From the NCBI GenBank assembly GCA_012719395.1, contig JAAYAL010000045.1, positions 1-64,000 on the forward strand: a stretch of 64,000 nt of DNA, written 5' to 3'. Source of the stretch: Gaiellales bacterium. GTDB lineage: Bacteria > Actinomycetota > Thermoleophilia > RBG-16-64-13. The notes under the pieces are model-generated. The model was not told the origin of the DNA, ran no database searches, and saw only the letters and a list, made by a program, of their open reading frames with translations. Both the position numbers and the translations under genes were made by a program. Each line of letters starts with the position of its first letter. Positions within the stretch are counted from its first letter, which is position 1. Of the stretch, positions 1 to 64,000 are shown piece after piece.

Positions 1-343
1 CCAGTCTCACGGCAATCTCCGCCGCCGCCTGCTCCACCGCGGCGTCAGGGACGGAAAGGAACACCACGTGAGGGGAGGCCTCGAGCACTGAGGGCGCGCT
101 GTCCCCGCGTGAAAGGCCAAGGCGCTCCCTTGCCCACTGGGTCATCTCCGGCCGCGTGTCTGCCACAGCCACCAGCTGCGCTCCCGCATGGGCCAAGGCG
201 ACTGCAAGCGAGCCGCCCAAGCGACCCAACCCAACCACGGCGACGCGAACCTGGGCGATGCTACTGAAGGAGGGGACGCACGAGGCCGCGATGACGCCTT
301 CCTGTGCCGGATGACTTGAACGCTCTTGAGGCGCGGGAAGCAT
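1..343 (-). CDS. Rossmann-fold NAD(P)-binding protein, DUF2520-type (3' end outside window)
   Basis: Incomplete at its C-terminus because the gene runs off the left edge. From an ATG at 343 (reverse strand) the frame reads an approximately 28-residue leader and then a beta strand and nucleotide-binding turn RVAVVGLGRLGGSLA, followed by an Asp after the second strand (VAVADTRPE) and a strand VVFLSVPDAAV. This is the classic start of a dinucleotide-binding Rossmann domain and resembles the Rossmann-like/DUF2520 proteins, a reductase-like family of unsettled function often found near pantothenate genes. No good ribosome-binding site is visible, so the start could lie further in. It is divergent from the FmdB gene. 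Family call moderate; exact substrate unknown. Confidence 0.6.
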   Translation of the reverse strand, partial: MLPAPQERSSHPAQEGVIAASCVPSFSSIAQVRVAVVGLGRLGGSLAVALAHAGAQLVAVADTRPEMTQWARERLGLSRGDSAPSVLEASPHVVFLSVPDAAVEQAAAEIAVRL

Positions 344-479
344 AGCAGTCGCGGATGGCGCGCACAAGGCGCGCAGTGGCGGCCCTTGACGAGGACCACA
401 CAGCGGATGTGCAGGCATTTCGCGATTGCGGCGCCGGGTGGTCTTGATACCGGCCCACGCCTCCTTCATACTTCCTGTC

Positions 480-698
480 ATGCCTATCTATGAGTATCAA
501 TGCCCGGGCTGCTCACTCCGTTTCGAGGAACTGGTGAGCCTCTCGGCCGCCGGGCGCCCACAACGTTGCCCCCATTGCGGGTGCAGTGACTCCCGTCGCG
601 TGCTGTCTTCCTTTGCCATACGCGTGGGCGGGGGCCGGGCTTCTGCCGGCGGCAAGAGTTGTGCCGGGTGCTCCCGCTCCTCCTGTGCCGGCTGCTGA
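480..698 (+). CDS. FmdB-family zinc ribbon protein
   Basis: Seventy-two residues starting [11 protein letters not shown], the hallmark beginning of the FmdB regulatory zinc-ribbon family. Two CxxC knuckles (CPGC near residue 8 and CPHC near residue 32) would bind one zinc. The tail after residue 45 is glycine- and cysteine-rich and ends [13 protein letters not shown], an extra pair of CxxC-like motifs seen in many family members. Function is not established beyond a proposed regulatory role. It lies 12 bases upstream of the uracil-DNA glycosylase gene and is probably co-transcribed. I chose the ATG at 480 because the MPIYEY start is conserved; no strong Shine-Dalgarno is visible before it. 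Confidence 0.8.
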
Positions 699-710
699 GG
701 GAGCCGGTTC

Positions 711-1412
711 GTGACCAAGGACAGGGAGGCCGCGGCCCGGGCACTGAGGGCCCAGCAGGAGTTGCTGGGCACATGTACGGACTGTTCCCTGTGCGAAGGG
801 CGGACGCAGGTTGTCTTTGGGGTAGGCAGTCCGGTGGCAGACCTTCTGTTCATTGGTGAGGGCCCGGGCTTCAATGAGGACAAGCTCGGCGAGCCCTTCG
901 TGGGTCAGGCGGGCAAGCTACTCACCGAACTCCTGGCCGGCATCGGCCTGGCGCGTGAAGACGTGTACATTGCCAATGTGGTGAAGTGCCGTCCTCCAGG
1001 CAATCGCGACCCGTTGCCGGTGGAGATTGAAGCCTGCAGTCCCAAGCTCATGGAGCAGATCCGAATCCTGCGTCCCCGTGTGGTGTGCACTCTGGGCCGT
1101 TTTGCCACGAGGCTGATTGCGCAGACCGATGCTCCCATCACGTCCATCCGCGGCCGGGCCAAGGCTGCTGAGGTGGCTGGTGTGCCGGTGCTCATCCTTC
1201 CCGTCTTCCATCCGGCCGCGGCCCTCTACACCCCGGCCAACAAGGCGGTGCTGGAAGAGGACTTTCAGAAGCTGAGGGTGCTTCTGGCTCGAGGGCAGGA
1301 CGCCTTGGGTCAAGACGGCCGGAAGCAGGGCGCAGTGCCCGCACGGCCGGTCTCCCAGGAGGCGGCGACGGGCGGAGCGCTGGACGATGGAGAGCAACTG
1401 GCACTGTGGTAG
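711..1412 (+). CDS. Family 4 (Fe-S) uracil-DNA glycosylase
   Basis: Removes uracil from DNA to start base-excision repair of deaminated cytosine. The 233-residue protein has the family-4 landmarks in order: the 4Fe-4S cysteines C22 and C25 (CTDC), the active-site segment GEGPGFNED at 49-57, cysteines C93 (in [11 protein letters not shown]) and C109, and the second catalytic motif HPAA at 167-170. Spacing between the third and fourth cysteines (16) matches what is known for thermophilic family-4 enzymes. Translation starts at a GTG. The 3' end overlaps the start of tsaE by seven bases, so the two are likely translationally coupled. The C-terminal 45 residues are low-complexity and not conserved. 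Confidence 0.93.
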
Positions 1413-1864
1413 TGCTGGAAGAGACAGGCGTGGGGCTGACACGACTGGAGGAGATCGGACGGCGTTTCGCGCGGGCGCTGCGGCCGGGGGATTTGGTGCT
1501 CCTCCATGGCGCGCTTGGCACCGGCAAGACCACGCTCATCCGCGTCCTGGCCCACGCGTTGGCCGTGCGCGACGCCGTACGCAGCCCTTCCTTCACCATC
1601 GCCAACATTTATTCCGGTCCCGTCACCGTCAACCACCTGGATCTCTACCGGCTGGAGGACGTGGGGGAGGAAGACGCCCTGGCCCTGGAGGAGTACGTGA
1701 CTCCGGACAGCATCACGCTGGTGGAGTGGCCGGAGGCGGGGTTGCGCTCACTGGGGAACCCCCAGTGGACGGTGCACCTGCAGCATCAGACTCTGCAGAG
1801 CCGGGCCGTGCGCCTGGAGGCGGAGACGGCGGAGGCGAAGCAGCGCTGGGAAACGGCGGCATGA
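1406..1864 (+). CDS. tsaE: tRNA threonylcarbamoyladenosine biosynthesis ATPase TsaE
   Basis: P-loop ATPase that works with TsaB and TsaD to transfer the threonylcarbamoyl group onto A37 of ANN-decoding tRNAs. The 152-residue length is typical. Walker A is GALGTGKT at residues 35-42, followed by the family motif SPSFTI at 60-65 and the HLDLYRL strand with the Walker B-like acidic region LVEWPE. It starts with a GTG overlapping the stop of the uracil-DNA glycosylase gene; a second in-frame GTG two codons on is possible. Its stop overlaps the tsaB ATG (ATGA). With tsaB and tsaD nearby, most of the t6A machinery is encoded here; tsaC is not in the window. Confidence 0.95.
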   Translation: MVVLEETGVGLTRLEEIGRRFARALRPGDLVLLHGALGTGKTTLIRVLAHALAVRDAVRSPSFTIANIYSGPVTVNHLDLYRLEDVGEEDALALEEYVTPDSITLVEWPEAGLRSLGNPQWTVHLQHQTLQSRAVRLEAETAEAKQRWETAA

Positions 1865-2724
1865 CGCGGCGCCTGGTACTGGCCCTGGACAGCGCCACGG
1901 AGAGTTGCACCGCCGCTCTGTTGGCCGTTGCGGCGGATGAAGGCGGCGTGGGGGAGCCGTTGGAAGTGGTGGCGGCGCGGCGCGAGGAGGCGTTGGTGGC
2001 ACGCGGAGGCGGGATCCTGCTTCCCCTTGTCCAGGAGATTCTGCTGGAAGCGGGCGCATCTCAGGTGGACGTAGCGGCTGTGGTGGCCGGGGAGGGACCG
2101 GGCACCTTCACCGGGGTCAGGGTGGCGGTGGCCACGGCCCGGGCGGTGTCGCTGGCGCTGGGGGTTCCCATCTACGGCCGGTCCACTCTGTCCGCGTTGG
2201 CCGCCCTGGTCCTGGGGGAGGCCGGGGCGAGCGAGAGGGCGGCGTGGCCGGTGGTGGTACCTATGGTGGACGCGCGGCGGGGCCAGGTGTTTGCCGCGGT
2301 TTACGCGCGCCGGGGGTCGGTGTGGGCCGAGGTGGGTGATCTGCTCGCCGTGGCGCCGGAGGAGCTCATGCCCGCGGTGAATGCCGTGCTGGCACGCCGC
2401 GAAGTGGGTGAGGGGCGGCGCGGCGGGTCGGAGACGGTCCTGCTGACGGGGACGCCCGCGCTGTTGGGCAGGGTGGTCGATCCCTATGGGACGGCGCAGC
2501 GCAGGGCGCGTGCCGTGGATGCCATCGGGCTGGTGCGCGGCCAGGGGTGGCTGGAGGGTGGCAAGGCGGTGTGGGAGGGTCTGGTTGATGCCGTCGCCGG
2601 GTGGGGGGGATGGGGGACGCCCCGCCCCGGGCGGGCGGGCTCGCCGGAGTTGGTGCGGCCCATCTACGTGCGGGCGCCGGACGCGGACATCCACATCACA
2701 AAGATGAAAGACCCCTGGGCATGA
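1861..2724 (+). CDS. tsaB: tRNA threonylcarbamoyladenosine biosynthesis protein TsaB
   Basis: Catalytically inactive ASKHA-fold partner of TsaD in t6A synthesis. It begins RLVLALDSATESCTAAL and carries the conserved GEGPGTFTGVRV turn near residues 78-89 and the MVDARRGQVFAAVY segment. Length 287 residues is slightly longer than the usual 220-240, with extra glycine- and arginine-rich stretches near residues 115-125 and 180-190. ATG overlaps the tsaE stop and its own stop overlaps the rimI ATG, so tsaE, tsaB, rimI and tsaD form one tightly coupled operon. An in-frame extension upstream to 1387 is open but lacks family sequence, so I rejected the longer start. Confidence 0.93.
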   Translation: MTRRLVLALDSATESCTAALLAVAADEGGVGEPLEVVAARREEALVARGGGILLPLVQEILLEAGASQVDVAAVVAGEGPGTFTGVRVAVATARAVSLALGVPIYGRSTLSALAALVLGEAGASERAAWPVVVPMVDARRGQVFAAVYARRGSVWAEVGDLLAVAPEELMPAVNAVLARREVGEGRRGGSETVLLTGTPALLGRVVDPYGTAQRRARAVDAIGLVRGQGWLEGGKAVWEGLVDAVAGWGGWGTPRPGRAGSPELVRPIYVRAPDADIHITKMKDPWA

Positions 2725-3221
2725 GGACGGTGGCGCCGGCACTGAGGGACATGCGGCGGCAGGATCTGGACGAAGTAGGTGCCATTGAAGCGTCGAGTTT
2801 CTCCTCGCCCTGGTCGACGGCATCTTTCCTCTCCGAGATCGAACGCGAGGCCACCTGGGCGCAGGTGGCCGTCGGTGGTGACGGCCGGGTGATGGGGTAC
2901 GTGGTGGCCCGGCTGTTCGTGGACGTGTGGCACATCTTGGATCTGGCCGTGGCGCCCGACTGCCGACGACAGGGCGTGGCCCGCCTGCTCATGCGGGAAT
3001 TCCTGATCTTCGTTACCCCTACGGGAGAAGAGTTCACCCTGGAGGTTCGGGCCGGGAATGCCGCGGCCATCAGTCTCTATGCTGATCTGGGCTTTGAGGT
3101 GGTGGGCCGCCGCCGGGGCTACTACAACGACACGGGGGAGGACGCGCTTCTCATGACGCTGCAGGCAGAGGACCGGCCGGCGCGTTGCGGTCTGCCGGCC
3201 AGAGCAGGGGGGGAGGCATGA
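2721..3221 (+). CDS. rimI: Ribosomal protein S18-alanine N-acetyltransferase RimI
   Basis: GNAT-fold acetyltransferase that acetylates the N-terminal alanine of ribosomal protein S18. The 166-residue protein shows the acetyl-CoA binding segment VAPDCRRQGVARLL (R/Q-x-x-G-x-A variant) near residues 77-90, then EVRAGNAAAISLYADLGFEVVGRRRGYYNDTGEDALLM, the characteristic RimI C-terminal half. Start is the ATG that overlaps the tsaB stop, and its stop overlaps the tsaD ATG. RimI between tsaB and tsaD is the arrangement known from actinobacteria and some Firmicutes. The last ~18 residues are an unconserved tail. Confidence 0.93.
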   Translation: MRTVAPALRDMRRQDLDEVGAIEASSFSSPWSTASFLSEIEREATWAQVAVGGDGRVMGYVVARLFVDVWHILDLAVAPDCRRQGVARLLMREFLIFVTPTGEEFTLEVRAGNAAAISLYADLGFEVVGRRRGYYNDTGEDALLMTLQAEDRPARCGLPARAGGEA

Positions 3222-4267
3222 GGCAGGGCTTGGCGGCGTCTGAAGAGTTGGGGCTGACCCTGGCGTTGGAGACCTCCTGCGACGACACCTGCGCCGCCGT
3301 TATTGACGGTTCCGGCCGCATCCTTTCCTCCATCATCCACAGTCAAGATGTCATCCACGAGAAATATGGCGGGGTGGTGCCGGAGGTGGCCAGCCGCGCC
3401 CACGCCGAGCGGGCCACGGTGGTGGTACGAGAGGCGCTGGCAGAGGCGGGCGTGGGGATGACGGATCTGGAGTCGGTGGCGGCCACCGTGGGCCCCGGCC
3501 TGATAGGTGCTCTCCTCGTGGGGTTCCACACGGCCAAAGCCATCGCCTGGGGACGGCGTCTGCCCTTCATCCCGGTGAACCACCTTCATGGACATCTGGG
3601 CGCTGTCTGGCTGGCGGACGAGCAGGTTCCGCTGCCGCTGCTGGTGCTGATCGCCTCCGGGGGGCATACCATGCTGGTGCGTGCAGACAGTCGCCGGCAG
3701 TTCTCGCTGCTGGGTCAGACCCTGGACGACGCCGCCGGCGAGGCCTTCGACAAGGGTGCCCGGCTGCTGGGACTGGGCTACCCGGGAGGCAAGGAACTGG
3801 ACCAGCTGGCGGAGCGCGGCGACCCGCAGGCCTTCACCTTCCCTATTGCTCTGCGTGGCCAGGACACTCTCGACTTTTCCTTCTCTGGCGTGAAGACCTC
3901 TCTCTTCTACCTGCTGCGCGACATGACCGCAGAGCAGCGGGGTGAACGCGCGATTGATGTGGCCGCCTCCTACCGGGAGGCGGTGGTGGAGGCACTGGTG
4001 AGCCGGCTGATGCAGGCGGCCGAGCGCGAGCAGGTGCCCGCGGTGGCCATAGGCGGCGGGGTGGCGGCCAATTCGTTACTGCGACGGAGGGTTGCGGCTG
4101 CGGCGGAAGCGTCCGGCCTCTGCGCCGTCATTCCTTCGTTCCGCCTGTGCACCGACAATGCGGCCATGATTGCCTCGGCCGCCCGCTATTCGCCTCGGCT
4201 TGCCTTCCCCCACTATCTGAGCGTGGAGGCCACCTCCTCTCTGCGCCTGGGTCAGGACGTCTACTGA
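3218..4267 (+). CDS. tsaD: tRNA N6-adenosine threonylcarbamoyltransferase TsaD
   Basis: Catalytic subunit that attaches threonylcarbamoyl to A37 of tRNA. It starts near ALETSCDDTCAAVID, has the metal-binding HxxxH at H122-H126 (NHLHGHL), the IASGGHTML strand, GEAFDKGARLLGLGYPGG, and the closing IGGGVAANSLLR and CTDNAAMIA motifs, all diagnostic. Length 349 is normal. I used the ATG at 3218 because it overlaps the rimI stop in an ATGA and follows a GGGGGGAG ribosome-binding site; an upstream in-frame start at 3185 lies inside rimI. Last gene of the operon; the 110-base stretch behind it leads to the groES promoter. Confidence 0.96.
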   Translation: MRQGLAASEELGLTLALETSCDDTCAAVIDGSGRILSSIIHSQDVIHEKYGGVVPEVASRAHAERATVVVREALAEAGVGMTDLESVAATVGPGLIGALLVGFHTAKAIAWGRRLPFIPVNHLHGHLGAVWLADEQVPLPLLVLIASGGHTMLVRADSRRQFSLLGQTLDDAAGEAFDKGARLLGLGYPGGKELDQLAERGDPQAFTFPIALRGQDTLDFSFSGVKTSLFYLLRDMTAEQRGERAIDVAASYREAVVEALVSRLMQAAEREQVPAVAIGGGVAANSLLRRRVAAAAEASGLCAVIPSFRLCTDNAAMIASAARYSPRLAFPHYLSVEATSSLRLGQDVY

Positions 4268-4376
4268 CGAAGAGTCCGGTGGGGGTGCCCGTTGCCGGGT
4301 TTTGTGCTCACGTTGCGCATACTGCCGGGGCTCTCCGCCTCTCTGCGCGGGGAGAGGGGGTTCAGTCGCGCCGACA

Positions 4377-4405
4377 TTGACAATCTGCTATGCCAGGCAT
4401 ATGAT
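4377..4405 (+). promoter_or_regulatory. Sigma-70-type promoter of groES-groEL
   Basis: A perfect -35 box TTGACA (4377-4382) and a -10 box TATGAT (4400-4405) separated by exactly 17 bases. The predicted transcription start, about position 4412, lies just before the CIRCE element, which is the usual geometry for HrcA-repressed groE promoters. Confidence 0.88.
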
Positions 4406-4413
4406 ATGCCAGG
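4393..4413. promoter_or_regulatory. Palindrome centred on the groE -10 box
   Basis: A 21-base dyad centred on position 4403, with GGCATAT and ATATGCC arms around a single G and an outer CC/GG pair; 9 of 10 base pairs match. The -10 hexamer sits at its centre. It is independent of, and immediately upstream of, the CIRCE element, so it may be a second operator. It could also be chance symmetry in an AT-rich promoter core. Confidence 0.45.
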
Positions 4414-4414
4414 T

Positions 4415-4441
4415 TTGGCACTCAGGGCTGACGAGTGCCAA
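4415..4441. promoter_or_regulatory. CIRCE operator (HrcA binding site)
   Basis: TTGGCACTC, a 9-base spacer, then GAGTGCCAA: a perfect 9-9-9 inverted repeat that differs from the consensus CIRCE (TTAGCACTC-N9-GAGTGCTAA) by one symmetrical pair of bases. It lies 50 bases upstream of the groES ATG and just after the predicted transcription start. This indicates repression of the chaperonin operon by HrcA; no hrcA gene is in the window. Confidence 0.93.
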
Positions 4442-4491
4442 TACACCGGGTAGAATGGGTGTTGCACGCAGAACACGGAGGAGGATTGCTG

Positions 4492-4782
4492 ATGAAGCTT
4501 GTGCCGCTCGAGGACAGGGTGGTCGTCAAGGTGGTTGAGGAAGAAGAGAAGACCGCCAGCGGCATCGTGTTGCCGGATACCGCCAAGGAAAAGCCGCAGA
4601 AGGCGAAAGTTCTGGCTGTGGGCCCGGGACGGTATGACGGTAAGCATCTCATCCCGATTGAGATCGAGGTGGGCGACGTCGTCATCTTCTCGAAGTACGG
4701 CGGCACCGAGATCAAGGTGAACGGCGAGGAAGTCCTCGTGCTCCGCGCGTCGGACATCTTGGCGAAGATCGCTGCTGAGTGA
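4492..4782 (+). CDS. groES: Co-chaperonin GroES
   Basis: Ten-kilodalton lid of the GroEL folding chamber. The 96-residue protein reads [21 protein letters not shown], carries the mobile loop [17 protein letters not shown] that docks on GroEL, and the conserved [15 protein letters not shown] barrel segment. I used the ATG at 4492 preceded by GGAGGA rather than an upstream in-frame ATG at 4435, which would overlap the CIRCE element. It is controlled by the promoter at 4377 and the CIRCE operator, and is followed 44 bases later by groEL. Confidence 0.97.
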
Positions 4783-4820
4783 AACTCCGTCCCATAGCCT
4801 ATACGGCCTAGGAGGCATAG

Positions 4821-6455
<1,635 letters not shown>

Positions 6456-6535
6456 GAACCGCCTTGCAGGCTCGACCTGCGGGTACCGGCCGGAGAACGC
6501 GTGTGATCGCGAAACCCGGCTGCAGCTGGAGTGTT

Positions 6536-6570
6536 GGGGGCGGCGCCCGAATGGGCGCCGCCCCCGTTTG
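6536..6570 (+). terminator. Terminator hairpin after groEL
   Basis: Perfect 13-bp GC stem (6536-6548 with 6553-6565), loop GAAT, followed by a short GTTTGG. The T-tract is weak, but position 80 bases after the groEL stop fits an intrinsic terminator. Confidence 0.75.
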
Positions 6571-6595
6571 GTCTTGCCCCGGCCCGGGGCAAGAC
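6571..6595. terminator. Second tandem hairpin after groEL
   Basis: GTCTTGCCCCG pairs perfectly with CGGGGCAAGAC around a GCC loop (11-bp stem), starting within six bases of the first hairpin. No T-run follows. Probably a back-up terminator or an RNA-stabilising structure. Confidence 0.55.
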
Positions 6596-6707
6596 CTCAT
6601 GTGCGGTGCCGGGCCGGGAAGGACGTCAGCGGCCGGTGGCTGTTTCGACCTGCTGTCACCGTGGTATGGCTGTTGGTGACGGGCTGTGAGGAGCGAAGGG
6701 GGACGTG

Positions 6708-6941
6708 ATGGATGCCCGAGGAGACAGCGCAGGTGCCCGACTCGAAACCGCTTTCGAGGCGCTCTATGAGTTGGGTGTGACCGAGAGCGACGTCATATCA
6801 GACAAGGGCGACGCCGAGCTGACCGGTTACCGCGGACATCCCATGCAGGGCGCAGCCGAGCAACTGGAGGCGCTGTTGGGGGTCGACAAGGCCGCCACGC
6901 TGGCCGCGCTCATCCGCGAGCGTGTGGGGGAAGAACGCTGA
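6708..6941 (+). CDS. Small hypothetical protein
   Basis: Seventy-seven residues, acidic and helical in character, with no signal peptide or membrane segment. I do not recognise the family. The stretch GYRGHPMQGAAEQLEALLG in the middle looks like a folded domain rather than a chance frame, and codon use matches neighbouring genes. A GGAGCGAAGGGGGA purine-rich stretch precedes the start; a GTG one codon upstream (6705) is an alternative. It stands alone between the groE terminators and the hut operon. Confidence 0.6.
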   Translation: MDARGDSAGARLETAFEALYELGVTESDVISDKGDAELTGYRGHPMQGAAEQLEALLGVDKAATLAALIRERVGEER

Positions 6942-7100
6942 GTGTGCCCGGCCTGACCTGGTCAACGGGGCGAGGCCGCCGAGTGTGAAGAACTCAACAG
7001 CAAGCAGCGCTTCAGCGGGTCCGCGAAAGCCCCCGGGGCCTGGTGCAATTGGCTGTGGCTGAGCACATGCACAGTCGCCCGTCTGGAGACGGCACGGTCC

Positions 7101-7106
7101 TATAAT
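7101..7106 (+). promoter_or_regulatory. Candidate -10 box of the hut operon
   Basis: A perfect TATAAT about 74 bases before the hutH ATG. No recognisable -35 box sits 16-18 bases upstream, so an activator or another sigma factor may be needed. The 238 bases between the upstream gene and hutH contain nothing else I recognise. Confidence 0.4.
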
Positions 7107-7179
7107 CAAGGGGCGGATTACGTGATAGCCGCGGCGTGCCGCGGGGCATGCCGCTGCACTGTGTTTGGTGGAGCGGGCC

Positions 7180-8712
7180 ATGACGGTGGTTATCGACGGG
7201 AACTCCCTGACCTTGGAAGACATCCAGGCGGTTGCGCGCGGGGAGAGGGACGTGCGCCTGCCTGCATCCGCGCTGCCGCGGGTCTTGCGCGCGCGGGAAT
7301 ACGTTGAGCGTCTCTTGGCCGACAATGCCGTGGTCTACGGCGTCACTACCGGCTTCGGCAGGTTCGCCGACGTGCACGTGTCCGGTGTCGACGCCTTGGC
7401 TCTGCAGCGCAACTTGGTCTTCAGTCACTGTTGCGGGGTGGGCGAACCCTTGGGCCCTGAGGAAACCCGGGCCATGATGCTGCTGCGGGCCAACGTGCTG
7501 GCCAAGGGCTACTCGGGGGCGCGCCCCGTTGTCTTGGAGACGCTGCTGGCGATGCTCAACGGCGGCGTGCTGCCTGTGATCCCCGTCCAAGGGTCGGTGG
7601 GGGCGTGCGGTGATCTGGCGCCCTTGGCCCACCTCACGGCGGTTCTCATAGGGGAAGGCGAGGCGATGTACCTCGGCCGGCGCATGCCGGGCGGAGAGGC
7701 GCTGCGGCTGGCGGGCATCGATCCCCTGGTACTGCAGGCCAAGGAGGGGTTGGCCCTCATCAACGGCACCCAGATGATGACCGCTCTGGGGGTGCTCAGC
7801 CTGCTCGAGGCGGAGAACCTGAGCAAGGCGGCCGACATCGCCGCCGCCCAGGCGGTGGAGGCGCTCCGTGGCACCCGCACGCCTTACCTGGAGCGGACCC
7901 ACCTGGTTCGCCCGCACGCTGGGCAGTTGGCCACCGCCCGTAATCTGGTGAGGCTTCTGGAGCACAGCGAGATCCTGGCCTCACATGCCGGCTGCGGCAA
8001 GGTTCAGGATGCCTACTGTCTGCGCTGCGCCCCGCAGGTGCACGGTGCCGCCAAGGACGCGCTGGCCTTCGTGCGCGGTGTGTTGGAGGTGGAGGTTAAC
8101 GCCGCTACCGACAACCCGCTGGTCTTCCCCGAGGAGGAACTGGTGGTCTCCGGCGGCAACTTCCACGGTCAGCCCTTGTCACAGGCCATGGACATCCTGG
8201 CACTGGCCCTGGCCCAGCTGGCCAACATCTCCGAGCGGCGGGTGGAGTGCATGATGGATCCCAGCACCTCTGATCACCTGCCCGCCTTCCTCACCGCGCA
8301 CGGGGGCCTGAACAGCGGCCTCATGATCGCGCAGGTGACGGCTGCCGCCCTTGTCTCCGAGAACAAGACGCTGGCCCACCCCGCCTGCGTGGATAGCATC
8401 CCCACCTCGGCCAACAAGGAGGACTTCGTCAGCATGGGCGCCTTCGCCGCCCGCAAGGCGCGGCAGGTGGTGGGCAATGCTCTGCGGGTGGTGGCCATCG
8501 AATTGCTGTGCGGGGCGCAGGGGTTGGAGTTCCGTGGCGGGCTGCGGGCCGGACTGGGGGTGGCGGCGGCGCACGATGCCATCCGGGAGATGGTGGCAGC
8601 CTTGGCCGAAGATCGACCGCAGACGCCCGACATCGAAACGATCAGCCAGATGGTGCGGGGCGGGTCTCTGGTCAGACGGGTGGAGAGCGTGGTGGGCCCG
8701 TTGGAGCCATGA
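7180..8712 (+). CDS. hutH: Histidine ammonia-lyase with Cys in the MIO triad
   Basis: Deaminates L-histidine to trans-urocanate, first step of histidine degradation. The 510-residue length and motifs (VYGVTTGFGRFAD, GSVGACGDLAPLAH, INGTQMM, NPLVF, GNFHGQPLSQAMD, TSANKEDFVSMG) identify the family. The electrophilic MIO cofactor forms from an internal Ala-Ser-Gly; here the triad is Ala142-Cys143-Gly144 (codon TGC at 7606-7608), exactly where Pseudomonas putida HutH has Ser143. A Cys mutant of that enzyme is known to still form MIO, so activity is plausible. I chose the ATG at 7180 over the TTG at 7165 because the family starts close to it. Its stop overlaps the hutI ATG. Confidence 0.93.
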   Translation: MTVVIDGNSLTLEDIQAVARGERDVRLPASALPRVLRAREYVERLLADNAVVYGVTTGFGRFADVHVSGVDALALQRNLVFSHCCGVGEPLGPEETRAMMLLRANVLAKGYSGARPVVLETLLAMLNGGVLPVIPVQGSVGACGDLAPLAHLTAVLIGEGEAMYLGRRMPGGEALRLAGIDPLVLQAKEGLALINGTQMMTALGVLSLLEAENLSKAADIAAAQAVEALRGTRTPYLERTHLVRPHAGQLATARNLVRLLEHSEILASHAGCGKVQDAYCLRCAPQVHGAAKDALAFVRGVLEVEVNAATDNPLVFPEEELVVSGGNFHGQPLSQAMDILALALAQLANISERRVECMMDPSTSDHLPAFLTAHGGLNSGLMIAQVTAAALVSENKTLAHPACVDSIPTSANKEDFVSMGAFAARKARQVVGNALRVVAIELLCGAQGLEFRGGLRAGLGVAAAHDAIREMVAALAEDRPQTPDIETISQMVRGGSLVRRVESVVGPLEP

Positions 8713-10064
8713 TGATTACGGCCGATCTTCTCATCACGGGGGCGGGAGAGCTCCTGATCTGCCCGGTTCGGGTTCCCGGGGTCACCGGCAGAGCGGACCT
8801 GGGCACCATCTCCCGAGGGGCAGTGGCGGCGCGCGAGGGGCGTATCGTGTGGGTGGGCGAGGGGCCGCGCTGGCGCAGGGAGGTGAGCCTAGTGCCGTCC
8901 GCCGAGGTGGTGGAGGTGGAGGGGCGTGTGGTGATGCCTGGCCTGGTGGAGTGTCACACGCACCTCTGTTTCGCGGGCCGGCGGGCCGACGAATACCAGC
9001 AGCGCGTGCGGGGTGCCACCTACAGGGAACTCGCCGCCGCAGGTGGGGGGATCCTGCGCACGGTGGCCGCCACTCGGGCCGCCTCCAATGCCGAACTGGG
9101 TGCGCTGGTGCAACGGCGGCTTGATCGCTTTCTGGCCTATGGTGTGACCACCGTGGAAGGGAAGTCCGGCTACGGCCTGTCCTCGGAGCACGAGGTGCGC
9201 ATGTTAGAGGTGCAGCGGAGCGTGGCCGCGCAACACCCGGTGGACGTGGTGGGGACAGTGCTGGGGGCCCACACCATTCCCAAGGACTACGCGGGCCGGG
9301 CCGATGAGTATGTGGGCCTCGTTGTGGAGCACATGATCCCTGCTGCGGCCGAGCGCGGGCTGGCCCGGTTCTGCGACGTCTTCTGTGAGGCAGGGGCGTT
9401 CTCTCCGGCGCAGGCCCGGCGAGTGCTGGAGGCGGGGAGGAGGCACGGGCTGCTGCCCAAGCTTCATGCGGACCAGCTCACCTCCAGCGGGGCGACGGAA
9501 CTGGGCGTCGAGATGGGAGCGGCCTCGGTGGACCACCTGGACCGCGTAAGCGACTCGGGGATTGCGGCGTTGAGCCGCGCCTGGGCCGCGCGGGCGGCCG
9601 GGCCCGCCGCGGGAGGCCTGACGGAGCCGGCAGCGGCCTGGAGGGCACCGGTGGCGGTGTTGCTGCCGGGGGCCACGTTCTTCCTGGGGGAGGGAGGAGC
9701 GGCACCTGCCCGTGGTCTTCTGGATGCCGGGGTTCCCGTGGCTCTCAGTACCGACTTCAACCCCGGCTCCAGCCCCACACAGAACCTCTGGCTCATGACC
9801 ACATTGGGATGCTCTCAGCTGCGCATGACGGCGGCCGAGGTCATCCGGGCCGTCACCATCGAGGCGGCGACTGCTCTGGCACTGGAGCACGAGGTGGGCG
9901 GACTGGAGGTGGGGAAGAAGGCCGACATCCTCATCCTGGAATGTGACGATCATCAGGAAATCCCCTACCACTACGGCATGAATCCGGTCCAGCGCGTGTA
10001 CAAGAACGGCAAATGCGTGGGAGGCTCGGCGGGGCCGAAGGCACCCGCAGCTCTCACCGGATGA
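8709..10064 (+). CDS. hutI: Imidazolonepropionase
   Basis: Amidohydrolase-fold enzyme that opens the imidazolone ring to give N-formimino-L-glutamate, third step of histidine degradation. The 451-residue protein has the metal-binding HTHLCFAGRRADEY motif, the TTVEGKSGYGL segment, GAHTIPKDY, the HADQL metal ligand, ALSTDFNPGSSPTQNL with the catalytic Asp, and the GLEVGKKADILILE end. There is an Ala/Gly-rich insertion near residues 295-320 (RAAGPAAGGLTEPAAA) not needed for the fold. ATG overlaps the hutH stop; a second ATG follows immediately. Confidence 0.94.
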   Translation: MMITADLLITGAGELLICPVRVPGVTGRADLGTISRGAVAAREGRIVWVGEGPRWRREVSLVPSAEVVEVEGRVVMPGLVECHTHLCFAGRRADEYQQRVRGATYRELAAAGGGILRTVAATRAASNAELGALVQRRLDRFLAYGVTTVEGKSGYGLSSEHEVRMLEVQRSVAAQHPVDVVGTVLGAHTIPKDYAGRADEYVGLVVEHMIPAAAERGLARFCDVFCEAGAFSPAQARRVLEAGRRHGLLPKLHADQLTSSGATELGVEMGAASVDHLDRVSDSGIAALSRAWAARAAGPAAGGLTEPAAAWRAPVAVLLPGATFFLGEGGAAPARGLLDAGVPVALSTDFNPGSSPTQNLWLMTTLGCSQLRMTAAEVIRAVTIEAATALALEHEVGGLEVGKKADILILECDDHQEIPYHYGMNPVQRVYKNGKCVGGSAGPKAPAALTG

Positions 10065-10078
10065 GGAGGGCCGACCAG

Positions 10079-12196
10079 ATGAAGCCGGGCACGGGCGGTA
10101 CGCTGCTGAAGTCCGCGTTTCCCGAGGAGCTGCCCCTGCCGCCGGTGTTCGCGCCGGGTATCCGCCGGGCTCCGGACCGGGGCTACAACCTCTCGCCTCG
10201 GCAGACGGTGCTGGCTCTCAATAACGCGCTTCGCTACCTGCCGCCGGCGCTACACGAGGCAGTGGCGCCCGAGTTCCTGACGGAACTGCGCGAGCGGGGG
10301 CGCATCTACGGCTATCGCTTCCGGCCCTTGCCCGGCGCGGGAGCAGATCTGGACGGCAGCATCAAGGCGCGACCCATCGATCAGTACCGCGGCATCCTGG
10401 AAGCGCGGGCGCTCCAGCTCAATATCGACAACAACTTGGACTTCGCCGTGGCCCTCTACCCCTATGAGCTGGTCACCTACGGCGAGACCGGCCAGGTCTT
10501 CCAGAACTGGATGCAGTATCGGCTGGTCAAATGGTACCTGGAGCAGATGACGGAGACGCAGACTCTGGTGGTTGCCTCCGGGCACCCGGTGGGGCTCTTC
10601 CCCAGCCACCGCAACGCCCCCCGTGTCATCAGCACCAACGCGCTCATGGTGGGCGAGTTCGACAACGCCGCCGACTTCCACCTGGCCGCCCAGCTGGGCG
10701 TGGCCAACTACGGGCAGATGACGGCGGGCGGCTGGATGTATATCGGGCCGCAGGGGATTGTGCATGGCACCTATCTGACGTTGCTGAACGCCGGCCGGCT
10801 CTATCTGGGTATCCCGCATGACCGGGACCTGGGTGGAGTGCTCTACCTGAGCTCGGGGTTGGGAGGCATGAGCGGTGCCCAGCCCAAGGCAGCCGACATC
10901 GCCGGGGCAGTGAGCATCGTGGCCGAGGTGGACCCCTCGCGGATCGAGACGCGGCGGCAGCAGGGCTGGGTGCAGCGGGTGACGGCCGATCTGGGGCAGG
11001 CCTTTGCCTGGGTGGCGGCTGCGCGCGCCGCCCGCACCCCTCTCTCCATCGCCTTCCAAGGCAACGTGGTGGATCTGTGGCAGTACGTGGTGGACCACGA
11101 TATCGCCGTGGAGTTGGCCTCCGACCAGACCTCCTGCCATGCCGCCTACGAGGGCGGCTACGTCCCCCAGGGCCTGGATTTCGAGGCGGCTCGGGCGCTG
11201 CTGTCGGCCGACCCGGCGGCGTACCGGCGGCGTGTGGACGAATCGCTGCGGACGCAGATCGGCCTGATCAGAGAGATGGTTGGCCGGGGCACCCACTTCT
11301 GGGACTACGGCAACAGCTTTCTCAAGGCGGTGTTCGAAGCCGGCGCCACCGAGGTGGCCGCCAACGGTGTGGATACCCGGGAGGGCTTCACCTATCCCTC
11401 CTACGTGGAGCACATCATGGGACCGCTCTGCTTCGACCGCGGCTACGGCCCCTTCCGCTGGGTGTGTTGCAGCCTGGACCCGGCCGATCTGGCCCGCACC
11501 GATGCGGTGGCCATGAGCTGCATCGATCCGGAACGCTGCCCGCAGGATCGCGACAATCACGCCTGGGTGCGTGACGCCGGCAAGAATCGGCTGGTGGTGG
11601 GGTCTCAGGCGCGCATCCTCTACTCGGACGCCGAGGGTCGTGTGCGTATCGCCCTGGCCTTCAACGACCTGGTGCGCCGGGGCCAGATCGGCCCCGTCAT
11701 CATCGGACGCGACCACCACGACGTCTCCGGGACCGACTCACCGTACCGCGAGACCTCGAACATCCACGACGGCTCCAACATGATGGCGGACATGGCCTTC
11801 CACTGCTGGGCCGGCAACGCGGCCCGGGGCATGACGCTGGTGGTGGCGTCGAACGGCGGTGGCGTGGGCATCGGCCGGGCCATCAACACCGGGTTCGGGC
11901 TGGTGCTGGACGGGTCGGAACGCGTGGACGGCATTATCCGCTCCGCCCTGGAGTGGGACGTCATGGGCGGTGTGGCCCGCCGGGCCTGGGCGCGGAACCA
12001 GGCGGCACTGGAGACGGCGGCGGCGTGGAACGCGGCTTGCGCGCCGGGAGGTGAGGAGGCCGGCGTGGCCGACACGGCGGGCGCGGTGACGGAGGCCGCA
12101 ACGCGTGGGGGCACCGAGACCTGGGGCCATATCACGCTGCCGAATGCGGTGGAGGAGGGGCTGGTGGAGCGCCTGGTGGAGAAGGTCGCCGACTGA
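10079..12196 (+). CDS. hutU: Urocanate hydratase, long UROC1-like form
   Basis: Converts urocanate to imidazolone propionate using tightly bound NAD+. Motifs ELVTYGETGQVFQNW, SGHPVGLFPSHRNAPR, AGGWMYIGPQGIVHGT, SSGLGGMSGAQPKAAD, SDQTSCH, FWDYGN, RDHHDVSGTDSPYRETSN and NGGGVGIGRAIN identify urocanase. At 705 residues it is much longer than the common bacterial enzyme (about 550) and in remembered sequence features closer to animal UROC1 (about 676). The last ~50 residues, after YPSY-to-NQAALE core, are an unconserved tail. I chose the ATG at 10079 with GAGGAGGG eight bases upstream; the ATG at 10061 overlaps the hutI stop. No hutG or hutF follows. Confidence 0.93.
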   Translation: MKPGTGGTLLKSAFPEELPLPPVFAPGIRRAPDRGYNLSPRQTVLALNNALRYLPPALHEAVAPEFLTELRERGRIYGYRFRPLPGAGADLDGSIKARPIDQYRGILEARALQLNIDNNLDFAVALYPYELVTYGETGQVFQNWMQYRLVKWYLEQMTETQTLVVASGHPVGLFPSHRNAPRVISTNALMVGEFDNAADFHLAAQLGVANYGQMTAGGWMYIGPQGIVHGTYLTLLNAGRLYLGIPHDRDLGGVLYLSSGLGGMSGAQPKAADIAGAVSIVAEVDPSRIETRRQQGWVQRVTADLGQAFAWVAAARAARTPLSIAFQGNVVDLWQYVVDHDIAVELASDQTSCHAAYEGGYVPQGLDFEAARALLSADPAAYRRRVDESLRTQIGLIREMVGRGTHFWDYGNSFLKAVFEAGATEVAANGVDTREGFTYPSYVEHIMGPLCFDRGYGPFRWVCCSLDPADLARTDAVAMSCIDPERCPQDRDNHAWVRDAGKNRLVVGSQARILYSDAEGRVRIALAFNDLVRRGQIGPVIIGRDHHDVSGTDSPYRETSNIHDGSNMMADMAFHCWAGNAARGMTLVVASNGGGVGIGRAINTGFGLVLDGSERVDGIIRSALEWDVMGGVARRAWARNQAALETAAAWNAACAPGGEEAGVADTAGAVTEAATRGGTETWGHITLPNAVEEGLVERLVEKVAD

Positions 12197-12283
12197 GCTC
12201 GGTGACAGTACGGGTCGGTGTGCTGTCCAAGATCCACCTGTCGGCTGATGGCGGCATCTTGTCAATGCCAGTATGTTGCGGGC

Positions 12284-12544
12284 ATGGAAGCATCGGATGC
12301 CGTCTTCACGAAACACGCGCTGGACGTCTTGGAGGAGAGGGAAATCGAGCGGCGCTGGGTGCTGCAGGTAGTGGCCCACCCGGAGTTGCTGGTGCTTGAC
12401 GCAGAGGACACTGAACTCCTTCACGTTCTCGCGCGGGTCCCCGACATGGGTGGGAGGGTGCTGAGAGTCATCTATAATCGGACCGTGATCCCTGTGCGGA
12501 TCATTACGGCATACTTCGACCGCACGATGAGGTGGAAGCTATGA
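12284..12544 (+). CDS. DUF4258 protein (putative toxin-like)
   Basis: Eighty-six residues with FTKHALDVLEEREI near the start and a C-terminal GRVLRVIYN...RIITAYFDR, matching the DUF4258 pattern (a histidine-containing N-terminal helix, then beta strands ending in a V-x-T-x-Y/F strand). The family has a RelE-like look and usually pairs with a DUF2283 gene, as here. The stop overlaps the ATG of the next gene. I used the ATG at 12284; an in-frame ATG at 12248 is open but would add a cysteine-rich leader unlike the family. Toxin activity is inference. Confidence 0.75.
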   Translation: MEASDAVFTKHALDVLEEREIERRWVLQVVAHPELLVLDAEDTELLHVLARVPDMGGRVLRVIYNRTVIPVRIITAYFDRTMRWKL

Positions 12545-12741
12545 GAGTGCGGTTTGACGAGAAGGCCGACGCCCTCTATGTACGTTTGGCCGAATCTCGG
12601 GTCAGTGGGTCCGAGGAGATCCGCCCTGGAGTTGTCCTTGATTTGGACGAGCGCGGCGAAATCGTTGGCCTGGAGATCCTGAGAGTGTGCGAACGCCTGC
12701 CCACGGCGCAGCTCAAGCGTATCGAGTTCGACCTGGTGTAA
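12541..12741 (+). CDS. DUF2283 protein (partner of DUF4258)
   Basis: Sixty-six residues beginning MRVRFDEKADALYVRLAES and containing PGVVLDLDERGEIVGLEIL, the typical DUF2283 core of a small beta-rich protein. DUF2283 genes are commonly found directly behind DUF4258 or other small toxin-like genes and may be their antitoxins, though a biochemical role is not established. ATG overlaps the stop of the upstream gene, so translation is coupled. It converges with porB, whose stop is one base away. Confidence 0.8.
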   Translation: MRVRFDEKADALYVRLAESRVSGSEEIRPGVVLDLDERGEIVGLEILRVCERLPTAQLKRIEFDLV

Positions 12742-12742
12742 C

Positions 12743-13708
12743 TCAGTCGTCTGTGGGGGGCTCGGGGGCGGGTACGCCCGCCCAGTAGGCGTCCACGCCT
12801 TCCTGTAGTTCCCTGAGCAGCGCCTCGTTGCGCCGGGGGCGGAACAGGTGGGTGAAGCGGCCCTGGCGGCTCAGATACTCTTCCACCGGCCTGAGCTTCC
12901 GTGGCGTCACCGTGTGGGTCACCCGCCCCTCCTCGTACTCCTTCAGCGGCCAGATACCGGTGTCCACCGCCAACTGCCCGATCTCGTCGGCTTCGCGGGG
13001 ATCGAAGTCCCAGCCGGTGGGGCAGGGGGCCAGGGCCAATAGCAGGCGCGGGCCCTGGATGCGCGTGGCCTTCTCTATCTTGCGGGCCAGGTCCAGCGGC
13101 TCCGCGCCGATGATGGTGGCGGCGTAGGCCGGACGGTTGGCCACCCAGATTGAGAAGAGGTCCTTCTTGTAGCCGGGGTCGCCGGCGGGGCCGCGGCTGG
13201 TGGCGGTGCGGGCGCCGTGGGGGGTGGCCGCGGAGTACTGCTGCCCGGTGTTGCCGTAGCCCTCGTTGTCGTAGCAGAGGAAGATGAAGTCCAGGTCGCG
13301 GTCGATGGCCGCCGAGGTGGGGGAGAGGCCCATGCCATAGGCGGAGCCGTCGCCGGCCAGCACCACCACCTCCAGGTCCTCCTCGGGTGGGAGTGCTCCG
13401 CTGCGAAGCTGCAGGTCGAGGGCGTCGCGCACACCCTGGGCTCCGGCGGAGGCCGAGGCCATGGCCGTGAACAGCCAGGAGCCACGGAAAGGCGTGAAGG
13501 GGTAGACGGAGAGCAGGGTCATGCAGCCGGCGGCGTTGACGAAGACGGTGTGGTCACCCAGGATGTCGTAGACCTGGCGGATGGCCTCCAGGCCGCCACA
13601 GCCGGCGCACATGGGAGTGCCCGTGCCCAGCAGGCTGGCGGAGGGGAGGTCGCGGGAGGTGCGAAAGGCGGTCCCCGAAGGCGCGCGGTGCGGTTCGGCT
13701 GCTCTCAT
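12743..13708 (-). CDS. porB: 2-oxoacid:ferredoxin oxidoreductase beta subunit
   Basis: Binds thiamine diphosphate and a 4Fe-4S cluster and, with the alpha and gamma-delta subunits, oxidatively decarboxylates a 2-oxoacid to acyl-CoA with reduction of ferredoxin. The 321-residue protein has the cluster cysteines in TPMCAGCGG (C34, C37) and NAAGC, and the TPP motif LAGDGSAYGMG...DNEGYGNTGQQ, with later MCAPCPTG-like cysteine at ALAPCPTGW. It is the last gene of the minus-strand operon; its ATG overlaps the alpha-subunit stop (ATGA). Substrate could be pyruvate, but oxalate or another 2-oxoacid cannot be excluded by reading. Confidence 0.9.
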   Translation of the reverse strand: MRAAEPHRAPSGTAFRTSRDLPSASLLGTGTPMCAGCGGLEAIRQVYDILGDHTVFVNAAGCMTLLSVYPFTPFRGSWLFTAMASASAGAQGVRDALDLQLRSGALPPEEDLEVVVLAGDGSAYGMGLSPTSAAIDRDLDFIFLCYDNEGYGNTGQQYSAATPHGARTATSRGPAGDPGYKKDLFSIWVANRPAYAATIIGAEPLDLARKIEKATRIQGPRLLLALAPCPTGWDFDPREADEIGQLAVDTGIWPLKEYEEGRVTHTVTPRKLRPVEEYLSRQGRFTHLFRPRRNEALLRELQEGVDAYWAGVPAPEPPTDD

Positions 13709-15036
13709 GACCTGATGCCTCCCTCCGGCATAGGGGCGGTCTCGGCTTCGGACCTCGTGGCGTCTGCGGTGCCGGCCGCCGTGCCGGTGCCGGCCGCGTG
13801 TGTCAGCTTCTCGCGCTCCACGTGGGCGATGGCCTGCAATCGCCGCACCTCATCCAGTTCGCGCTGGGTGTAGAGGAGACGTGGGGGAGGCGTGATTCCG
13901 GTTTCCGCCGCCCGCCTTGTGATCGCTGCCATCTCGTAAAACTCCTCCGGGGTGATGTCGCGTCCCCCCAAGCCGCCGATGAAGCCGGCGAGGATGGGCG
14001 GCGCACCTGGTGCTCCGTAGAGCACGTGCGCCAGCTCCGAGTGCAGCACGCCGCCCATCCCCGGCGATAGGTTCTGGTCCACCACCGCCACCCCCCGCTT
14101 CCCGGCAAGGGCACGACGTACGTGCTCCACCGGCAGCGGCCGCAGGAGCCGCAGCCGCACCAGGCCCACCGGCCACCCGGCCTCCCGGAGCTGTTCCACG
14201 GCTTGGCGGCACTTGGTGGCGAAGGAGCCCATCATGACGAAGACGAACTCGGCGTCTTCTGCGGCGTAGGTGTCCAGGACCTTCGGCTGCCGTCCGAAGA
14301 CCTCCGCGAAGCGTCGAGACAGCTCCTCGTACACCGCCACCCCGTTGAGATTGGCCTTGTGCAGCTCGTAGCGGAAGTAGGAATAGGGGGAGCCGCCCAG
14401 CACGGCCACGGCCAGGCTGAGGGGAGCGCTGGCCCGGAAGCGAATGGACTCCGGGTCGAAGGGCGGGAGGAAGCGCGCCACCGTATCGGCATCAGGGAAT
14501 TCCACCGGCTCCCGGGTGAAGGAGAGGTAGAAGCCGTCCAGGTTGACGAGGACGGGCAGACGTACACGTTCGTCCTCGGCCAGGGCGAAGGCCAGGATGG
14601 TGTCGTCCAGCACCTCCTGGCAGGTGGCGCAGTGGATCTGCAGGAAGCCACTGTCGCGGGCGGCCAGGACGTCGTTGTGGTCCGGCTCCAGGGTGACGGG
14701 GGCGGCCAGGGCGCGCGAGACGTTGACCAGCACGTAGGGGGCGCGCCAGCCGGCGGTGTTGTACAGCATCTCCATGGCATAGAGCAGGCCCTGGCTGGAG
14801 GTGGCGGTGAAGGTGCGCACGCCGGTGACGGCGGCGGCGCCGGCGGCCGTGACCATGGAGTGCTCGGAATCCATGGTGACCATGCGGGCGTCCATGTCGC
14901 CGGAGTCGATCCAGCGGGACAGGGTCTCGATGATCTCCGTCTGCGGCGTGATGGGGAAAGCGGGGATGTACTGGGCACCGGCCAGCCGCGCGCCCCAAGC
15001 CGCCGCGGCGTTTCCGGTGATCAGCTTCCGGGTCAC
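13705..15036 (-). CDS. porA: 2-oxoacid:ferredoxin oxidoreductase alpha subunit
   Basis: Pyrimidine-binding and substrate-side subunit. It starts VTRKLITGNAAAAWGARLAG and shows IPAFPITPQTEIIETLSRW, MVTMDSEHSMVTAAGAA and TSSQGLLYAMEML, all typical of PorA domain I, followed by the domain-II core with LRPLPVEHVRRALAGKRGVAVVDQN. Length 443 residues; the last 35 residues are an Ala/Thr/Glu-rich tail. Translation starts at a GTG (15036) that overlaps the gamma-delta stop and is preceded by GGGAGGC; the longer open frame to 15285 runs inside the upstream gene. Middle gene of the operon. Confidence 0.9.
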   Translation of the reverse strand: MTRKLITGNAAAAWGARLAGAQYIPAFPITPQTEIIETLSRWIDSGDMDARMVTMDSEHSMVTAAGAAAVTGVRTFTATSSQGLLYAMEMLYNTAGWRAPYVLVNVSRALAAPVTLEPDHNDVLAARDSGFLQIHCATCQEVLDDTILAFALAEDERVRLPVLVNLDGFYLSFTREPVEFPDADTVARFLPPFDPESIRFRASAPLSLAVAVLGGSPYSYFRYELHKANLNGVAVYEELSRRFAEVFGRQPKVLDTYAAEDAEFVFVMMGSFATKCRQAVEQLREAGWPVGLVRLRLLRPLPVEHVRRALAGKRGVAVVDQNLSPGMGGVLHSELAHVLYGAPGAPPILAGFIGGLGGRDITPEEFYEMAAITRRAAETGITPPPRLLYTQRELDEVRRLQAIAHVEREKLTHAAGTGTAAGTADATRSEAETAPMPEGGIRS

Positions 15037-16025
15037 GGCTGTGCCTCCCGTAGCGGCTCTGTGCCCGTGGCTGGGGCGGCGGCGGGTTGGGCACCGGTGG
15101 CCGCAGCCTCGGCCGCCTGCGCCCGGCGCTCCGAGACGGCGCGCAGGGCGTGGCGGCGGCACTGCGCCGCGCAGATGAGGCAGCCCTTGCAGTGCTCGTA
15201 GTCGATGACGGGATAGCCGTCCTGGTCCGCCACGATCACGCCGTCGGGGCAGGCGGTCACGCAGTTCCACCAGCAACGGCTGCAACGCTCACGATCCAGC
15301 ACCGGCCGCATGGTGCGCCACAGGCCGGTGCGCACCTCCACGCTGGTGGCGGCGGCATGGATGGCGGGGGCGGAGATGTCGGCGTCATCGAAGGGAAGGT
15401 CGATCCAGTCGGGCGGTGTGTAGCCGTCGACGGGTGCGTCATCGCAGGGGAGGACCACACCCTCGTGTGCCGCCATGGCGTCGTAGGTATCGAAAGCGCC
15501 GCTCAGATTGCGTTCAACCACCGCCGGTCCCAAGCCGCCCAGTTCCTCCCGGATGGCTGCTGCCAGCGTCTCGCGCGTCACCACTCCCAACAGGCGCACG
15601 GCCGCGCCGGCACAGGAGGCTCCCACCAGCCTCACGTCCTCGGCGTTCTCCAGATCCAGGGTGCGAGGCAGCGTCACCACGGTGCCCTGTGCCTGAACTC
15701 TGTCCTTCCAGGCGGCGGGTGGCTCCGGGCTGTTGATGAGGGTGACGGTGTGGTCATCGGCGCCCGCGCCCACTCCGGCCACGGCCAACCTCACCAGGCT
15801 CTGATCGGTGACCACCACCAGATCGGGCCGCCGCACCACGCCCCGCTCATTGATGGGCTGCCGGTCGGCACGCACATAGGCGAAAATGGGAGCGCCTCGC
15901 CGCTCCGCTCCGTAGCGGGGAGCGTCCTGCACCTCGAAGCCCTGCAGGAACAGGGCGGTGCCCAACAGGCGACCGGCGGTCTTGACCCCCTGTCCGCCTC
16001 GACCGTGAAATCGGATGCGGTACAC
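15033..16025 (-). CDS. 2-oxoacid:ferredoxin oxidoreductase fused gamma-delta subunit
   Basis: The N-terminal ~190 residues are a gamma subunit (MYRIRFHGRGGQGVKTAGRLLG, then DAPRYGAERRGAP), which helps bind CoA or close the active site. After a linker follows a two-cluster ferredoxin (delta) domain: CSRCWWNCVTACP and CKGCLICAAQCRR. The first cluster motif has spacing C-x2-C-x3-C-x3-C-P, one residue more than the usual C-x2-C-x2-C-x3-C-P, and the second lacks the final proline. Gamma-delta fusion is known in some PFORs and in oxalate oxidoreductase. The last ~30 residues are an Ala/Pro-rich tail. First gene of the operon. Confidence 0.88.
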   Translation of the reverse strand: MYRIRFHGRGGQGVKTAGRLLGTALFLQGFEVQDAPRYGAERRGAPIFAYVRADRQPINERGVVRRPDLVVVTDQSLVRLAVAGVGAGADDHTVTLINSPEPPAAWKDRVQAQGTVVTLPRTLDLENAEDVRLVGASCAGAAVRLLGVVTRETLAAAIREELGGLGPAVVERNLSGAFDTYDAMAAHEGVVLPCDDAPVDGYTPPDWIDLPFDDADISAPAIHAAATSVEVRTGLWRTMRPVLDRERCSRCWWNCVTACPDGVIVADQDGYPVIDYEHCKGCLICAAQCRRHALRAVSERRAQAAEAAATGAQPAAAPATGTEPLREAQP

Positions 16026-16087
16026 GGCGCGCCTCCCGCGGGTGGGGTTTCTCGCCCCCTCTACCTCCGTCAGCCTCCGTCCCCATT

Positions 16088-16116
16088 GATATTTCCTATT
16101 CCCATATTAGTGGCAA
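16088..16116 (-). promoter_or_regulatory. Candidate promoter of the por operon
   Basis: On the minus strand TTGCCA (16116-16111) and AATATC (16093-16088) are 17 bases apart, in the only AT-rich stretch of the intergenic region, about 60 bases before the gamma-delta start. The -10 match is weak. Confidence 0.35.
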
Positions 16117-16298
16117 ACGGATCATGGCGGGGGGAGTGAAGGCGGTCCAGCGGCCGGGAAGCTGTCTCTGCCTCGAGGCCTCGTGCCTTCCGCCACTGCA
16201 GCGTGTAGTATTCCGGGTGGCGATGGAGTCCGCCGGAACTGCGGGTGGCCGCTGATGACCCCTACCCAATTGCCGAATGCGTGCGATGGAGGTGGGTG

Positions 16299-17026
16299 AT
16301 GGGCGACAGTGGTGGTGTGATCCGGGGTAAGGAGCTCCAGGCGCCTCCGGCTCCGGCGCAGATGCTGGATCGGCTGGAAGCCATGTCTCGCGTCTTTGGC
16401 CTCACCGGTGCCTTGGGCGGCCGGTTCCTGCGCGCCTCCGGCGATTGGAGGGGCCACGTGGGCAAAGTGGCTCAAGCCTACCGTGACTGGTTGCAGGCTG
16501 CTCTGGGGGAGGAGCTGGGGGAGCTGCCTCATATGGGGGCCGAGGTGGTGGCGGATGATCTGATCGCTGCCGAGGCGAGTTTCGGTCGCTTGGTGCGTGC
16601 GTTTCAGGATCGGTTGGCAGGGGCGGTGGAGCGGGCGCTCGGTGTGCGCTTCCCGGCGGTGGAGTTCGAGATGGAGATCGAGGAGCCGGGCCATCCGGAT
16701 CTCAGCATCGACCGGACCTTCGACTCCCGGTGGAGACGTTCTGGCCGCTCATCCCCATGGCCGTGTTCCGGCCACTGGTCCTGCGCACGTTGCGCAGCCG
16801 GCTGCCCTGGGAGGTGGAGAAGAACCTGTCGCGACTGGCCGTGCAGTGGTCGGAGACGGCGTGGCGCCTTATCGATCAGATGGCGGGTCAGGCGGACACC
16901 TTCATGCACCATGAGCTGGCCGCTGTGGAGGAGCTGGTGGGCCGGCCGCAGCAGGGCAAAGCCGAGATCGAGCAGGCGCTGGGAGAGGTGCGCAGGCTCG
17001 AGGAATCCACAAGCGCGGTAGAGTGA
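16299..17026 (+). pseudogene. Frameshifted helical protein, possible dynamin-like C-terminal remnant
   Basis: One frame runs from an ATG at 16299 (GGAGG six bases upstream) through MGDSGGVIRGKELQ to DLSIDRTFDSRW near 16733, then degenerates into Arg/Trp-rich out-of-frame sequence. A second frame, shifted by -1 and open from about 16730 to 17026, continues naturally with ETFWPLIPMAVFRPLV and a long helical tail. Together they form about 240 residues, largely helical, resembling the C-terminal stalk of bacterial dynamin-like GTPases; no GTPase domain precedes it. I read it as a disrupted and possibly truncated gene, or a sequencing error of one base near 16725-16735. Family assignment is tentative. 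Confidence 0.45.
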
Positions 17027-17068
17027 GCAAAGGCGAGACGGCGAGACCATTGGCGAGGGGAACGACTG

Positions 17069-17497
17069 GTGGACTGCGTCTTCTGTGACATCGTCAAGGG
17101 GAGGGCCCCCTGTCACCGGGTAGCGGAGAGCTCGCTGGCGCTTGCTTTTCTCGATATCCACCCCTTAACCGAGGGGCATTGTCTGGTGGTACCCAAACGC
17201 CATGTGGTGTTCTGGCACGACCTGAGCGGCGAGGAGTGCACTGCCTTGTTCGGGCTGGCGCACGGGGTGGCCGGGCGCCTCATGCGGGCCTATAGGCCTG
17301 AGTTCGTCTCCGTTTACGCCCGTGGGCGCCGCGTGCCCCACGCGCATCTCTTCGTGGTGCCCGCCTACACCGGTGACCTCTACGACCGCGAGTTCAGCAG
17401 GCTGGAGCAACTGCAGGAAGGCTCCCCTGAACTGGAGGCTCTGCGCTCACCCCGGGCGCTCGCGGCGGCGGCAGCGAGACTGGGGGGAGGACTGTAG
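17069..17497 (+). CDS. HIT-family nucleotide hydrolase/transferase
   Basis: Histidine-triad protein of 142 residues. It starts MDCVFCDIVKG with the zinc CxxC pair (C3, C6), has the HPLTEGHCLVVPKRHV segment, and ends the catalytic strand with PHAHLFVVPAY. The triad is H91-x-H93-x-F95: the nucleophilic second histidine is present but the third is phenylalanine, whereas most HIT proteins have H-x-H-x-H. It may therefore have altered activity. GTG start with GAGGGGAACGACTG upstream. It lies 42 bases behind the broken gene and converges with the helicase gene. Confidence 0.88.
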   Translation: MDCVFCDIVKGRAPCHRVAESSLALAFLDIHPLTEGHCLVVPKRHVVFWHDLSGEECTALFGLAHGVAGRLMRAYRPEFVSVYARGRRVPHAHLFVVPAYTGDLYDREFSRLEQLQEGSPELEALRSPRALAAAAARLGGGL

Positions 17498-17555
17498 GCC
17501 ACCGGGTCCATGGGGACGGTTCGGGCGCGGCAGCGAGAGTGCCGGCAGCGACAAG

Positions 17556-17588
17556 GGGGGCCCGGTCGCCGTCGGCGACCGGGCCCCC
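17556..17588. terminator. Bidirectional terminator-like hairpin
   Basis: Perfect 15-bp GC stem (17556-17570 with 17574-17588) with a 3-base loop between the convergent HIT and DEAD-box genes. No T-tract on either side, but position and strength suggest it ends both transcripts. Confidence 0.7.
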
Positions 17589-17611
17589 ACAGAGAAGGTG
17601 AGTGGGCGTTC

Positions 17612-18859
17612 TCAGCTGCCCCAGCTGGCTCCGGAACGCGGTCGGCGCGTGGAAGCGCCACCGCTTCTGCGGCGACCGCGGCCCCCGTAGACGGCTCTGG
17701 GCTTGCGGGTGGCGGTGCGCTCCGGGTTGGGCACCACCCTTTCCAGGTAGGCGAAACCCTCCAGGTCCCGGCATTCCAGCGTCTGCCCCAGCAGCACCTC
17801 GATCTCTCGCAGGTCCTTGGTCTCCTCCGCCGCCATGAAGCTGAGGGCGGTGCCGTCGGCGCCGGCGCGGGCCGTGCGACCGATGCGGTGGATGTAGTCA
17901 TCCGGGTTGGAGGGCAGGTCGTAGTTGACCACGTGCGAGATACCGTCAACGTCGATACCACGGGCCACAATGTCCGTGGCCACCAACACCCGGCAGTGGC
18001 CCCTCTTGAAGCCGTCCAGGGCAGCCTGGCGCTGGGACTGCGTCCGGTTGGAGTGGATGGCGGCACCGCGAATGCCCTTGTCGGCCAGGTGGCGGCACAC
18101 GCGATCGGCGCGGTGCTTGGTGCGGGTGAAGACCAGCACGCGGTCCAGGCTCTTGGTTTCGAGGAGACGGATGAGCAGGTCAGTCTTCTGGAAGGAATTC
18201 ACCGGGTAGACGGTCTGGGTGACGGTGTCGACGGGGGTGGCGCTGGGGGCGACATCCACCCGCGCCGGGTTGCGCAGGATGGGGTCGGCCACCCGCATGA
18301 CCTGCGGGGAAAGGGTGGCGGAGAACAGCATGTTCTGGCGATCGGCCGGCAGTAGGCCGATGATCCGCCTCACGTCGGGCCAGAAGCCCATGTCCAGCAT
18401 GCGATCGGCCTCGTCCAGCACCAGCACTTCCACCTGGCTGAGGTCCACATCGCCATGGGAGTGCAGGTCCAGCAGGCGGCCGGGCGTGGCCACCAGCACG
18501 TTGACGCCCCTGCGCAGCGCCTGCACCTGCGGCTGGTACCCCACACCGCCGTACACGGCCGTCACGCGCTGCTTGGTATGGCGGGCACAGGAGCGCGCCA
18601 CCTCCTCGATCTGGCGGGCCAACTCACGCGTGGGGGTCACCACCAGTGCTGCGATGCCCTTGCGGCCCTGCAACCGCTGCAACAGCGGCAGGATGAAAGC
18701 CGCCGTCTTGCCGGTGCCGGTCTGGGCGCAGCCTACGAGGTCGCGACCGGCCAGCGCCAGCGGGATGGCTTCGGCCTGGATGGGAGTGGGGGTCTGGTAG
18801 TCGAGGTCACGAACGGCCTCGAGCAGGCCTGCGCGCAGGCCGAGAGAAGAAAATGGCAT
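17612..18859 (-). CDS. DEAD-box ATP-dependent RNA helicase
   Basis: RhlE/CsdA-like RNA helicase of 415 residues. Motifs in order: FSSLGL and TPTPIQ (Q motif), CAQTGTGKTAA (I), PTRELA (Ia), ATPGR (Ib), VLDEADRMLDMGF (II), FSATL (III), VFTRTKHRAD (IV), VATDIVARGIDVD (V), HRIGRTARAG (VI). The C-terminal ~45 residues are an Arg/Gly/Ser-rich RNA-binding tail. I chose the ATG at 18859 with AAAGGAG seven bases upstream. A minus-strand TATAAT at 18983-18978 would give a leader of about 110 bases, as is common for cold-induced helicases; no good -35 box is visible. Confidence 0.93.
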   Translation of the reverse strand: MPFSSLGLRAGLLEAVRDLDYQTPTPIQAEAIPLALAGRDLVGCAQTGTGKTAAFILPLLQRLQGRKGIAALVVTPTRELARQIEEVARSCARHTKQRVTAVYGGVGYQPQVQALRRGVNVLVATPGRLLDLHSHGDVDLSQVEVLVLDEADRMLDMGFWPDVRRIIGLLPADRQNMLFSATLSPQVMRVADPILRNPARVDVAPSATPVDTVTQTVYPVNSFQKTDLLIRLLETKSLDRVLVFTRTKHRADRVCRHLADKGIRGAAIHSNRTQSQRQAALDGFKRGHCRVLVATDIVARGIDVDGISHVVNYDLPSNPDDYIHRIGRTARAGADGTALSFMAAEETKDLREIEVLLGQTLECRDLEGFAYLERVVPNPERTATRKPRAVYGGRGRRRSGGASTRRPRSGASWGS

Positions 18860-18977
18860 GATGCTCCTTTGCCGTGCGCCCAAAGGTTCGCACTGCGGTT
18901 ACAGACGCAGTTGATCCTTATCAAGCCTCACGGAAAAGCAAGCGGAGGGGACCACCGAGTCTTCGATTTGTGAACTG

Positions 18978-18983
18978 ATTATA
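18978..18983 (-). promoter_or_regulatory. Candidate -10 box of the DEAD-box helicase gene
   Basis: TATAAT read on the minus strand, about 120 bases before the helicase ATG. The implied leader contains a small hairpin (GTGCG/CGCAC) just ahead of the ribosome-binding site. No clear -35 element. Confidence 0.35.
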
Positions 18984-19114
18984 CCTGATCAGGTGGGAAC
19001 CGTTGGCCGGTGCGCCGCAACGTGCTCTCAGCCGCTTCGCACGCGGGGCGGGCGTTTGGCGTGGAGGGCGACACGGTAGGTACAGGCTAGGGGAATCGGC
19101 TTAGAAGGTGCGAC

Positions 19115-19267
19115 GTGTTCAACTACATGCTGATCATACCCATCGCGGGGATCGCCCTCATTGTGTGGGGTCTCGCCAAACGCAGCAAGCCGGCTCTATG
19201 GGTGGGCGCCGGGCTGGTGGTGCTCTTCGCCGTCCTGGGGCTGCTGGACCGCGTGCTGGGGTGCTGA
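19115..19267 (+). CDS. Small membrane protein, two predicted helices
   Basis: Fifty codons from a GTG: MFNYMLIIPIAGIALIVWGL, then AKRSKPALW, then a second hydrophobic run from VGAGLVVLFAVLG to the end at GC. A ribosome-binding sequence AGAAGGTG lies just upstream. Both helices are separated by a short positively charged turn, so it is probably a hairpin in the membrane with the loop in the cytoplasm. I do not recognise the family. It stands alone, divergent from the helicase. Confidence 0.6.
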   Translation: MFNYMLIIPIAGIALIVWGLAKRSKPALWVGAGLVVLFAVLGLLDRVLGC

Positions 19268-19329
19268 CCTCTGACGCCCCGCTGAAGCCCGCGGCATGAC
19301 GCCGGAGGTGCTGCGCTTCAGGCAGGCCC

Positions 19330-20490
19330 TCAGCGCCACATGGCATTCCACAGCATCTGAGCCACTTCCCCACGGCTGGCCGTGTCCCAGGCGTTCCACC
19401 CCGGGCCGAAGCCGGCCAGCCCGTCCGTCAGGTGGTTGTACTCAGCCTTGCTCATGGCCTCCGCGTGTTCGCCGGACAGTCCAGCGACGGTCGAAGTGAA
19501 ATCAGCAGGTACGGCATCCAGCGTGCCTGGAGCGAGGCTGTCGAGCGCCCGGACCACCATCAGGATCACGCCTATGCGGTAGATACTGTCGTAGGGCTTG
19601 AACCTGCCGTTGTCGCCTTTGATGATGCCGGCGGCGGAAGCGGCGGCGACATAATCGTGGGGGTAGAGGTCGTTGAGCGGGTCTGGCTCCAGATCGGGAA
19701 AGGGCCGGGCCGAATCAAGCCAGGAATCCTCGCTCACCCCAATACTCATGGCTCCACAGACCATCTTGGCGAACTGCGCGCGCTTCACGGTCTCGAGGGG
19801 GGCGAAGACCCAAACGCTGCTTTCTTGGCGCCCGCTTACGATTCCCGCCTGGTTCATGCCGAGGATGGCCGCCTTGTACGTACTTGCGTCGATGTCGGTG
19901 AACGCCCCTATGCTCCCGACCGGACCGAGGCCCGACGGGGCACAGCTCACCTTCTGACCCGGACTCAGCGTTACCGTGCCTCCCGCATTCGCGGTGACCT
20001 CCACCTGCCCGGCGAACAGGGCGATCTCATCCTTGACGCCCGGCGCCACGGTCACCTGGAACTCGGTGCCCAATACTCCACACACCCAGGTGGGAGTGAT
20101 GATCTCGAACGTGTCCCCCTGCTTCTTCACGTTCAGCCAGACCTCGCCCTGCGTGAGCTGAAGACCACCTGACAGCAACCTCACGACGGTCCCCGCCTTC
20201 AAGATGAAGGTCGAGCCGTCCGGGAACACGATCTTGGCCTGCGTCCCCGCGACAGTCTCGACCGAGACCATGACGTCCACCTGCAGCCCTTGACCTGGTG
20301 AAGCCTCAGTCCAGGTCTCGCCCCCATCCGGGGAGATCCGTATCGTGCCCGCGCCTCTGACCCCCCCCAGCACTGTGCCGTGCTCGGGTACGGTCCTGGT
20401 CAGGGTGAACGTCACGTGGCGCGCGTCCGAGCCAGAGCCCGGGCTTTCCTCCTGCCATCCTCCGCCTGCTGCCGGGAGGTAGTGCGTCAC
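19330..20490 (-). CDS. FecR-domain and SLH-domain protein (C-terminal part of a split gene)
   Basis: Residues ~50-190 form a FecR-type beta domain: SPDGGETWTEASPGQGLQVD, then AKIVFPDGSTFILKAGTVV, GEVWLNVKK, TPTWVCGVLGTEFQV and GQVEV with TLSPGQKV. Residues ~200-386 carry three SLH repeats (FTDIDASTYKAAILGMNQAG, FPDLEPDPLNDLYPHDYVAAA, a third ending TASRGEVAQMLWNAMWR), which anchor proteins to cell-wall polymers. No signal peptide. It starts at a GTG overlapping the stop of the 107-residue upstream frame that does have a signal peptide, so the two are probably halves of one secreted protein. Confidence 0.75.
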   Translation of the reverse strand: MTHYLPAAGGGWQEESPGSGSDARHVTFTLTRTVPEHGTVLGGVRGAGTIRISPDGGETWTEASPGQGLQVDVMVSVETVAGTQAKIVFPDGSTFILKAGTVVRLLSGGLQLTQGEVWLNVKKQGDTFEIITPTWVCGVLGTEFQVTVAPGVKDEIALFAGQVEVTANAGGTVTLSPGQKVSCAPSGLGPVGSIGAFTDIDASTYKAAILGMNQAGIVSGRQESSVWVFAPLETVKRAQFAKMVCGAMSIGVSEDSWLDSARPFPDLEPDPLNDLYPHDYVAAASAAGIIKGDNGRFKPYDSIYRIGVILMVVRALDSLAPGTLDAVPADFTSTVAGLSGEHAEAMSKAEYNHLTDGLAGFGPGWNAWDTASRGEVAQMLWNAMWR

Positions 20491-20810
20491 CGTAGGTTTG
20501 TCAGACCGTGAGCGTTGCCTGACTGGACCACGATCGAGGTTGCCCTGAACAGCTCCTTGAGCGCCAGGCCGCCCGGTGTGGTGTCCTCATACGTCTGCAC
20601 CCCGTTGGCAAGGGTGAAGGTGGCCTGGCCGGGAGCGGCGCTGGCCGGCGAGGGATTCCCCAGCAGGATGCCGGCCGCCAGCAGAGCCACGGCTGCCGCG
20701 ACCAGCAACGTGAGCCTCGCAGCAGCAAGGCGAACCACGCTCGAAGGCCCGGAGATCGCAGATTGAATGCCCGCCATTGCTTTGCGCGGTCCGCCCGTTC
20801 GGTCGAGCAA
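20487..20810 (-). CDS. Signal-peptide fragment preceding the FecR/SLH protein
   Basis: One hundred and seven residues: a basic N-region, a long hydrophobic core LTLLVAAAVALLAAGILLG, a likely cleavage site ASA|AP, then about 50 residues of beta-rich sequence (PGQATFTLANGVQTYED, ELFRATSIVVQSGNAH) ending LTNLR. The last codon is immediately followed by the GTG of the FecR/SLH frame, shifted by -1 (GTGA overlap). The mature part is too short for a domain and reads naturally into the next frame. TTG at 20810 with GAGGAG upstream, or ATG at 20777, may start it. Confidence 0.6.
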   Translation of the reverse strand: MLDRTGGPRKAMAGIQSAISGPSSVVRLAAARLTLLVAAAVALLAAGILLGNPSPASAAPGQATFTLANGVQTYEDTTPGGLALKELFRATSIVVQSGNAHGLTNLR

Positions 20811-20921
20811 GCTGCGACATCCCCGCTCCTCTGCATAGACACCCCGTGGCTCATTCTAGCGGTGCGGCACGAGCGGGGCGACTTGCGACGCCGGGCGCAT
20901 CGCGTCAGGGAGTAGGCTACG

Positions 20922-21755
20922 CTATCTCGCCGTGCTCCCACTCCGCCGTCCTCGCATGCGCTCCGCGAGCCCTGCCAGTTCGTCGGCGATGCCGGCGCCC
21001 GCCATGGGCACCCCATGTCCCGAGACGATCAGTGTTGGCTGCAGCCTGGCCAGCCGCCCCAGCGAGCGTGTGACCAAGGGCCACTCCCAGCTGGTGAACC
21101 GGGGCGGCGGGGAGATCCGCGGCTCGCGTGCGACGAAGCCCGCCGGGGAGTTGACGTCCATGGTGAGGAGTGCGTCGCCGGTGATGAGGACGCGATCGCC
21201 GCGGCGGAAGAGGGCGATATGCCCGGGCGTGTGACCCGGGGTGGGGATGATCTCCCAGCCCGGCAGGCTCGGCGGCCCCGCGCGGAGGTCCAGCGGCCGC
21301 ACCAGGTCTTTGAGGCTCCCCTTGGCGATTGCAGCATCAGCCCGCTTGGTGCCGAGCAACTGCATCATCGGTAGGATGACCCAGCGGTCAAGGGGGTTGG
21401 CGTAGTCGTGGAAGGCGGCCATGGCCCCCACGGCCAGGGGAAGCTCGTCGGGATGGAGCCACGTGGGAACGTGCCATGTTTCGGCCAATTCCCGGACGGA
21501 TCCGGCGTGGTCGGGGTGATCGTGCGTGAGCAGGATGGCCGCTGGGCAGGCCTCGGGGCCGAAGAGCGCGGCTGCCGCACCACGGATCGTGGGGCCCGAC
21601 CCGGCCGCGCCGGTGTCGATCAAGACCCAGGATTCCCCCGACTCAACGAAGTGGACGTTTGAGCGGAGCAGGCCTCTGCCCACCGCCAGCCAGTGGACGC
21701 CGGGGGCCACCTGGCGGGGAAACGCGCCCGTTCTCTCCTCCCCTCGATTACGCAT
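20922..21755 (-). CDS. Metallo-beta-lactamase-fold hydrolase
   Basis: Two-metal hydrolase of 277 residues. Metal ligands: LTHDHPDHAGS (HxHxDH), PGHTPGHIALF, LITGDAL and VSGHGVPM, in the family's usual order. The start is VAPGVHWLAVGRGLLRSNVHFV, followed by WVLIDTGAAGSG. Sequence style fits the glyoxalase II-like broad group; the substrate cannot be told. It is monocistronic as far as visible, reading away from the accessory block. Confidence 0.88.
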   Translation of the reverse strand: MRNRGEERTGAFPRQVAPGVHWLAVGRGLLRSNVHFVESGESWVLIDTGAAGSGPTIRGAAAALFGPEACPAAILLTHDHPDHAGSVRELAETWHVPTWLHPDELPLAVGAMAAFHDYANPLDRWVILPMMQLLGTKRADAAIAKGSLKDLVRPLDLRAGPPSLPGWEIIPTPGHTPGHIALFRRGDRVLITGDALLTMDVNSPAGFVAREPRISPPPRFTSWEWPLVTRSLGRLARLQPTLIVSGHGVPMAGAGIADELAGLAERMRGRRSGSTAR

Positions 21756-21895
21756 CAGTCAACTCCGCCGCAAGCGCCCCAGGAGGGCGCGCGTCACGGT
21801 CGTCTTCCTTGGCTCCGTCGATCGGCCAAGAGTGTCGAAGAATCCGGGATTCATCGACACGTTCCGGGGACGTGTCGAAATCATCGACATGTCGA

Positions 21896-21955
21896 GTGCA
21901 GGTGCACTGGGACTCGAACACGGGTGTCGGCTGGGCTGACGGAATCGTGTTCCTT
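21896..21955 (+). repeat. Copy A of a short conserved coding motif
   Basis: Reads W-D-S-NTGVGWADGIV in one plus-strand frame. It matches copy B at 24466-24530 at about 80% of bases, and over nine codons (21917-21943) every difference is at a third position, so the peptide NTGVGWADG is unchanged. It lies in an otherwise gene-free 275-base gap. Confidence 0.6.
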
Positions 21956-21960
21956 CTTTG

Positions 21961-22023
21961 TCATGGTGCATACTCCCAGACGCTGAAATGCCGTTCCGCC
22001 TGTGGGGTGAATCGTACCCTCAC
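21961..22023 (-). pseudogene. Truncated parE-like toxin start
   Basis: From a GTG at 22023 the minus strand reads VRVRFTPQAERHFSVWEYAP and stops. The first 12 residues match the start of the ParE/RelE-type toxin at 23823-24062 (VGVRFTPQAERQ), and about 41 bases are shared with three mismatches, including the GTCAC just before the start. The rest of the gene is missing. It begins eight bases behind the abiEii stop codon. Confidence 0.65.
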
Positions 22024-22030
22024 GTGACCC

Positions 22031-22930
22031 TCACAGCCACCCGTTTCCATGGCTCCATGCCGCATCGAAGTCCTGTTGGACGGCGGCGGCAAGTGCCGGC
22101 GGCATGATGAACACCTGGATGATGCTGATCACTTCCGGGAGATCCGGAGGGGGCCCGACCCCAGAGATCTGCAACTTGCGAGCGAATGCGCTCCACATGG
22201 AGACAACTGTCTCCTGCCCGGCGTACACGTCAGTCAGCCCGACCGGGATGTCATTGGGCAACGGAGTCTCACGTCTCGCAAATGTCGCCGCGATGGAGTC
22301 GCGAAGCTGCCGTCCGGCGAAAGGCAGAGTCGTGGCCAACAGCCACAGGTCGTAGAAGTCCTTCAGCCTGCTATTCACCAAGCCCAGGCTCACGATGGCT
22401 TCGAACTTCTCGGCCACAGCCGTTGCGGGATGGTAGGCGAGAATTCGGGGACAGGGGCCGTCGAGGAGCGTTGGGTAGTCAACCCATGCTGGGGCCGGGA
22501 CGGCGTCGTCGCCAATTCCTATGTCCAGCTGTCGCACGAATCGTGCTCCCTTGAAAGTGCCGCGCAGCTTCGCGCGGAAGCCCGGGTACTTGCCGTCAAG
22601 GGCGATCTGCTCCGTGATGGCGATGTCGTCGAATGTAAGGCCGTCATCAGGGACACCGGCGGCGAGACAGGACCGCACAACCGCCTCCACGGCTTCGGGG
22701 GAGCGATCAAGGTGCCCCAGAAAGTCGATATCTCGGGTGGGCCGGGCGATCGTGCTCCCCCAGACACGCAGCATGGTGGCCCCCTTGACAATGAGGGTGC
22801 CGGCCACATCGCTCCTGGAGAGGCGGAACAGAAACCTTTCGATGGCGTAGTACTGAATCGCCTGCTGGAAATCCAGCCCGAGTTCATCCGCGCGGCGCCG
22901 CAGTCGCCGTCTCACGTCGTCTGGGCTCAC
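22031..22930 (-). CDS. abiEii: AbiEii-type nucleotidyltransferase toxin
   Basis: Toxin half of a type IV AbiE abortive-infection system; AbiEii enzymes are DUF1814 nucleotidyltransferases, and relatives add nucleotides to tRNA. The 299-residue protein has the core LIVKGATMLRVWG, then PTRDIDFLGH with the D-x-D metal pair, TLLDGPCPRILAYHPATAVAEKF and the KDFYDLWLL motif. GTG at 22930 overlaps the abiEi stop (GTGA), so toxin translation is coupled to the antitoxin. A longer open frame upstream lies inside abiEi and was rejected. Confidence 0.9.
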   Translation of the reverse strand: MSPDDVRRRLRRRADELGLDFQQAIQYYAIERFLFRLSRSDVAGTLIVKGATMLRVWGSTIARPTRDIDFLGHLDRSPEAVEAVVRSCLAAGVPDDGLTFDDIAITEQIALDGKYPGFRAKLRGTFKGARFVRQLDIGIGDDAVPAPAWVDYPTLLDGPCPRILAYHPATAVAEKFEAIVSLGLVNSRLKDFYDLWLLATTLPFAGRQLRDSIAATFARRETPLPNDIPVGLTDVYAGQETVVSMWSAFARKLQISGVGPPPDLPEVISIIQVFIMPPALAAAVQQDFDAAWSHGNGWL

Positions 22931-23541
22931 AGCAGGGCTTCGAGATACGGACGGACGATCCGGGAAACCCGATCGATCTCCGCGAACTCCATGATCTCGC
23001 CGGGCGTGGCTCTCCTCTCCCGAAGTACCTCCTGCAGTGCCTCCAGCGCAACATTCAGCCCAATGCGGTTGCGGTACTTGAAACAATCGGCGGCCGTCTT
23101 CGCCACCCCGAAGACCCTGAGTAGTGTGCTGCCCACGCGGGTCACCTCAACGCCCGCCTGGAGAGATGCCTCGCTCATGTGGAACACGCGGATGCGCGGA
23201 CAGTCGATCCAGGGGGCCTTGGTGCCGCGCGGCAGCGCAATCTGGACCTCTGCAGGGACCTGGGTACCCACTTCATAGAAGTCGAGCGCGCTTATCAGGC
23301 ACAGGACCGCGTCGGGAACCCGCTGCGCGACGGCGATCACGTCAGGTTGCGGCGGAAGAGGAAGCGCGGACAGATGGTACACACCGCGACTCAGGGGTTC
23401 CAGAAGGTTCTCGTCGCGCATCCAGTACAGGGTTCTGGGCTGGATGCCGGCCTTGATGGCAGCAGAGGCGCGCAGTATCCCTCCAGCTCGCGCGAAGATC
23501 TCCGTGGCGGTCGATAGGGCTTGTTCGGGTGGCTGCTTCAT
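22927..23541 (-). CDS. abiEi: AbiEi-type antitoxin / transcriptional regulator
   Basis: Two hundred and four residues with an N-terminal winged helix (ILRASAAIKAGIQPRTLYWMRDENLLEPLSRGVYHL) and a C-terminal antitoxin domain (VLCLISALDFYEVG, VFGVAKTAADCFKYRNRIG). AbiEi proteins repress their own promoter and neutralise AbiEii. The upstream 60 bases are AT-rich and contain a short inverted repeat CAGTT/AACTG (23548-23552, 23568-23572) that could be its operator. First gene of the abiE operon. Confidence 0.9.
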   Translation of the reverse strand: MKQPPEQALSTATEIFARAGGILRASAAIKAGIQPRTLYWMRDENLLEPLSRGVYHLSALPLPPQPDVIAVAQRVPDAVLCLISALDFYEVGTQVPAEVQIALPRGTKAPWIDCPRIRVFHMSEASLQAGVEVTRVGSTLLRVFGVAKTAADCFKYRNRIGLNVALEALQEVLRERRATPGEIMEFAEIDRVSRIVRPYLEALL

Positions 23542-23713
23542 GTAAAGCAGTTACCACATGTGTGAAGAACTGTAGTAAGTTATATTCTCCTCCGCATCCT
23601 CGTCGATCGCCAACTCGGGTCGGCACCAGAGTAGCTTGAGGCACAGAGGCGGGGTTCGCAATAGGTCTTTGGTCGCACAACGTGTGGCCTGACCCAGAGG
23701 TCGCAGCCCTGCT

Positions 23714-23753
23714 CAGGCCGACAAGGATCAACCAGAGCGGCCTTGTCTGCCTA
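23714..23753. terminator. Candidate hairpin behind the parE-type gene
   Basis: An imperfect 13-bp stem (CAGGCCGACAAGG with CCTTGTCTGCCTA, two mismatches) with a 14-base loop, 70 bases behind the minus-strand toxin stop. The rest of the 281-base gap (23542-23822) holds the abiE promoter region and nothing else I recognise. Confidence 0.35.
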
Positions 23754-23822
23754 TGATGACGCCTTCCGGCGCTCCTACCCCGGCGAATCGGGGGGTTGGT
23801 GCGCATGCCAGACCGCGACAAT

Positions 23823-24062
23823 TCAGACGGTGTCACCGACCACCCGGTAGAAGAACCGGAAAGGCGGGACGCGAACCTCACGATGGGGGAGGTCAGGGAA
23901 CTCCGGAATGGCGTGGCCCGAATGGGGGTGCGCACGCAACTGGGCGACGGCTGCCTCAGCGCGCCGCTGCACGGTCTCCGCGCCGGCGGGGCTCTTGACG
24001 AGGATGTAGCCCAACCGTTCCAGGTACTGCCGTTCGGCCTGCGGGGTGAATCGTACCCCCAC
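23823..24062 (-). CDS. ParE/RelE-superfamily toxin
   Basis: Seventy-nine residues: VRFTPQAERQYLERLGYILVKSP at the start, a helical middle (AEAAVAQLRAHPHSG), and a C-terminal REVRVPPFRFFYRVVGD with the basic beta strand typical of ParE/RelE. Members inhibit gyrase or cleave ribosome-bound mRNA; which applies cannot be read here. GTG start with CAGGAG eleven bases upstream, four bases behind the antitoxin stop. Its N-terminal coding sequence recurs as a truncated copy at 21961-22023. Confidence 0.88.
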   Translation of the reverse strand: MGVRFTPQAERQYLERLGYILVKSPAGAETVQRRAEAAVAQLRAHPHSGHAIPEFPDLPHREVRVPPFRFFYRVVGDTV

Positions 24063-24066
24063 GTGA

Positions 24067-24342
24067 CTACTCCTGGGTGAGGAGCGTGCGCGCCTCCGCC
24101 ATCACATCCTGCGCGTCGCGCCCGCTGCCGGCAGCGATCTCCGCGTCTCCCTTGGCCAGCATTCGTAGTATCTCGTTCTCATGCTGGGTCCGTTCGTAGG
24201 CCTCCGCGCTCACCAATACCGCCGTGGCGCGACCGCGTTGCGTGATCACGACCGGCTCGTTCGTGGTGGTGACTCGTTTGATGACGCCGGCGGCATCCTG
24301 CCGAAGGTCAGAAAGGGGGATGATATCGGGCAGTGCTCTCAT
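24067..24342 (-). CDS. Phd/YefM-family antitoxin
   Basis: Ninety-one residues beginning MRALPDIIPLSDLRQDAAGVIKRV, followed by NEPVVITQRGRATAVLVSAEAYE, the DNA-binding core of Phd/YefM antitoxins. The C-terminal helix EILRMLAKGDAEIAAGSGRDAQDV would wrap the toxin. These antitoxins repress their own operon. I used the ATG at 24342, with TGGAGGT nine bases upstream; an open frame extending to 24537 has no family sequence. Directly upstream of the ParE-type gene. Confidence 0.9.
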   Translation of the reverse strand: MRALPDIIPLSDLRQDAAGVIKRVTTTNEPVVITQRGRATAVLVSAEAYERTQHENEILRMLAKGDAEIAAGSGRDAQDVMAEARTLLTQE

Positions 24343-24465
24343 CAGCAGTACCTCCAGTGATACAACCAACAATACCACGAGCGTCCACTGTGTCGCGCAT
24401 CTGACTGCCCATCTTGACGACAGCAGAGGCACGTATGACCCCTCCGGATGGCCTGCAGATCCAGT

Positions 24466-24530
24466 GCCGGTGCGTATACTGGAGACCGAACACGGGCGTC
24501 GGCTGGGCCGATGGGCTCGTGTCCATTCCT
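24466..24530 (+). repeat. Copy B of a short conserved coding motif
   Basis: Reads CVYWRPNTGVGWADGLV in one plus-strand frame, the partner of copy A at 21896-21955. Over the shared nine codons the two differ only at third positions (GGT/GGC, GCT/GCC, GAC/GAT, GGA/GGG). It occupies the gap between the Phd-type antitoxin start and the stop of the restriction enzyme gene; I see no complete gene around it. Confidence 0.6.
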
Positions 24531-24584
24531 TTCTCATGGATCGAATTCCCGGTTGTCTGGCGGCCAGAAGTTCACTTCAGTGCC

Positions 24585-27500
24585 TCAGCCTCCGCGGCCA
24601 CCCGCTGGCCACGCGTAGGTGTTCGCCTTCACCGCCAGGTAGTTGGCATCGAGTTGGGGCTGCAGCAGCAGGATGGCCGCGATGCGCCGTGCCATGCGCA
24701 TGACCTCGCGCACCTCCTCCACGCGCAGATCGCGCCCCAGCAGCGCCTTCTCGCGGTAGCTCAACCACTTCTTCATGACCTGGTAGCCGCCGATAGTGTA
24801 GCTCCACACCCCCAGCGGCACGTTGCCCCAGTAGGCGACGTCGTTGAGGTAGACGTCCACCGTGCTCTCCCCGAGCAGCCGCAGGGTGTCATCGCGCGAC
24901 AGACCCCCGGCCCGAGCGCCGCGCTCCATGGCTGCGAGCTCGTCCGCTGTATACGGTCTAAGGATGGGTTTACCTTTGCCGGGCATGGTGACACCACCCT
25001 TGCCAAAGTGGCCCCAGCCGGCCGTCACGGCGAGATCACCGGCCGCCGCGTTCAGGTTGCCGCCCCCGGCCCGCGTGGGCACCGCGATCACTTTCATCTC
25101 CTCGCGCAGGGTTCCGCTGGTGATGCCGTCGACGTCGGTTTCGGGATCCAGCAGGTCGGCGATGCGCCGCCCGAGCTCCGCCGAGGCGAGCAGCAGGTCT
25201 TTCGAGTTGGGGAGGGGGATGCGAGGCCAGTCCTGGCGGAGGGCGCCGGCGTTTTCGGAGCGGTACCCAGGTGTCTGTAGGATGGCGATTGAGTGGGCGA
25301 ATGTGTCGTCTGCACTGACGTGCGTGGATTCGCAGTAGCGGGCCGCGTGCTCTGATAGGTTCGTGGTGCGCGTGGCGTCGATATCCTGATCCAGGAGCAT
25401 CTGCCGGGGACCTTCGGCCTGCAGCTCACGAGGAAAGAAGCTTGATAGTCCGTTTCCGAAGTTGTCTGCGAGAATGCGGAGCGGGTATCCACGGTCGAAG
25501 CTGTCCTTCGGCTGGCGCTGGCGTGCCTCAATCCACAGGTTCCCCGGGAACACGTGCCGGAAGTACTCGGGTCGCTTCTCGTCCAGCAACTTGGTCTCGG
25601 GTTCCCAGTACAGCCAGCGAATGTCGAATGGGCGGTAGCAATAGGGACGAACGTGGTCGGGGAGGAAGCCCCGGTCTTGAAGATATCTGCGCGTCTTCTG
25701 CGCGTCGAAACGGGTGGCATCACGCACGGCAGCCGGGGCCACTCTCCCGAGTTCGGCGTCCGACACGTTCTGATCGAAGTACATCCGCATTCGGTGTTCG
25801 AGCCGTTCGCGATCGATATCCACCACAAGCTCGTCGCGGCTGGTCTTGACGCCGGGGAACGACACCGGGAACAGCTCCGGCAGCAGCGGCCACGACGTGT
25901 ACTCGGGCGCCGAACTCGTGGCCAGGAACGGCAGCCCCAGGGCTGGTTCGGGTACGGTGTCCGTGTACGAGGCGGTCACGGAGTCTGCCCCCAAGCTCCC
26001 CAGGGTTCGGCGCTTGTCCGCACCCCAGAACTGCGCGGCCTGGACGCAGGCGGCCGGCCGGTGGACATCCTTCCTCGCCAGCAGCGCAATCGCCGTCCCC
26101 ACCTGGATGCCCTCCCGATTGTGCTCGGGTGAGAAGACGCTGGGGTCGGGCTTGCCGTCGGGGGTGAGCTTGCCGGTCTTGTATTTGTCGCCGTTGAGGC
26201 AGTCGATCCAGATCTTGTCGAACACCTCCAGGTACCGCTCGCGCATGCCGGTGAAAGAGAGGCCGTCCAGCCACGAGTAGTTGGAGATGAAGCACACGAT
26301 GCCCTTGCCGGTCTTCTCCACGATGCGGCGCTCAGCCATGCGGAAGAAGCGCACGTAGAGGTCGTTGAGGCCCTGGCCTTGGGGGGCGGGGGCACGTGTG
26401 GTCAGGCGGTAGGCATCGGTGAGGCCGCGCTCCTCGGCGGTGGCCATGCCCGCGAACCCGTTGTACGGCGGATTGCCCAGGATCACCAGGATGGGCAGCT
26501 CCTGCTTCACGCGCTCGGCGGCGTCGCGCTCGGCCTCCAACTCGGGCAGGGCGGACAGCTGCTGGTGCTTGTGGGGTGACTCCCAGCCGGTGAGGGCGTT
26601 GGTCAGGAACACGCCCGCGCGCTCGTCCTCCGTGAGGGGCAGGGCCATGTTCTGCAGGAGCAATCCCAGCTGCATGTGGGCGATCACGAAGGGCGCCGCC
26701 AGGATCTCGAACCCGAACACCCGCTCCAGCGCCGCCTTCTTGACGTCGCCGGCGGAGAGGGCGTCGGCCCCCTTGTCGTCCAGGGTCTGCGCGATGCGCT
26801 CCAGCACCTCCACCAGGTAGGCCCCGGTACCGCAGCAGGGGTCGAGCACGTACACGCGCGGATCGGCGAGGCCGTCGGGCACGTCCAGCTCCTCGCGTAG
26901 CACGGTATCCACGCGGGCCACCATGTACTGGACGATCTCCGGCGGCGTGTACCAGACACCCAGTTCCTTGCGCAGGTCGGGATCGAACGCCTCCAGGAAG
27001 GGCTCGTAGAAGTACTGCACGGCGTTGTGCTGCTGCAGGCGGCTGAAGAAGGCGGGGCGATCCACGCGGTTCAGGGCGGCGGCGGCACGGTCCAGCAGCG
27101 GCGCCAACCCCAGCGAGCGCAGGCGGCTGGGCGCGGCGATCTGCTCGAACAGGGCACGGACCACGGGCACGTGGAGGGTCCAGGCGGCGGTCTTCCAATC
27201 GAAGGAGGATTGATCGTTTGCGGCATCGTGCTCCTTGCTCCACATGACCCAGGAGGCGAAGAGCCCGTAAAAGAGCGTCTGCACAAGCGTGGAGCGGAAG
27301 AAGTGCTCGCCCTTGGCGCCTTCGAAGCGGACGCCCAGGGTCTGCTCCATGGAGGTGCGGACGGCGTCGAGCGCGGCCAGTTCGGCGGACTCGGCTAGGA
27401 AGCGGGCCTCGCGGGCGTAGGAGGCCAGGAACCACGCCACATCCTGCGGGGTGGCCAGGGCGGCTCCGGAGAGCAGCACGCGCTTGAGGAACTCCAGGAA

Positions 27501-28061
27501 ACGGGCGCCGTGCTCGTCTTGGGCGCGCCGCGGGTGGTTGGCCAGGGCCCAGAACTCGGTTTCGTCCTCCGCGAGCGTGTAGCGTTCCAGCTGGGTGGCG
27601 TGCCCGCGGGCGTCCGTGCCCATCAAGATGAAGTCACGAAGGTTGGTGACCAGTACCTTGCGGTAGGCGTTGAGGTAGCCCAAAACCTGCGGCGATTGCG
27701 CGATGGCCTCGGCGTCGGCCGACGGGGCCTTGACCTCCATGGCTCCGCGGGCGGGCTTCTGACCGCCCAGGAGGGAGGAGTGGAGATCGTCGGTGCCGCT
27801 CGCTGCCGCGGGCGCCGCGGCCGCGCCGGACCCTTTGGTGGTGCGCGTCCGCCGGAGCTGGTCGGCCGCGAAAAGGCCGCCGTCGGGAAGCCCCGCGCCG
27901 CAGTTGCGAATGTTCATCACGCAGCGGACCTTGGGCTTCAGCCCTCCGCCCACCTCCTCCAGCAGGGCCCTGAGCGCCGGGTAGTAGGAGAGCTCGGACA
28001 CCCCTTCGCCCGAGAGCCTGATATCCCGCACGTCGCTCAGGTAACGCTCAACCGGCCCCAC
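24585..28061 (-). CDS. Single-chain restriction-modification enzyme, type ISP/IIG-like (no helicase)
   Basis: Very long protein (1158 residues). Near the N-terminus PDGG at 59-62 and EVK at 109-111 fit a PD-(D/E)xK nuclease core. The middle is an N6-adenine methyltransferase: SAM motif DPCCGTG at 407-413 and catalytic NPPY at 530-533, with WYTPPEIVQYM before it. The C-terminal ~450 residues (CYRPFDIRWLYWEPE, then EYFRH..., ending near YWGNVPLGVWSYTIGGYQV) resemble the specificity domain of type ISP enzymes such as LlaGI. The RecA-like helicase of those enzymes is absent. GTG start after GGCGGAAGG. Stands at the upstream end of the minus-strand accessory block. Confidence 0.85.
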   Translation of the reverse strand: MGPVERYLSDVRDIRLSGEGVSELSYYPALRALLEEVGGGLKPKVRCVMNIRNCGAGLPDGGLFAADQLRRTRTTKGSGAAAAPAAASGTDDLHSSLLGGQKPARGAMEVKAPSADAEAIAQSPQVLGYLNAYRKVLVTNLRDFILMGTDARGHATQLERYTLAEDETEFWALANHPRRAQDEHGARFLEFLKRVLLSGAALATPQDVAWFLASYAREARFLAESAELAALDAVRTSMEQTLGVRFEGAKGEHFFRSTLVQTLFYGLFASWVMWSKEHDAANDQSSFDWKTAAWTLHVPVVRALFEQIAAPSRLRSLGLAPLLDRAAAALNRVDRPAFFSRLQQHNAVQYFYEPFLEAFDPDLRKELGVWYTPPEIVQYMVARVDTVLREELDVPDGLADPRVYVLDPCCGTGAYLVEVLERIAQTLDDKGADALSAGDVKKAALERVFGFEILAAPFVIAHMQLGLLLQNMALPLTEDERAGVFLTNALTGWESPHKHQQLSALPELEAERDAAERVKQELPILVILGNPPYNGFAGMATAEERGLTDAYRLTTRAPAPQGQGLNDLYVRFFRMAERRIVEKTGKGIVCFISNYSWLDGLSFTGMRERYLEVFDKIWIDCLNGDKYKTGKLTPDGKPDPSVFSPEHNREGIQVGTAIALLARKDVHRPAACVQAAQFWGADKRRTLGSLGADSVTASYTDTVPEPALGLPFLATSSAPEYTSWPLLPELFPVSFPGVKTSRDELVVDIDRERLEHRMRMYFDQNVSDAELGRVAPAAVRDATRFDAQKTRRYLQDRGFLPDHVRPYCYRPFDIRWLYWEPETKLLDEKRPEYFRHVFPGNLWIEARQRQPKDSFDRGYPLRILADNFGNGLSSFFPRELQAEGPRQMLLDQDIDATRTTNLSEHAARYCESTHVSADDTFAHSIAILQTPGYRSENAGALRQDWPRIPLPNSKDLLLASAELGRRIADLLDPETDVDGITSGTLREEMKVIAVPTRAGGGNLNAAAGDLAVTAGWGHFGKGGVTMPGKGKPILRPYTADELAAMERGARAGGLSRDDTLRLLGESTVDVYLNDVAYWGNVPLGVWSYTIGGYQVMKKWLSYREKALLGRDLRVEEVREVMRMARRIAAILLLQPQLDANYLAVKANTYAWPAGGRGG

Positions 28062-28282
28062 CCTTCCGCCTTTCCGCTCGTGCGCCCGCCCGAAATCGCC
28101 CGCCTCCTACTGTAGCGCCTGGGTAGGACGGAAGCGAAGGGGGTTAGTCAGTTTTGGAGGCAAAATGGAGTCCGCCGACACCGGATTCCGCTCCCCGTGA
28201 CCTTGCGCTACACTCAGAAGTGCCGCTCTTGGTTTGCGGCAAAGGTCTACGTACATCATGTGATTCGGAGAAGAGGTGGGCG

Positions 28283-29905
28283 ATGAAGAAAACTGTCTTG
28301 TTGCTCATGCTGACGCTGACCGTGGCTCTGGCCGCCGGACTGCTGGCGGGTTGCGGCGGCACCAGCGAGACCACTGCCACTACGGCTGCCACCAGCGACA
28401 CCACGGTGGCGCCCGGCGAGAGCACCACCACTGCGGCCGAAGCTGCGGCGGCCGACACATTCACCTATGCGCAGGGCGCGGACCCGCGCGGTCTGGACCC
28501 GGCGCTGGTGGATGACGGTGAGTCCGCCAAGATCATCGTGAATGTCTACGAGGGTCTGTTGAAGTACGCCGATGATTCCACCGCGGTGGAACCCTCTCTG
28601 GCCGAGTCCTGGGAGATCAGTGACGACGGTCTGAGCTACACCTTCAAGCTCCGGCAGGGCGTCAAGTTCCACGACGGCACCGACTTCAACGCGGAGGCAG
28701 TGAAGTTCAACATCGACCGGCAGTTGCCGCCACAGGTGACACCCGACATGGGGTACGCCGGTTTCGTGTTCGGGTCCGTCAAGGACGTGGTGGTAGACGA
28801 TGACTACACCGTCACCATCAACCTGACCCAGAAGAACACGGCCTTCCTGGCCAATCTGGCCATGTGCCTGGCTGCTCCCATCGTCAGCCCCAAGGCGCTG
28901 ACCGACGGCAACAACAGCGTCATGGAAGCGCCCGTGGGCACGGGGCCCTACAAGTTCGTCAAGTGGAGCAAGGGCGAGAACGTGGTGCTGGAGCGCAACG
29001 ACGACTACTGGGGCGAGAAGGCCAAGACCAAGAACGTCATCTTCCGCTTCATCTCCGACAACTCGGCCCGCGTGCTGGCGCTGAACAACGATGAGGTCGA
29101 CATGATCGACGGCATCGACGCCACCGTGGTGAACCAGATCACGCAGGGCGGTGACAAGCTGTTCCAGGCCGAGGGTATGAATGTCAACTACATGGCCTAC
29201 AACACCACCACCGAGATGTTCAAGGACCAGGCGGCCCGCGTGGCCTTCTCGCAGGCCATCAACCGGGAAGAGCTGGTCACGAGCCTCTACCAGGGCTATT
29301 CGGACATGGCTGAGACCATCCTGCCCACCTTCGTGCCGGGCTACGACGCCACCGTCAAGCAGGTGGCCTACGATGTTGAGAAGGCCAAGGCCGGGCTGGC
29401 CGCGGCCGGCATCACCAAGGTGCACATGATCACCTACACCAACCCGCGTCCCTACAACGCGGCCACCGGTGTGGCACTGGCTACCGCCATCCAGGGCTAT
29501 CTGCAGAAGGTGGGCGTGGAGTGCACCATCGACACCTTCGACTGGACCACCTACAAGGAGAAGGTCAAGGCCGGCGATTACGACATCTGCTTCTACGGCT
29601 GGATCGGCGACAACGGTGACCCGGACAACTTCATGAACCTCCTGGCCGACCCCGATCCCAGCATGAACGTGGCCCGTTGGCAGGACGAGACGTACATCGC
29701 GGACATCAAGACCGCCCTCGCCATCCCCAACGGCGCGGAGCGTGACGCCAAGTACGGCGAGATGGAGAAGTACGTGGCCGAGCGCGCCATCTGGCTGCCC
29801 ATCAGTCACGCTCAGTCGCTGGCCGGATACCGGGCGGAGGTCTCGGGCTTCATCTACCACGTGACCGGGACCGTGTTCCTGTCCAAGGCGGTGGTCGCGA
29901 AGTAG
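28283..29905 (+). CDS. Peptide/nickel-type ABC transporter substrate-binding lipoprotein
   Basis: Solute-binding protein family 5. A lipoprotein signal ends at LLAGC (Cys24), followed by a Thr/Ser/Ala-rich linker to about residue 55 that spaces the domain from the membrane. The domain starts TFTYAQGADPRGLDPALV, with EPSLAESWEISDDGLSYTF, RQGVKFHDGTDFNAEAV and GTGPYKFVKW, all typical of DppA/OppA. Length 540. ATG at 28283 behind AGAGGTGGGCG; an open frame to 28154 has no signal. First gene of a five-gene operon; the 221 bases before it show no convincing promoter. Confidence 0.94.
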   Translation: MKKTVLLLMLTLTVALAAGLLAGCGGTSETTATTAATSDTTVAPGESTTTAAEAAAADTFTYAQGADPRGLDPALVDDGESAKIIVNVYEGLLKYADDSTAVEPSLAESWEISDDGLSYTFKLRQGVKFHDGTDFNAEAVKFNIDRQLPPQVTPDMGYAGFVFGSVKDVVVDDDYTVTINLTQKNTAFLANLAMCLAAPIVSPKALTDGNNSVMEAPVGTGPYKFVKWSKGENVVLERNDDYWGEKAKTKNVIFRFISDNSARVLALNNDEVDMIDGIDATVVNQITQGGDKLFQAEGMNVNYMAYNTTTEMFKDQAARVAFSQAINREELVTSLYQGYSDMAETILPTFVPGYDATVKQVAYDVEKAKAGLAAAGITKVHMITYTNPRPYNAATGVALATAIQGYLQKVGVECTIDTFDWTTYKEKVKAGDYDICFYGWIGDNGDPDNFMNLLADPDPSMNVARWQDETYIADIKTALAIPNGAERDAKYGEMEKYVAERAIWLPISHAQSLAGYRAEVSGFIYHVTGTVFLSKAVVAK

Positions 29906-29933
29906 CAACGCCCTTCACGAGGGGCATGAGACG

Positions 29934-29963
29934 GCCGGGAACCGCGGGGCGGCGGTTCCCGGC
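29934..29963 (+). other. Hairpin between binding-protein gene and permease genes
   Basis: Perfect 12-bp stem (29934-29945 with 29952-29963) with a 6-base loop and no T-run. Such hairpins behind binding-protein genes usually stabilise the upstream mRNA or partly terminate transcription, giving more binding protein than permease. Confidence 0.6.
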
Positions 29964-29998
29964 TGCACCTCCCGGCGCCGGGTCTGCAGGCTTCACTC

Positions 29999-31018
29999 AT
30001 GTTGAAGTTCATCATCAAGCGGGTGCTGATGGTCATCCCGGTCATGATTGGGGTGTCCATCATCGTGTTCTCGCTGATGCGGGTCTTCTCACCGGACCCG
30101 GCGCCCATCGTCCTGGGGCAGCACGCCACGCAGGAGGCCATCACCACCTGGCGGATGGCCAACGGGTTGGACAAGCCGGTGGTGGTGCAGTACCTGACCT
30201 ACCTGTGGGGCGCCCTGCAGGGAGACCTGGGCGTCTCCTACTTCTCCAAGGCGTCCGTGGCAAAGGAGATCGGCGCCCGTTTCCCGGCTACCATCGAACT
30301 GGCGATCGCCGCCATCATCTTTGCCTCCATCTTCGGCATCCTGCTGGGGGTCGTCGCCGCGGTGAAGAAGAACTCCATCTTCGATGCGGCGGGCTCGCTC
30401 ATCGCCTTGGTGGGGGTGTCCATCCCCATCTTCTGGCTCGGCATCCTCCTCATCATGTTCTTCAGCGGCTTTCTGCACCTGCTGCCCTCCGGGGGCCGCA
30501 TCAACGTGCTGCTGGAGCCTGCCCGTGTCACCGGCTTCTACATGGTCGACGCGGTCATCGCCGGAGACTGGGCGGCTCTCAAGGATGCGCTGCTCCACCT
30601 TGTCCTGCCCTCTCTGGCCCTGGGCATGTACTCCATGGCCATCATCACGCGCATGACCCGCTCCTCCATGCTGGAGTCGCTGGGCCAGGAGTATGTCCGG
30701 ACGGCGCGGGCCAAGGGCCTTCGCGAGATCAAGGTGGTGGGCAAGCACGCCCTGCGCAACTCGCTGATCCCCGTGACCACGGTGATCGGCCTTCAGTTCG
30801 GGGCGCTCCTGGGCGGCGCGCTGCTCACGGAGAGCGTGTTCTCTTGGCCGGGCATCGGCAAGTTCACCGTGGACAGCATCCTGAAGTCGGATTTCCCGGT
30901 GGTGCAGGGCATCGTGCTGCTGGTGGCGCTTATCTTCGTCACCGTCAACCTGGTGGCGGACCTGGTCTACGCCTACCTGGACCCGCGTATCAAGTACGCC
31001 TCCAAGAAGGAGGGGTAG
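29999..31018 (+). CDS. Peptide ABC transporter permease, DppB-like
   Basis: First inner-membrane channel subunit, 339 residues. Begins MLKFIIKRVLMVIPVMIGVS and has the DppB-type segment GDLGVSYFSKASVAKEI and the EAA loop EYVRTARAKGLREIKVVGKHALRNSLIPV that contacts the ATPases. About six membrane segments are visible. It follows the binding protein by 93 bases including a hairpin, and precedes the second permease by three bases. Confidence 0.94.
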   Translation: MLKFIIKRVLMVIPVMIGVSIIVFSLMRVFSPDPAPIVLGQHATQEAITTWRMANGLDKPVVVQYLTYLWGALQGDLGVSYFSKASVAKEIGARFPATIELAIAAIIFASIFGILLGVVAAVKKNSIFDAAGSLIALVGVSIPIFWLGILLIMFFSGFLHLLPSGGRINVLLEPARVTGFYMVDAVIAGDWAALKDALLHLVLPSLALGMYSMAIITRMTRSSMLESLGQEYVRTARAKGLREIKVVGKHALRNSLIPVTTVIGLQFGALLGGALLTESVFSWPGIGKFTVDSILKSDFPVVQGIVLLVALIFVTVNLVADLVYAYLDPRIKYASKKEG

Positions 31019-31021
31019 CCC

Positions 31022-32011
31022 GTGAGCAAGTGGGACAGCCCCGTTGCGCCGGGCACGCCGCCTGAGCCTGCTTCCGAGGGCCTGGTCGCCGACGAGACCA
31101 TGGCGCTGGGGGAGCTGTTGCCGGACGGAAGCATCCCCGAGTTCGATGAGACGCTCCACGAGAAGCCCGAGAACCAGTGGCTGGAGATGTGGCGCAGCCT
31201 GAAGGCGAACCGGGCGGCGTTGGTCAGCCTCATCTTCATCGCCTTCCTGGCGCTGCTGGCCGTCATAGGTCCCTACATCACCCCTTACAACCCCATCGAG
31301 ACCAACATGGCCAATGCGCTGAAGCCGCCCAGCGCGCAGCACTGGTTCGGGACGGACCAACTGGGGATGGACATCTTCAGCCGGGTGATCGCCGGGACGC
31401 GGGTGTCGCTGACCGTGGGATTGCTGGCGGTCTCCATCGCGCTCACTGTGGGCATCATCCTGGGCGCGGTGGCCGGATACGCCGGCGGCTGGGTCGATAC
31501 CGTCATCATGCGGGTCATGGACATGATGCTGTCCGTGCCCTCCATCCTGTTGGCCATCACCCTCATGGCCGCCCTGGGCAAGGGCATCGACAAGGCGGTG
31601 GTGGCCATCGGCCTGGTGTCCATACCGGAGTACGCGCGCATTGTGCGCGGCAGCATCCTCTCCATCAAGGAGAACGACTACGTGGCGGCGGCCCACGTGG
31701 TGGGCCTGAGCGACTCGCGCATCATCCTGCGGCACGTGCTGCCCAATGCGCTGTCCGTGATCATCGTGCGGGCCACGTTGGGCATCTCCAGCGCGGTGCT
31801 GGACACGGCGGCCCTGGGCTTCCTGGGGCTGGGCGTCCAGCCACCCCAGGCGGAGTGGGGTGACATGCTGGGCCGGGCCCGCGGCTTCATCTTCCAGGCG
31901 CCGCACACGCTGCTTTTCCCGGGCATGGCCATCACGGCCACGGTGCTGGCCTTCAACCTGCTGGGAGATGGCCTACGCGATGCCCTGGACCCCAAAGCGC
32001 GGATCAAGTAG
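31022..32011 (+). CDS. Peptide ABC transporter permease, DppC-like
   Basis: Second channel subunit, 329 residues. After a hydrophilic N-terminal extension of about 55 residues come [24 protein letters not shown] and a periplasmic loop, then [21 protein letters not shown], the DppC/OppC signature, and the EAA loop [29 protein letters not shown] start three bases behind the first permease. The cytoplasmic extension is longer than usual and acidic. Confidence 0.94.
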
Positions 32012-32048
32012 GAGCCGGCGAACCACGAGCATTGACGTCAACACCGAC

Positions 32049-33227
32049 ATGACCGGCGTTCCTCCGGGTGAACCGATGACCGTGACAGCGGGACCGGCCG
32101 GCACGGCCGCCGCGTGTGCGGCTGAGGCTCGTGGTGTCGCGGAGCCGCCACCGAAGGGCGGGCACGGTGAGGCCGGGCTGTTGCTCCAGGTCAGGGGGCT
32201 CAGCACCGACTTCGCCATGAAGAAGGGCACGGTCCACGCCGTGATCGACGTCAGCTTCTCCGTGCGCGAGGGCGAGGTGCTGGCCATCGTGGGCGAGTCC
32301 GGTTCGGGCAAGAGCGTGGCGGCGCTGTCCGTCCTGGGGCTGCTGCAGCCCCCCGGCCGCTGCGTGGCGGGCGAGGTCCTCTACAAGGGGCGGGATCTCC
32401 TCAAGCTCCCCAAGGGGGAGATGCGTGACATTCGTGGCAATCACATCTCCATGATCTTCCAGGAGCCCATGACCAGCCTCAACCCCGTGTTCACCATCGA
32501 GGACCAACTGACGGAGAGCATCCGCCTGCATCTGAAGCTGGACCGGAGGGCGGCGGTGAAGCGGGCCGTGGAGATGCTGCGCCTGGTGGGCATCCCCTCG
32601 CCGGAGAAGCGTATCAAGGACTACCCGCACCAGATGTCCGGCGGCATGCGCCAGCGGGTCATGACGGCCATGGCCCTCTCCTGCGACCCCGACCTGCTCA
32701 TCGCCGACGAGCCCACCACCGCCCTGGACGTGACCATCCAGGCCCAGATCCTGGCCCTCATCAGCGACCTGCGCGACAAGATCGGCATGGCCGTCATCCT
32801 CATCACCCACGACCTGGGCGTGGTGGCCGAGACGGCGGACCGGGTCATCGTCATGTACTGCGGGCAGGTGGTGGAGGAGGCCACCACCGAGCAACTGTTC
32901 GAGCGGCCGCTCCACCCCTACACGCTGGGGCTGCTGCGCTCCATCCCCACCATGGAGGACACGGAGGCTACGGAGCCGCTCTACATGATCCGAGGCATGG
33001 TGCCCAACCCGCTGCATCTGCCGCGGGGCTGCGCCTTCGCGCCGCGCTGCGATCGCCGCAGGGCGCGCTGCGCCGCTGAGCAGCCGGCGCTCATCGAGGT
33101 GGAAGGACGGAAGCTGCGCTGCTTCCTCTTCGAGCCCGGCTGCAACCAAGCCGCTACCGCGCTCTCGCCCGAGTCCGCGCAAGCAGGCGGCGCTGTGCGC
33201 AGGGCGGACAGCGAGGTGGCGCCATGA
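32049..33227 (+). CDS. Peptide ABC transporter ATPase, DppD-like
   Basis: Nucleotide-binding subunit with Walker [10 protein letters not shown]-loop [13 protein letters not shown], signature MSGGMRQRV, Walker [14 protein letters not shown] and the H-loop ITHDLGVV. The C-terminal oligopeptide extension [16 protein letters not shown] carries the cysteines that in related proteins bind an Fe-S cluster. Start is uncertain: ATG at 32049 or 32076, both preceded by weak ribosome-binding sites, give a ~45-residue poorly conserved leader before [12 protein letters not shown]. Stop overlaps the next ATG. Confidence 0.92.
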
Positions 33228-34213
33228 CCGAGCCTCTCCTCCAACTGCGGCATCTCTCCAAGTTCTTTGTCGTGGAGCGCAGCCTCTTGGGGCGGACCAT
33301 CTCGGTGCTCAAGGCGGTTGACGATCTCTCGTTCGACATCATGCCCGGCGAGACCTTCGGGTTGGTGGGGGAGTCGGGTTGCGGCAAGACCACGGTGGGC
33401 AAGATGCTGGTGAACCTGTACCGGCCAACCGCCGGCCGGATCCTGTATCAGGGCACAGACCTCACCGGGCTGCCCGCGCGGGAGCGCCGCCGTTACTGCA
33501 GGGATATCCAGCTCATCTTCCAGGATCCCTATGCGTCGCTCAACCCGCGCATGACGGTGGGCGACATCGTGGCTGAGCCCATCCGCGTCAACCGGCTGCT
33601 GCCCCGGGACAAGGTCGACGATCGCGTGGGCTACCTCTTCAACGCCGTGGGGCTTTCCGCCAACTACCGCAACCGCTTCCCGCACGAGTTCTCCGGCGGG
33701 CAGCGCCAGCGCGTGGGCATCGCGCGGGCCTTGGCCATGGAACCCAAGCTGATCGTTTGCGACGAGCCGGTATCGGCCCTCGACGTGTCCGTGCAGGCGC
33801 AGGTGCTCAACCTGTTGGCGGAGCTGTCCGTTCAGTTCGGCCTCACCTATCTGTTCATCGCTCACGGTCTGAACGTGGTCAAGCACGTGAGCGACCGGGT
33901 GGGCGTCATGTACTTGGGCCGTTTGGTCGAGGTGGCGCCCAAGCGCGACTTGTATCGCAACCCCCTGCATCCGTACACCAAGGCGCTGCTCTCGGCCATC
34001 CCCGTCACCAACCCGGCTCAGCGCCGCACGCGCATCCTGCTGGAGGGGGACGTTTCCAGCCCCATTGACCCGGCTCCCGGCTGTCGCTTTGCCGGCCGCT
34101 GTTACGCCAAGACCGGATGTGCCGGCTGCGCCTGCGACACGCAGTTGCCCGAGTTGGTGGAGGTTTCTCCCGGGCACTTCGTGGCCTGCTACCTGCACCC
34201 CGCGGTCGGGTAG
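33224..34213 (+). CDS. Peptide ABC transporter ATPase, DppF-like
   Basis: Second nucleotide-binding subunit, 329 residues. Walker [10 protein letters not shown]-loop [14 protein letters not shown], signature FSGGQRQRV, Walker [14 protein letters not shown]. The H-loop reads FIAHGLNVV, with glycine where most family members have aspartate after the histidine. The C-terminal cysteine cluster ([16 protein letters not shown]) is present. ATG overlaps the DppD stop. It closes the operon; the following 248 bases before the SLH lipoprotein gene show no clear terminator. Confidence 0.93.
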
Positions 34214-34461
34214 GCCGTAGCGACGGCGTGGAGCACGTCCGGTTCGGCGCCGCGGAGGGCAGCGCGCGCCTGAGGAACGCCAGGAGGCGGGCCCCGTGCT
34301 TCTCCTCCGCGCGTCGCGGGATTGCTCACGGCCCCAGACTCCTGGCACACGGAGCCTCTTTCGCAGTACCTTGGAGGGAGGACGGCAAGTATGGAGAGGA
34401 GCAGTGTACTCAGCTCCGGATGGGCTGGGACTGTTCTCAGCCGGCAAGAGAAAGGAGTTCC

Positions 34462-36324
34462 ATGAAGACGCCAACAGGATGTATGCGATCAAGGGTGCGG
34501 AGGCCAACACGTGGAGTCGGGTACGCGCTGCTGCTCGTCTTGCTTGTGGGCCTTGCCCTGCTGGTCTCCGGCTGCGTTCGCATCAGCGGCCTGACATACA
34601 GCAGCAATTCCGAGAGAGGACCGGCCTACAAGATCGTGGTCAACGTCCGGCCCAACAACGAGGAGCCCACTGAAGCCGCCCGGGGAGTGATCGCTTTCCG
34701 GCATCCGGCCGGCTGGACGGTGGAGTCGGTGACCTACAGTGGCACGCACAGTGGCGAGGCGATCTACTCGCCCACCATCACTGGCTACTACGAGGATGAA
34801 TGGGATGCCACGCCGGACGATGCCGGCCACAACGGCCCCAAGAGCGGGTACGTGTGGTGGTCCGGATATGGCAACCATTCCCATCAGTTTGCGAGCACAG
34901 ATTCCTATGTGGTCACCATCATCGTGGATACGAGGGGGATGGGGGGGGACCTCACCTTTGATGTGGTGACCGGGGTGGCTCCCGGCGCCGACCCCGAGGA
35001 CGATGCCAACAAAGCCTTCTGGCAACTTGGCAGTCTGGAGGAGGACGGCAGAGGTGCGCGTCTGGACGTAGCCGTGCATCTCACTCCGGTGGTTGAACCG
35101 ACGATCCTCGAGATGGACCCGGCGGATGGCGCCACCAACGTGTCGCCTGATGTCATTGCACATGTGAGGTACAGCGAGCCTGTCGCGAACTACGCGGGGA
35201 ACGTGTTCCTCACCTGGGTGGGCTCACCCGGCGAGAACGTGCCGGCTATCGTTTCCTACAGCACGGGCACCAACACGGTTAACGTTGACCCGCTCGCGCC
35301 CTTGACACCAGACAGGACGTACATGCTGGTGTCGAATGTGGACGTGACCGACCTCGTTGGCAATCCTTGCGTGGGTACCCACACCTTCTTCACCGTGGAA
35401 CCGGCCGCAGAGGCTCCCACGGTCACTGTCGTTTCGCCGGCAGGCGGTGCGACGGGCGTGGATGTGGGAGTCAATGTGACCGCCACCTTTGATCAAGCCA
35501 TGGATCCGGGCACGCTCAACGTGGGCACGTTCAAGCTGACGAAGCAGGGTGCCTCCACGCCCGTGGCCGCTGCTGTCAGCTACAGCGCCGCGAACATGAG
35601 AGCCACGCTGAACCCGAGCGGTGCGCTGGAGCCGGGAACGGTGTACACGGCGCAGTTGACCACCGGTGTGGAGTCGGCCGAGGGGTTGGCTCTGGCAGCG
35701 GCGTTCACCTGGTCGTTCACCACGGCGGAAGAGGAGCAGGAGGCATTCGAAGATGTGCCGTTGGGTGCTCCGTACTACGCGGCCATCCAAGGCATGGCCG
35801 AGGCCGGCATCATCAACGGGTACGAGAATGATGATGGTACTTTCAGCTTCCGGCCTGAGAATCCTGTCTGGCGCTGGCAGTTCGCGAAGATGATCGTGGG
35901 CGCTCTCCAGATTCCCTGCAATGAAGCCATGATCGCCCCGTTCACCGATCTGGATCCCGACGATCCCACCAAGCTGGACATGACCGAGTTCGTTCGCGCC
36001 GCTTACGACAATGGCATCACGCAAGGCACCGGTGGCACCAACTACAGTCCCTATCTCGAGATCTCTCGCGCCCAAGTGGTGACCATGGTGGTTCGGGCGG
36101 TCCAAGCCAGGTTCCCCGGAGTACTCACCACGCCTTACGGTGAGTACACCAACACTTGGGGGACCGCATTCTCGGCCGACCACGGCGCCAACGCCCGCCT
36201 GGCTGAGTACAACGGTCTTCTCGCCGGTCTGCCGCTGACGGGGGCTGCCTCCAATCCGTGGGGCTCCATGTCTCGCGGCGAGGTGGCACAGGTGCTCTGG
36301 AACGTCATGGGCAAGATCGACTGA
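34462..36324 (+). CDS. Lipoprotein with SbsA-type Ig-like domains and SLH repeats
   Basis: Surface protein of 620 residues. Lipoprotein signal with an extended basic N-region and a lipobox ending VSGC (Cys38). Residues ~45-205 form a Gly/Tyr/Trp-rich beta region. Two Ig-like domains follow at ~211-315 (ILEMDPADGATNVSPD) and ~318-420 (VTVVSPAGGATGVDVG), each of the SbsA/Big_5 kind with ATFDQAMDPGT. Three SLH repeats start at ~429 (FEDVPLGAPYYAAIQG) and end SMSRGEVAQVLWNVMGKID. ATG after AAAGGAG. The same C-terminal ending occurs in the FecR/SLH protein at 19330. Confidence 0.88.
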   Translation: MKTPTGCMRSRVRRPTRGVGYALLLVLLVGLALLVSGCVRISGLTYSSNSERGPAYKIVVNVRPNNEEPTEAARGVIAFRHPAGWTVESVTYSGTHSGEAIYSPTITGYYEDEWDATPDDAGHNGPKSGYVWWSGYGNHSHQFASTDSYVVTIIVDTRGMGGDLTFDVVTGVAPGADPEDDANKAFWQLGSLEEDGRGARLDVAVHLTPVVEPTILEMDPADGATNVSPDVIAHVRYSEPVANYAGNVFLTWVGSPGENVPAIVSYSTGTNTVNVDPLAPLTPDRTYMLVSNVDVTDLVGNPCVGTHTFFTVEPAAEAPTVTVVSPAGGATGVDVGVNVTATFDQAMDPGTLNVGTFKLTKQGASTPVAAAVSYSAANMRATLNPSGALEPGTVYTAQLTTGVESAEGLALAAAFTWSFTTAEEEQEAFEDVPLGAPYYAAIQGMAEAGIINGYENDDGTFSFRPENPVWRWQFAKMIVGALQIPCNEAMIAPFTDLDPDDPTKLDMTEFVRAAYDNGITQGTGGTNYSPYLEISRAQVVTMVVRAVQARFPGVLTTPYGEYTNTWGTAFSADHGANARLAEYNGLLAGLPLTGAASNPWGSMSRGEVAQVLWNVMGKID

Positions 36325-36384
36325 GAGTCAAGCTGTCACTCGGTCTCTCGGGTCAAACGGGATTTGACGAGAGGCCATTGGGTT

Positions 36385-36412
36385 GGGGGCGCTCCGCGGG
36401 CGGAGCGCCCCC
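36385..36412. terminator. Bidirectional terminator-like hairpin
   Basis: Perfect 12-bp stem GGGGGCGCTCCG with CGGAGCGCCCCC around a CGGG loop, between the convergent SLH lipoprotein and methyltransferase genes. No T-tract. Confidence 0.7.
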
Positions 36413-36434
36413 GGCGCTTGTGGGGCGGCGGGCG

Positions 36435-37085
36435 CTACGGTCGGCGTCGGTAAACCCCCACGAAAGGCGGAAACGGCTTCAGCGCCCGCCACAACCGGGT
36501 CGGCGAGTGCGGTGCGTAGGAATCCTTCAGCAATTCGAACCCCCCGCCTTCGAAGAGCCGTGTGACCTGGGCGCCGGAGGGGCGGAAGACGTGTGTGGAG
36601 TCCTTGGCGTAGGAGTAGCGGTAGTAGATACGGTTCAGGGGGTTGTTGATGGTGGGCAGGTGCACCAGGCACAGGCCGCCGGGGCGCAGGGCGGCGTGGA
36701 GCCGGTCTACGGCACGGGCGGGGTGCGCCAGGTGCTCCAACACGTTGACCAGGAGGATGACCTGGAAGAGCATGGGGAAGGGGAGGCTCTGCTCGGCGTC
36801 GGCGGTGGTGAAGGTGGCGTCGGGGAGGCGGGAGGCGGCTACCTGGACGGCGTGGGGGGAGATATCGGCGCCGAATAGCTGGTAGCGGCCGTGGAAGCGT
36901 TGCAGCAGGTAGCCGTAGCCGCAGCCCAGGTCCAGGAGGGGGAGGCCGCGCGCCGGGCCGTCGTGCTGAGCCACCAGCCGGGAGATGAGATCATCTCGGG
37001 AACGGTCTGCCCAGGTCTGGGAAGGGATCACTCCGTAAAGGCCGGTGAAGTAGCCGGGACCAAAAGCGTCGTCGTTGGGTTGCAT
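36435..37085 (-). CDS. Class I SAM-dependent methyltransferase
   Basis: Two hundred and sixteen residues with the SAM motif LLDLGCGYGYLL (I), FGADISPHAVQVA (acidic II) and LVNVLEHLAHPARAVDRLHAALRPGGLCLVHLP, the UbiG/Methyltransf_11-type pattern. No membrane segment. The substrate is unknown: such enzymes act on quinones, lipids or sugars. It is divergent from the roadblock gene, 138 bases away. Confidence 0.85.
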   Translation of the reverse strand: MQPNDDAFGPGYFTGLYGVIPSQTWADRSRDDLISRLVAQHDGPARGLPLLDLGCGYGYLLQRFHGRYQLFGADISPHAVQVAASRLPDATFTTADAEQSLPFPMLFQVILLVNVLEHLAHPARAVDRLHAALRPGGLCLVHLPTINNPLNRIYYRYSYAKDSTHVFRPSGAQVTRLFEGGGFELLKDSYAPHSPTRLWRALKPFPPFVGVYRRRP

Positions 37086-37223
37086 GGGAACAAGTTAGCT
37101 TGGCCGGAGAGGTGGCGCAAGAGAAGAGGATGGTACACTGCAACTCGCGTTTGTCTCCTGGGCGACCGGGGGGATCCATGCGGACGGATCAGGCGCGTCA
37201 CGCGCCGTGAGAGGAGGGTGGCA

Positions 37224-37607
37224 TTGTACGAACAAGCCGACAAGGCCTTCAAGGAGATGTTGGACATCTCCACGGACATCGACAAGGCTGTGCTGTTCTG
37301 GGGGGACACGGTGCTCGCCTCCAACTTCCCCGAAAGCCTCAACCTCACTATGATCGCCAAGGCCCGCCAGCTCGCGAGCCTGGGCGATGCGCGGGCCACG
37401 GACATGAAGTCCGCGCCGCTCACCCAGTTGGTCATCGACGCCGGCGGTGAAGGCATGGTCTTCTTCGCGCGGGAGCCAAAGGAAAACGGGTTGGGGATGC
37501 TGGCTACCGGGAAGAAGGACAGCCGCATCGGGCTGGTCTTCTACGATATGAAGACCTGCATGAGGGACGCGCAGGAAGAGGAAGAGGAAGTGGAGGGTGA
37601 GGCATGA
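37224..37607 (+). CDS. Roadblock/LC7-like protein
   Basis: A 127-residue alpha/beta protein that looks like a roadblock/longin-type domain (helix, VLFWGDTVLASNF strand pair, helix, then TQLVIDAGGEGMVFFARE and GLGMLATGKKDSRIGLVFYDM). Roadblock proteins such as MglB regulate small GTPases or act as signalling platforms. It ends in a long acidic tail (EEEEEVEGEA). I chose the TTG at 37224, six bases after GAGGAGG; a GTG at 37218 is adjacent to that sequence and less likely. Its stop overlaps the next ATG. Confidence 0.65.
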   Translation: MYEQADKAFKEMLDISTDIDKAVLFWGDTVLASNFPESLNLTMIAKARQLASLGDARATDMKSAPLTQLVIDAGGEGMVFFAREPKENGLGMLATGKKDSRIGLVFYDMKTCMRDAQEEEEEVEGEA

Positions 37608-37822
37608 AAGCAGTATGGAGAGTGTTGCTCATCCTGACCGTGGTCGCTTCCGCCGGTGCCGCCGCTTACTACTACTTCGTGATGCGCCAGAAGAAGCCTC
37701 AGGTGGAGCTCTACTTTGATGACGGCTCCATGCTGGCCTTCCCCGGCTCTGCCCCCGAGGCCGGCGAGTTCATGAACCTGGCCCAGGACATCTTGGACAA
37801 GAGCCCGGTGGCGTCCGTATAG
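37604..37822 (+). CDS. Small membrane-anchored protein
   Basis: Seventy-two residues: a single N-terminal membrane helix (WRVLLILTVVASAGAAAYYYFVM) with positively charged residues on both sides, then a soluble part VELYFDDGSMLAFPGSAPEAGEF. I do not recognise the family. The ATGA overlap with the roadblock gene and the 7-base gap to tldD suggest a shared operon; it may anchor the roadblock protein or be a substrate of TldD/TldE, but both are guesses. Confidence 0.6.
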   Translation: MKAVWRVLLILTVVASAGAAAYYYFVMRQKKPQVELYFDDGSMLAFPGSAPEAGEFMNLAQDILDKSPVASV

Positions 37823-37829
37823 GCGCCTA

Positions 37830-39236
37830 GTGACAAAGGTTGGTGTGAACGCCGGTCTCCATCCAGAACTGGCGGTGGCGGTCCTCGGCGAGGCGCTCCG
37901 GCGAGGCGGTGATTTCGCGGAGGTTTTCGCCGAGGACCGCCGGTCTCTCAATCTGCGCCTGGAAGATGGCAGAGTGGAAGACGTAGGTTCCGGGCGCGAC
38001 CGTGGAGCCTCCCTGCGCATCGTCCGTGGCAACACTACGCTGTTCGGCTATGCCGAATCCCTGGCCGAATCTGATCTTTTGGCCTTGGCGCGGGAACTGA
38101 GCCGGGGTGTGAGCCCCGGCGAGGGAGGCGGGGCTCCGGTGGTGGCGCTCTCTGCCACGTCTGCGCGAGGGCCCGCCTCCGATCCACCGCAGTTCAACCC
38201 GCCGGCGCGCGCCACCCTGCTGCGCGCCCTGGACACGGGCGCCCGCTCCCGTGGAGCCGAGGTGCGCCAGGTGCTGGCCAACTACGGTGAGCTGGAGCAG
38301 CGGGTCTGGGTGGCCAACTCCCGCGGGGCTTTCGCCACCGATCTTCGCCGCCGGGTGCTGATCGCGGCCACTGTGGTTGCCCAGAGGGAAGGCGTTATCC
38401 AAACCGGGCGCGAGACCTGGGCCCGTAGCGGGTCCAATGAGCCGCCTTCTCGGGAGGAGGCGGAAGAGGTGGGGACGCTGGCGGCGGAGAAGAGCCTGGT
38501 GATGCTGGGGGCGGGCCCGGCTCCCACCGGCCGCATGCCCGTGGTCCTGGCTCAGGGTTTTGGGGGCGTCCTCTTCCACGAGGCCTGCGGCCACGGGCTG
38601 GAGGCCGACTTCATCCTCAAGCAAAGCAGTGTGTGGGAAGGGCTGCTGGGCATGAGGGTGGCCCCCGAGTTTCTCACCGCCTTGGATGACGGCGTGGGAG
38701 CCGGGCTGTGGGGCAGCAACCTCATTGACGACGAGGGCACGCCCGCGCAGCGCACCGTGGTGATAGAGCAGGGGATCCTCTCTGCCTATCTGGTGGACCT
38801 GCTGAGGGGTGACAAGCTGGGGCTTGCCGCCACCGGCAACGGCCGACGGGAGAGCTTCCGCCACATCCCCTACCCGCGTATGACCAACACCTACTTCGCG
38901 CCGGGAGCGGGCACGGCCCAAGATCTGATCGCGGCCACGCCTCGGGCCTTCTACGCCAAGAGCCTCTCCGGTGGCGAGGTCAACCCGGCCACGGGGGACT
39001 TCGTTTTTGGGGTTTCGGAGGGATACCTCATTGAGGGCGGCAGCGTGGGGCGGCCGGTCCGGGGCGCCACCCTGGTGGGCAACGGGCGCCGGGTGCTTGA
39101 GTCCATTGAGGCTGTGGCCGCCGACTTGGAGGTCAAGGCCGGGATGTGCGGCAAGGAGGGCCAGATGGTGCCGGTGGGGACCGGTCAGCCCACCATCCGC
39201 ATCCGCGAGATGACCGTGGGAGGCACTCAGCTTTGA
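37830..39236 (+). CDS. tldD: Metalloprotease TldD
   Basis: Catalytic subunit of the TldD/TldE heterodimer, which cleaves unstructured or modified peptides, for example in bacteriocin maturation and antitoxin turnover. The zinc motif HEACGHGLE lies near residue 250, with GGVLFHEAC before it. Sequence DRGASLRIVRGNTTLFGYA, EGTPAQRTVVIEQG, and SGGEVNPATGDFVFGV are typical. Length 468 residues. GTG start. Its stop overlaps the TTG of tldE. Confidence 0.93.
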   Translation: MTKVGVNAGLHPELAVAVLGEALRRGGDFAEVFAEDRRSLNLRLEDGRVEDVGSGRDRGASLRIVRGNTTLFGYAESLAESDLLALARELSRGVSPGEGGGAPVVALSATSARGPASDPPQFNPPARATLLRALDTGARSRGAEVRQVLANYGELEQRVWVANSRGAFATDLRRRVLIAATVVAQREGVIQTGRETWARSGSNEPPSREEAEEVGTLAAEKSLVMLGAGPAPTGRMPVVLAQGFGGVLFHEACGHGLEADFILKQSSVWEGLLGMRVAPEFLTALDDGVGAGLWGSNLIDDEGTPAQRTVVIEQGILSAYLVDLLRGDKLGLAATGNGRRESFRHIPYPRMTNTYFAPGAGTAQDLIAATPRAFYAKSLSGGEVNPATGDFVFGVSEGYLIEGGSVGRPVRGATLVGNGRRVLESIEAVAADLEVKAGMCGKEGQMVPVGTGQPTIRIREMTVGGTQL

Positions 39237-40594
39237 GGGGCCCGCGGGAGTTGCCGGATCTGGGTATGGAGGCCTTGGCCGCGGGGCGGCGGCTGCCGGG
39301 TGAGATAGAGGTCTTTCTTGAGCACTCCACCACCACCTCCATCAAGGTCTTTCGGGGAGAGCCGGAGTCGGTGGCGGCAGCGGAGCCGCGCGGGGCCGGG
39401 GTGCGCTACCTGTGGGAGGGGCGCCAGGGGTATGCGTATACCTCGGATTTGAGCCCGGAGGGATTGCGGCAGGCGGTGGTGGCGGCGGCGGATAACGCCG
39501 CCGCCACCGACCCCGACCCGGACCACCGCCTGCCGCAGGCGCAGGCCGGCTACTCCCCTGTTCCCGGGCTGTTCCGGTCGGGGGTGGGGGCTACGCCCCT
39601 GGATCGGAAGATCGCGCTGGCATTGGAGGCGGAGAAGTTGACGCTGGCACTGCCGGACGTGCGCATGGTGGAGGAGGCGGCCTACGGCGATGGAGAGCGC
39701 CGCGTGGCCGTGGTGTCCAGTCGGGGCATCTCCGCCTACGCGGAGCAGACGTTCGCGTACCTGTACGTGAGCGCTCACGCGGAACGGGAGGGTCAGATGG
39801 AGTCCGGCCTGGGCTTTATGGGCGGTCGGGAGCCGGCGGACCTGGCACCCGGGCCGGTGGCGGAGGAAGCGGCCTCGCGGGCGCGCCGGCTGCTGGGGGC
39901 CGGCCCCTGCCCCTCCGGAGGCTATCGGGTTGTGCTTGATCGGCAGATCGTGGCGGCGTTGCTGGGGATGCTCGCGGCGGCCTTTCAGGCCGACGCCGTG
40001 CAGAAGGGCCGCTCCCTTTTCGCGGGCCGGGAAGGGGAGGCCGTGGCGTCGCCGCTTCTGGAACTGCGGGACGACGGGCTGCACCCGGCTGGGTTGGCCA
40101 CCTTCCCTTTCGACGATGAAGGCGTGGCCCGAGGCGGCCCCACCTATCTGTTGAAGGACGGGATCTTGGGGGGATTCCTCTATGATTCCCGCACCGCCGG
40201 CAAGGCTGGGCGCGCGTCCACGAGCAACTCGTCCCGGCCCTCCTACCGTAGCGCCCCCGCGGTGGGAGCCAGCAATCTGCTGCTGTCGGACGGGGCCGGC
40301 ACAATGGAGGAAGTCCTGCGCCGTGTGGGCGAAGGGTTGTATGTCACCGAGGTGAGTGGTCTGCACTCCGGCATCAACCCTGTGAGTGGTGAGGTGTCGG
40401 TGGGCATCAAAGGCCAACTCATCCATGGTGGGGCCCCGTCGCGGGCGGTGCGGGAGGCCACGCTCGCCACGGATCTGCTTTCGCTCTTGCGCAGCGTGAC
40501 CGAAGTGGCCGGGGATGCCCAATGGGACTACCTGCACGGTTCTGTGTTCGCTCCCTCGCTGGTACTGGCGGAGATTGCGGTGTCCGGGGTATAG
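39233..40594 (+). CDS. tldE: TldE/PmbA-family protease partner
   Basis: Non-metal partner of TldD, 453 residues. It has FLEHSTTTSIKVFRGEPE, GRQGYAYTSDLSPEGLRQAV, KGRSLFAGREGEAVASP and LLKDGILGGFLYDSRTAGKAG, and ends SVFAPSLVLAEIAVSGV, typical of PmbA. The HExxxH zinc site is absent, as expected. TTG at 39233 overlaps the TldD stop and follows GGGAGG by nine bases; an ATG at 39266 is an alternative. Confidence 0.9.
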   Translation: MRGPRELPDLGMEALAAGRRLPGEIEVFLEHSTTTSIKVFRGEPESVAAAEPRGAGVRYLWEGRQGYAYTSDLSPEGLRQAVVAAADNAAATDPDPDHRLPQAQAGYSPVPGLFRSGVGATPLDRKIALALEAEKLTLALPDVRMVEEAAYGDGERRVAVVSSRGISAYAEQTFAYLYVSAHAEREGQMESGLGFMGGREPADLAPGPVAEEAASRARRLLGAGPCPSGGYRVVLDRQIVAALLGMLAAAFQADAVQKGRSLFAGREGEAVASPLLELRDDGLHPAGLATFPFDDEGVARGGPTYLLKDGILGGFLYDSRTAGKAGRASTSNSSRPSYRSAPAVGASNLLLSDGAGTMEEVLRRVGEGLYVTEVSGLHSGINPVSGEVSVGIKGQLIHGGAPSRAVREATLATDLLSLLRSVTEVAGDAQWDYLHGSVFAPSLVLAEIAVSGV

Positions 40595-40666
40595 TCCACA
40601 CGGCTTGCAGCCGGGGCCGGCGTACGCGGGCCGGCCGGGCTTGAAGACAACGAGACGGAGGAGGGT

Positions 40667-41215
40667 GTGGTGGACAAGGCGGAACTTGGGAAGCTTCTCC
40701 TGTCCGTCTCCTACCTGGAAGGGGATTTTGTGCTTCGCTCCGGCAAAAGGAGCAAGTACTACCTGGACAAGTACCTCTTCGAGACCGATCCCGTCAGCTT
40801 GAAGGGGATAGTGTCGGCCATGGCCGGGATGATCCGGGCCCGGCTGGGGAGCGGAGCAGTGTATGACCGCTTGGCGGCACCGGAATTGGGCGCCGTGTCC
40901 CTCGGTGCTGGACTTTCTCTTGAACTAGGAATACCTTTTCTCATAGTGCGCAAGAACGCCAAGGAGTACGGGACGGCCAAGGGCATGGAAGGTCTGTGGC
41001 GACCGGGCGAGCGTGTGGCGGTTGTCGAAGACATCGTGACGTCGGGCGGGGCTTCGCTTCAGGCAGTGGATGCGCTTAGGGCGGCGGGTCTGGTCGTGGA
41101 CGATCTCTTCTGTGTGGTTGACCGAGAGGAGGGGGGAAGAGAGAACGCCGCTGCTTCCAAGGTATGTCTTCATCCTTTGTTCACTTCTTCGGAGTTGGGC
41201 ATCAAGCAGCAATGA
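40667..41215 (+). CDS. pyrE: Orotate phosphoribosyltransferase
   Basis: Joins orotate and PRPP to make orotidine 5'-phosphate in pyrimidine synthesis. The 182-residue protein has FVLRSGKRSKYYLDKY, the catalytic-loop region FLIVRKNAKEYGTAKGMEG and the PRPP motif VAVVEDIVTSGGASLQA, all diagnostic. Translation starts at one of two adjacent GTG codons behind GGAGGAGGG. It is separated from pyrF by the MITE-like element and the HU gene. Confidence 0.92.
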   Translation: MVDKAELGKLLLSVSYLEGDFVLRSGKRSKYYLDKYLFETDPVSLKGIVSAMAGMIRARLGSGAVYDRLAAPELGAVSLGAGLSLELGIPFLIVRKNAKEYGTAKGMEGLWRPGERVAVVEDIVTSGGASLQAVDALRAAGLVVDDLFCVVDREEGGRENAAASKVCLHPLFTSSELGIKQQ

Positions 41216-41237
41216 GGACCATCAGCGGCCGGGTGGT

Positions 41238-41408
41238 CTAGCAGGGTGCTGAAGAATGACCGCTTCGCCGCCGGAGAGTGCTGGGTACGTGCCAGTCTCG
41301 AACGCAGGGAGCGCCAATAGCAGCGCTATTTGCGTGACCGAGGACACAGAATGGCGCCGCCCAGCGCGCTCCGGCGGCCGAGGTTGTTGTTTTTCAGCGC
41401 CCTCCTAG
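41238..41408. mobile_element. MITE-like palindromic element with CTAG flanks
   Basis: A 163-base sequence (41242-41404) whose two halves are imperfect inverted repeats of each other, with the exact midpoint at 41323. The ends read CAGGGTGCTGAAGAA and, inverted, GAGGGCGCTGAAAAA (12 of 15 bases equal), then a shared GCCGCCGGAG...GCTGGG block; the centre is AATAGC-AGC-GCTATT. It is flanked by CTAG on both sides, a plausible target duplication. No gene lies in it. It fits a non-autonomous inverted-repeat element moved by an IS transposase not seen here. Confidence 0.7.
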
Positions 41409-41497
41409 GTTAGGAAGCAGGGGCCGGCGCAGTGTCGGCTGCCTGCGTGGGACGGTAGGGCAACCGTGGGTTAAGTATTCGAGTAGGGGAGGACAAT

Positions 41498-41770
41498 GTG
41501 ACCAAGTCGGAGTTCATCGAGAAGTTCGCTGCGCAGGCCGGGTTGAGCAAGAAGGACGCGGCTGCGGCGGTCGATGCTTTCACCGAGGTCATCAAGAACG
41601 CCCTTGAAACGGGGGACGAAGTACAGTTCACCGGTTTCGGCAAGTTCTACGTGCAGGTGCGGGAAGCCCGCGAGGGCATCAACCCGCAGACCAAGGCACG
41701 CATCAACATAGCTGCCACCAGGGTGCCCAAGTTCAGCGCCGGGTCTGCGCTGAAAGCCGCCGTGAGGTGA
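41498..41770 (+). CDS. hup: HU-type DNA-binding protein
   Basis: Histone-like dimeric protein that bends and compacts DNA. Ninety residues, TKSEFIEKFAAQAGLSKKDAAAAVDAF at the start and the DNA-binding arm region VQFTGFGKFYVQVREAREGINPQT, then KFSAGSALKAAV, match the family closely. GTG start with GGGGAGGA six bases upstream. A strong intrinsic terminator follows, so it is a single-gene unit between the MITE-like element and pyrF. Confidence 0.95.
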   Translation: MTKSEFIEKFAAQAGLSKKDAAAAVDAFTEVIKNALETGDEVQFTGFGKFYVQVREAREGINPQTKARINIAATRVPKFSAGSALKAAVR

Positions 41771-41796
41771 GCTGAGCGCCCGAAGGAGAAGGAGGG

Positions 41797-41829
41797 GGCC
41801 GGGGGCGGTAACCGCCCCCGGCCTTTTTT
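41797..41829 (+). terminator. Intrinsic terminator of the HU gene
   Basis: GGCCGGGGGCGG pairs with CCGCCCCCGGCC around TAA (12-bp stem), followed directly by TTTTTT. The best rho-independent terminator in the window. Confidence 0.93.
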
Positions 41830-41891
41830 GGCGGCGGGACTCTGTCCCGCCGCCGCTGCACACCCGCACACCCGCAAGGAGAAGGCGCTGC

Positions 41892-42785
41892 ATGAACTTC
41901 GCGGACAGGTTGGCTGCCGCCATCGAGGGCAAGAGGTCACACGTGGTGGTGGGCCTGGATCCAGACTACGCCTCGCTTCCTGCTGAGATCCAATCCCGCA
42001 CCGGCCCCCAGCCGGACGTGGCGGACATGGCCGGCGCTTACCAGGACTTCTTGGAGGGCTTGCTGCAGGACCTGAGCGAGGTTGCCGTGGCGGTCAAGAT
42101 CCAAGTGGCCTTCTTTGAGGCATTGGGGGCTGTGGGCTATCAACTGTACCTGGGTCTGGTGGCCAGAGCGCGTGCTCTCGGTTACGTGGTGATCGCGGAC
42201 GCCAAACGCGGTGACATCGGGAACACGTCTGAGGCCTACGCCAAGGCCCACCTGGATGTGGCCGGTGCGGATGCCATGACCGTCAACGCCTACTTCGGCA
42301 GTGATGGCATGGAGCCGTTCCTACGTCGTGCCCGAGAGGAGGGCAAGGGCCTGTTCGTGCTGGTGAAGACCTCTAATCCCGGGTCGCAGGAACTTCAGGA
42401 CCTGGTGCTGGCGGACGGTCGCCCCGTCTATCGCGCCATGGCCTCGCTGGTGGAGGGGTGGGGCGTCGCGGCGAGGGGAGAATCCGGGCTTTCCGCGGTG
42501 GGTGCAGTGGTGGGCGGCACGCATCCGGCCCAGGCCCGCGAGCTGCGCGCCGCGCTTCCCAGCACGCCGTTCCTGATTCCCGGCTACGGCTCGCAGGGTG
42601 CCACGGCCGGGGACATGGTCGGCCTCTTTGGACCGGAGGGTGTGTCGGCGGTGGTGAACTCCGCGCGCGCCATCCTCTACGCCTACAAGAAGCGGCCGTT
42701 GCCGTGGCGCGAAGCGGCCCGGCGCGAGGCGGAGGAGATGAGGGACGCCCTGTGGCAGGTGGCCCGCCGCGGGGGCGCCGTCTGA
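41892..42785 (+). CDS. pyrF: Orotidine 5'-phosphate decarboxylase, long (type 2) form
   Basis: Last step of UMP synthesis. The 297-residue length and MNFADRLAAAIEGKRSHVVVGLDPDY start mark the longer, type-2 subfamily. The catalytic lysine lies in IADAKRGDIGNTSEAYAK; other landmarks are TVNAYFGSDGMEPFL, VLVKTSNPGS and the phosphate-binding FLIPGYGSQGATAGD. ATG after AAGGAGAAGG. Followed by a 57-residue membrane protein gene. Confidence 0.94.
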   Translation: MNFADRLAAAIEGKRSHVVVGLDPDYASLPAEIQSRTGPQPDVADMAGAYQDFLEGLLQDLSEVAVAVKIQVAFFEALGAVGYQLYLGLVARARALGYVVIADAKRGDIGNTSEAYAKAHLDVAGADAMTVNAYFGSDGMEPFLRRAREEGKGLFVLVKTSNPGSQELQDLVLADGRPVYRAMASLVEGWGVAARGESGLSAVGAVVGGTHPAQARELRAALPSTPFLIPGYGSQGATAGDMVGLFGPEGVSAVVNSARAILYAYKKRPLPWREAARREAEEMRDALWQVARRGGAV

Positions 42786-42793
42786 GGCTGGTC

Positions 42794-42967
42794 ATGGGAC
42801 GCGTGAAGCATTCTCGTCGCACGCTGCGGCTGCTGGCGCCCATAGCGGTGATGGTGGTGGTGCTGGCCGCGGCGGCGCTGCTGGCCTCGAGCGGCATGGT
42901 GCGGGACGTGACTACCGTGCCTGCCGAACTGCGGCTTCCCACTTCAGCCACCACCATCCTGCCTTGA
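42794..42967 (+). CDS. Small membrane or secreted protein
   Basis: Fifty-seven residues from an ATG at 42794: basic N-region MGRVKHSRRTLRLL, one hydrophobic helix APIAVMVVVLAAAALLA, then a short polar tail ending SATTILP. It could be a single-pass protein or a cleaved signal sequence. No family recognised. It lies eight bases behind pyrF and is probably co-transcribed; in many actinobacteria the DNA-binding gene mihF sits here instead. Confidence 0.5.
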   Translation: MGRVKHSRRTLRLLAPIAVMVVVLAAAALLASSGMVRDVTTVPAELRLPTSATTILP

Positions 42968-43039
42968 GGGCCGCGGGCTGTCGTCGCGCGCCTGGCTTAT
43001 TGCCACGACAGGGCGGTACGACGGTACGGGCTGGGGCCG

Positions 43040-43801
43040 CTATCCTCGGTACTGGTCGTAGGTGGAGATGAGGAGGACGTCGATCACCATGGTGACCAGG
43101 GCCTCCACCAGCAGTTGGCTCAGGGGGAAGAGCAGGAAGATGGGGCCGCTTCCGGCGTAGTAGCGGTCGAAGAGCAGGGATACCAGATACCAGAGCAGCA
43201 GCGCCAGCAGCAGGACGGCGAGGCCGGGGCGCCAAGCCTTGCGGAGGAGCGCCATGCTGCGTGCGATGGCGCGCCATGGGGTCAGGCCTTCGAAGACCAG
43301 CACGTAGTCTCCGAACATGATGAGCGCGCTGAGCGGTATGAGAAGCCAGGACAGGATGGCGAAGGCGATGCCGTCTGGAGCCAGGCTGTAGGGAAGCAGG
43401 GTGAAGACGGCGTAGGTGGCCATGTAGAACAGCGTGAGGCGCAGGATCTCGCCTGCCGAGCGAGGGGCCAGCGGGTAGTGGGTGCCGGTGACCGCCCGGA
43501 AGAAGGGTGCGCGCACGGCCGCGGCCAGCACGCACACCGCCACGGCGGCCGCAACGGCCACGGCCAGAGGTACTCCCGGCGTGAGGATCCGGGCAAGATG
43601 CTCCTGGATGTAGGTCCAGCGAGTGAAGTTGGTGTGGAAGAAGGCGTTGAGGCCGAGACTGGGTTCCAGCGAGGAGTAGACGGCCAAGAAGGCCAGGGTG
43701 TTGAAGAGGCCGAGGGCAAAGGGGTAGAGGGCCAAGAACTGTTTCCGCCACAGCCTTCTCCACGCGTTGGCCAGAATCTCGCCTATTCCGTCACCTCCCA
43801 C
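43040..43801 (-). CDS. Multi-pass membrane protein of unknown function
   Basis: Two hundred and fifty-three residues with about six hydrophobic segments: FLALYPFALGLFNTLAFLAVY, a second run VPLAVAVAAAVAVCVLAAAV, then YMATYAVFTLLPYSLAP, ILSWLLIPLSALIMFGDYVL, PGLAVLLLALLLWYLVSLLF and a final one near VEALVTMVIDVLLI. Loop PWRAIARSMALLRKAWRPG is basic and likely cytoplasmic. The overall pattern resembles glycerophosphodiester-phosphodiesterase-like or DUF7544-type membrane domains, but I cannot name it firmly. GTG start; divergent from the carboxypeptidase gene. Confidence 0.65.
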   Translation of the reverse strand: MGGDGIGEILANAWRRLWRKQFLALYPFALGLFNTLAFLAVYSSLEPSLGLNAFFHTNFTRWTYIQEHLARILTPGVPLAVAVAAAVAVCVLAAAVRAPFFRAVTGTHYPLAPRSAGEILRLTLFYMATYAVFTLLPYSLAPDGIAFAILSWLLIPLSALIMFGDYVLVFEGLTPWRAIARSMALLRKAWRPGLAVLLLALLLWYLVSLLFDRYYAGSGPIFLLFPLSQLLVEALVTMVIDVLLISTYDQYRG

Positions 43802-43860
43802 CTAAAGTGCAGGGGGCGAAGTATAGCACCGGCCTTCCCGGCTCCATGTATACTCGCGGC

Positions 43861-45147
43861 ATGAGCCGGCGTTGGGTCTCAGGGGTCATGTCGCCGCCGT
43901 ATCGCGCGGTACTCATTCTGGTCTTTGCACTGCTGGTCCTGCCCGCGGCGTGGCTGGTTGCACCACCTGCAGTCGCGGTTGGCACCACCAGCACCGTGCT
44001 CCCCGCTCCTGCGGAGGCGGCAGGGGAAGCTGCGTACTCCGGAGAGGCGCAGGCCGCTCGGGTGGTGCTGCCGGATGCCCCCTCGGTGGGCGCCCCTGCT
44101 GCCATTCTCATCAATACGGATGACGGCCGGGTTCTGTTCGAGAAGAACGCCGATGTCCGCCGGGCAATGGCTTCCACCACCAAGATCATGACCGGGCTGC
44201 TGGGGCTGGAGCACTTGGACTATAAGGGCACCGTCACCGCCTCGCAGAACGCGTGCGACACCGGCGAGTCCGAGATGTGGCTGGAAGTGGGGGAAGTCGT
44301 TCCCGTGGAGCAGTTGCTGTACGGGCTCATGGTCATGAGTGGCAACGATGCCGCCACGTGCGTGGCTGAATCCGTGGCGGGAGACGTGGCTGCCTTCGTG
44401 GATATGATGAACAGGCGGGCGGAGCAGTTGGGGCTGACCAACACCCATTTCGCCAACCCGCATGGGTTGGACGCCGAGGGCCACTACGCCAGTGCGCGCG
44501 ACTTGGCTACGCTGGGTGCGTACGCCATGCAAAGCTCGGCATTTGCCGAGATGGTGGGGACTGCCTCCATCACCTTCGACTGGGCGGGGCACGCGGTGAA
44601 ACGGGAGATGGCAAACCACAACAAGCTGCTGGGCAGTGTGGCGTATGTCACCGGTATCAAGACCGGCTACACGGGTAACGCCGGGTACTGCTTGGTGGGC
44701 TCAGGCTCGCAGGACGGGGTCAATCTGGTGAGCGTGGTCATGGGTGCGATGACATCCCCTGCCTGCAACGAGGACACCACCAAGCTGCTGGAATATGGCT
44801 TCGCGCTCTACAAGAAGCAGACCCTGGTGGAGGCCGGGACGGTTCTGGCGGAAGTCCCCATTCCCTACGAGGTGGACCGCAGGCTGCAGCTGGTGGCGGA
44901 TGAGCCCCTGGTGCGCACGCTCCACCTGGAGGAGACGGTCTCGCAGACCGTGGAGTACCCTGAGATGGCTCCACTGCCGGTGAAAGCGGGTCAGGCGTTG
45001 GGGAAGGTGGTCTGCATGGTCGAAGACAAGGTGGTGGGTGAGGTGAGCCTGGTGGCGGCCACGACGTTGGCCAGGCCCACTCTGAACGACAAGCTCTCGT
45101 ACTACTGGGCCCGCTTCAGTGGCTGGTTGCAGAGCCTGGTCTCCTAA
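43861..45147 (+). CDS. D-alanyl-D-alanine carboxypeptidase (DacA/PBP5-type)
   Basis: Trims the terminal D-Ala of peptidoglycan stem peptides. After a signal region (AVLILVFALLVLPAAWLVAPP) and linker come the serine-protease-like motifs: nucleophile in ASTTKIM, SGN in MSGNDAA, and KTG in GIKTGYTGNAGYC. A C-terminal PBP5-type beta domain and a last amphipathic helix (WARFSGWLQSLV) probably hold it on the membrane. Length 428 from the ATG at 43861; an ATG at 43888 is nearly as good. It ends three bases before the sugar kinase. Confidence 0.92.
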   Translation: MSRRWVSGVMSPPYRAVLILVFALLVLPAAWLVAPPAVAVGTTSTVLPAPAEAAGEAAYSGEAQAARVVLPDAPSVGAPAAILINTDDGRVLFEKNADVRRAMASTTKIMTGLLGLEHLDYKGTVTASQNACDTGESEMWLEVGEVVPVEQLLYGLMVMSGNDAATCVAESVAGDVAAFVDMMNRRAEQLGLTNTHFANPHGLDAEGHYASARDLATLGAYAMQSSAFAEMVGTASITFDWAGHAVKREMANHNKLLGSVAYVTGIKTGYTGNAGYCLVGSGSQDGVNLVSVVMGAMTSPACNEDTTKLLEYGFALYKKQTLVEAGTVLAEVPIPYEVDRRLQLVADEPLVRTLHLEETVSQTVEYPEMAPLPVKAGQALGKVVCMVEDKVVGEVSLVAATTLARPTLNDKLSYYWARFSGWLQSLVS

Positions 45148-45150
45148 CGG

Positions 45151-46098
45151 ATGATCCTCACCGTCACCCTTAACCCCGCCGTCGACCGTACCCTTGAGGT
45201 TCCCAACTTCGAGATCGGCTTCAGGCATCGCGCCGGCGAAACGGTCACGCTCCCGGGTGGCAAGGGCGTCAACGTGGCCCGGGTGGTGAAGACACTGGGG
45301 CAGCCGGTCATTGCCACCGGTTTTCTGGGCGGTCGCGCCGGGGAACGTGTGCTGCTGGACTTGGAGCACGAGGACATTCTCTGCGATTTTGTCCGCATCA
45401 GCAGCGAGACGCGCACCTCAACCGCCGTGCTGGATCCTACTGCCGGTACCACCACGGAGATCAACGAGTACGGGCCGGAGGTCACGTCGCACGAACTGGA
45501 GCTTCTGTTGGAGAAGCTGGTGTATCTGAGCCGGGCGGCCAGCGTCATGGTGGTGGCAGGCAGCATCCCGCGCGGGCTGGACCCATCCATCTACGCCCGG
45601 CTGGTGGGCAGGCTCAAGCGTCCCGGGGCCACCGTGGTGCTGGACACGTACGGGGAGCCGTTGCGCCAGGGCGTCAAGAGCGCGCCCAACATGCTGTTCC
45701 TCAATCAGTATGAGACTGAGACCCTCATCGGTCATGAGTTCGGTGGTGAGGAGGAGTTTGTGGCCGCTGCGGCCACCCTGCGCAGGCTGGGCGCGGGGGC
45801 GGCGGTGGTGCACGGTCTGGAGATGTGCGTGGCGCAGATACCCGCGAACGGTCAGGTGACCACGCTGGTGGCCCGACCGCCACACGTGGATGTGGTATCC
45901 GCCGTGGGCTCGGGCGATTCGTTGCTGGGCGGCTTTGTCGCGCGCATGATGGAAGGCTACCCGCCGGCAGATTGCCTTCGTTTTGGTGTGGGTTGCGGGT
46001 TGGCCAACGCCGGGAGCTACGGGGCGGGGCTTTTCGCGCCCGAGGAGGCGGAACGGTATGCAGAGCACGTCGAGGTGAAGGAGCGTACGCAGGGATGA
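45151..46098 (+). CDS. PfkB-family sugar kinase, 1-phosphofructokinase-like
   Basis: Begins [20 protein letters not shown], the classic 1-phosphofructokinase/tagatose-6-phosphate kinase start, with [26 protein letters not shown] and the ATP/catalytic motif [14 protein letters not shown]. Length 315. It phosphorylates fructose-1-phosphate or a related hexose phosphate; no PTS gene is next to it, so the substrate is open. Stop overlaps the guaA ATG. Confidence 0.9.
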
Positions 46099-47642
46099 TG
46101 GCGCGGCATGAAGGGCTGCAGCGGGTTCTGGTCATGGATTTCGGCGCTCAGTACGGGCAACTGATTGCCCGCCGCGTGCGCGAATGCCGTGTTTACTCGG
46201 AGATCGTGCCGTATGACATCCCCTTGGAGGAGATTCGGGCGCTTCACCCGGCCGGCATTATCCTGTCCGGCGGGCCGCGCAGCGTCAATGAACCGGGGGC
46301 GCCACGTGTGGATGCGGCCATCCTGGGCCTGGGCGTTCCCATCCTGGGCATCTGCTACGGGCTGCAACTGCTGGTGGAGATGAGCGGGGGCGTGGTGGCC
46401 AAGGCGGACCTCTCGGAGTACGGGGGCACCTCCTTCTTCACAGAGGGAGAATCGGAACTCTTCCACGATCTGCCCGTGGAGCAGACGGGCTGGATGAGTC
46501 ACGGGGACTCGGTGTTGCAGGTACCTGCCGGTTTCCGGGTGACTGCCCGCAGCCAGCATCTGCCCGTGGCCGCAATCGAGAATCGGGAGAAGCGGTTCTA
46601 CGGAGTCCAGTTCCACCCTGAAGTCCGCCACACGAAGTATGGGCAGGACATCCTCAAGAACTTCCTCTACCGCGTGTGCGACCTGGCTCCCACCTGGACC
46701 CCGGTTTCCATCATTGAGGACCAGATGGAACGCATTCGCAAACAAGTAGGGGGCAGCAAGGTCATCTGCGGGCTGTCCGGTGGTGTGGATTCCGCCGTGG
46801 CCGCCCTGCTGGTGTACCGGGCGGTGGGGGACCAACTCACCTGCATCTTCGTGGACCACGGGCTCATGCGCAAAGGCGAGGCGGAAGAGGTGGAGAAATC
46901 GTTTCGCGACCACTTCCACGTGCCATTGGTGCACGTCAAGGCGCAGCGCCGCTTCCTGGACAAGCTGCACGGTGTCACGGAGCCCGAAGAGAAGCGCAAG
47001 ATAATCGGCAACGAGTTCATCCGCACCTTCGAGGAGGAGGCGGCCAAGCTGGGCGACTGCCCCTTCCTGGTGCAGGGCACGCTGTACCCGGATGTGATCG
47101 AATCGGGCACCAAGACGGCGGCGGTCATCAAGTCTCATCACAATGTGGGTGGGCTGCCGGAGGATATGACGTTTGCCCTGGTGGAGCCGCTGCGCCAGTT
47201 GTTCAAGGACGAGGTGCGGGCCGTGGGCGAGGAACTGGGATTGCCGGAGGCCATGGTGTGGCGCCAGCCCTTCCCCGGCCCCGGGCTGGCCATCCGCATC
47301 GTGGGTGAGGTGACGGAAGAACGCCTGGAGTTGCTGCGCGAGGCAGACGCCATCCTGCTGGATGAGATCCGCCGTGCCGGCCTCTACCGCCAGATCTGGC
47401 AGTGCTTCGCTGTGCTTGCTGCCATCCGCAGCGTAGGCGTCATGGGAGACGAGCGCACGTACGCGTATCCGGTCATCATCCGCGCCGTCACCTCGGACGA
47501 CGCCATGACCGCCGACTGGGCGCGTCTGCCCTATGACGTGCTGGAGCGCATCTCCACGCGCATCATCAATGAGGTGAAGGGGATCAACCGAGTGGCGCTG
47601 GATATCTCCAGCAAACCGCCGTCCACCATTGAATGGGAGTAA
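46095..47642 (+). CDS. guaA: GMP synthase (glutamine-hydrolysing)
   Basis: Converts XMP to GMP. N-terminal class I amidotransferase domain with [19 protein letters not shown], nucleophile Cys in [10 protein letters not shown] and FHPEV; central PP-loop ATP pyrophosphatase domain with [13 protein letters not shown]-terminal dimerisation domain ending KPPSTIEWE. Length 515. ATG at 46095 overlaps the kinase stop; a second ATG follows. Nine bases before rsfS. Confidence 0.97.
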
Positions 47643-47650
47643 GAGCAGGT

Positions 47651-48133
47651 ATGCAGGAACACAACGCAGAGCGCCTCATGCCGGAGCCGCCGGAGCGGGT
47701 GCGTCAGCCGGCGGACGCGGACCAGCAGGAGGAGATCCATCGCCGGGCGCTGCTGGCGGCGGCCATTGCTGCGGACCTGAAGGCGGAGGACATCCGCGTG
47801 CTGGACATGCGCTCCCTGGTCTCCTACACGGACTTCCTGGTGGTCTGTACCGGGCGCTCTACCAGGCAAACGCGTCGCATCTCGGAGGAGATAGGGCTGC
47901 GGCTCAAACGCGAGCTACGCCTGTTGCCTTTGGGTGTGCAGGGTGACAGGGCGAGTGAGTGGATCCTCATGGACTACCTGGACTTTATCGTGCACATCTT
48001 CACGCCTGAGACTCGCGACTTCTACCGGCTGGACGTCATGTGGAAAGAGGCTCCAGCGGAGACGGTGGGCGCCGCGGGCGTGGTGGCCGTGGAGCGGACG
48101 TCGTCGGCTGCGGTGGAGGAGGAATCCGACTGA
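47651..48133 (+). CDS. rsfS: Ribosomal silencing factor RsfS
   Basis: Binds L14 of the 50S subunit and prevents subunit joining in poor nutrition. The 160-residue protein has AEDIRVLDMRSLVSYTDFLVVCTGRSTRQTRRI and DYLDFIVHIFTPETRDFYRLDVMW, matching the family, with an additional ~35-residue hydrophilic N-terminus and a ~30-residue C-terminal tail. I used the ATG at 47651; an upstream start at 47633 overlaps guaA. Confidence 0.92.
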   Translation: MQEHNAERLMPEPPERVRQPADADQQEEIHRRALLAAAIAADLKAEDIRVLDMRSLVSYTDFLVVCTGRSTRQTRRISEEIGLRLKRELRLLPLGVQGDRASEWILMDYLDFIVHIFTPETRDFYRLDVMWKEAPAETVGAAGVVAVERTSSAAVEEESD

Positions 48134-48143
48134 GGCGGATTCC

Positions 48144-48172
48144 TTGCAGGCGGGGAGGGCACTGGGTATAAT
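48144..48172 (+). promoter_or_regulatory. Promoter of tRNA-Ala
   Basis: TTGCAG (48144-48149), a 17-base spacer and TATAAT (48167-48172). The predicted start is about ten bases before the mature tRNA. Confidence 0.8.
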
Positions 48173-48188
48173 CCCTCCCCGGCCTCGT

Positions 48189-48264
48189 GGGGGTATAGCT
48201 CAGCTGGGAGAGCGCGACGCTGGCAGCGTTGAGGCCAGGGGTTCGAGTCCCCTTACCTCCACCA
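48189..48264 (+). tRNA. tRNA-Ala (anticodon GGC), CCA encoded
   Basis: A full cloverleaf folds by hand: acceptor GGGGGTA/TACCTCC (one G-T pair), D arm GCTC/GAGC, anticodon stem CGACG/CGTTG with loop CTGGCAG, variable AGGCC, T arm AGGGG/CCCCT with TTCGAGT, discriminator A and encoded CCA. Anticodon GGC (48220-48222 region) reads GCC alanine codons. Confidence 0.96.
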
Positions 48265-48282
48265 AATCTCTGAGTAGTAGAC

Positions 48283-48314
48283 AAGGACCCGGTTTTTGAC
48301 CGGGTCCTTTCTCT
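48283..48314 (+). terminator. Intrinsic terminator after tRNA-Ala
   Basis: AAGGACCCGG pairs with CCGGGTCCTT around TTTTTGA (10-bp stem), followed by a short T/C run. It begins 18 bases after the tRNA. Confidence 0.85.
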
Positions 48315-48553
48315 GTCGCCCTTCCTGCCGTCGTGTCCTGGAGCGAGGTGACAGGAGTTCAGGTCATCACCAGGGTGATTCGCGTACTGTGCGCCTGGGA
48401 GCCCGCTCGGCTCGCACTGTGAGGGGGCACTCTTCTAGGCTAAATTGCATAAACTGTCTCTTGCTCATCCCGCACTGCCGGGTCTGGGTCTCGCCGGCCA
48501 GTGTGGGGACCAGGTCAAGACGTGGGCCATCTACCGGAGGAGGGATACCTTCC

Positions 48554-49126
48554 ATGAGTGTCAAGGGGACCAAGACCGAAGTGAACCTGCTGAAGGCGTT
48601 CGCCGGCGAGAGCCAAGCGCGCAACCGCTACATCTACTTCGCCAGCGTGGCCAAGAAGGCCGGCTACGAGCAGATCGCCGCCATCTTCGAGGAAACCGCG
48701 GCCAACGAGAAGGAGCACGCCGAGGTCTTCTTCAAGTACCTGGAGGGCGGCCCGGCGGAGATCACGGCCACATATCCCGCGGGGAAGATCGGCGACACGG
48801 CTGAGAACCTGCTGGCGGCTGCTGACGGCGAGAAGGAGGAGTGGAGCGAGCTCTATCCGGACTTCGCCGAGGTGGCGGAGAAGGAGGGCTTCAAGGAGGT
48901 GGCTGAATCCTTCCGGGAGATCGCCGAGGTGGAGGAAGAGCACGAGAAGCGGTACCGCAAGCTGCTGGACAACGTAAAGAACGGCCGCGTCTTCCAGCGC
49001 GACAAGAAGGTCAAGTGGCACTGCCGCAACTGCGGCTACATTCACGAGGGAACCGTGGCTCCGGAGATCTGCCCGGCCTGCAAGCACGCGCAGGCCTACT
49101 ACGAGTTGTGGTGCGAAATGTACTGA
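48554..49126 (+). CDS. Rubrerythrin
   Basis: Non-haem iron peroxidase that reduces H2O2 in anaerobes. The 190-residue protein has an N-terminal four-helix diiron domain ([54 protein letters not shown]-x-x-H and E-x-x-E-H ligands) and a C-terminal rubredoxin-like iron site [10 protein letters not shown]...CPACKH. ATG at 48554 preceded by GGAGGAGGG at ten bases. It stands alone behind the tRNA terminator, with its own hairpin after it, and fits an oxygen-sensitive lifestyle. Confidence 0.96.
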
Positions 49127-49148
49127 GCCGGTCGCCGGATCGGATGTG

Positions 49149-49181
49149 GCGAGGGGGCCGCGCGTTGCGCGGCCCCCTCGC
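49149..49181 (+). terminator. Terminator-like hairpin after rubrerythrin
   Basis: Perfect 15-bp GC stem (49149-49163 with 49167-49181) around GTT, 23 bases after the stop codon. No T-run follows. Confidence 0.7.
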
Positions 49182-49324
49182 GCGTGTGAACACCCCTGAA
49201 GGTTCTCCATGGACCGTCGCGGGCGGCCGACACCGGGCGTCACGGCAGGGCGGCGCAAGTCGCCGGGCGCATTCTGTCGGCGTGGCGGGTTAGTATTGGA
49301 GGCATGCCGGGAGGGGAGTGGCAC

Positions 49325-49426
49325 ATGGACGAGTGGGAGCGGCAGAGGAAGGTGTGGTGGGTCGTACTGGGCGCGCTGGTGCTGCTCAGCATGGTGGTGA
49401 CCTTGGTGGCTAGGGTCCTGGGATAG
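49325..49426 (+). CDS. 33-residue single-pass membrane protein
   Basis: MDEWERQRKVW followed by a 20-residue helix (WVVLGALVLLSMVVTLVARVL) and stop. A strong ribosome-binding site GGGAGGGGAG lies nine bases before the ATG, which argues for real translation. No family recognised. It precedes the next gene by 20 bases and may be co-transcribed with it. Confidence 0.55.
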   Translation: MDEWERQRKVWWVVLGALVLLSMVVTLVARVLG

Positions 49427-49446
49427 CCAAGGCGCGTCCCCCCCTG

Positions 49447-50040
49447 ATGACGGATGAGGCCACTCTGTACTCCTCACCCGCCCCGGTCTCCTCACCACCC
49501 TCTGGGACGAAGAGCGCAGCGCTCGCCACCACGGCGGTTGCCGCCGTAATGATTGGGTGGCTGCTGGTGCTGTTCGTGCTGTCCGCTGCCACCACTGATG
49601 TGAACCAAGTGGCGGTGGGCGTGCCTCTGGAGGTGGGCAGCGGTGTCTACATCCGTCCGGAGGCAGGCTGGCGGGCGGCCTCAGAGGAGGAGGCGGCGGA
49701 GGAGATTTCCTTGGAAAGGAGCGGTACCCAGCTCACTCTGGAGGTGGGCGGCTTCAGGGGGAGCAGTTCTGAGTTGCTGGAACTCCGTCTGGGCCAGATT
49801 CGGGAAGAGGTGGAGATGCTCCGCCCACTCCAGCCGCGCCAGGTGGTGATGGGCGGCCACGCGGGCGGCCTGGCCGTAACGTTCTCTGCCACCACGGGCA
49901 ACGTGCTGCTGGACGGGGAGGTGGCGGTATTGGTGAGGGGAGAACTGGGTGTTATTGCCACCTCGGTGGCCACGGCCGGTGACCTGCAGGCCACACGGGC
50001 GGAGGTGGAACGCATGCTGGCCGGCATGGAAATCCCATGA
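49447..50040 (+). CDS. Membrane-anchored protein of unknown function
   Basis: One hundred and ninety-seven residues: a Ser/Pro/Thr-rich cytoplasmic start, one membrane helix (LATTAVAAVMIGWLLVLFVLSA), then an extracellular alpha/beta domain with GVPLEVGSGVYIRPEAGW and GGHAGGLAVTFSA. I do not recognise the family. ATGA overlap with the PrsW-like gene suggests it works with, or is a substrate of, that protease; this is inference. Confidence 0.65.
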   Translation: MTDEATLYSSPAPVSSPPSGTKSAALATTAVAAVMIGWLLVLFVLSAATTDVNQVAVGVPLEVGSGVYIRPEAGWRAASEEEAAEEISLERSGTQLTLEVGGFRGSSSELLELRLGQIREEVEMLRPLQPRQVVMGGHAGGLAVTFSATTGNVLLDGEVAVLVRGELGVIATSVATAGDLQATRAEVERMLAGMEIP

Positions 50041-51245
50041 TGGTGGAACCGTGGGGCTCGCGCCCGCCGGCCCTGCGCCTGGGACGATTGGCGGACTGGC
50101 GCCGTCAGGACTCCTTCTTCCAGCCACGCCGCGCGTCCTACTGGCTCTTCTTGGTGCTGCTTCTCGGCTCTTTCGCGTACACGTTGTTCGAGCAGGGGGT
50201 CTTTGCCACAGCGTACCCCAGGGCCTGGGTGCTCTCGCTTCTGCTCATGGCGGGGGTGGCACTGCCGGTCCTGTTGATCATCTATCGCTTGGACCGGTTT
50301 GAGCCGGAACCTCCCTCCATGGTGGCGGCGGCCTTCCTGTGGGGTGCGGTCATCTCCATCTTCTTCGCGTCCATCGCCAACGAACTTCTCTTCGGTTACC
50401 TGGGGAAGGTGGTGAGCCCCGCCACTCTCGAGTCGTGGGGGCCGGCGGTGGTGGCGCCCATCAACGAGGAGTTCTATAAAGGCATGGGCTTGCTGGTCCT
50501 ATACCTCATCGCCCCGCGCGAGTTCAACTCACTGATGGATGGAGTCGTGTACGGAGCGGTCATCGGCTTGGGATTCCAAGTGGTGGAGAACGTTCAGTAC
50601 TTCGTGCGCGCGGTGGACTTGGCCGGGGGACAGGACCAGATCTGGCCGGTGCTGGGGACCTTCTTCATCCGGGTGGTTGCGGTTGGGCTCTACAGCCACG
50701 TCTTGTTCACGGGTTTGGTGGGCGTGGGATTCGCCTACGCCGTCACCAGGGACTGGCGTCCCTGGTGGGTACGGCTGGGGGTGCTGACGGCGCTGGCCGG
50801 CCTGGCCTGGCTGGCGCACTTCGTGTGGAATTCCCCGCTGCTGGACTCGGTACTGGTGGAAGGAGGGGTGGCAGCCTTCATGGGCTACGCGGTGGTGAAG
50901 GGGCTTCCCTTCCTGGCGTTTCTGGTGGTGTTGGTGCTGGTGGCGCGCCGTCAGGAGACGCAGGCCTTCGGCTGGTTGGTGGCCACGGAAGTGGGAAGTG
51001 ACGTCCTCAGTGAGCGGGAACTGGCTATTCTGCGCTCCGGACGGCTGCGGAAAGCGGCTCGCCGGGCGGTGGCCCGCGCCAAAGGGCCGACGGCCGGCCG
51101 GCTCATGGACCGGCTGCAGCGAGAGCAGATCAGACTCGGGTTGCTGTCCGGCACCTCCGGCTGGGGTAACCCGGTATTGGAGCAGCAGCGAGAGAAGATC
51201 CGGGCCCTCCGTCGCCGGTTGGCCCATATACCGGTTCGCCTGTGA
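50037..51245 (+). CDS. PrsW-family intramembrane metalloprotease
   Basis: Multi-pass membrane protein of 402 residues. The PrsW signature is present: LDRFEPEP, then [11 protein letters not shown] (E-E-x-x-K), [11 protein letters not shown], and [15 protein letters not shown]. The first and last ~80 residues are cytoplasmic and basic. In Bacillus subtilis PrsW cleaves an anti-sigma factor; the membrane protein encoded just upstream is a candidate partner. ATG overlaps its stop. Confidence 0.87.
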
Positions 51246-51261
51246 TGTCACCCCCAGGCTC

Positions 51262-51267
51262 TATAAT
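51262..51267 (+). promoter_or_regulatory. -10 box of uvrA, placed for leaderless mRNA
   Basis: Perfect TATAAT whose last base is four bases before the first uvrA ATG. Transcription would start at about 51272-51275, on the start codons themselves. No consensus -35 box is visible. Confidence 0.65.
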
Positions 51268-51271
51268 GTAG

Positions 51272-54138
<2,867 letters not shown>

Positions 54139-54142
<4 letters not shown>

Positions 54143-54981
54143 CGGAGGCAAACGCGGTGTCGTCGGAGGCGGGAGGAGTGACGGAGGCGTGTCGGGTCAA
54201 GCTGGCCCGGGTCAGGGCACTGCTGGTGGACCTGGAGGGGACGGTGCGGTTTGGAGGCACGCCCATCCCCGGCGCGGCCGAGGCGCTCAACCGCCTGCGG
54301 GCCGCCGGGTACAGTCTGTGCTTCACCACCAACATCGATTCCATGACGGCGAAGGACATCTGCCGGGGATTGACGGACATAGGGGTCCAGGCAGACCCCG
54401 CCGAGATCTTCACCCCCGTAGCGGCGTTGCGGCACTTCATGGCGCGAAATCCAGAACGCTCCTGGTTGTTTCTGCTGTCCAAGGACGTGCAGAGCGGGTT
54501 TGCTGCCCTCCAGGGTGCGGCTCAGGCGGCTGATTTCGTGGTAGTGGGGGACTTTCGGGATGAATTCAGCTACGAGCGTATCAACAGCGCGTATCGGCAA
54601 CTGATGAACGGCGCTCGCCTCGTGGCTTTGCAGCCGCAGCCCTTCTTCATGGGACCGGACGGCTACTATCTGGACACGGGAGCGATAGTGCACATGCTGG
54701 AATGGGCCTCGGGCAAGACGGCCATCGTGCTGGGCAAGCCCAGCCCGGATTACTACTTGACGGCGCTGGAGGGGCTGGGGCTCAGGCCGGGGGAAGCGCT
54801 GGCCATAGGGGACGATGTGGGCACGGATATCAAGGGCGCAGCCGCGGCAGGGTGCCCCTCGGTCCTGGTGCGCACCGGCAAGTTTGACGCGGGCAAGGTT
54901 GCGGCGTCTGCAGCCCAGCCTGATGTGATTGTGAACTCATTGGCCGAGGTGCCGGAGGTGCTGGCGGCATGCCGTATGTGA
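54139..54981 (+). CDS. HAD-superfamily phosphatase, HDHD2/NagD-like
   Basis: Motif I is [11 protein letters not shown] (D31-L-E33), motif II-like [11 protein letters not shown], motif III lysine in [11 protein letters not shown], motif [15 protein letters not shown]. The layout matches the HDHD2/NagD group with a C2 cap. E33 replaces the usual second aspartate that acts as acid/base; relatives such as HDHD2 also vary there, so activity may be weak or specialised. GTG overlaps the uvrA stop. Length 280. Confidence 0.85.
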
Positions 54982-56435
54982 GTAGGCCCCACGCGGGCGG
55001 CCATCGTTCTGCGCGGGGAGATGCGGTGGAAGCTCGGATGGCGGATGGCTCGGATACTCCTTTGGAGGAGGGCGTGCCGCGGAGCGCGCACGGGGCCCGG
55101 CCGGCGCGATCGGCACGGGTGGAGAGTGGGATGGTGCAGACAGTGCCGGAACCGGAGCGGGCCTTTCTCGTTGCCGTGGATTGGGGAGGGGACGCTGGGT
55201 GGACGGCGGAGGAGTCCTTGGGGGAACTGGCGGCCCTGGCAGAGACCGCCGGGGCGGTGGTGGTGGGGCGAATGTGGCAGCGGCGAGAAACGCCTCACCC
55301 CCTCACCTACCTGGGAAGCGGCAAGGCGGAGGAACTGACGGCCGCCAGGCATGAGACCGACTTCAACCTGTTGGTGGCGGATGACGAGCTGTCGCCCAAA
55401 CAGCAACGCGCCTTGGAGGAGTTGCTGAACGTCAAGGTACTGGACCGTTCGGGGCTCATCCTGGACATATTCGCGCAGCGGGCCCACACGCATGAAGGTC
55501 GCCTGCAGGTGGAGCTCGCCCAGCTGGAGTACCAGTTGCCGCGCTTGACGAGGCTGTGGACCCACCTCTCGCGCACCGGGGGCGGCATCGGCACGCGCAG
55601 AGGGCCGGGGGAGACCCAGCTGGAAACCGACCGGCGCGTGGTGCGCACCCACATCAAGAAACTGCGCGAGCGGGTGGAGGAAGTGGGCCGGCGCCGGGCC
55701 ACGGCTTCCCGCTCACGCGAGAGGGGGCACTTGCCCTCGGTGGCCATCGTGGGCTATACGAACGCAGGCAAGTCCACCCTTCTCAACGCCCTGGTGGGCG
55801 CGGAGGTGGCGGAGGTGGAGGACAAGCTGTTCGCCACCTTGGATCCCACCACCCGCCGGGTGTCGTTGGGGGAGGGACAGACGGTGATCGCCACGGACAC
55901 AGTCGGCTTCATTCACAAGCTGCCGCACCAGCTCATCAACGCCTTTCGGGCCACCCTGGAGGAAGTGACCCGGGCCGACGCCCTGCTGGTGGTGGTCGAT
56001 TCCTCGGATCCGCGGGCACGAGAGCACCTGGACACCGTGTGGGCCGTGCTGGACGAGCTGGGGGCGGGGCACACGCCTCGTCTCCTGGTGCTCAACAAGA
56101 TAGACATCGAAGCCCCGCCTGAAGACGCGACTCCCGCTCCCGGGCTCACCTCCCGGTTGCTCCGTAAGGCGGTGAGGGTCTCGGCGGTGACGGGCCAGGG
56201 AATCCCGGAGCTGCGCAGTCGCTTGGCCGCCCTCCTGAGTGAGCTGTGGGTGGCCGTGGATGTGGCTCTGCCCTACTCGGCCGGGGAGTTGCTGGCGAGG
56301 GCACGGGAGCGTGGAGCCGTGGAGCTGGAGTATCGGGATGGGGATGTGCGCGTGCAGGGACGAGTGCACCCCTCCATGGCTGCTGAGTTGGAGGAGGCGG
56401 GTCGTGCCTGGAAGCGCGCGCGGGCTGAGGGCTGA
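54969..56435 (+). CDS. hflX: Ribosome-associated GTPase HflX
   Basis: Splits stalled 70S ribosomes. N-terminal domain with GRMWQRRETPHPLTYLGSGKAEEL and LDRSGLILDIFAQRAHTHEGRLQVELAQL; the switch GGGIGTRRGPGETQLETDRR; GTPase domain with G1 GYTNAGKSTLLN, G3 DTVGFIHKLPHQL and G4 LNKID. Length 488. ATG overlaps the HAD stop region by 13 bases and follows GGAGGTG; the first ~60 residues are not conserved, so starts at 55038 or 55131 are possible. Confidence 0.93.
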   Translation: MPYVSRPHAGGHRSARGDAVEARMADGSDTPLEEGVPRSAHGARPARSARVESGMVQTVPEPERAFLVAVDWGGDAGWTAEESLGELAALAETAGAVVVGRMWQRRETPHPLTYLGSGKAEELTAARHETDFNLLVADDELSPKQQRALEELLNVKVLDRSGLILDIFAQRAHTHEGRLQVELAQLEYQLPRLTRLWTHLSRTGGGIGTRRGPGETQLETDRRVVRTHIKKLRERVEEVGRRRATASRSRERGHLPSVAIVGYTNAGKSTLLNALVGAEVAEVEDKLFATLDPTTRRVSLGEGQTVIATDTVGFIHKLPHQLINAFRATLEEVTRADALLVVVDSSDPRAREHLDTVWAVLDELGAGHTPRLLVLNKIDIEAPPEDATPAPGLTSRLLRKAVRVSAVTGQGIPELRSRLAALLSELWVAVDVALPYSAGELLARARERGAVELEYRDGDVRVQGRVHPSMAAELEEAGRAWKRARAEG

Positions 56436-56461
56436 CGGGGAGTGAAGGGGTTAGAGCTGCC

Positions 56462-56496
56462 GGGGGGCGAATCGGGGAGCCCCCGATTCGCCCCCC
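56462..56496. terminator. Bidirectional terminator-like hairpin
   Basis: Perfect 16-bp stem (56462-56477 with 56481-56496) and a 3-base loop between convergent hflX and the M42 peptidase gene. Confidence 0.78.
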
Positions 56497-56508
56497 TATC
56501 TCACGTTT

Positions 56509-57564
56509 CTAGCGAAGGGTATGCACGCTCAGGACTGCCTGAGCCACCAGTTGGGCCGCCTGCTCCAGATCAGTCAGGGAGAGCACCTCAATGGGCGAGT
56601 GGATGTAGCGGGTGGAAACGCTGACCACCCCGCTGGGAACGCCGGCTTTGGTGAGATGGATGGCCGTGGCATCGGTGGTGCCCCCGCTGCCCACGTCCAG
56701 CTGATAGGGCACTCCGGCAGTGTCGGCGGCGGCGCGCAGCCAGCGCAGGACGCGCTCCGGCACCAGTACGCCGCGCCCGTCCGCATCGGCCACGGTGATG
56801 GTGGGGCCTTTGCCCAGGCAGACCCCGCGCTGTTCCTTGGTGACGCCGGGATGATCGCCGGGGATGTTGGTTTCGCAGACGATAGCGTAGTCGGGGTCCT
56901 GATGGTAGGCGCAGGTGCGGGCGCCTTTGAGGCCCACTTCCTCCTGGGTGGTGCCCACGGCGATGATGGTCGCCGGGGTCTCCCTGCCTTTGAGAATGCG
57001 CAGCGCGGCTACCATGAGGGCGACTCCGGCGCGATCGTCGAAAGCCTTGCCGGTCACCAGATCGTTGGCCAAGGAGGCCATCTCTCGATCCATGATCACC
57101 TGGCACCCTATCTCGCAGCCGAGCGCCGCGGCGTCCTGCTGGCTTTTGGCGCCGATGTCGATGAACATGTCTTTGATCTTGACCGGCTTCTTGCGGTCCT
57201 CCTCGTCCATGATGTGCGGCGGCTTGGAGCCGATGACGCCCTGCAACCTGCCTTTGGGCGTGCGCACCCACACGCGCTGGCCCAGGAGCACTTGATCGAA
57301 CCACCCACCGATGGGCACAAAGCGCAGGAAGCCGTTGTCGTCGATGTGCTTGACCATGAGCCCGATCTCGTCCATGTGAGCGGCCAACATGATGCGGGGC
57401 CCGTCGCCGCGCCGGATGCCCACCACGTTACCCATGGTGTCAACACTGACCTCGTCCACCAGTGGCTTCAGCTCACGGGCGAGCAGGTTCGCCACGGTGG
57501 ATTCGTACCCCGATATGCCGGGGGCGTCGGCCAGTTCGGCCAGCAACTGCCTCAGGTCTTCCAT
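56509..57564 (-). CDS. M42-family metallo-aminopeptidase
   Basis: Tetrahedral cytosolic aminopeptidase of the TET/FrvX group. Metal ligands and catalytic residues lie in LAAHMDEIGLMV, GKAFDDRAGVALMV, VGTTQEEVGLKGA, and STRYIHSPIEV near the C-terminus. ISGYESTVANLL is the usual start. Length 351. ATG at 57564, divergent from fabI, 140 bases apart. Confidence 0.93.
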   Translation of the reverse strand: MEDLRQLLAELADAPGISGYESTVANLLARELKPLVDEVSVDTMGNVVGIRRGDGPRIMLAAHMDEIGLMVKHIDDNGFLRFVPIGGWFDQVLLGQRVWVRTPKGRLQGVIGSKPPHIMDEEDRKKPVKIKDMFIDIGAKSQQDAAALGCEIGCQVIMDREMASLANDLVTGKAFDDRAGVALMVAALRILKGRETPATIIAVGTTQEEVGLKGARTCAYHQDPDYAIVCETNIPGDHPGVTKEQRGVCLGKGPTITVADADGRGVLVPERVLRWLRAAADTAGVPYQLDVGSGGTTDATAIHLTKAGVPSGVVSVSTRYIHSPIEVLSLTDLEQAAQLVAQAVLSVHTLR

Positions 57565-57704
57565 CCTTGTGCTCCATTCTCAGTGCGCGACTATCGCTGG
57601 TATCCTCATGGCGAGCAGGCGCACGGTTGACTAGTCGATATGCAGTTCTTTATAGACCCCTGGCGGCGCAAGCGCAAGCGCAGGCGCCGCCCCGAGAAGG
57701 AGAA

Positions 57705-58529
57705 ATGATGGGCCAATTGCTCGCGGGCCGCCGGGGCCTGGTCATGGGAGTGGCCAACGAGCGCAGTTTGGCATGGAGCATCGCGCAGGCGGCGCACCGG
57801 GAGGGAGCGGAGCTGGCCTTCACCTTCGGCCTGCCCCAGTTGGAGAAGCGCGTGCGGCCCCTGGCCGAGAGGGTGGGTGCTTCCCTGGTGTTGCCCTGCG
57901 ACGTGCAGTCGGACCAGGACATCGCTTCCGTCTTCGCCCAGGTCGGCCGGCGGTGGGAGAAGCTTGATTTCCTGATCCACGCCATCGCTTTCGCCAACCG
58001 CGAGGAGTTGAAGGGCCTCTATGCGGACACCTCGCGCGAGGGCTTCCACCTGGCCCTTGACGTGTCCGCCTATTCCCTGGTGGCCGTGACGCGCGCCGCG
58101 CTGCCGTTGATGGGGGAGGGTGGCAGCATCGTCACGCTGTCATACCTGGGCGCGGAGAGGACGCTGCCCCACTACAATGTCATGGGGGTGGCCAAGGCTG
58201 CATTGGAGGCGTCCGTGCGCTACTTGGCGGCGGATGTGGGGCCACGCGGCATACGGGTCAACGCCCTCTCTGCCGGTCCGGTGCGCACGCTGGCTTCTGC
58301 GGGAGTGGGTGGTTTTCGCAACGTGTTGGACTGGTACGCGGCCAACGCGCCTCTGCGCCGGGCCACCAACCAGGACGAGGTGGGGGATGCGTCGCTGTTG
58401 CTGCTCAGCGATTGGGGACGCGGCATCACCGGCGAAGTCATCTACGTGGACAGCGGGTACCACATTGTAGGGGTCCCGTCCGCGGTGGGCGGTGAGCGCA
58501 ACGAAAGAGATCAGGGCGCAGATTCGTGA
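57705..58529 (+). CDS. fabI: Enoyl-[acyl-carrier-protein] reductase FabI
   Basis: NADH-dependent last step of fatty-acid elongation. LLAGRRGLVMGVANERSLAWSIA is the FabI nucleotide site; the catalytic pair lies in LGAERTLPHYNVMGVAKAALE (Y-x6-K), followed by ADVGPRGIRVNALSAGPVRT and GITGEVIYVDSGYHIVG. The last 20 residues extend beyond the usual end and overlap the start of uvrC by 38 bases. ATG behind AGAAGGAGA; a second ATG follows. Confidence 0.94.
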   Translation: MMGQLLAGRRGLVMGVANERSLAWSIAQAAHREGAELAFTFGLPQLEKRVRPLAERVGASLVLPCDVQSDQDIASVFAQVGRRWEKLDFLIHAIAFANREELKGLYADTSREGFHLALDVSAYSLVAVTRAALPLMGEGGSIVTLSYLGAERTLPHYNVMGVAKAALEASVRYLAADVGPRGIRVNALSAGPVRTLASAGVGGFRNVLDWYAANAPLRRATNQDEVGDASLLLLSDWGRGITGEVIYVDSGYHIVGVPSAVGGERNERDQGADS

Positions 58530-60474
58530 GGCACCGGACCTCCCCGGTGTCTATCTCTTTCGGGATCGGGATGGGGAGGTGCTGTACGTAGGCAAGGCCG
58601 CGTATCTGCGCAGGCGGTTGGCGAACTACCTTCCAGCCACACGCCGGGTGAATGCGCAGCACGAGAACCCGCGTGTGCTGGAGATGGGGCAGCGTGCGTG
58701 GATGGTGGAGTGGATTGTCACCACCTCGCCCAGTGAAGCGTTGCTCCTGGAGCACAACCTCATCAAGCGTCACCGCCCGCCCTTCAATATCCGCCTGCGG
58801 GATGACAAGTCGTACCCCTACATCATGATCACTCTGGGTGACGAGTATCCGCGGGTGCTCTTCACCCGGCAGCCGCACAAGCGTGGGAATCTCTACTTTG
58901 GCCCCTATGCCAACGCGGCCAAGGTCCGTGAGACGTTGGACACGTTGGGTCGTATCTTCCCTTTTCGGAAATGCCACGGGCCCACGCCCGGGCGGCACAG
59001 TGGGACGCCTTGCCTCCAGCACAGCATCAAGCGTTGCCCGGCTCCCTGCCAGAAGCTGGTGAGCTCAGAGGACTACCGCGAGGTCATCAACCAAGTGGCG
59101 GAGTTCCTGAGCGGCAGGGAGCGCGATCTGGCACGGCGGCTGGAGCGCGAGATGAAGGTGGCGGCGGCGGCCCAGGACTTCGAACGGGCGGCGCTCTACC
59201 GGGACCGGCTGGCCGCGGTGCAGCATGTGTTGGAGCGGCAGCAGGCCAAGTCGGGCATGCTGGGGACGGCGGATGTGATTGGCATGGCGCGCACGGAAGA
59301 GGCGGCCAACGTGCAGGTTTTCCTGACCCGGGAGGGGATGCTGGCCGACCGCCGCAGCTTCACCCTGGAGGGGATTCAGGGGGTGGAGGATCAGGAGGTG
59401 TTCGAGCGCTTCCTGGGCGAGTACTACGGTGGTGTGCCCTTTCTGCCGCCGGAGGTGGTGGTACCGCCGACGGTGGGGGAACTGGAGCGCCTGGGGTCGT
59501 TCCTCAAGGAGTTGCGCGGGAGCAGGGTGCGTCTTCACCACGCGGAACGAGGCGAGAAGCGCCGGCTGCAGGAGCTGGCCGCGCGCAACGCGGAGCTGGC
59601 ACTGGAACATCATCGTCTGCGCAGCCGTCGTTCGCGGGAGCGGCGCCTGGAGGCACTGAGCCGTCTCAAGGACGTGCTCGACCTGCCGGACCTGCCCATG
59701 CGTATCGAGGGATACGACATATCGAACCTAGCGGGCGAAAACATCGTGGCTTCCATGGTGGTCTTCCAAGGTGGGTCACCGCGGAAGAGCGATTACCGGC
59801 GGTTCATAGTGCGCACAACGGCCGGGCAGGACGACTTTGCCTCCTTGCACGAGGTGGTGGGACGACGTTTCAACCGTGCGCTGGGGTCTCCACAGCTCCC
59901 CCTGCGTGATACCTCGGCTCCGGGCCGGCAGTCGTCGGAAGCTTCTGAGGGCGCGCCGGCCTGCGACACCGCGCCGGCCTGCGACACCGTGCCGTCATCC
60001 GAGGCTGCTCCGGCCTACGATCCCTCCTTCGAGCAGGTCCCTGATCTCGTCCTCATCGACGGGGGCAAGGGGCAGCTGGCAGCCGCCCGCTGCGCGCTGC
60101 GCGAAGCGGGCCTGGCTGAGGTCATCCGCGTGGTTTCGCTGGCGAAACGGGAGGAGGAAGTGTTCGTGTCCGAGCACGGCCGCCCTCTGTCTCTCTCTCG
60201 CGACGACCCCGCCCTACTCCTGTTGGAGCGCGTGCGGGATGAGGCCCACCGTTTCGCCGTGAGCTTCCACCGTCTGCGGCGCGAGGGTGGCGCACGGGCC
60301 TCCCTTCTGGATGAGCTTCCGGGCGTGGGGGAGAAGCGCAAGAGGGCCATCCTCCTGCACTTCGGCTCGCCGGAGGCGTTCTTGTGCGCGCGGAGGGAAG
60401 AGATCGAGGCCGTGCCGGGATTGCCTGGCAGAGTGGCCAGAGCCATATATGATTATCTTCACAAGACAGGCTAG
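58492..60474 (+). CDS. uvrC: Excinuclease ABC subunit C
   Basis: Makes both incisions in nucleotide excision repair. N-terminal GIY-YIG domain (PGVYLFRDRDGEVLYVGKAAYLRRR), cysteine-containing region, UVR motif (EREMKVAAAAQDFERAALYRDRL), RNase H-like domain (RIEGYDISNLAGENIVASMVVF) and C-terminal HhH motifs. Length 660. An acidic low-complexity insert of about 45 residues interrupts the RNase H-like domain around residues 480-520. GTG start overlaps the fabI stop region. Confidence 0.95.
   Translation: MSATKEIRAQIREAPDLPGVYLFRDRDGEVLYVGKAAYLRRRLANYLPATRRVNAQHENPRVLEMGQRAWMVEWIVTTSPSEALLLEHNLIKRHRPPFNIRLRDDKSYPYIMITLGDEYPRVLFTRQPHKRGNLYFGPYANAAKVRETLDTLGRIFPFRKCHGPTPGRHSGTPCLQHSIKRCPAPCQKLVSSEDYREVINQVAEFLSGRERDLARRLEREMKVAAAAQDFERAALYRDRLAAVQHVLERQQAKSGMLGTADVIGMARTEEAANVQVFLTREGMLADRRSFTLEGIQGVEDQEVFERFLGEYYGGVPFLPPEVVVPPTVGELERLGSFLKELRGSRVRLHHAERGEKRRLQELAARNAELALEHHRLRSRRSRERRLEALSRLKDVLDLPDLPMRIEGYDISNLAGENIVASMVVFQGGSPRKSDYRRFIVRTTAGQDDFASLHEVVGRRFNRALGSPQLPLRDTSAPGRQSSEASEGAPACDTAPACDTVPSSEAAPAYDPSFEQVPDLVLIDGGKGQLAAARCALREAGLAEVIRVVSLAKREEEVFVSEHGRPLSLSRDDPALLLLERVRDEAHRFAVSFHRLRREGGARASLLDELPGVGEKRKRAILLHFGSPEAFLCARREEIEAVPGLPGRVARAIYDYLHKTG
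59953..59988 (+). repeat. Perfect 18-bp tandem duplication inside uvrC
   Basis: Two identical 18-base units (59953-59970, 59971-59988) encode A-P-A-C-D-T twice in the low-complexity insert of UvrC. It stays in frame and looks like a recent slippage event. Confidence 0.9.
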
Positions 60475-60487
60475 CCGGGGAGAGGCC

Positions 60488-61072
60488 ATGGGTGACCCAG
60501 CAGGGAGTCGGGTATCGCTGCTGCAGGGTGAGGAAGCGCGCTTTGCCACGCCGTGGGGAGAGGGCTGCGTGGTAGTGGCCGGCGGTTGTCTGCGCGAGGT
60601 GCGCCTACCTCATGAGACGGGAGAGGAAGGGTGTGGACAGGGACCGTCACGCCTGGAGCAAGGACCCCAGGGCGTGGGACCGGGAGCAAAGAGGAGGTCG
60701 GATGCCCGGCGGGCCGAGGCGTGGGCCGCGCAGCTGGAGGCGTACTTCGATGGGCGGCGTCGTGGCTGGAACGTCTGGGACATCGACATGGTTGGACTGG
60801 GCTTCTCGCCGTTTCAGACGGCCGTCTACAGTGCGCTGCTCAGCGTTCCCCCGGGGACCACGGTCAGCTACGCGCGACTGGCAGAGATGGCAGGGCATCC
60901 CGGTGCCGCGCGGGCGGTGGGCACGGCCATGGCTCGAAACCCGTTGCCCGTGGTCATTCCTTGCCACCGAGTGGTGCGGGGGGATGGCTCCCTGGGAGAA
61001 TACGGCTGCGGCGGCCCGCTGTGGAAGGAGCGCCTTCTAGACTTGGAGGGGAGAGGCACTGGGCGCATCTGA
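60488..61072 (+). CDS. ogt: Methylated-DNA--protein-cysteine methyltransferase
   Basis: Suicide repair protein for O6-methylguanine. Active-site PCHRV with Cys159, preceded by the helix-turn-helix TTVSYARLAEMAGHPGAARAVG and the asparagine hinge RNPLPVVI, followed by GEYGCGG. Length 194; the ~30-residue stretch after residue 45 is a low-complexity insert. ATG after GAGAGG. It sits between uvrC and rapZ, where the genes are usually adjacent. Confidence 0.94.
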   Translation: MGDPAGSRVSLLQGEEARFATPWGEGCVVVAGGCLREVRLPHETGEEGCGQGPSRLEQGPQGVGPGAKRRSDARRAEAWAAQLEAYFDGRRRGWNVWDIDMVGLGFSPFQTAVYSALLSVPPGTTVSYARLAEMAGHPGAARAVGTAMARNPLPVVIPCHRVVRGDGSLGEYGCGGPLWKERLLDLEGRGTGRI

Positions 61073-61932
61073 GGAAAACGGCAATCTGAGGGTTACCGTC
61101 ATCACCGGTCTCTCCGGCGCCGGGAAATCGTTGACCATGGAGACGTTCGAGGACGCCGGCTACTTCTGTGTGGACAACATGCCGCCGCAGATGATCCCCG
61201 CCATGGCCGATCTGTTTCGCCTCCCGGGTGCCAAGACCGATCGCGTGGCGCTGGTCTTCGACGTGCGGGGCAGGAAGTACTTCAACGAACTGGACGGCGC
61301 CCTGGCCGAACTGGACAAGCGTGCCATCCCCTACCGCATCGTCTTCCTGGAGGCCAGCGAGGACACGCTTGCCGCTCGCTACCAGGCCACCCGCCGCCAG
61401 CATCCCTTGGCCACCGACGACTCGCTGAGCGGTGCCATCGCGCGGGAGCGCCGGCTACTGGGCGCGTTGCGTGATCGGGCGGATGTGGTGATCGATACCA
61501 GCGATCTCAATGTGCACCAGTTGCGACGTAGGGTGCAGGACACGGTGCTGGCCGGGGATCTCACCGACCGGGTCATGGTGACGTTCCTGTCCTTCGGCTA
61601 CAAGTACGGTCTCCCGCATGAGGCGGACATGGTGCTGGACGCGCGCTTCATCCCCAATCCTCATTGGGAGGAGGAATTGCGGCCGCTCTGTGGATTGGAC
61701 GAGCCGGTGCGAAGCTACGTCATCGAGCGCACGGAGACGCTGGGGTTCGTGGAGCGGGCGGTCTCCCTCCTCCGCTACCTGATCCCCTTCTACGTCGGCG
61801 AGTGCAAGCGGTACGTACTGGTTGCCGTGGGCTGTACGGGGGGCAGGCACCGGTCAGTGGCGCTGGCGGAAGCGCTGGCGGACAGACTGGGTCAGGAGCC
61901 GAAGGTGAATGTCTCCGTGCGACACAGGGACC

Positions 61933-61949
<17 letters not shown>
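61059..61949 (+). CDS. rapZ: RapZ/YvcJ-family nucleotide-binding protein (apparent CTG start)
   Basis: RapZ-family P-loop protein (GlmZ RNA adapter in E. coli; YvcJ in Firmicutes). Walker A is GLSGAGKS, followed by EDAGYFCVDNMPPQMIPA; the C-terminal RNA-binding part has LSFGYKYGLPHEADMVLDARFIPNP and VAVGCTGGRHRSVALAE. The first ATG/GTG/TTG in frame (61131) lies behind the Walker A, so it cannot be the start. An in-frame stop at 61038 leaves only CTG at 61059, ten bases behind GGAGG, or CTG at 61086. The CDS therefore overlaps ogt by 14 bases. Length 296 from 61059. Confidence 0.9.
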
Positions 61950-63944
<1,995 letters not shown>

Positions 63945-64000
63945 CCGCGGGCCGCGCCCCGGCCCCAGGAATCCATGCTCGGTCGCGTGTCTCAAGGAAG

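Follow-up and report, generated by a model that had tools for sequence, protein, structure and literature searches.

Our results indicate that the hutH gene of the window, that is, the whole 64,000-nucleotide stretch of Gaiellales bacterium DNA analysed here, probably encodes a working histidine ammonia-lyase whose methylidene-imidazolone (MIO) cofactor would be built from an Ala-Cys-Gly instead of an Ala-Ser-Gly triad. The protein scores 683.3 bits against TIGR01225, 144 bits above the equivalog cut-off of 539.15, matches PF00221 over its full length and is the sole PF00221 protein of a genome that is 98% complete (92 contigs); the same PF00221 search revealed no second, Ser-type HutH elsewhere in this genome. 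The gene is placed in a histidine-utilisation operon, with hutI and hutU directly 3' of hutH (Table 1), the hutI ATG overlapping the hutH stop codon and both downstream products exceeding their NCBIfam cut-offs, which bears out the earlier claim of the sequence-only reading that the operon is intact. FtcD is encoded on another contig and, hence, a route from histidine through urocanate, imidazolonepropionate and formiminoglutamate and onward is complete. A small DUF4258 protein is encoded directly after hutU (window 12218-12544).

Table 1. Coordinates in the window of the hut genes and of the hutH codons discussed in the text.
Feature	Position	Strand	Evidence
hutH, histidine ammonia-lyase homologue, 510 aa, Ala-Cys-Gly triad	7180..8712	+	TIGR01225, PF00221, fold match
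MIO-forming triad GCG TGC GGT = Ala142-Cys143-Gly144	7603..7611	+	sequence, translation, alignment to 1gkm
Phe416 codon of hutH (His416 in P. putida HAL)	8425..8427	+	residue-416 comparison
hutI, imidazolonepropionase	8709..10064	+	TIGR01224, 427 bits vs. cut-off of 298
hutU, urocanate hydratase	10085..12196 (start codon approximate)	+	TIGR01228, 410 bits vs. cut-off of 375

MIO lyases are recognised by an X-Ser-Gly triad with Ser as the precursor; the window HutH carries Ala-Cys-Gly in its place. Published accounts regard this Ser as strictly conserved (PMC3903478) or as the fixed middle position, with variation listed for the first residue only (PMC9002059). Specifically, when the translation is numbered from its ATG at 7180, the codon at 7606-7608 is TGC and encodes Cys143, and a phmmer alignment to 1gkm pairs this residue with Ser143 of P. 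putida HAL, so that both the substitution and the residue number given in the sequence-only reading were confirmed. A search of 18 genomes of the same order returned 11 with a hutH match, and Cys143, encoded by TGC, was present in all four same-family genomes whose hutH is closely related (identity of 77-100%); these were assembled separately and belong to four genus codes. The three closest relatives apart from the window itself (83, 77 and 77% identity; genus codes g11, g4 and g2, respectively) all have Ala-Cys-Gly, their proteins being found also under named records as those of an Actinomycetes, an actinobacterium and a Thermoleophilia MAG (genome_contigs); the next six relatives, at 66-70% identity, have Ala-Ser-Gly, with TCG or TCC codons where checked. 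The Cys143 swap is real and fixed in this four-genome clade, and it is older than the split of the four genus codes. One could still argue, given the 92 contigs of the window genome, that the TGC codon arose through faulty sequencing or assembly, but the same codon, and not a Ser codon, occurs in the other three genomes, each assembled separately and 77-83% identical at the protein level. Further, synonymous differences between the window gene and these three genes amount to 0.54-0.66 per site, which marks them as independent sequences and excludes a read error; the explanation is already refuted and its probability is negligible.

Comparison of the window hutH with the other three genes gave dN values of 0.12-0.18 against dS values of 0.97-1.56 (about 1.0-1.6), indicating purifying selection. 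The Cys copy is the only PF00221 member in each of the four genomes, and the order hutH, hutI, hutU is kept in all of them, with ftcD sitting between hutI and hutU in record L018. Together with the intact catalytic residues described below, the sole copy, the conserved hut run and the purifying selection make loss of HutH function unlikely. A hutH pseudogene was also considered and found to be unlikely given the strength of this selection, the intact operon and the sole copy. Counting against a working enzyme, the 83%-identity relative (L018; also L003, L202 and L206) has an in-frame TAG at the residue-137 codon (L018:6403-6405), six codons before the Cys, where the other Cys forms have AAG or CAA; this TAG stems either from a nonsense mutation of recent origin or from faulty assembly.

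To describe how widely the Cys triad is distributed, we used a degenerate DNA pattern that matches both Ser and Cys triads and misses other triad contexts (e.g., GSLG). Counted as pattern matches, which are not totals of all lyases, Cys was found in 2 of 27 in the Actinomycetota sample (the window genome and one clade member), 27 of 138 in the Acidobacteriota sample, 8 of 22 in the small phylum of the Delongbacteria record L050, 8 of 9 in the small phylum of the UBP2 record L061 and 0 of 20 in the Bacillota sample. When 249 genomes of the window's class were searched for the Cys form alone, the matches were to the four window-clade genomes, to five genomes of another family and to one non-lyase. 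All 27 Acidobacteriota Cys proteins, as well as those read from the two small phyla and from the other family of the window's class, belong to a HutH-like subfamily, hereafter group 2, and within HutH proper Ala-Cys-Gly was found only in the window clade among the samples searched. The view of the sequence-only reading that almost every family member has an Ala-Ser-Gly triad stands for HutH proper, where Ser-Ser-Gly is also common, and fails for group 2, where Cys is frequent. The expectation of an isolated rarity did not hold; the window protein still looks, from its catalytic residues and operon, like a natural functional variant.

Group 2 is recognised by KGSVGA[CS]GDLAPM[AS]Q, Asn82, Gln329 and Phe416, and its members score near or below the HutH cut-offs; we found no curated family name for it. 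It is large and spans several phyla (members include L050:7543-9072, L061:7522-7926, L197, L198, L199 and L228-L254). The group shares the Ala-Cys-Gly triad, Phe416 and the catalytic residues with the window HutH, and differs from it in overall sequence (about 40% identity), in Asn82 and Gln329, in a separate origin of the Cys (below) and in copy number: group 2 genes are often second copies, next to an Ala-Ser-Gly hutH or accompanying one, whereas the window hutH is the sole copy. Among the loci examined in the two small phyla, the group 2 gene is the immediate neighbour of such a hutH; in the other family of the window's class the additional copy is located elsewhere in the genome, and in Acidobacteriota no shared gene neighbourhood was seen.

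On a tree of 93 rows, from which the columns of the triad and of residue 416 had been left out, the Cys clade of the window falls, fully supported, within a clade of Ser forms and is distant from group 2. One shared origin of the window-clade and group 2 Cys was rejected (AU p 0.0013) and, thus, Cys arose at least twice. The starred branches force at least three Ser/Cys changes on this tree and at least four on a careful 39-row tree. Within group 2, Cys and Ser forms alternate; for instance, the nearest relative of L131 (Cys) is L138 (Ser), 90% identical to it, and both forms occur under genus code g19. The sequence record thus indicates that Ser and Cys have replaced each other repeatedly within group 2, and the two residues appear to be interchangeable MIO precursors, an evolutionary interchangeability that supports their functional equivalence.

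The remainder of the active site is what would be expected of a histidine ammonia-lyase. Y53, H83, N195, Y279, R282, F328 and E414 are all present in the window HutH (Tyr53, His83, Asn195, Tyr280, Arg283, Phe329 and Glu414 in P. putida numbering), and these residues, along with D145 and Q276, do not vary among the 28 Cys and Ser forms aligned. The AlphaFold model of the window HutH (mean pLDDT 91.7) finds its best solved-structure match in P. putida HAL (TM 0.93). The model is uninformative on the triad, since pLDDT falls below 50 at residues 140-142 and nowhere else, and MIO cannot be represented. HAL-fold paralogues that lack one triad residue occur in the same family and class (L015:1381-2823, L016:1504-2973, L267 and L268); they read GSVGAADL, GSLGASDL or GSLGESDL vs. 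GSVGASGDL and presumably cannot form MIO.

Alternatively, Cys143 might stay a free thiol, with no MIO formed and the protein either inactive or using other chemistry. Such an outcome would be in line with the description of the triad Ser as strictly conserved, its change to Ala costing more than a thousand-fold in activity (PMC3903478), and with the paralogues without an intact triad in the window's own class. However, the Cys forms keep all other catalytic residues of MIO enzymes, the window-clade Cys form is the only copy and sits in a conserved hut operon, and Cys interchanges with Ser between close relatives in group 2; such constraint is not expected of a dead enzyme. Hence, we consider the free-thiol explanation improbable and favor a working, MIO-bearing lyase.

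Residue 416 is also of note in the Cys forms. Phe416 is found in all 23 Cys143 proteins readable at this position, whereas among 143 Ser143 proteins the residue is His in 121, Phe in 14, Tyr in 6 and Val in 1. This association comes from two independent lineages, and related sequences make up most of the counts. In the Ser proteins that are sister to the window clade the residue is Tyr, and in the Ser proteins of group 2 it is Phe. These patterns are consistent with, but do not prove, the hypothesis that Cys143 is tolerated only where residue 416 is aromatic and not His. We do not claim Phe416 as proven co-evolution with Cys143 given the dominance of related sequences and the residues seen in these Ser relatives. 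It might also be hypothesized that Cys143 was selected for a specific benefit (e.g., maturation tuned to sulphide or redox state) as opposed to being a neutral equivalent of Ser; its fixation in the window clade, its frequency in group 2 across phyla and its constant pairing with Phe416 would fit such a scenario. Nonetheless, repeated Ser/Cys interchange fits a near-neutral exchange, and Phe416 precedes Cys inside group 2 and also occurs in the 14 Ser proteins, so that the pairing rests on few independent events. A selected benefit therefore seems unlikely to us.

Under the favored reading of a functional Cys-triad lyase, cofactor formation would begin with the usual autocatalytic cyclisation, in which attack of the Gly144 amide nitrogen on the Ala142 carbonyl is followed by loss of water. 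Residue 143 would then lose its side-chain group as H2S in place of H2O, which would be the different maturation suggested as a possibility by the sequence-only reading, and presumably yield the same MIO as from Ser. The mature enzyme would carry out the usual deamination of histidine, supplying urocanate to HutU and HutI. The closest characterized system, P. putida HAL (TIGR01225; PDB 1b8f), resembles the window HutH in fold, length, catalytic residues and hutI/hutU operon, and differs from it in having Ser143 and His416 instead of Cys143 and Phe416. Langer, Lieber and Retey (Biochemistry, 1994) are said to have converted an engineered S143C P. putida HAL into an active enzyme. This is reportedly the same substitution at the same residue number, in a laboratory mutant, whereas the window Cys143 is natural and fixed in its clade. 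The literature we searched yielded no paper on S143C or Ala-Cys-Gly; only companion work identifying Ser143 is cited there.

More broadly, and more tentatively, natural MIO enzymes may use Cys as well as Ser as precursor in at least two independent lineages, with maturation of the Cys triads releasing H2S, and replacement of His416 by an aromatic residue may permit or accompany the Cys; we hold this wider model to be possible, with somewhat less than even confidence. Natural Cys triads, some of them differing from Ser forms by about 10% in sequence, represent a natural experiment on cofactor formation, and bear on whether H2S can stand in for water as the leaving group and whether Cys and Ser forms mature alike. 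Finally, searches that require Ser at the triad position would miss or misjudge Cys-triad enzymes.
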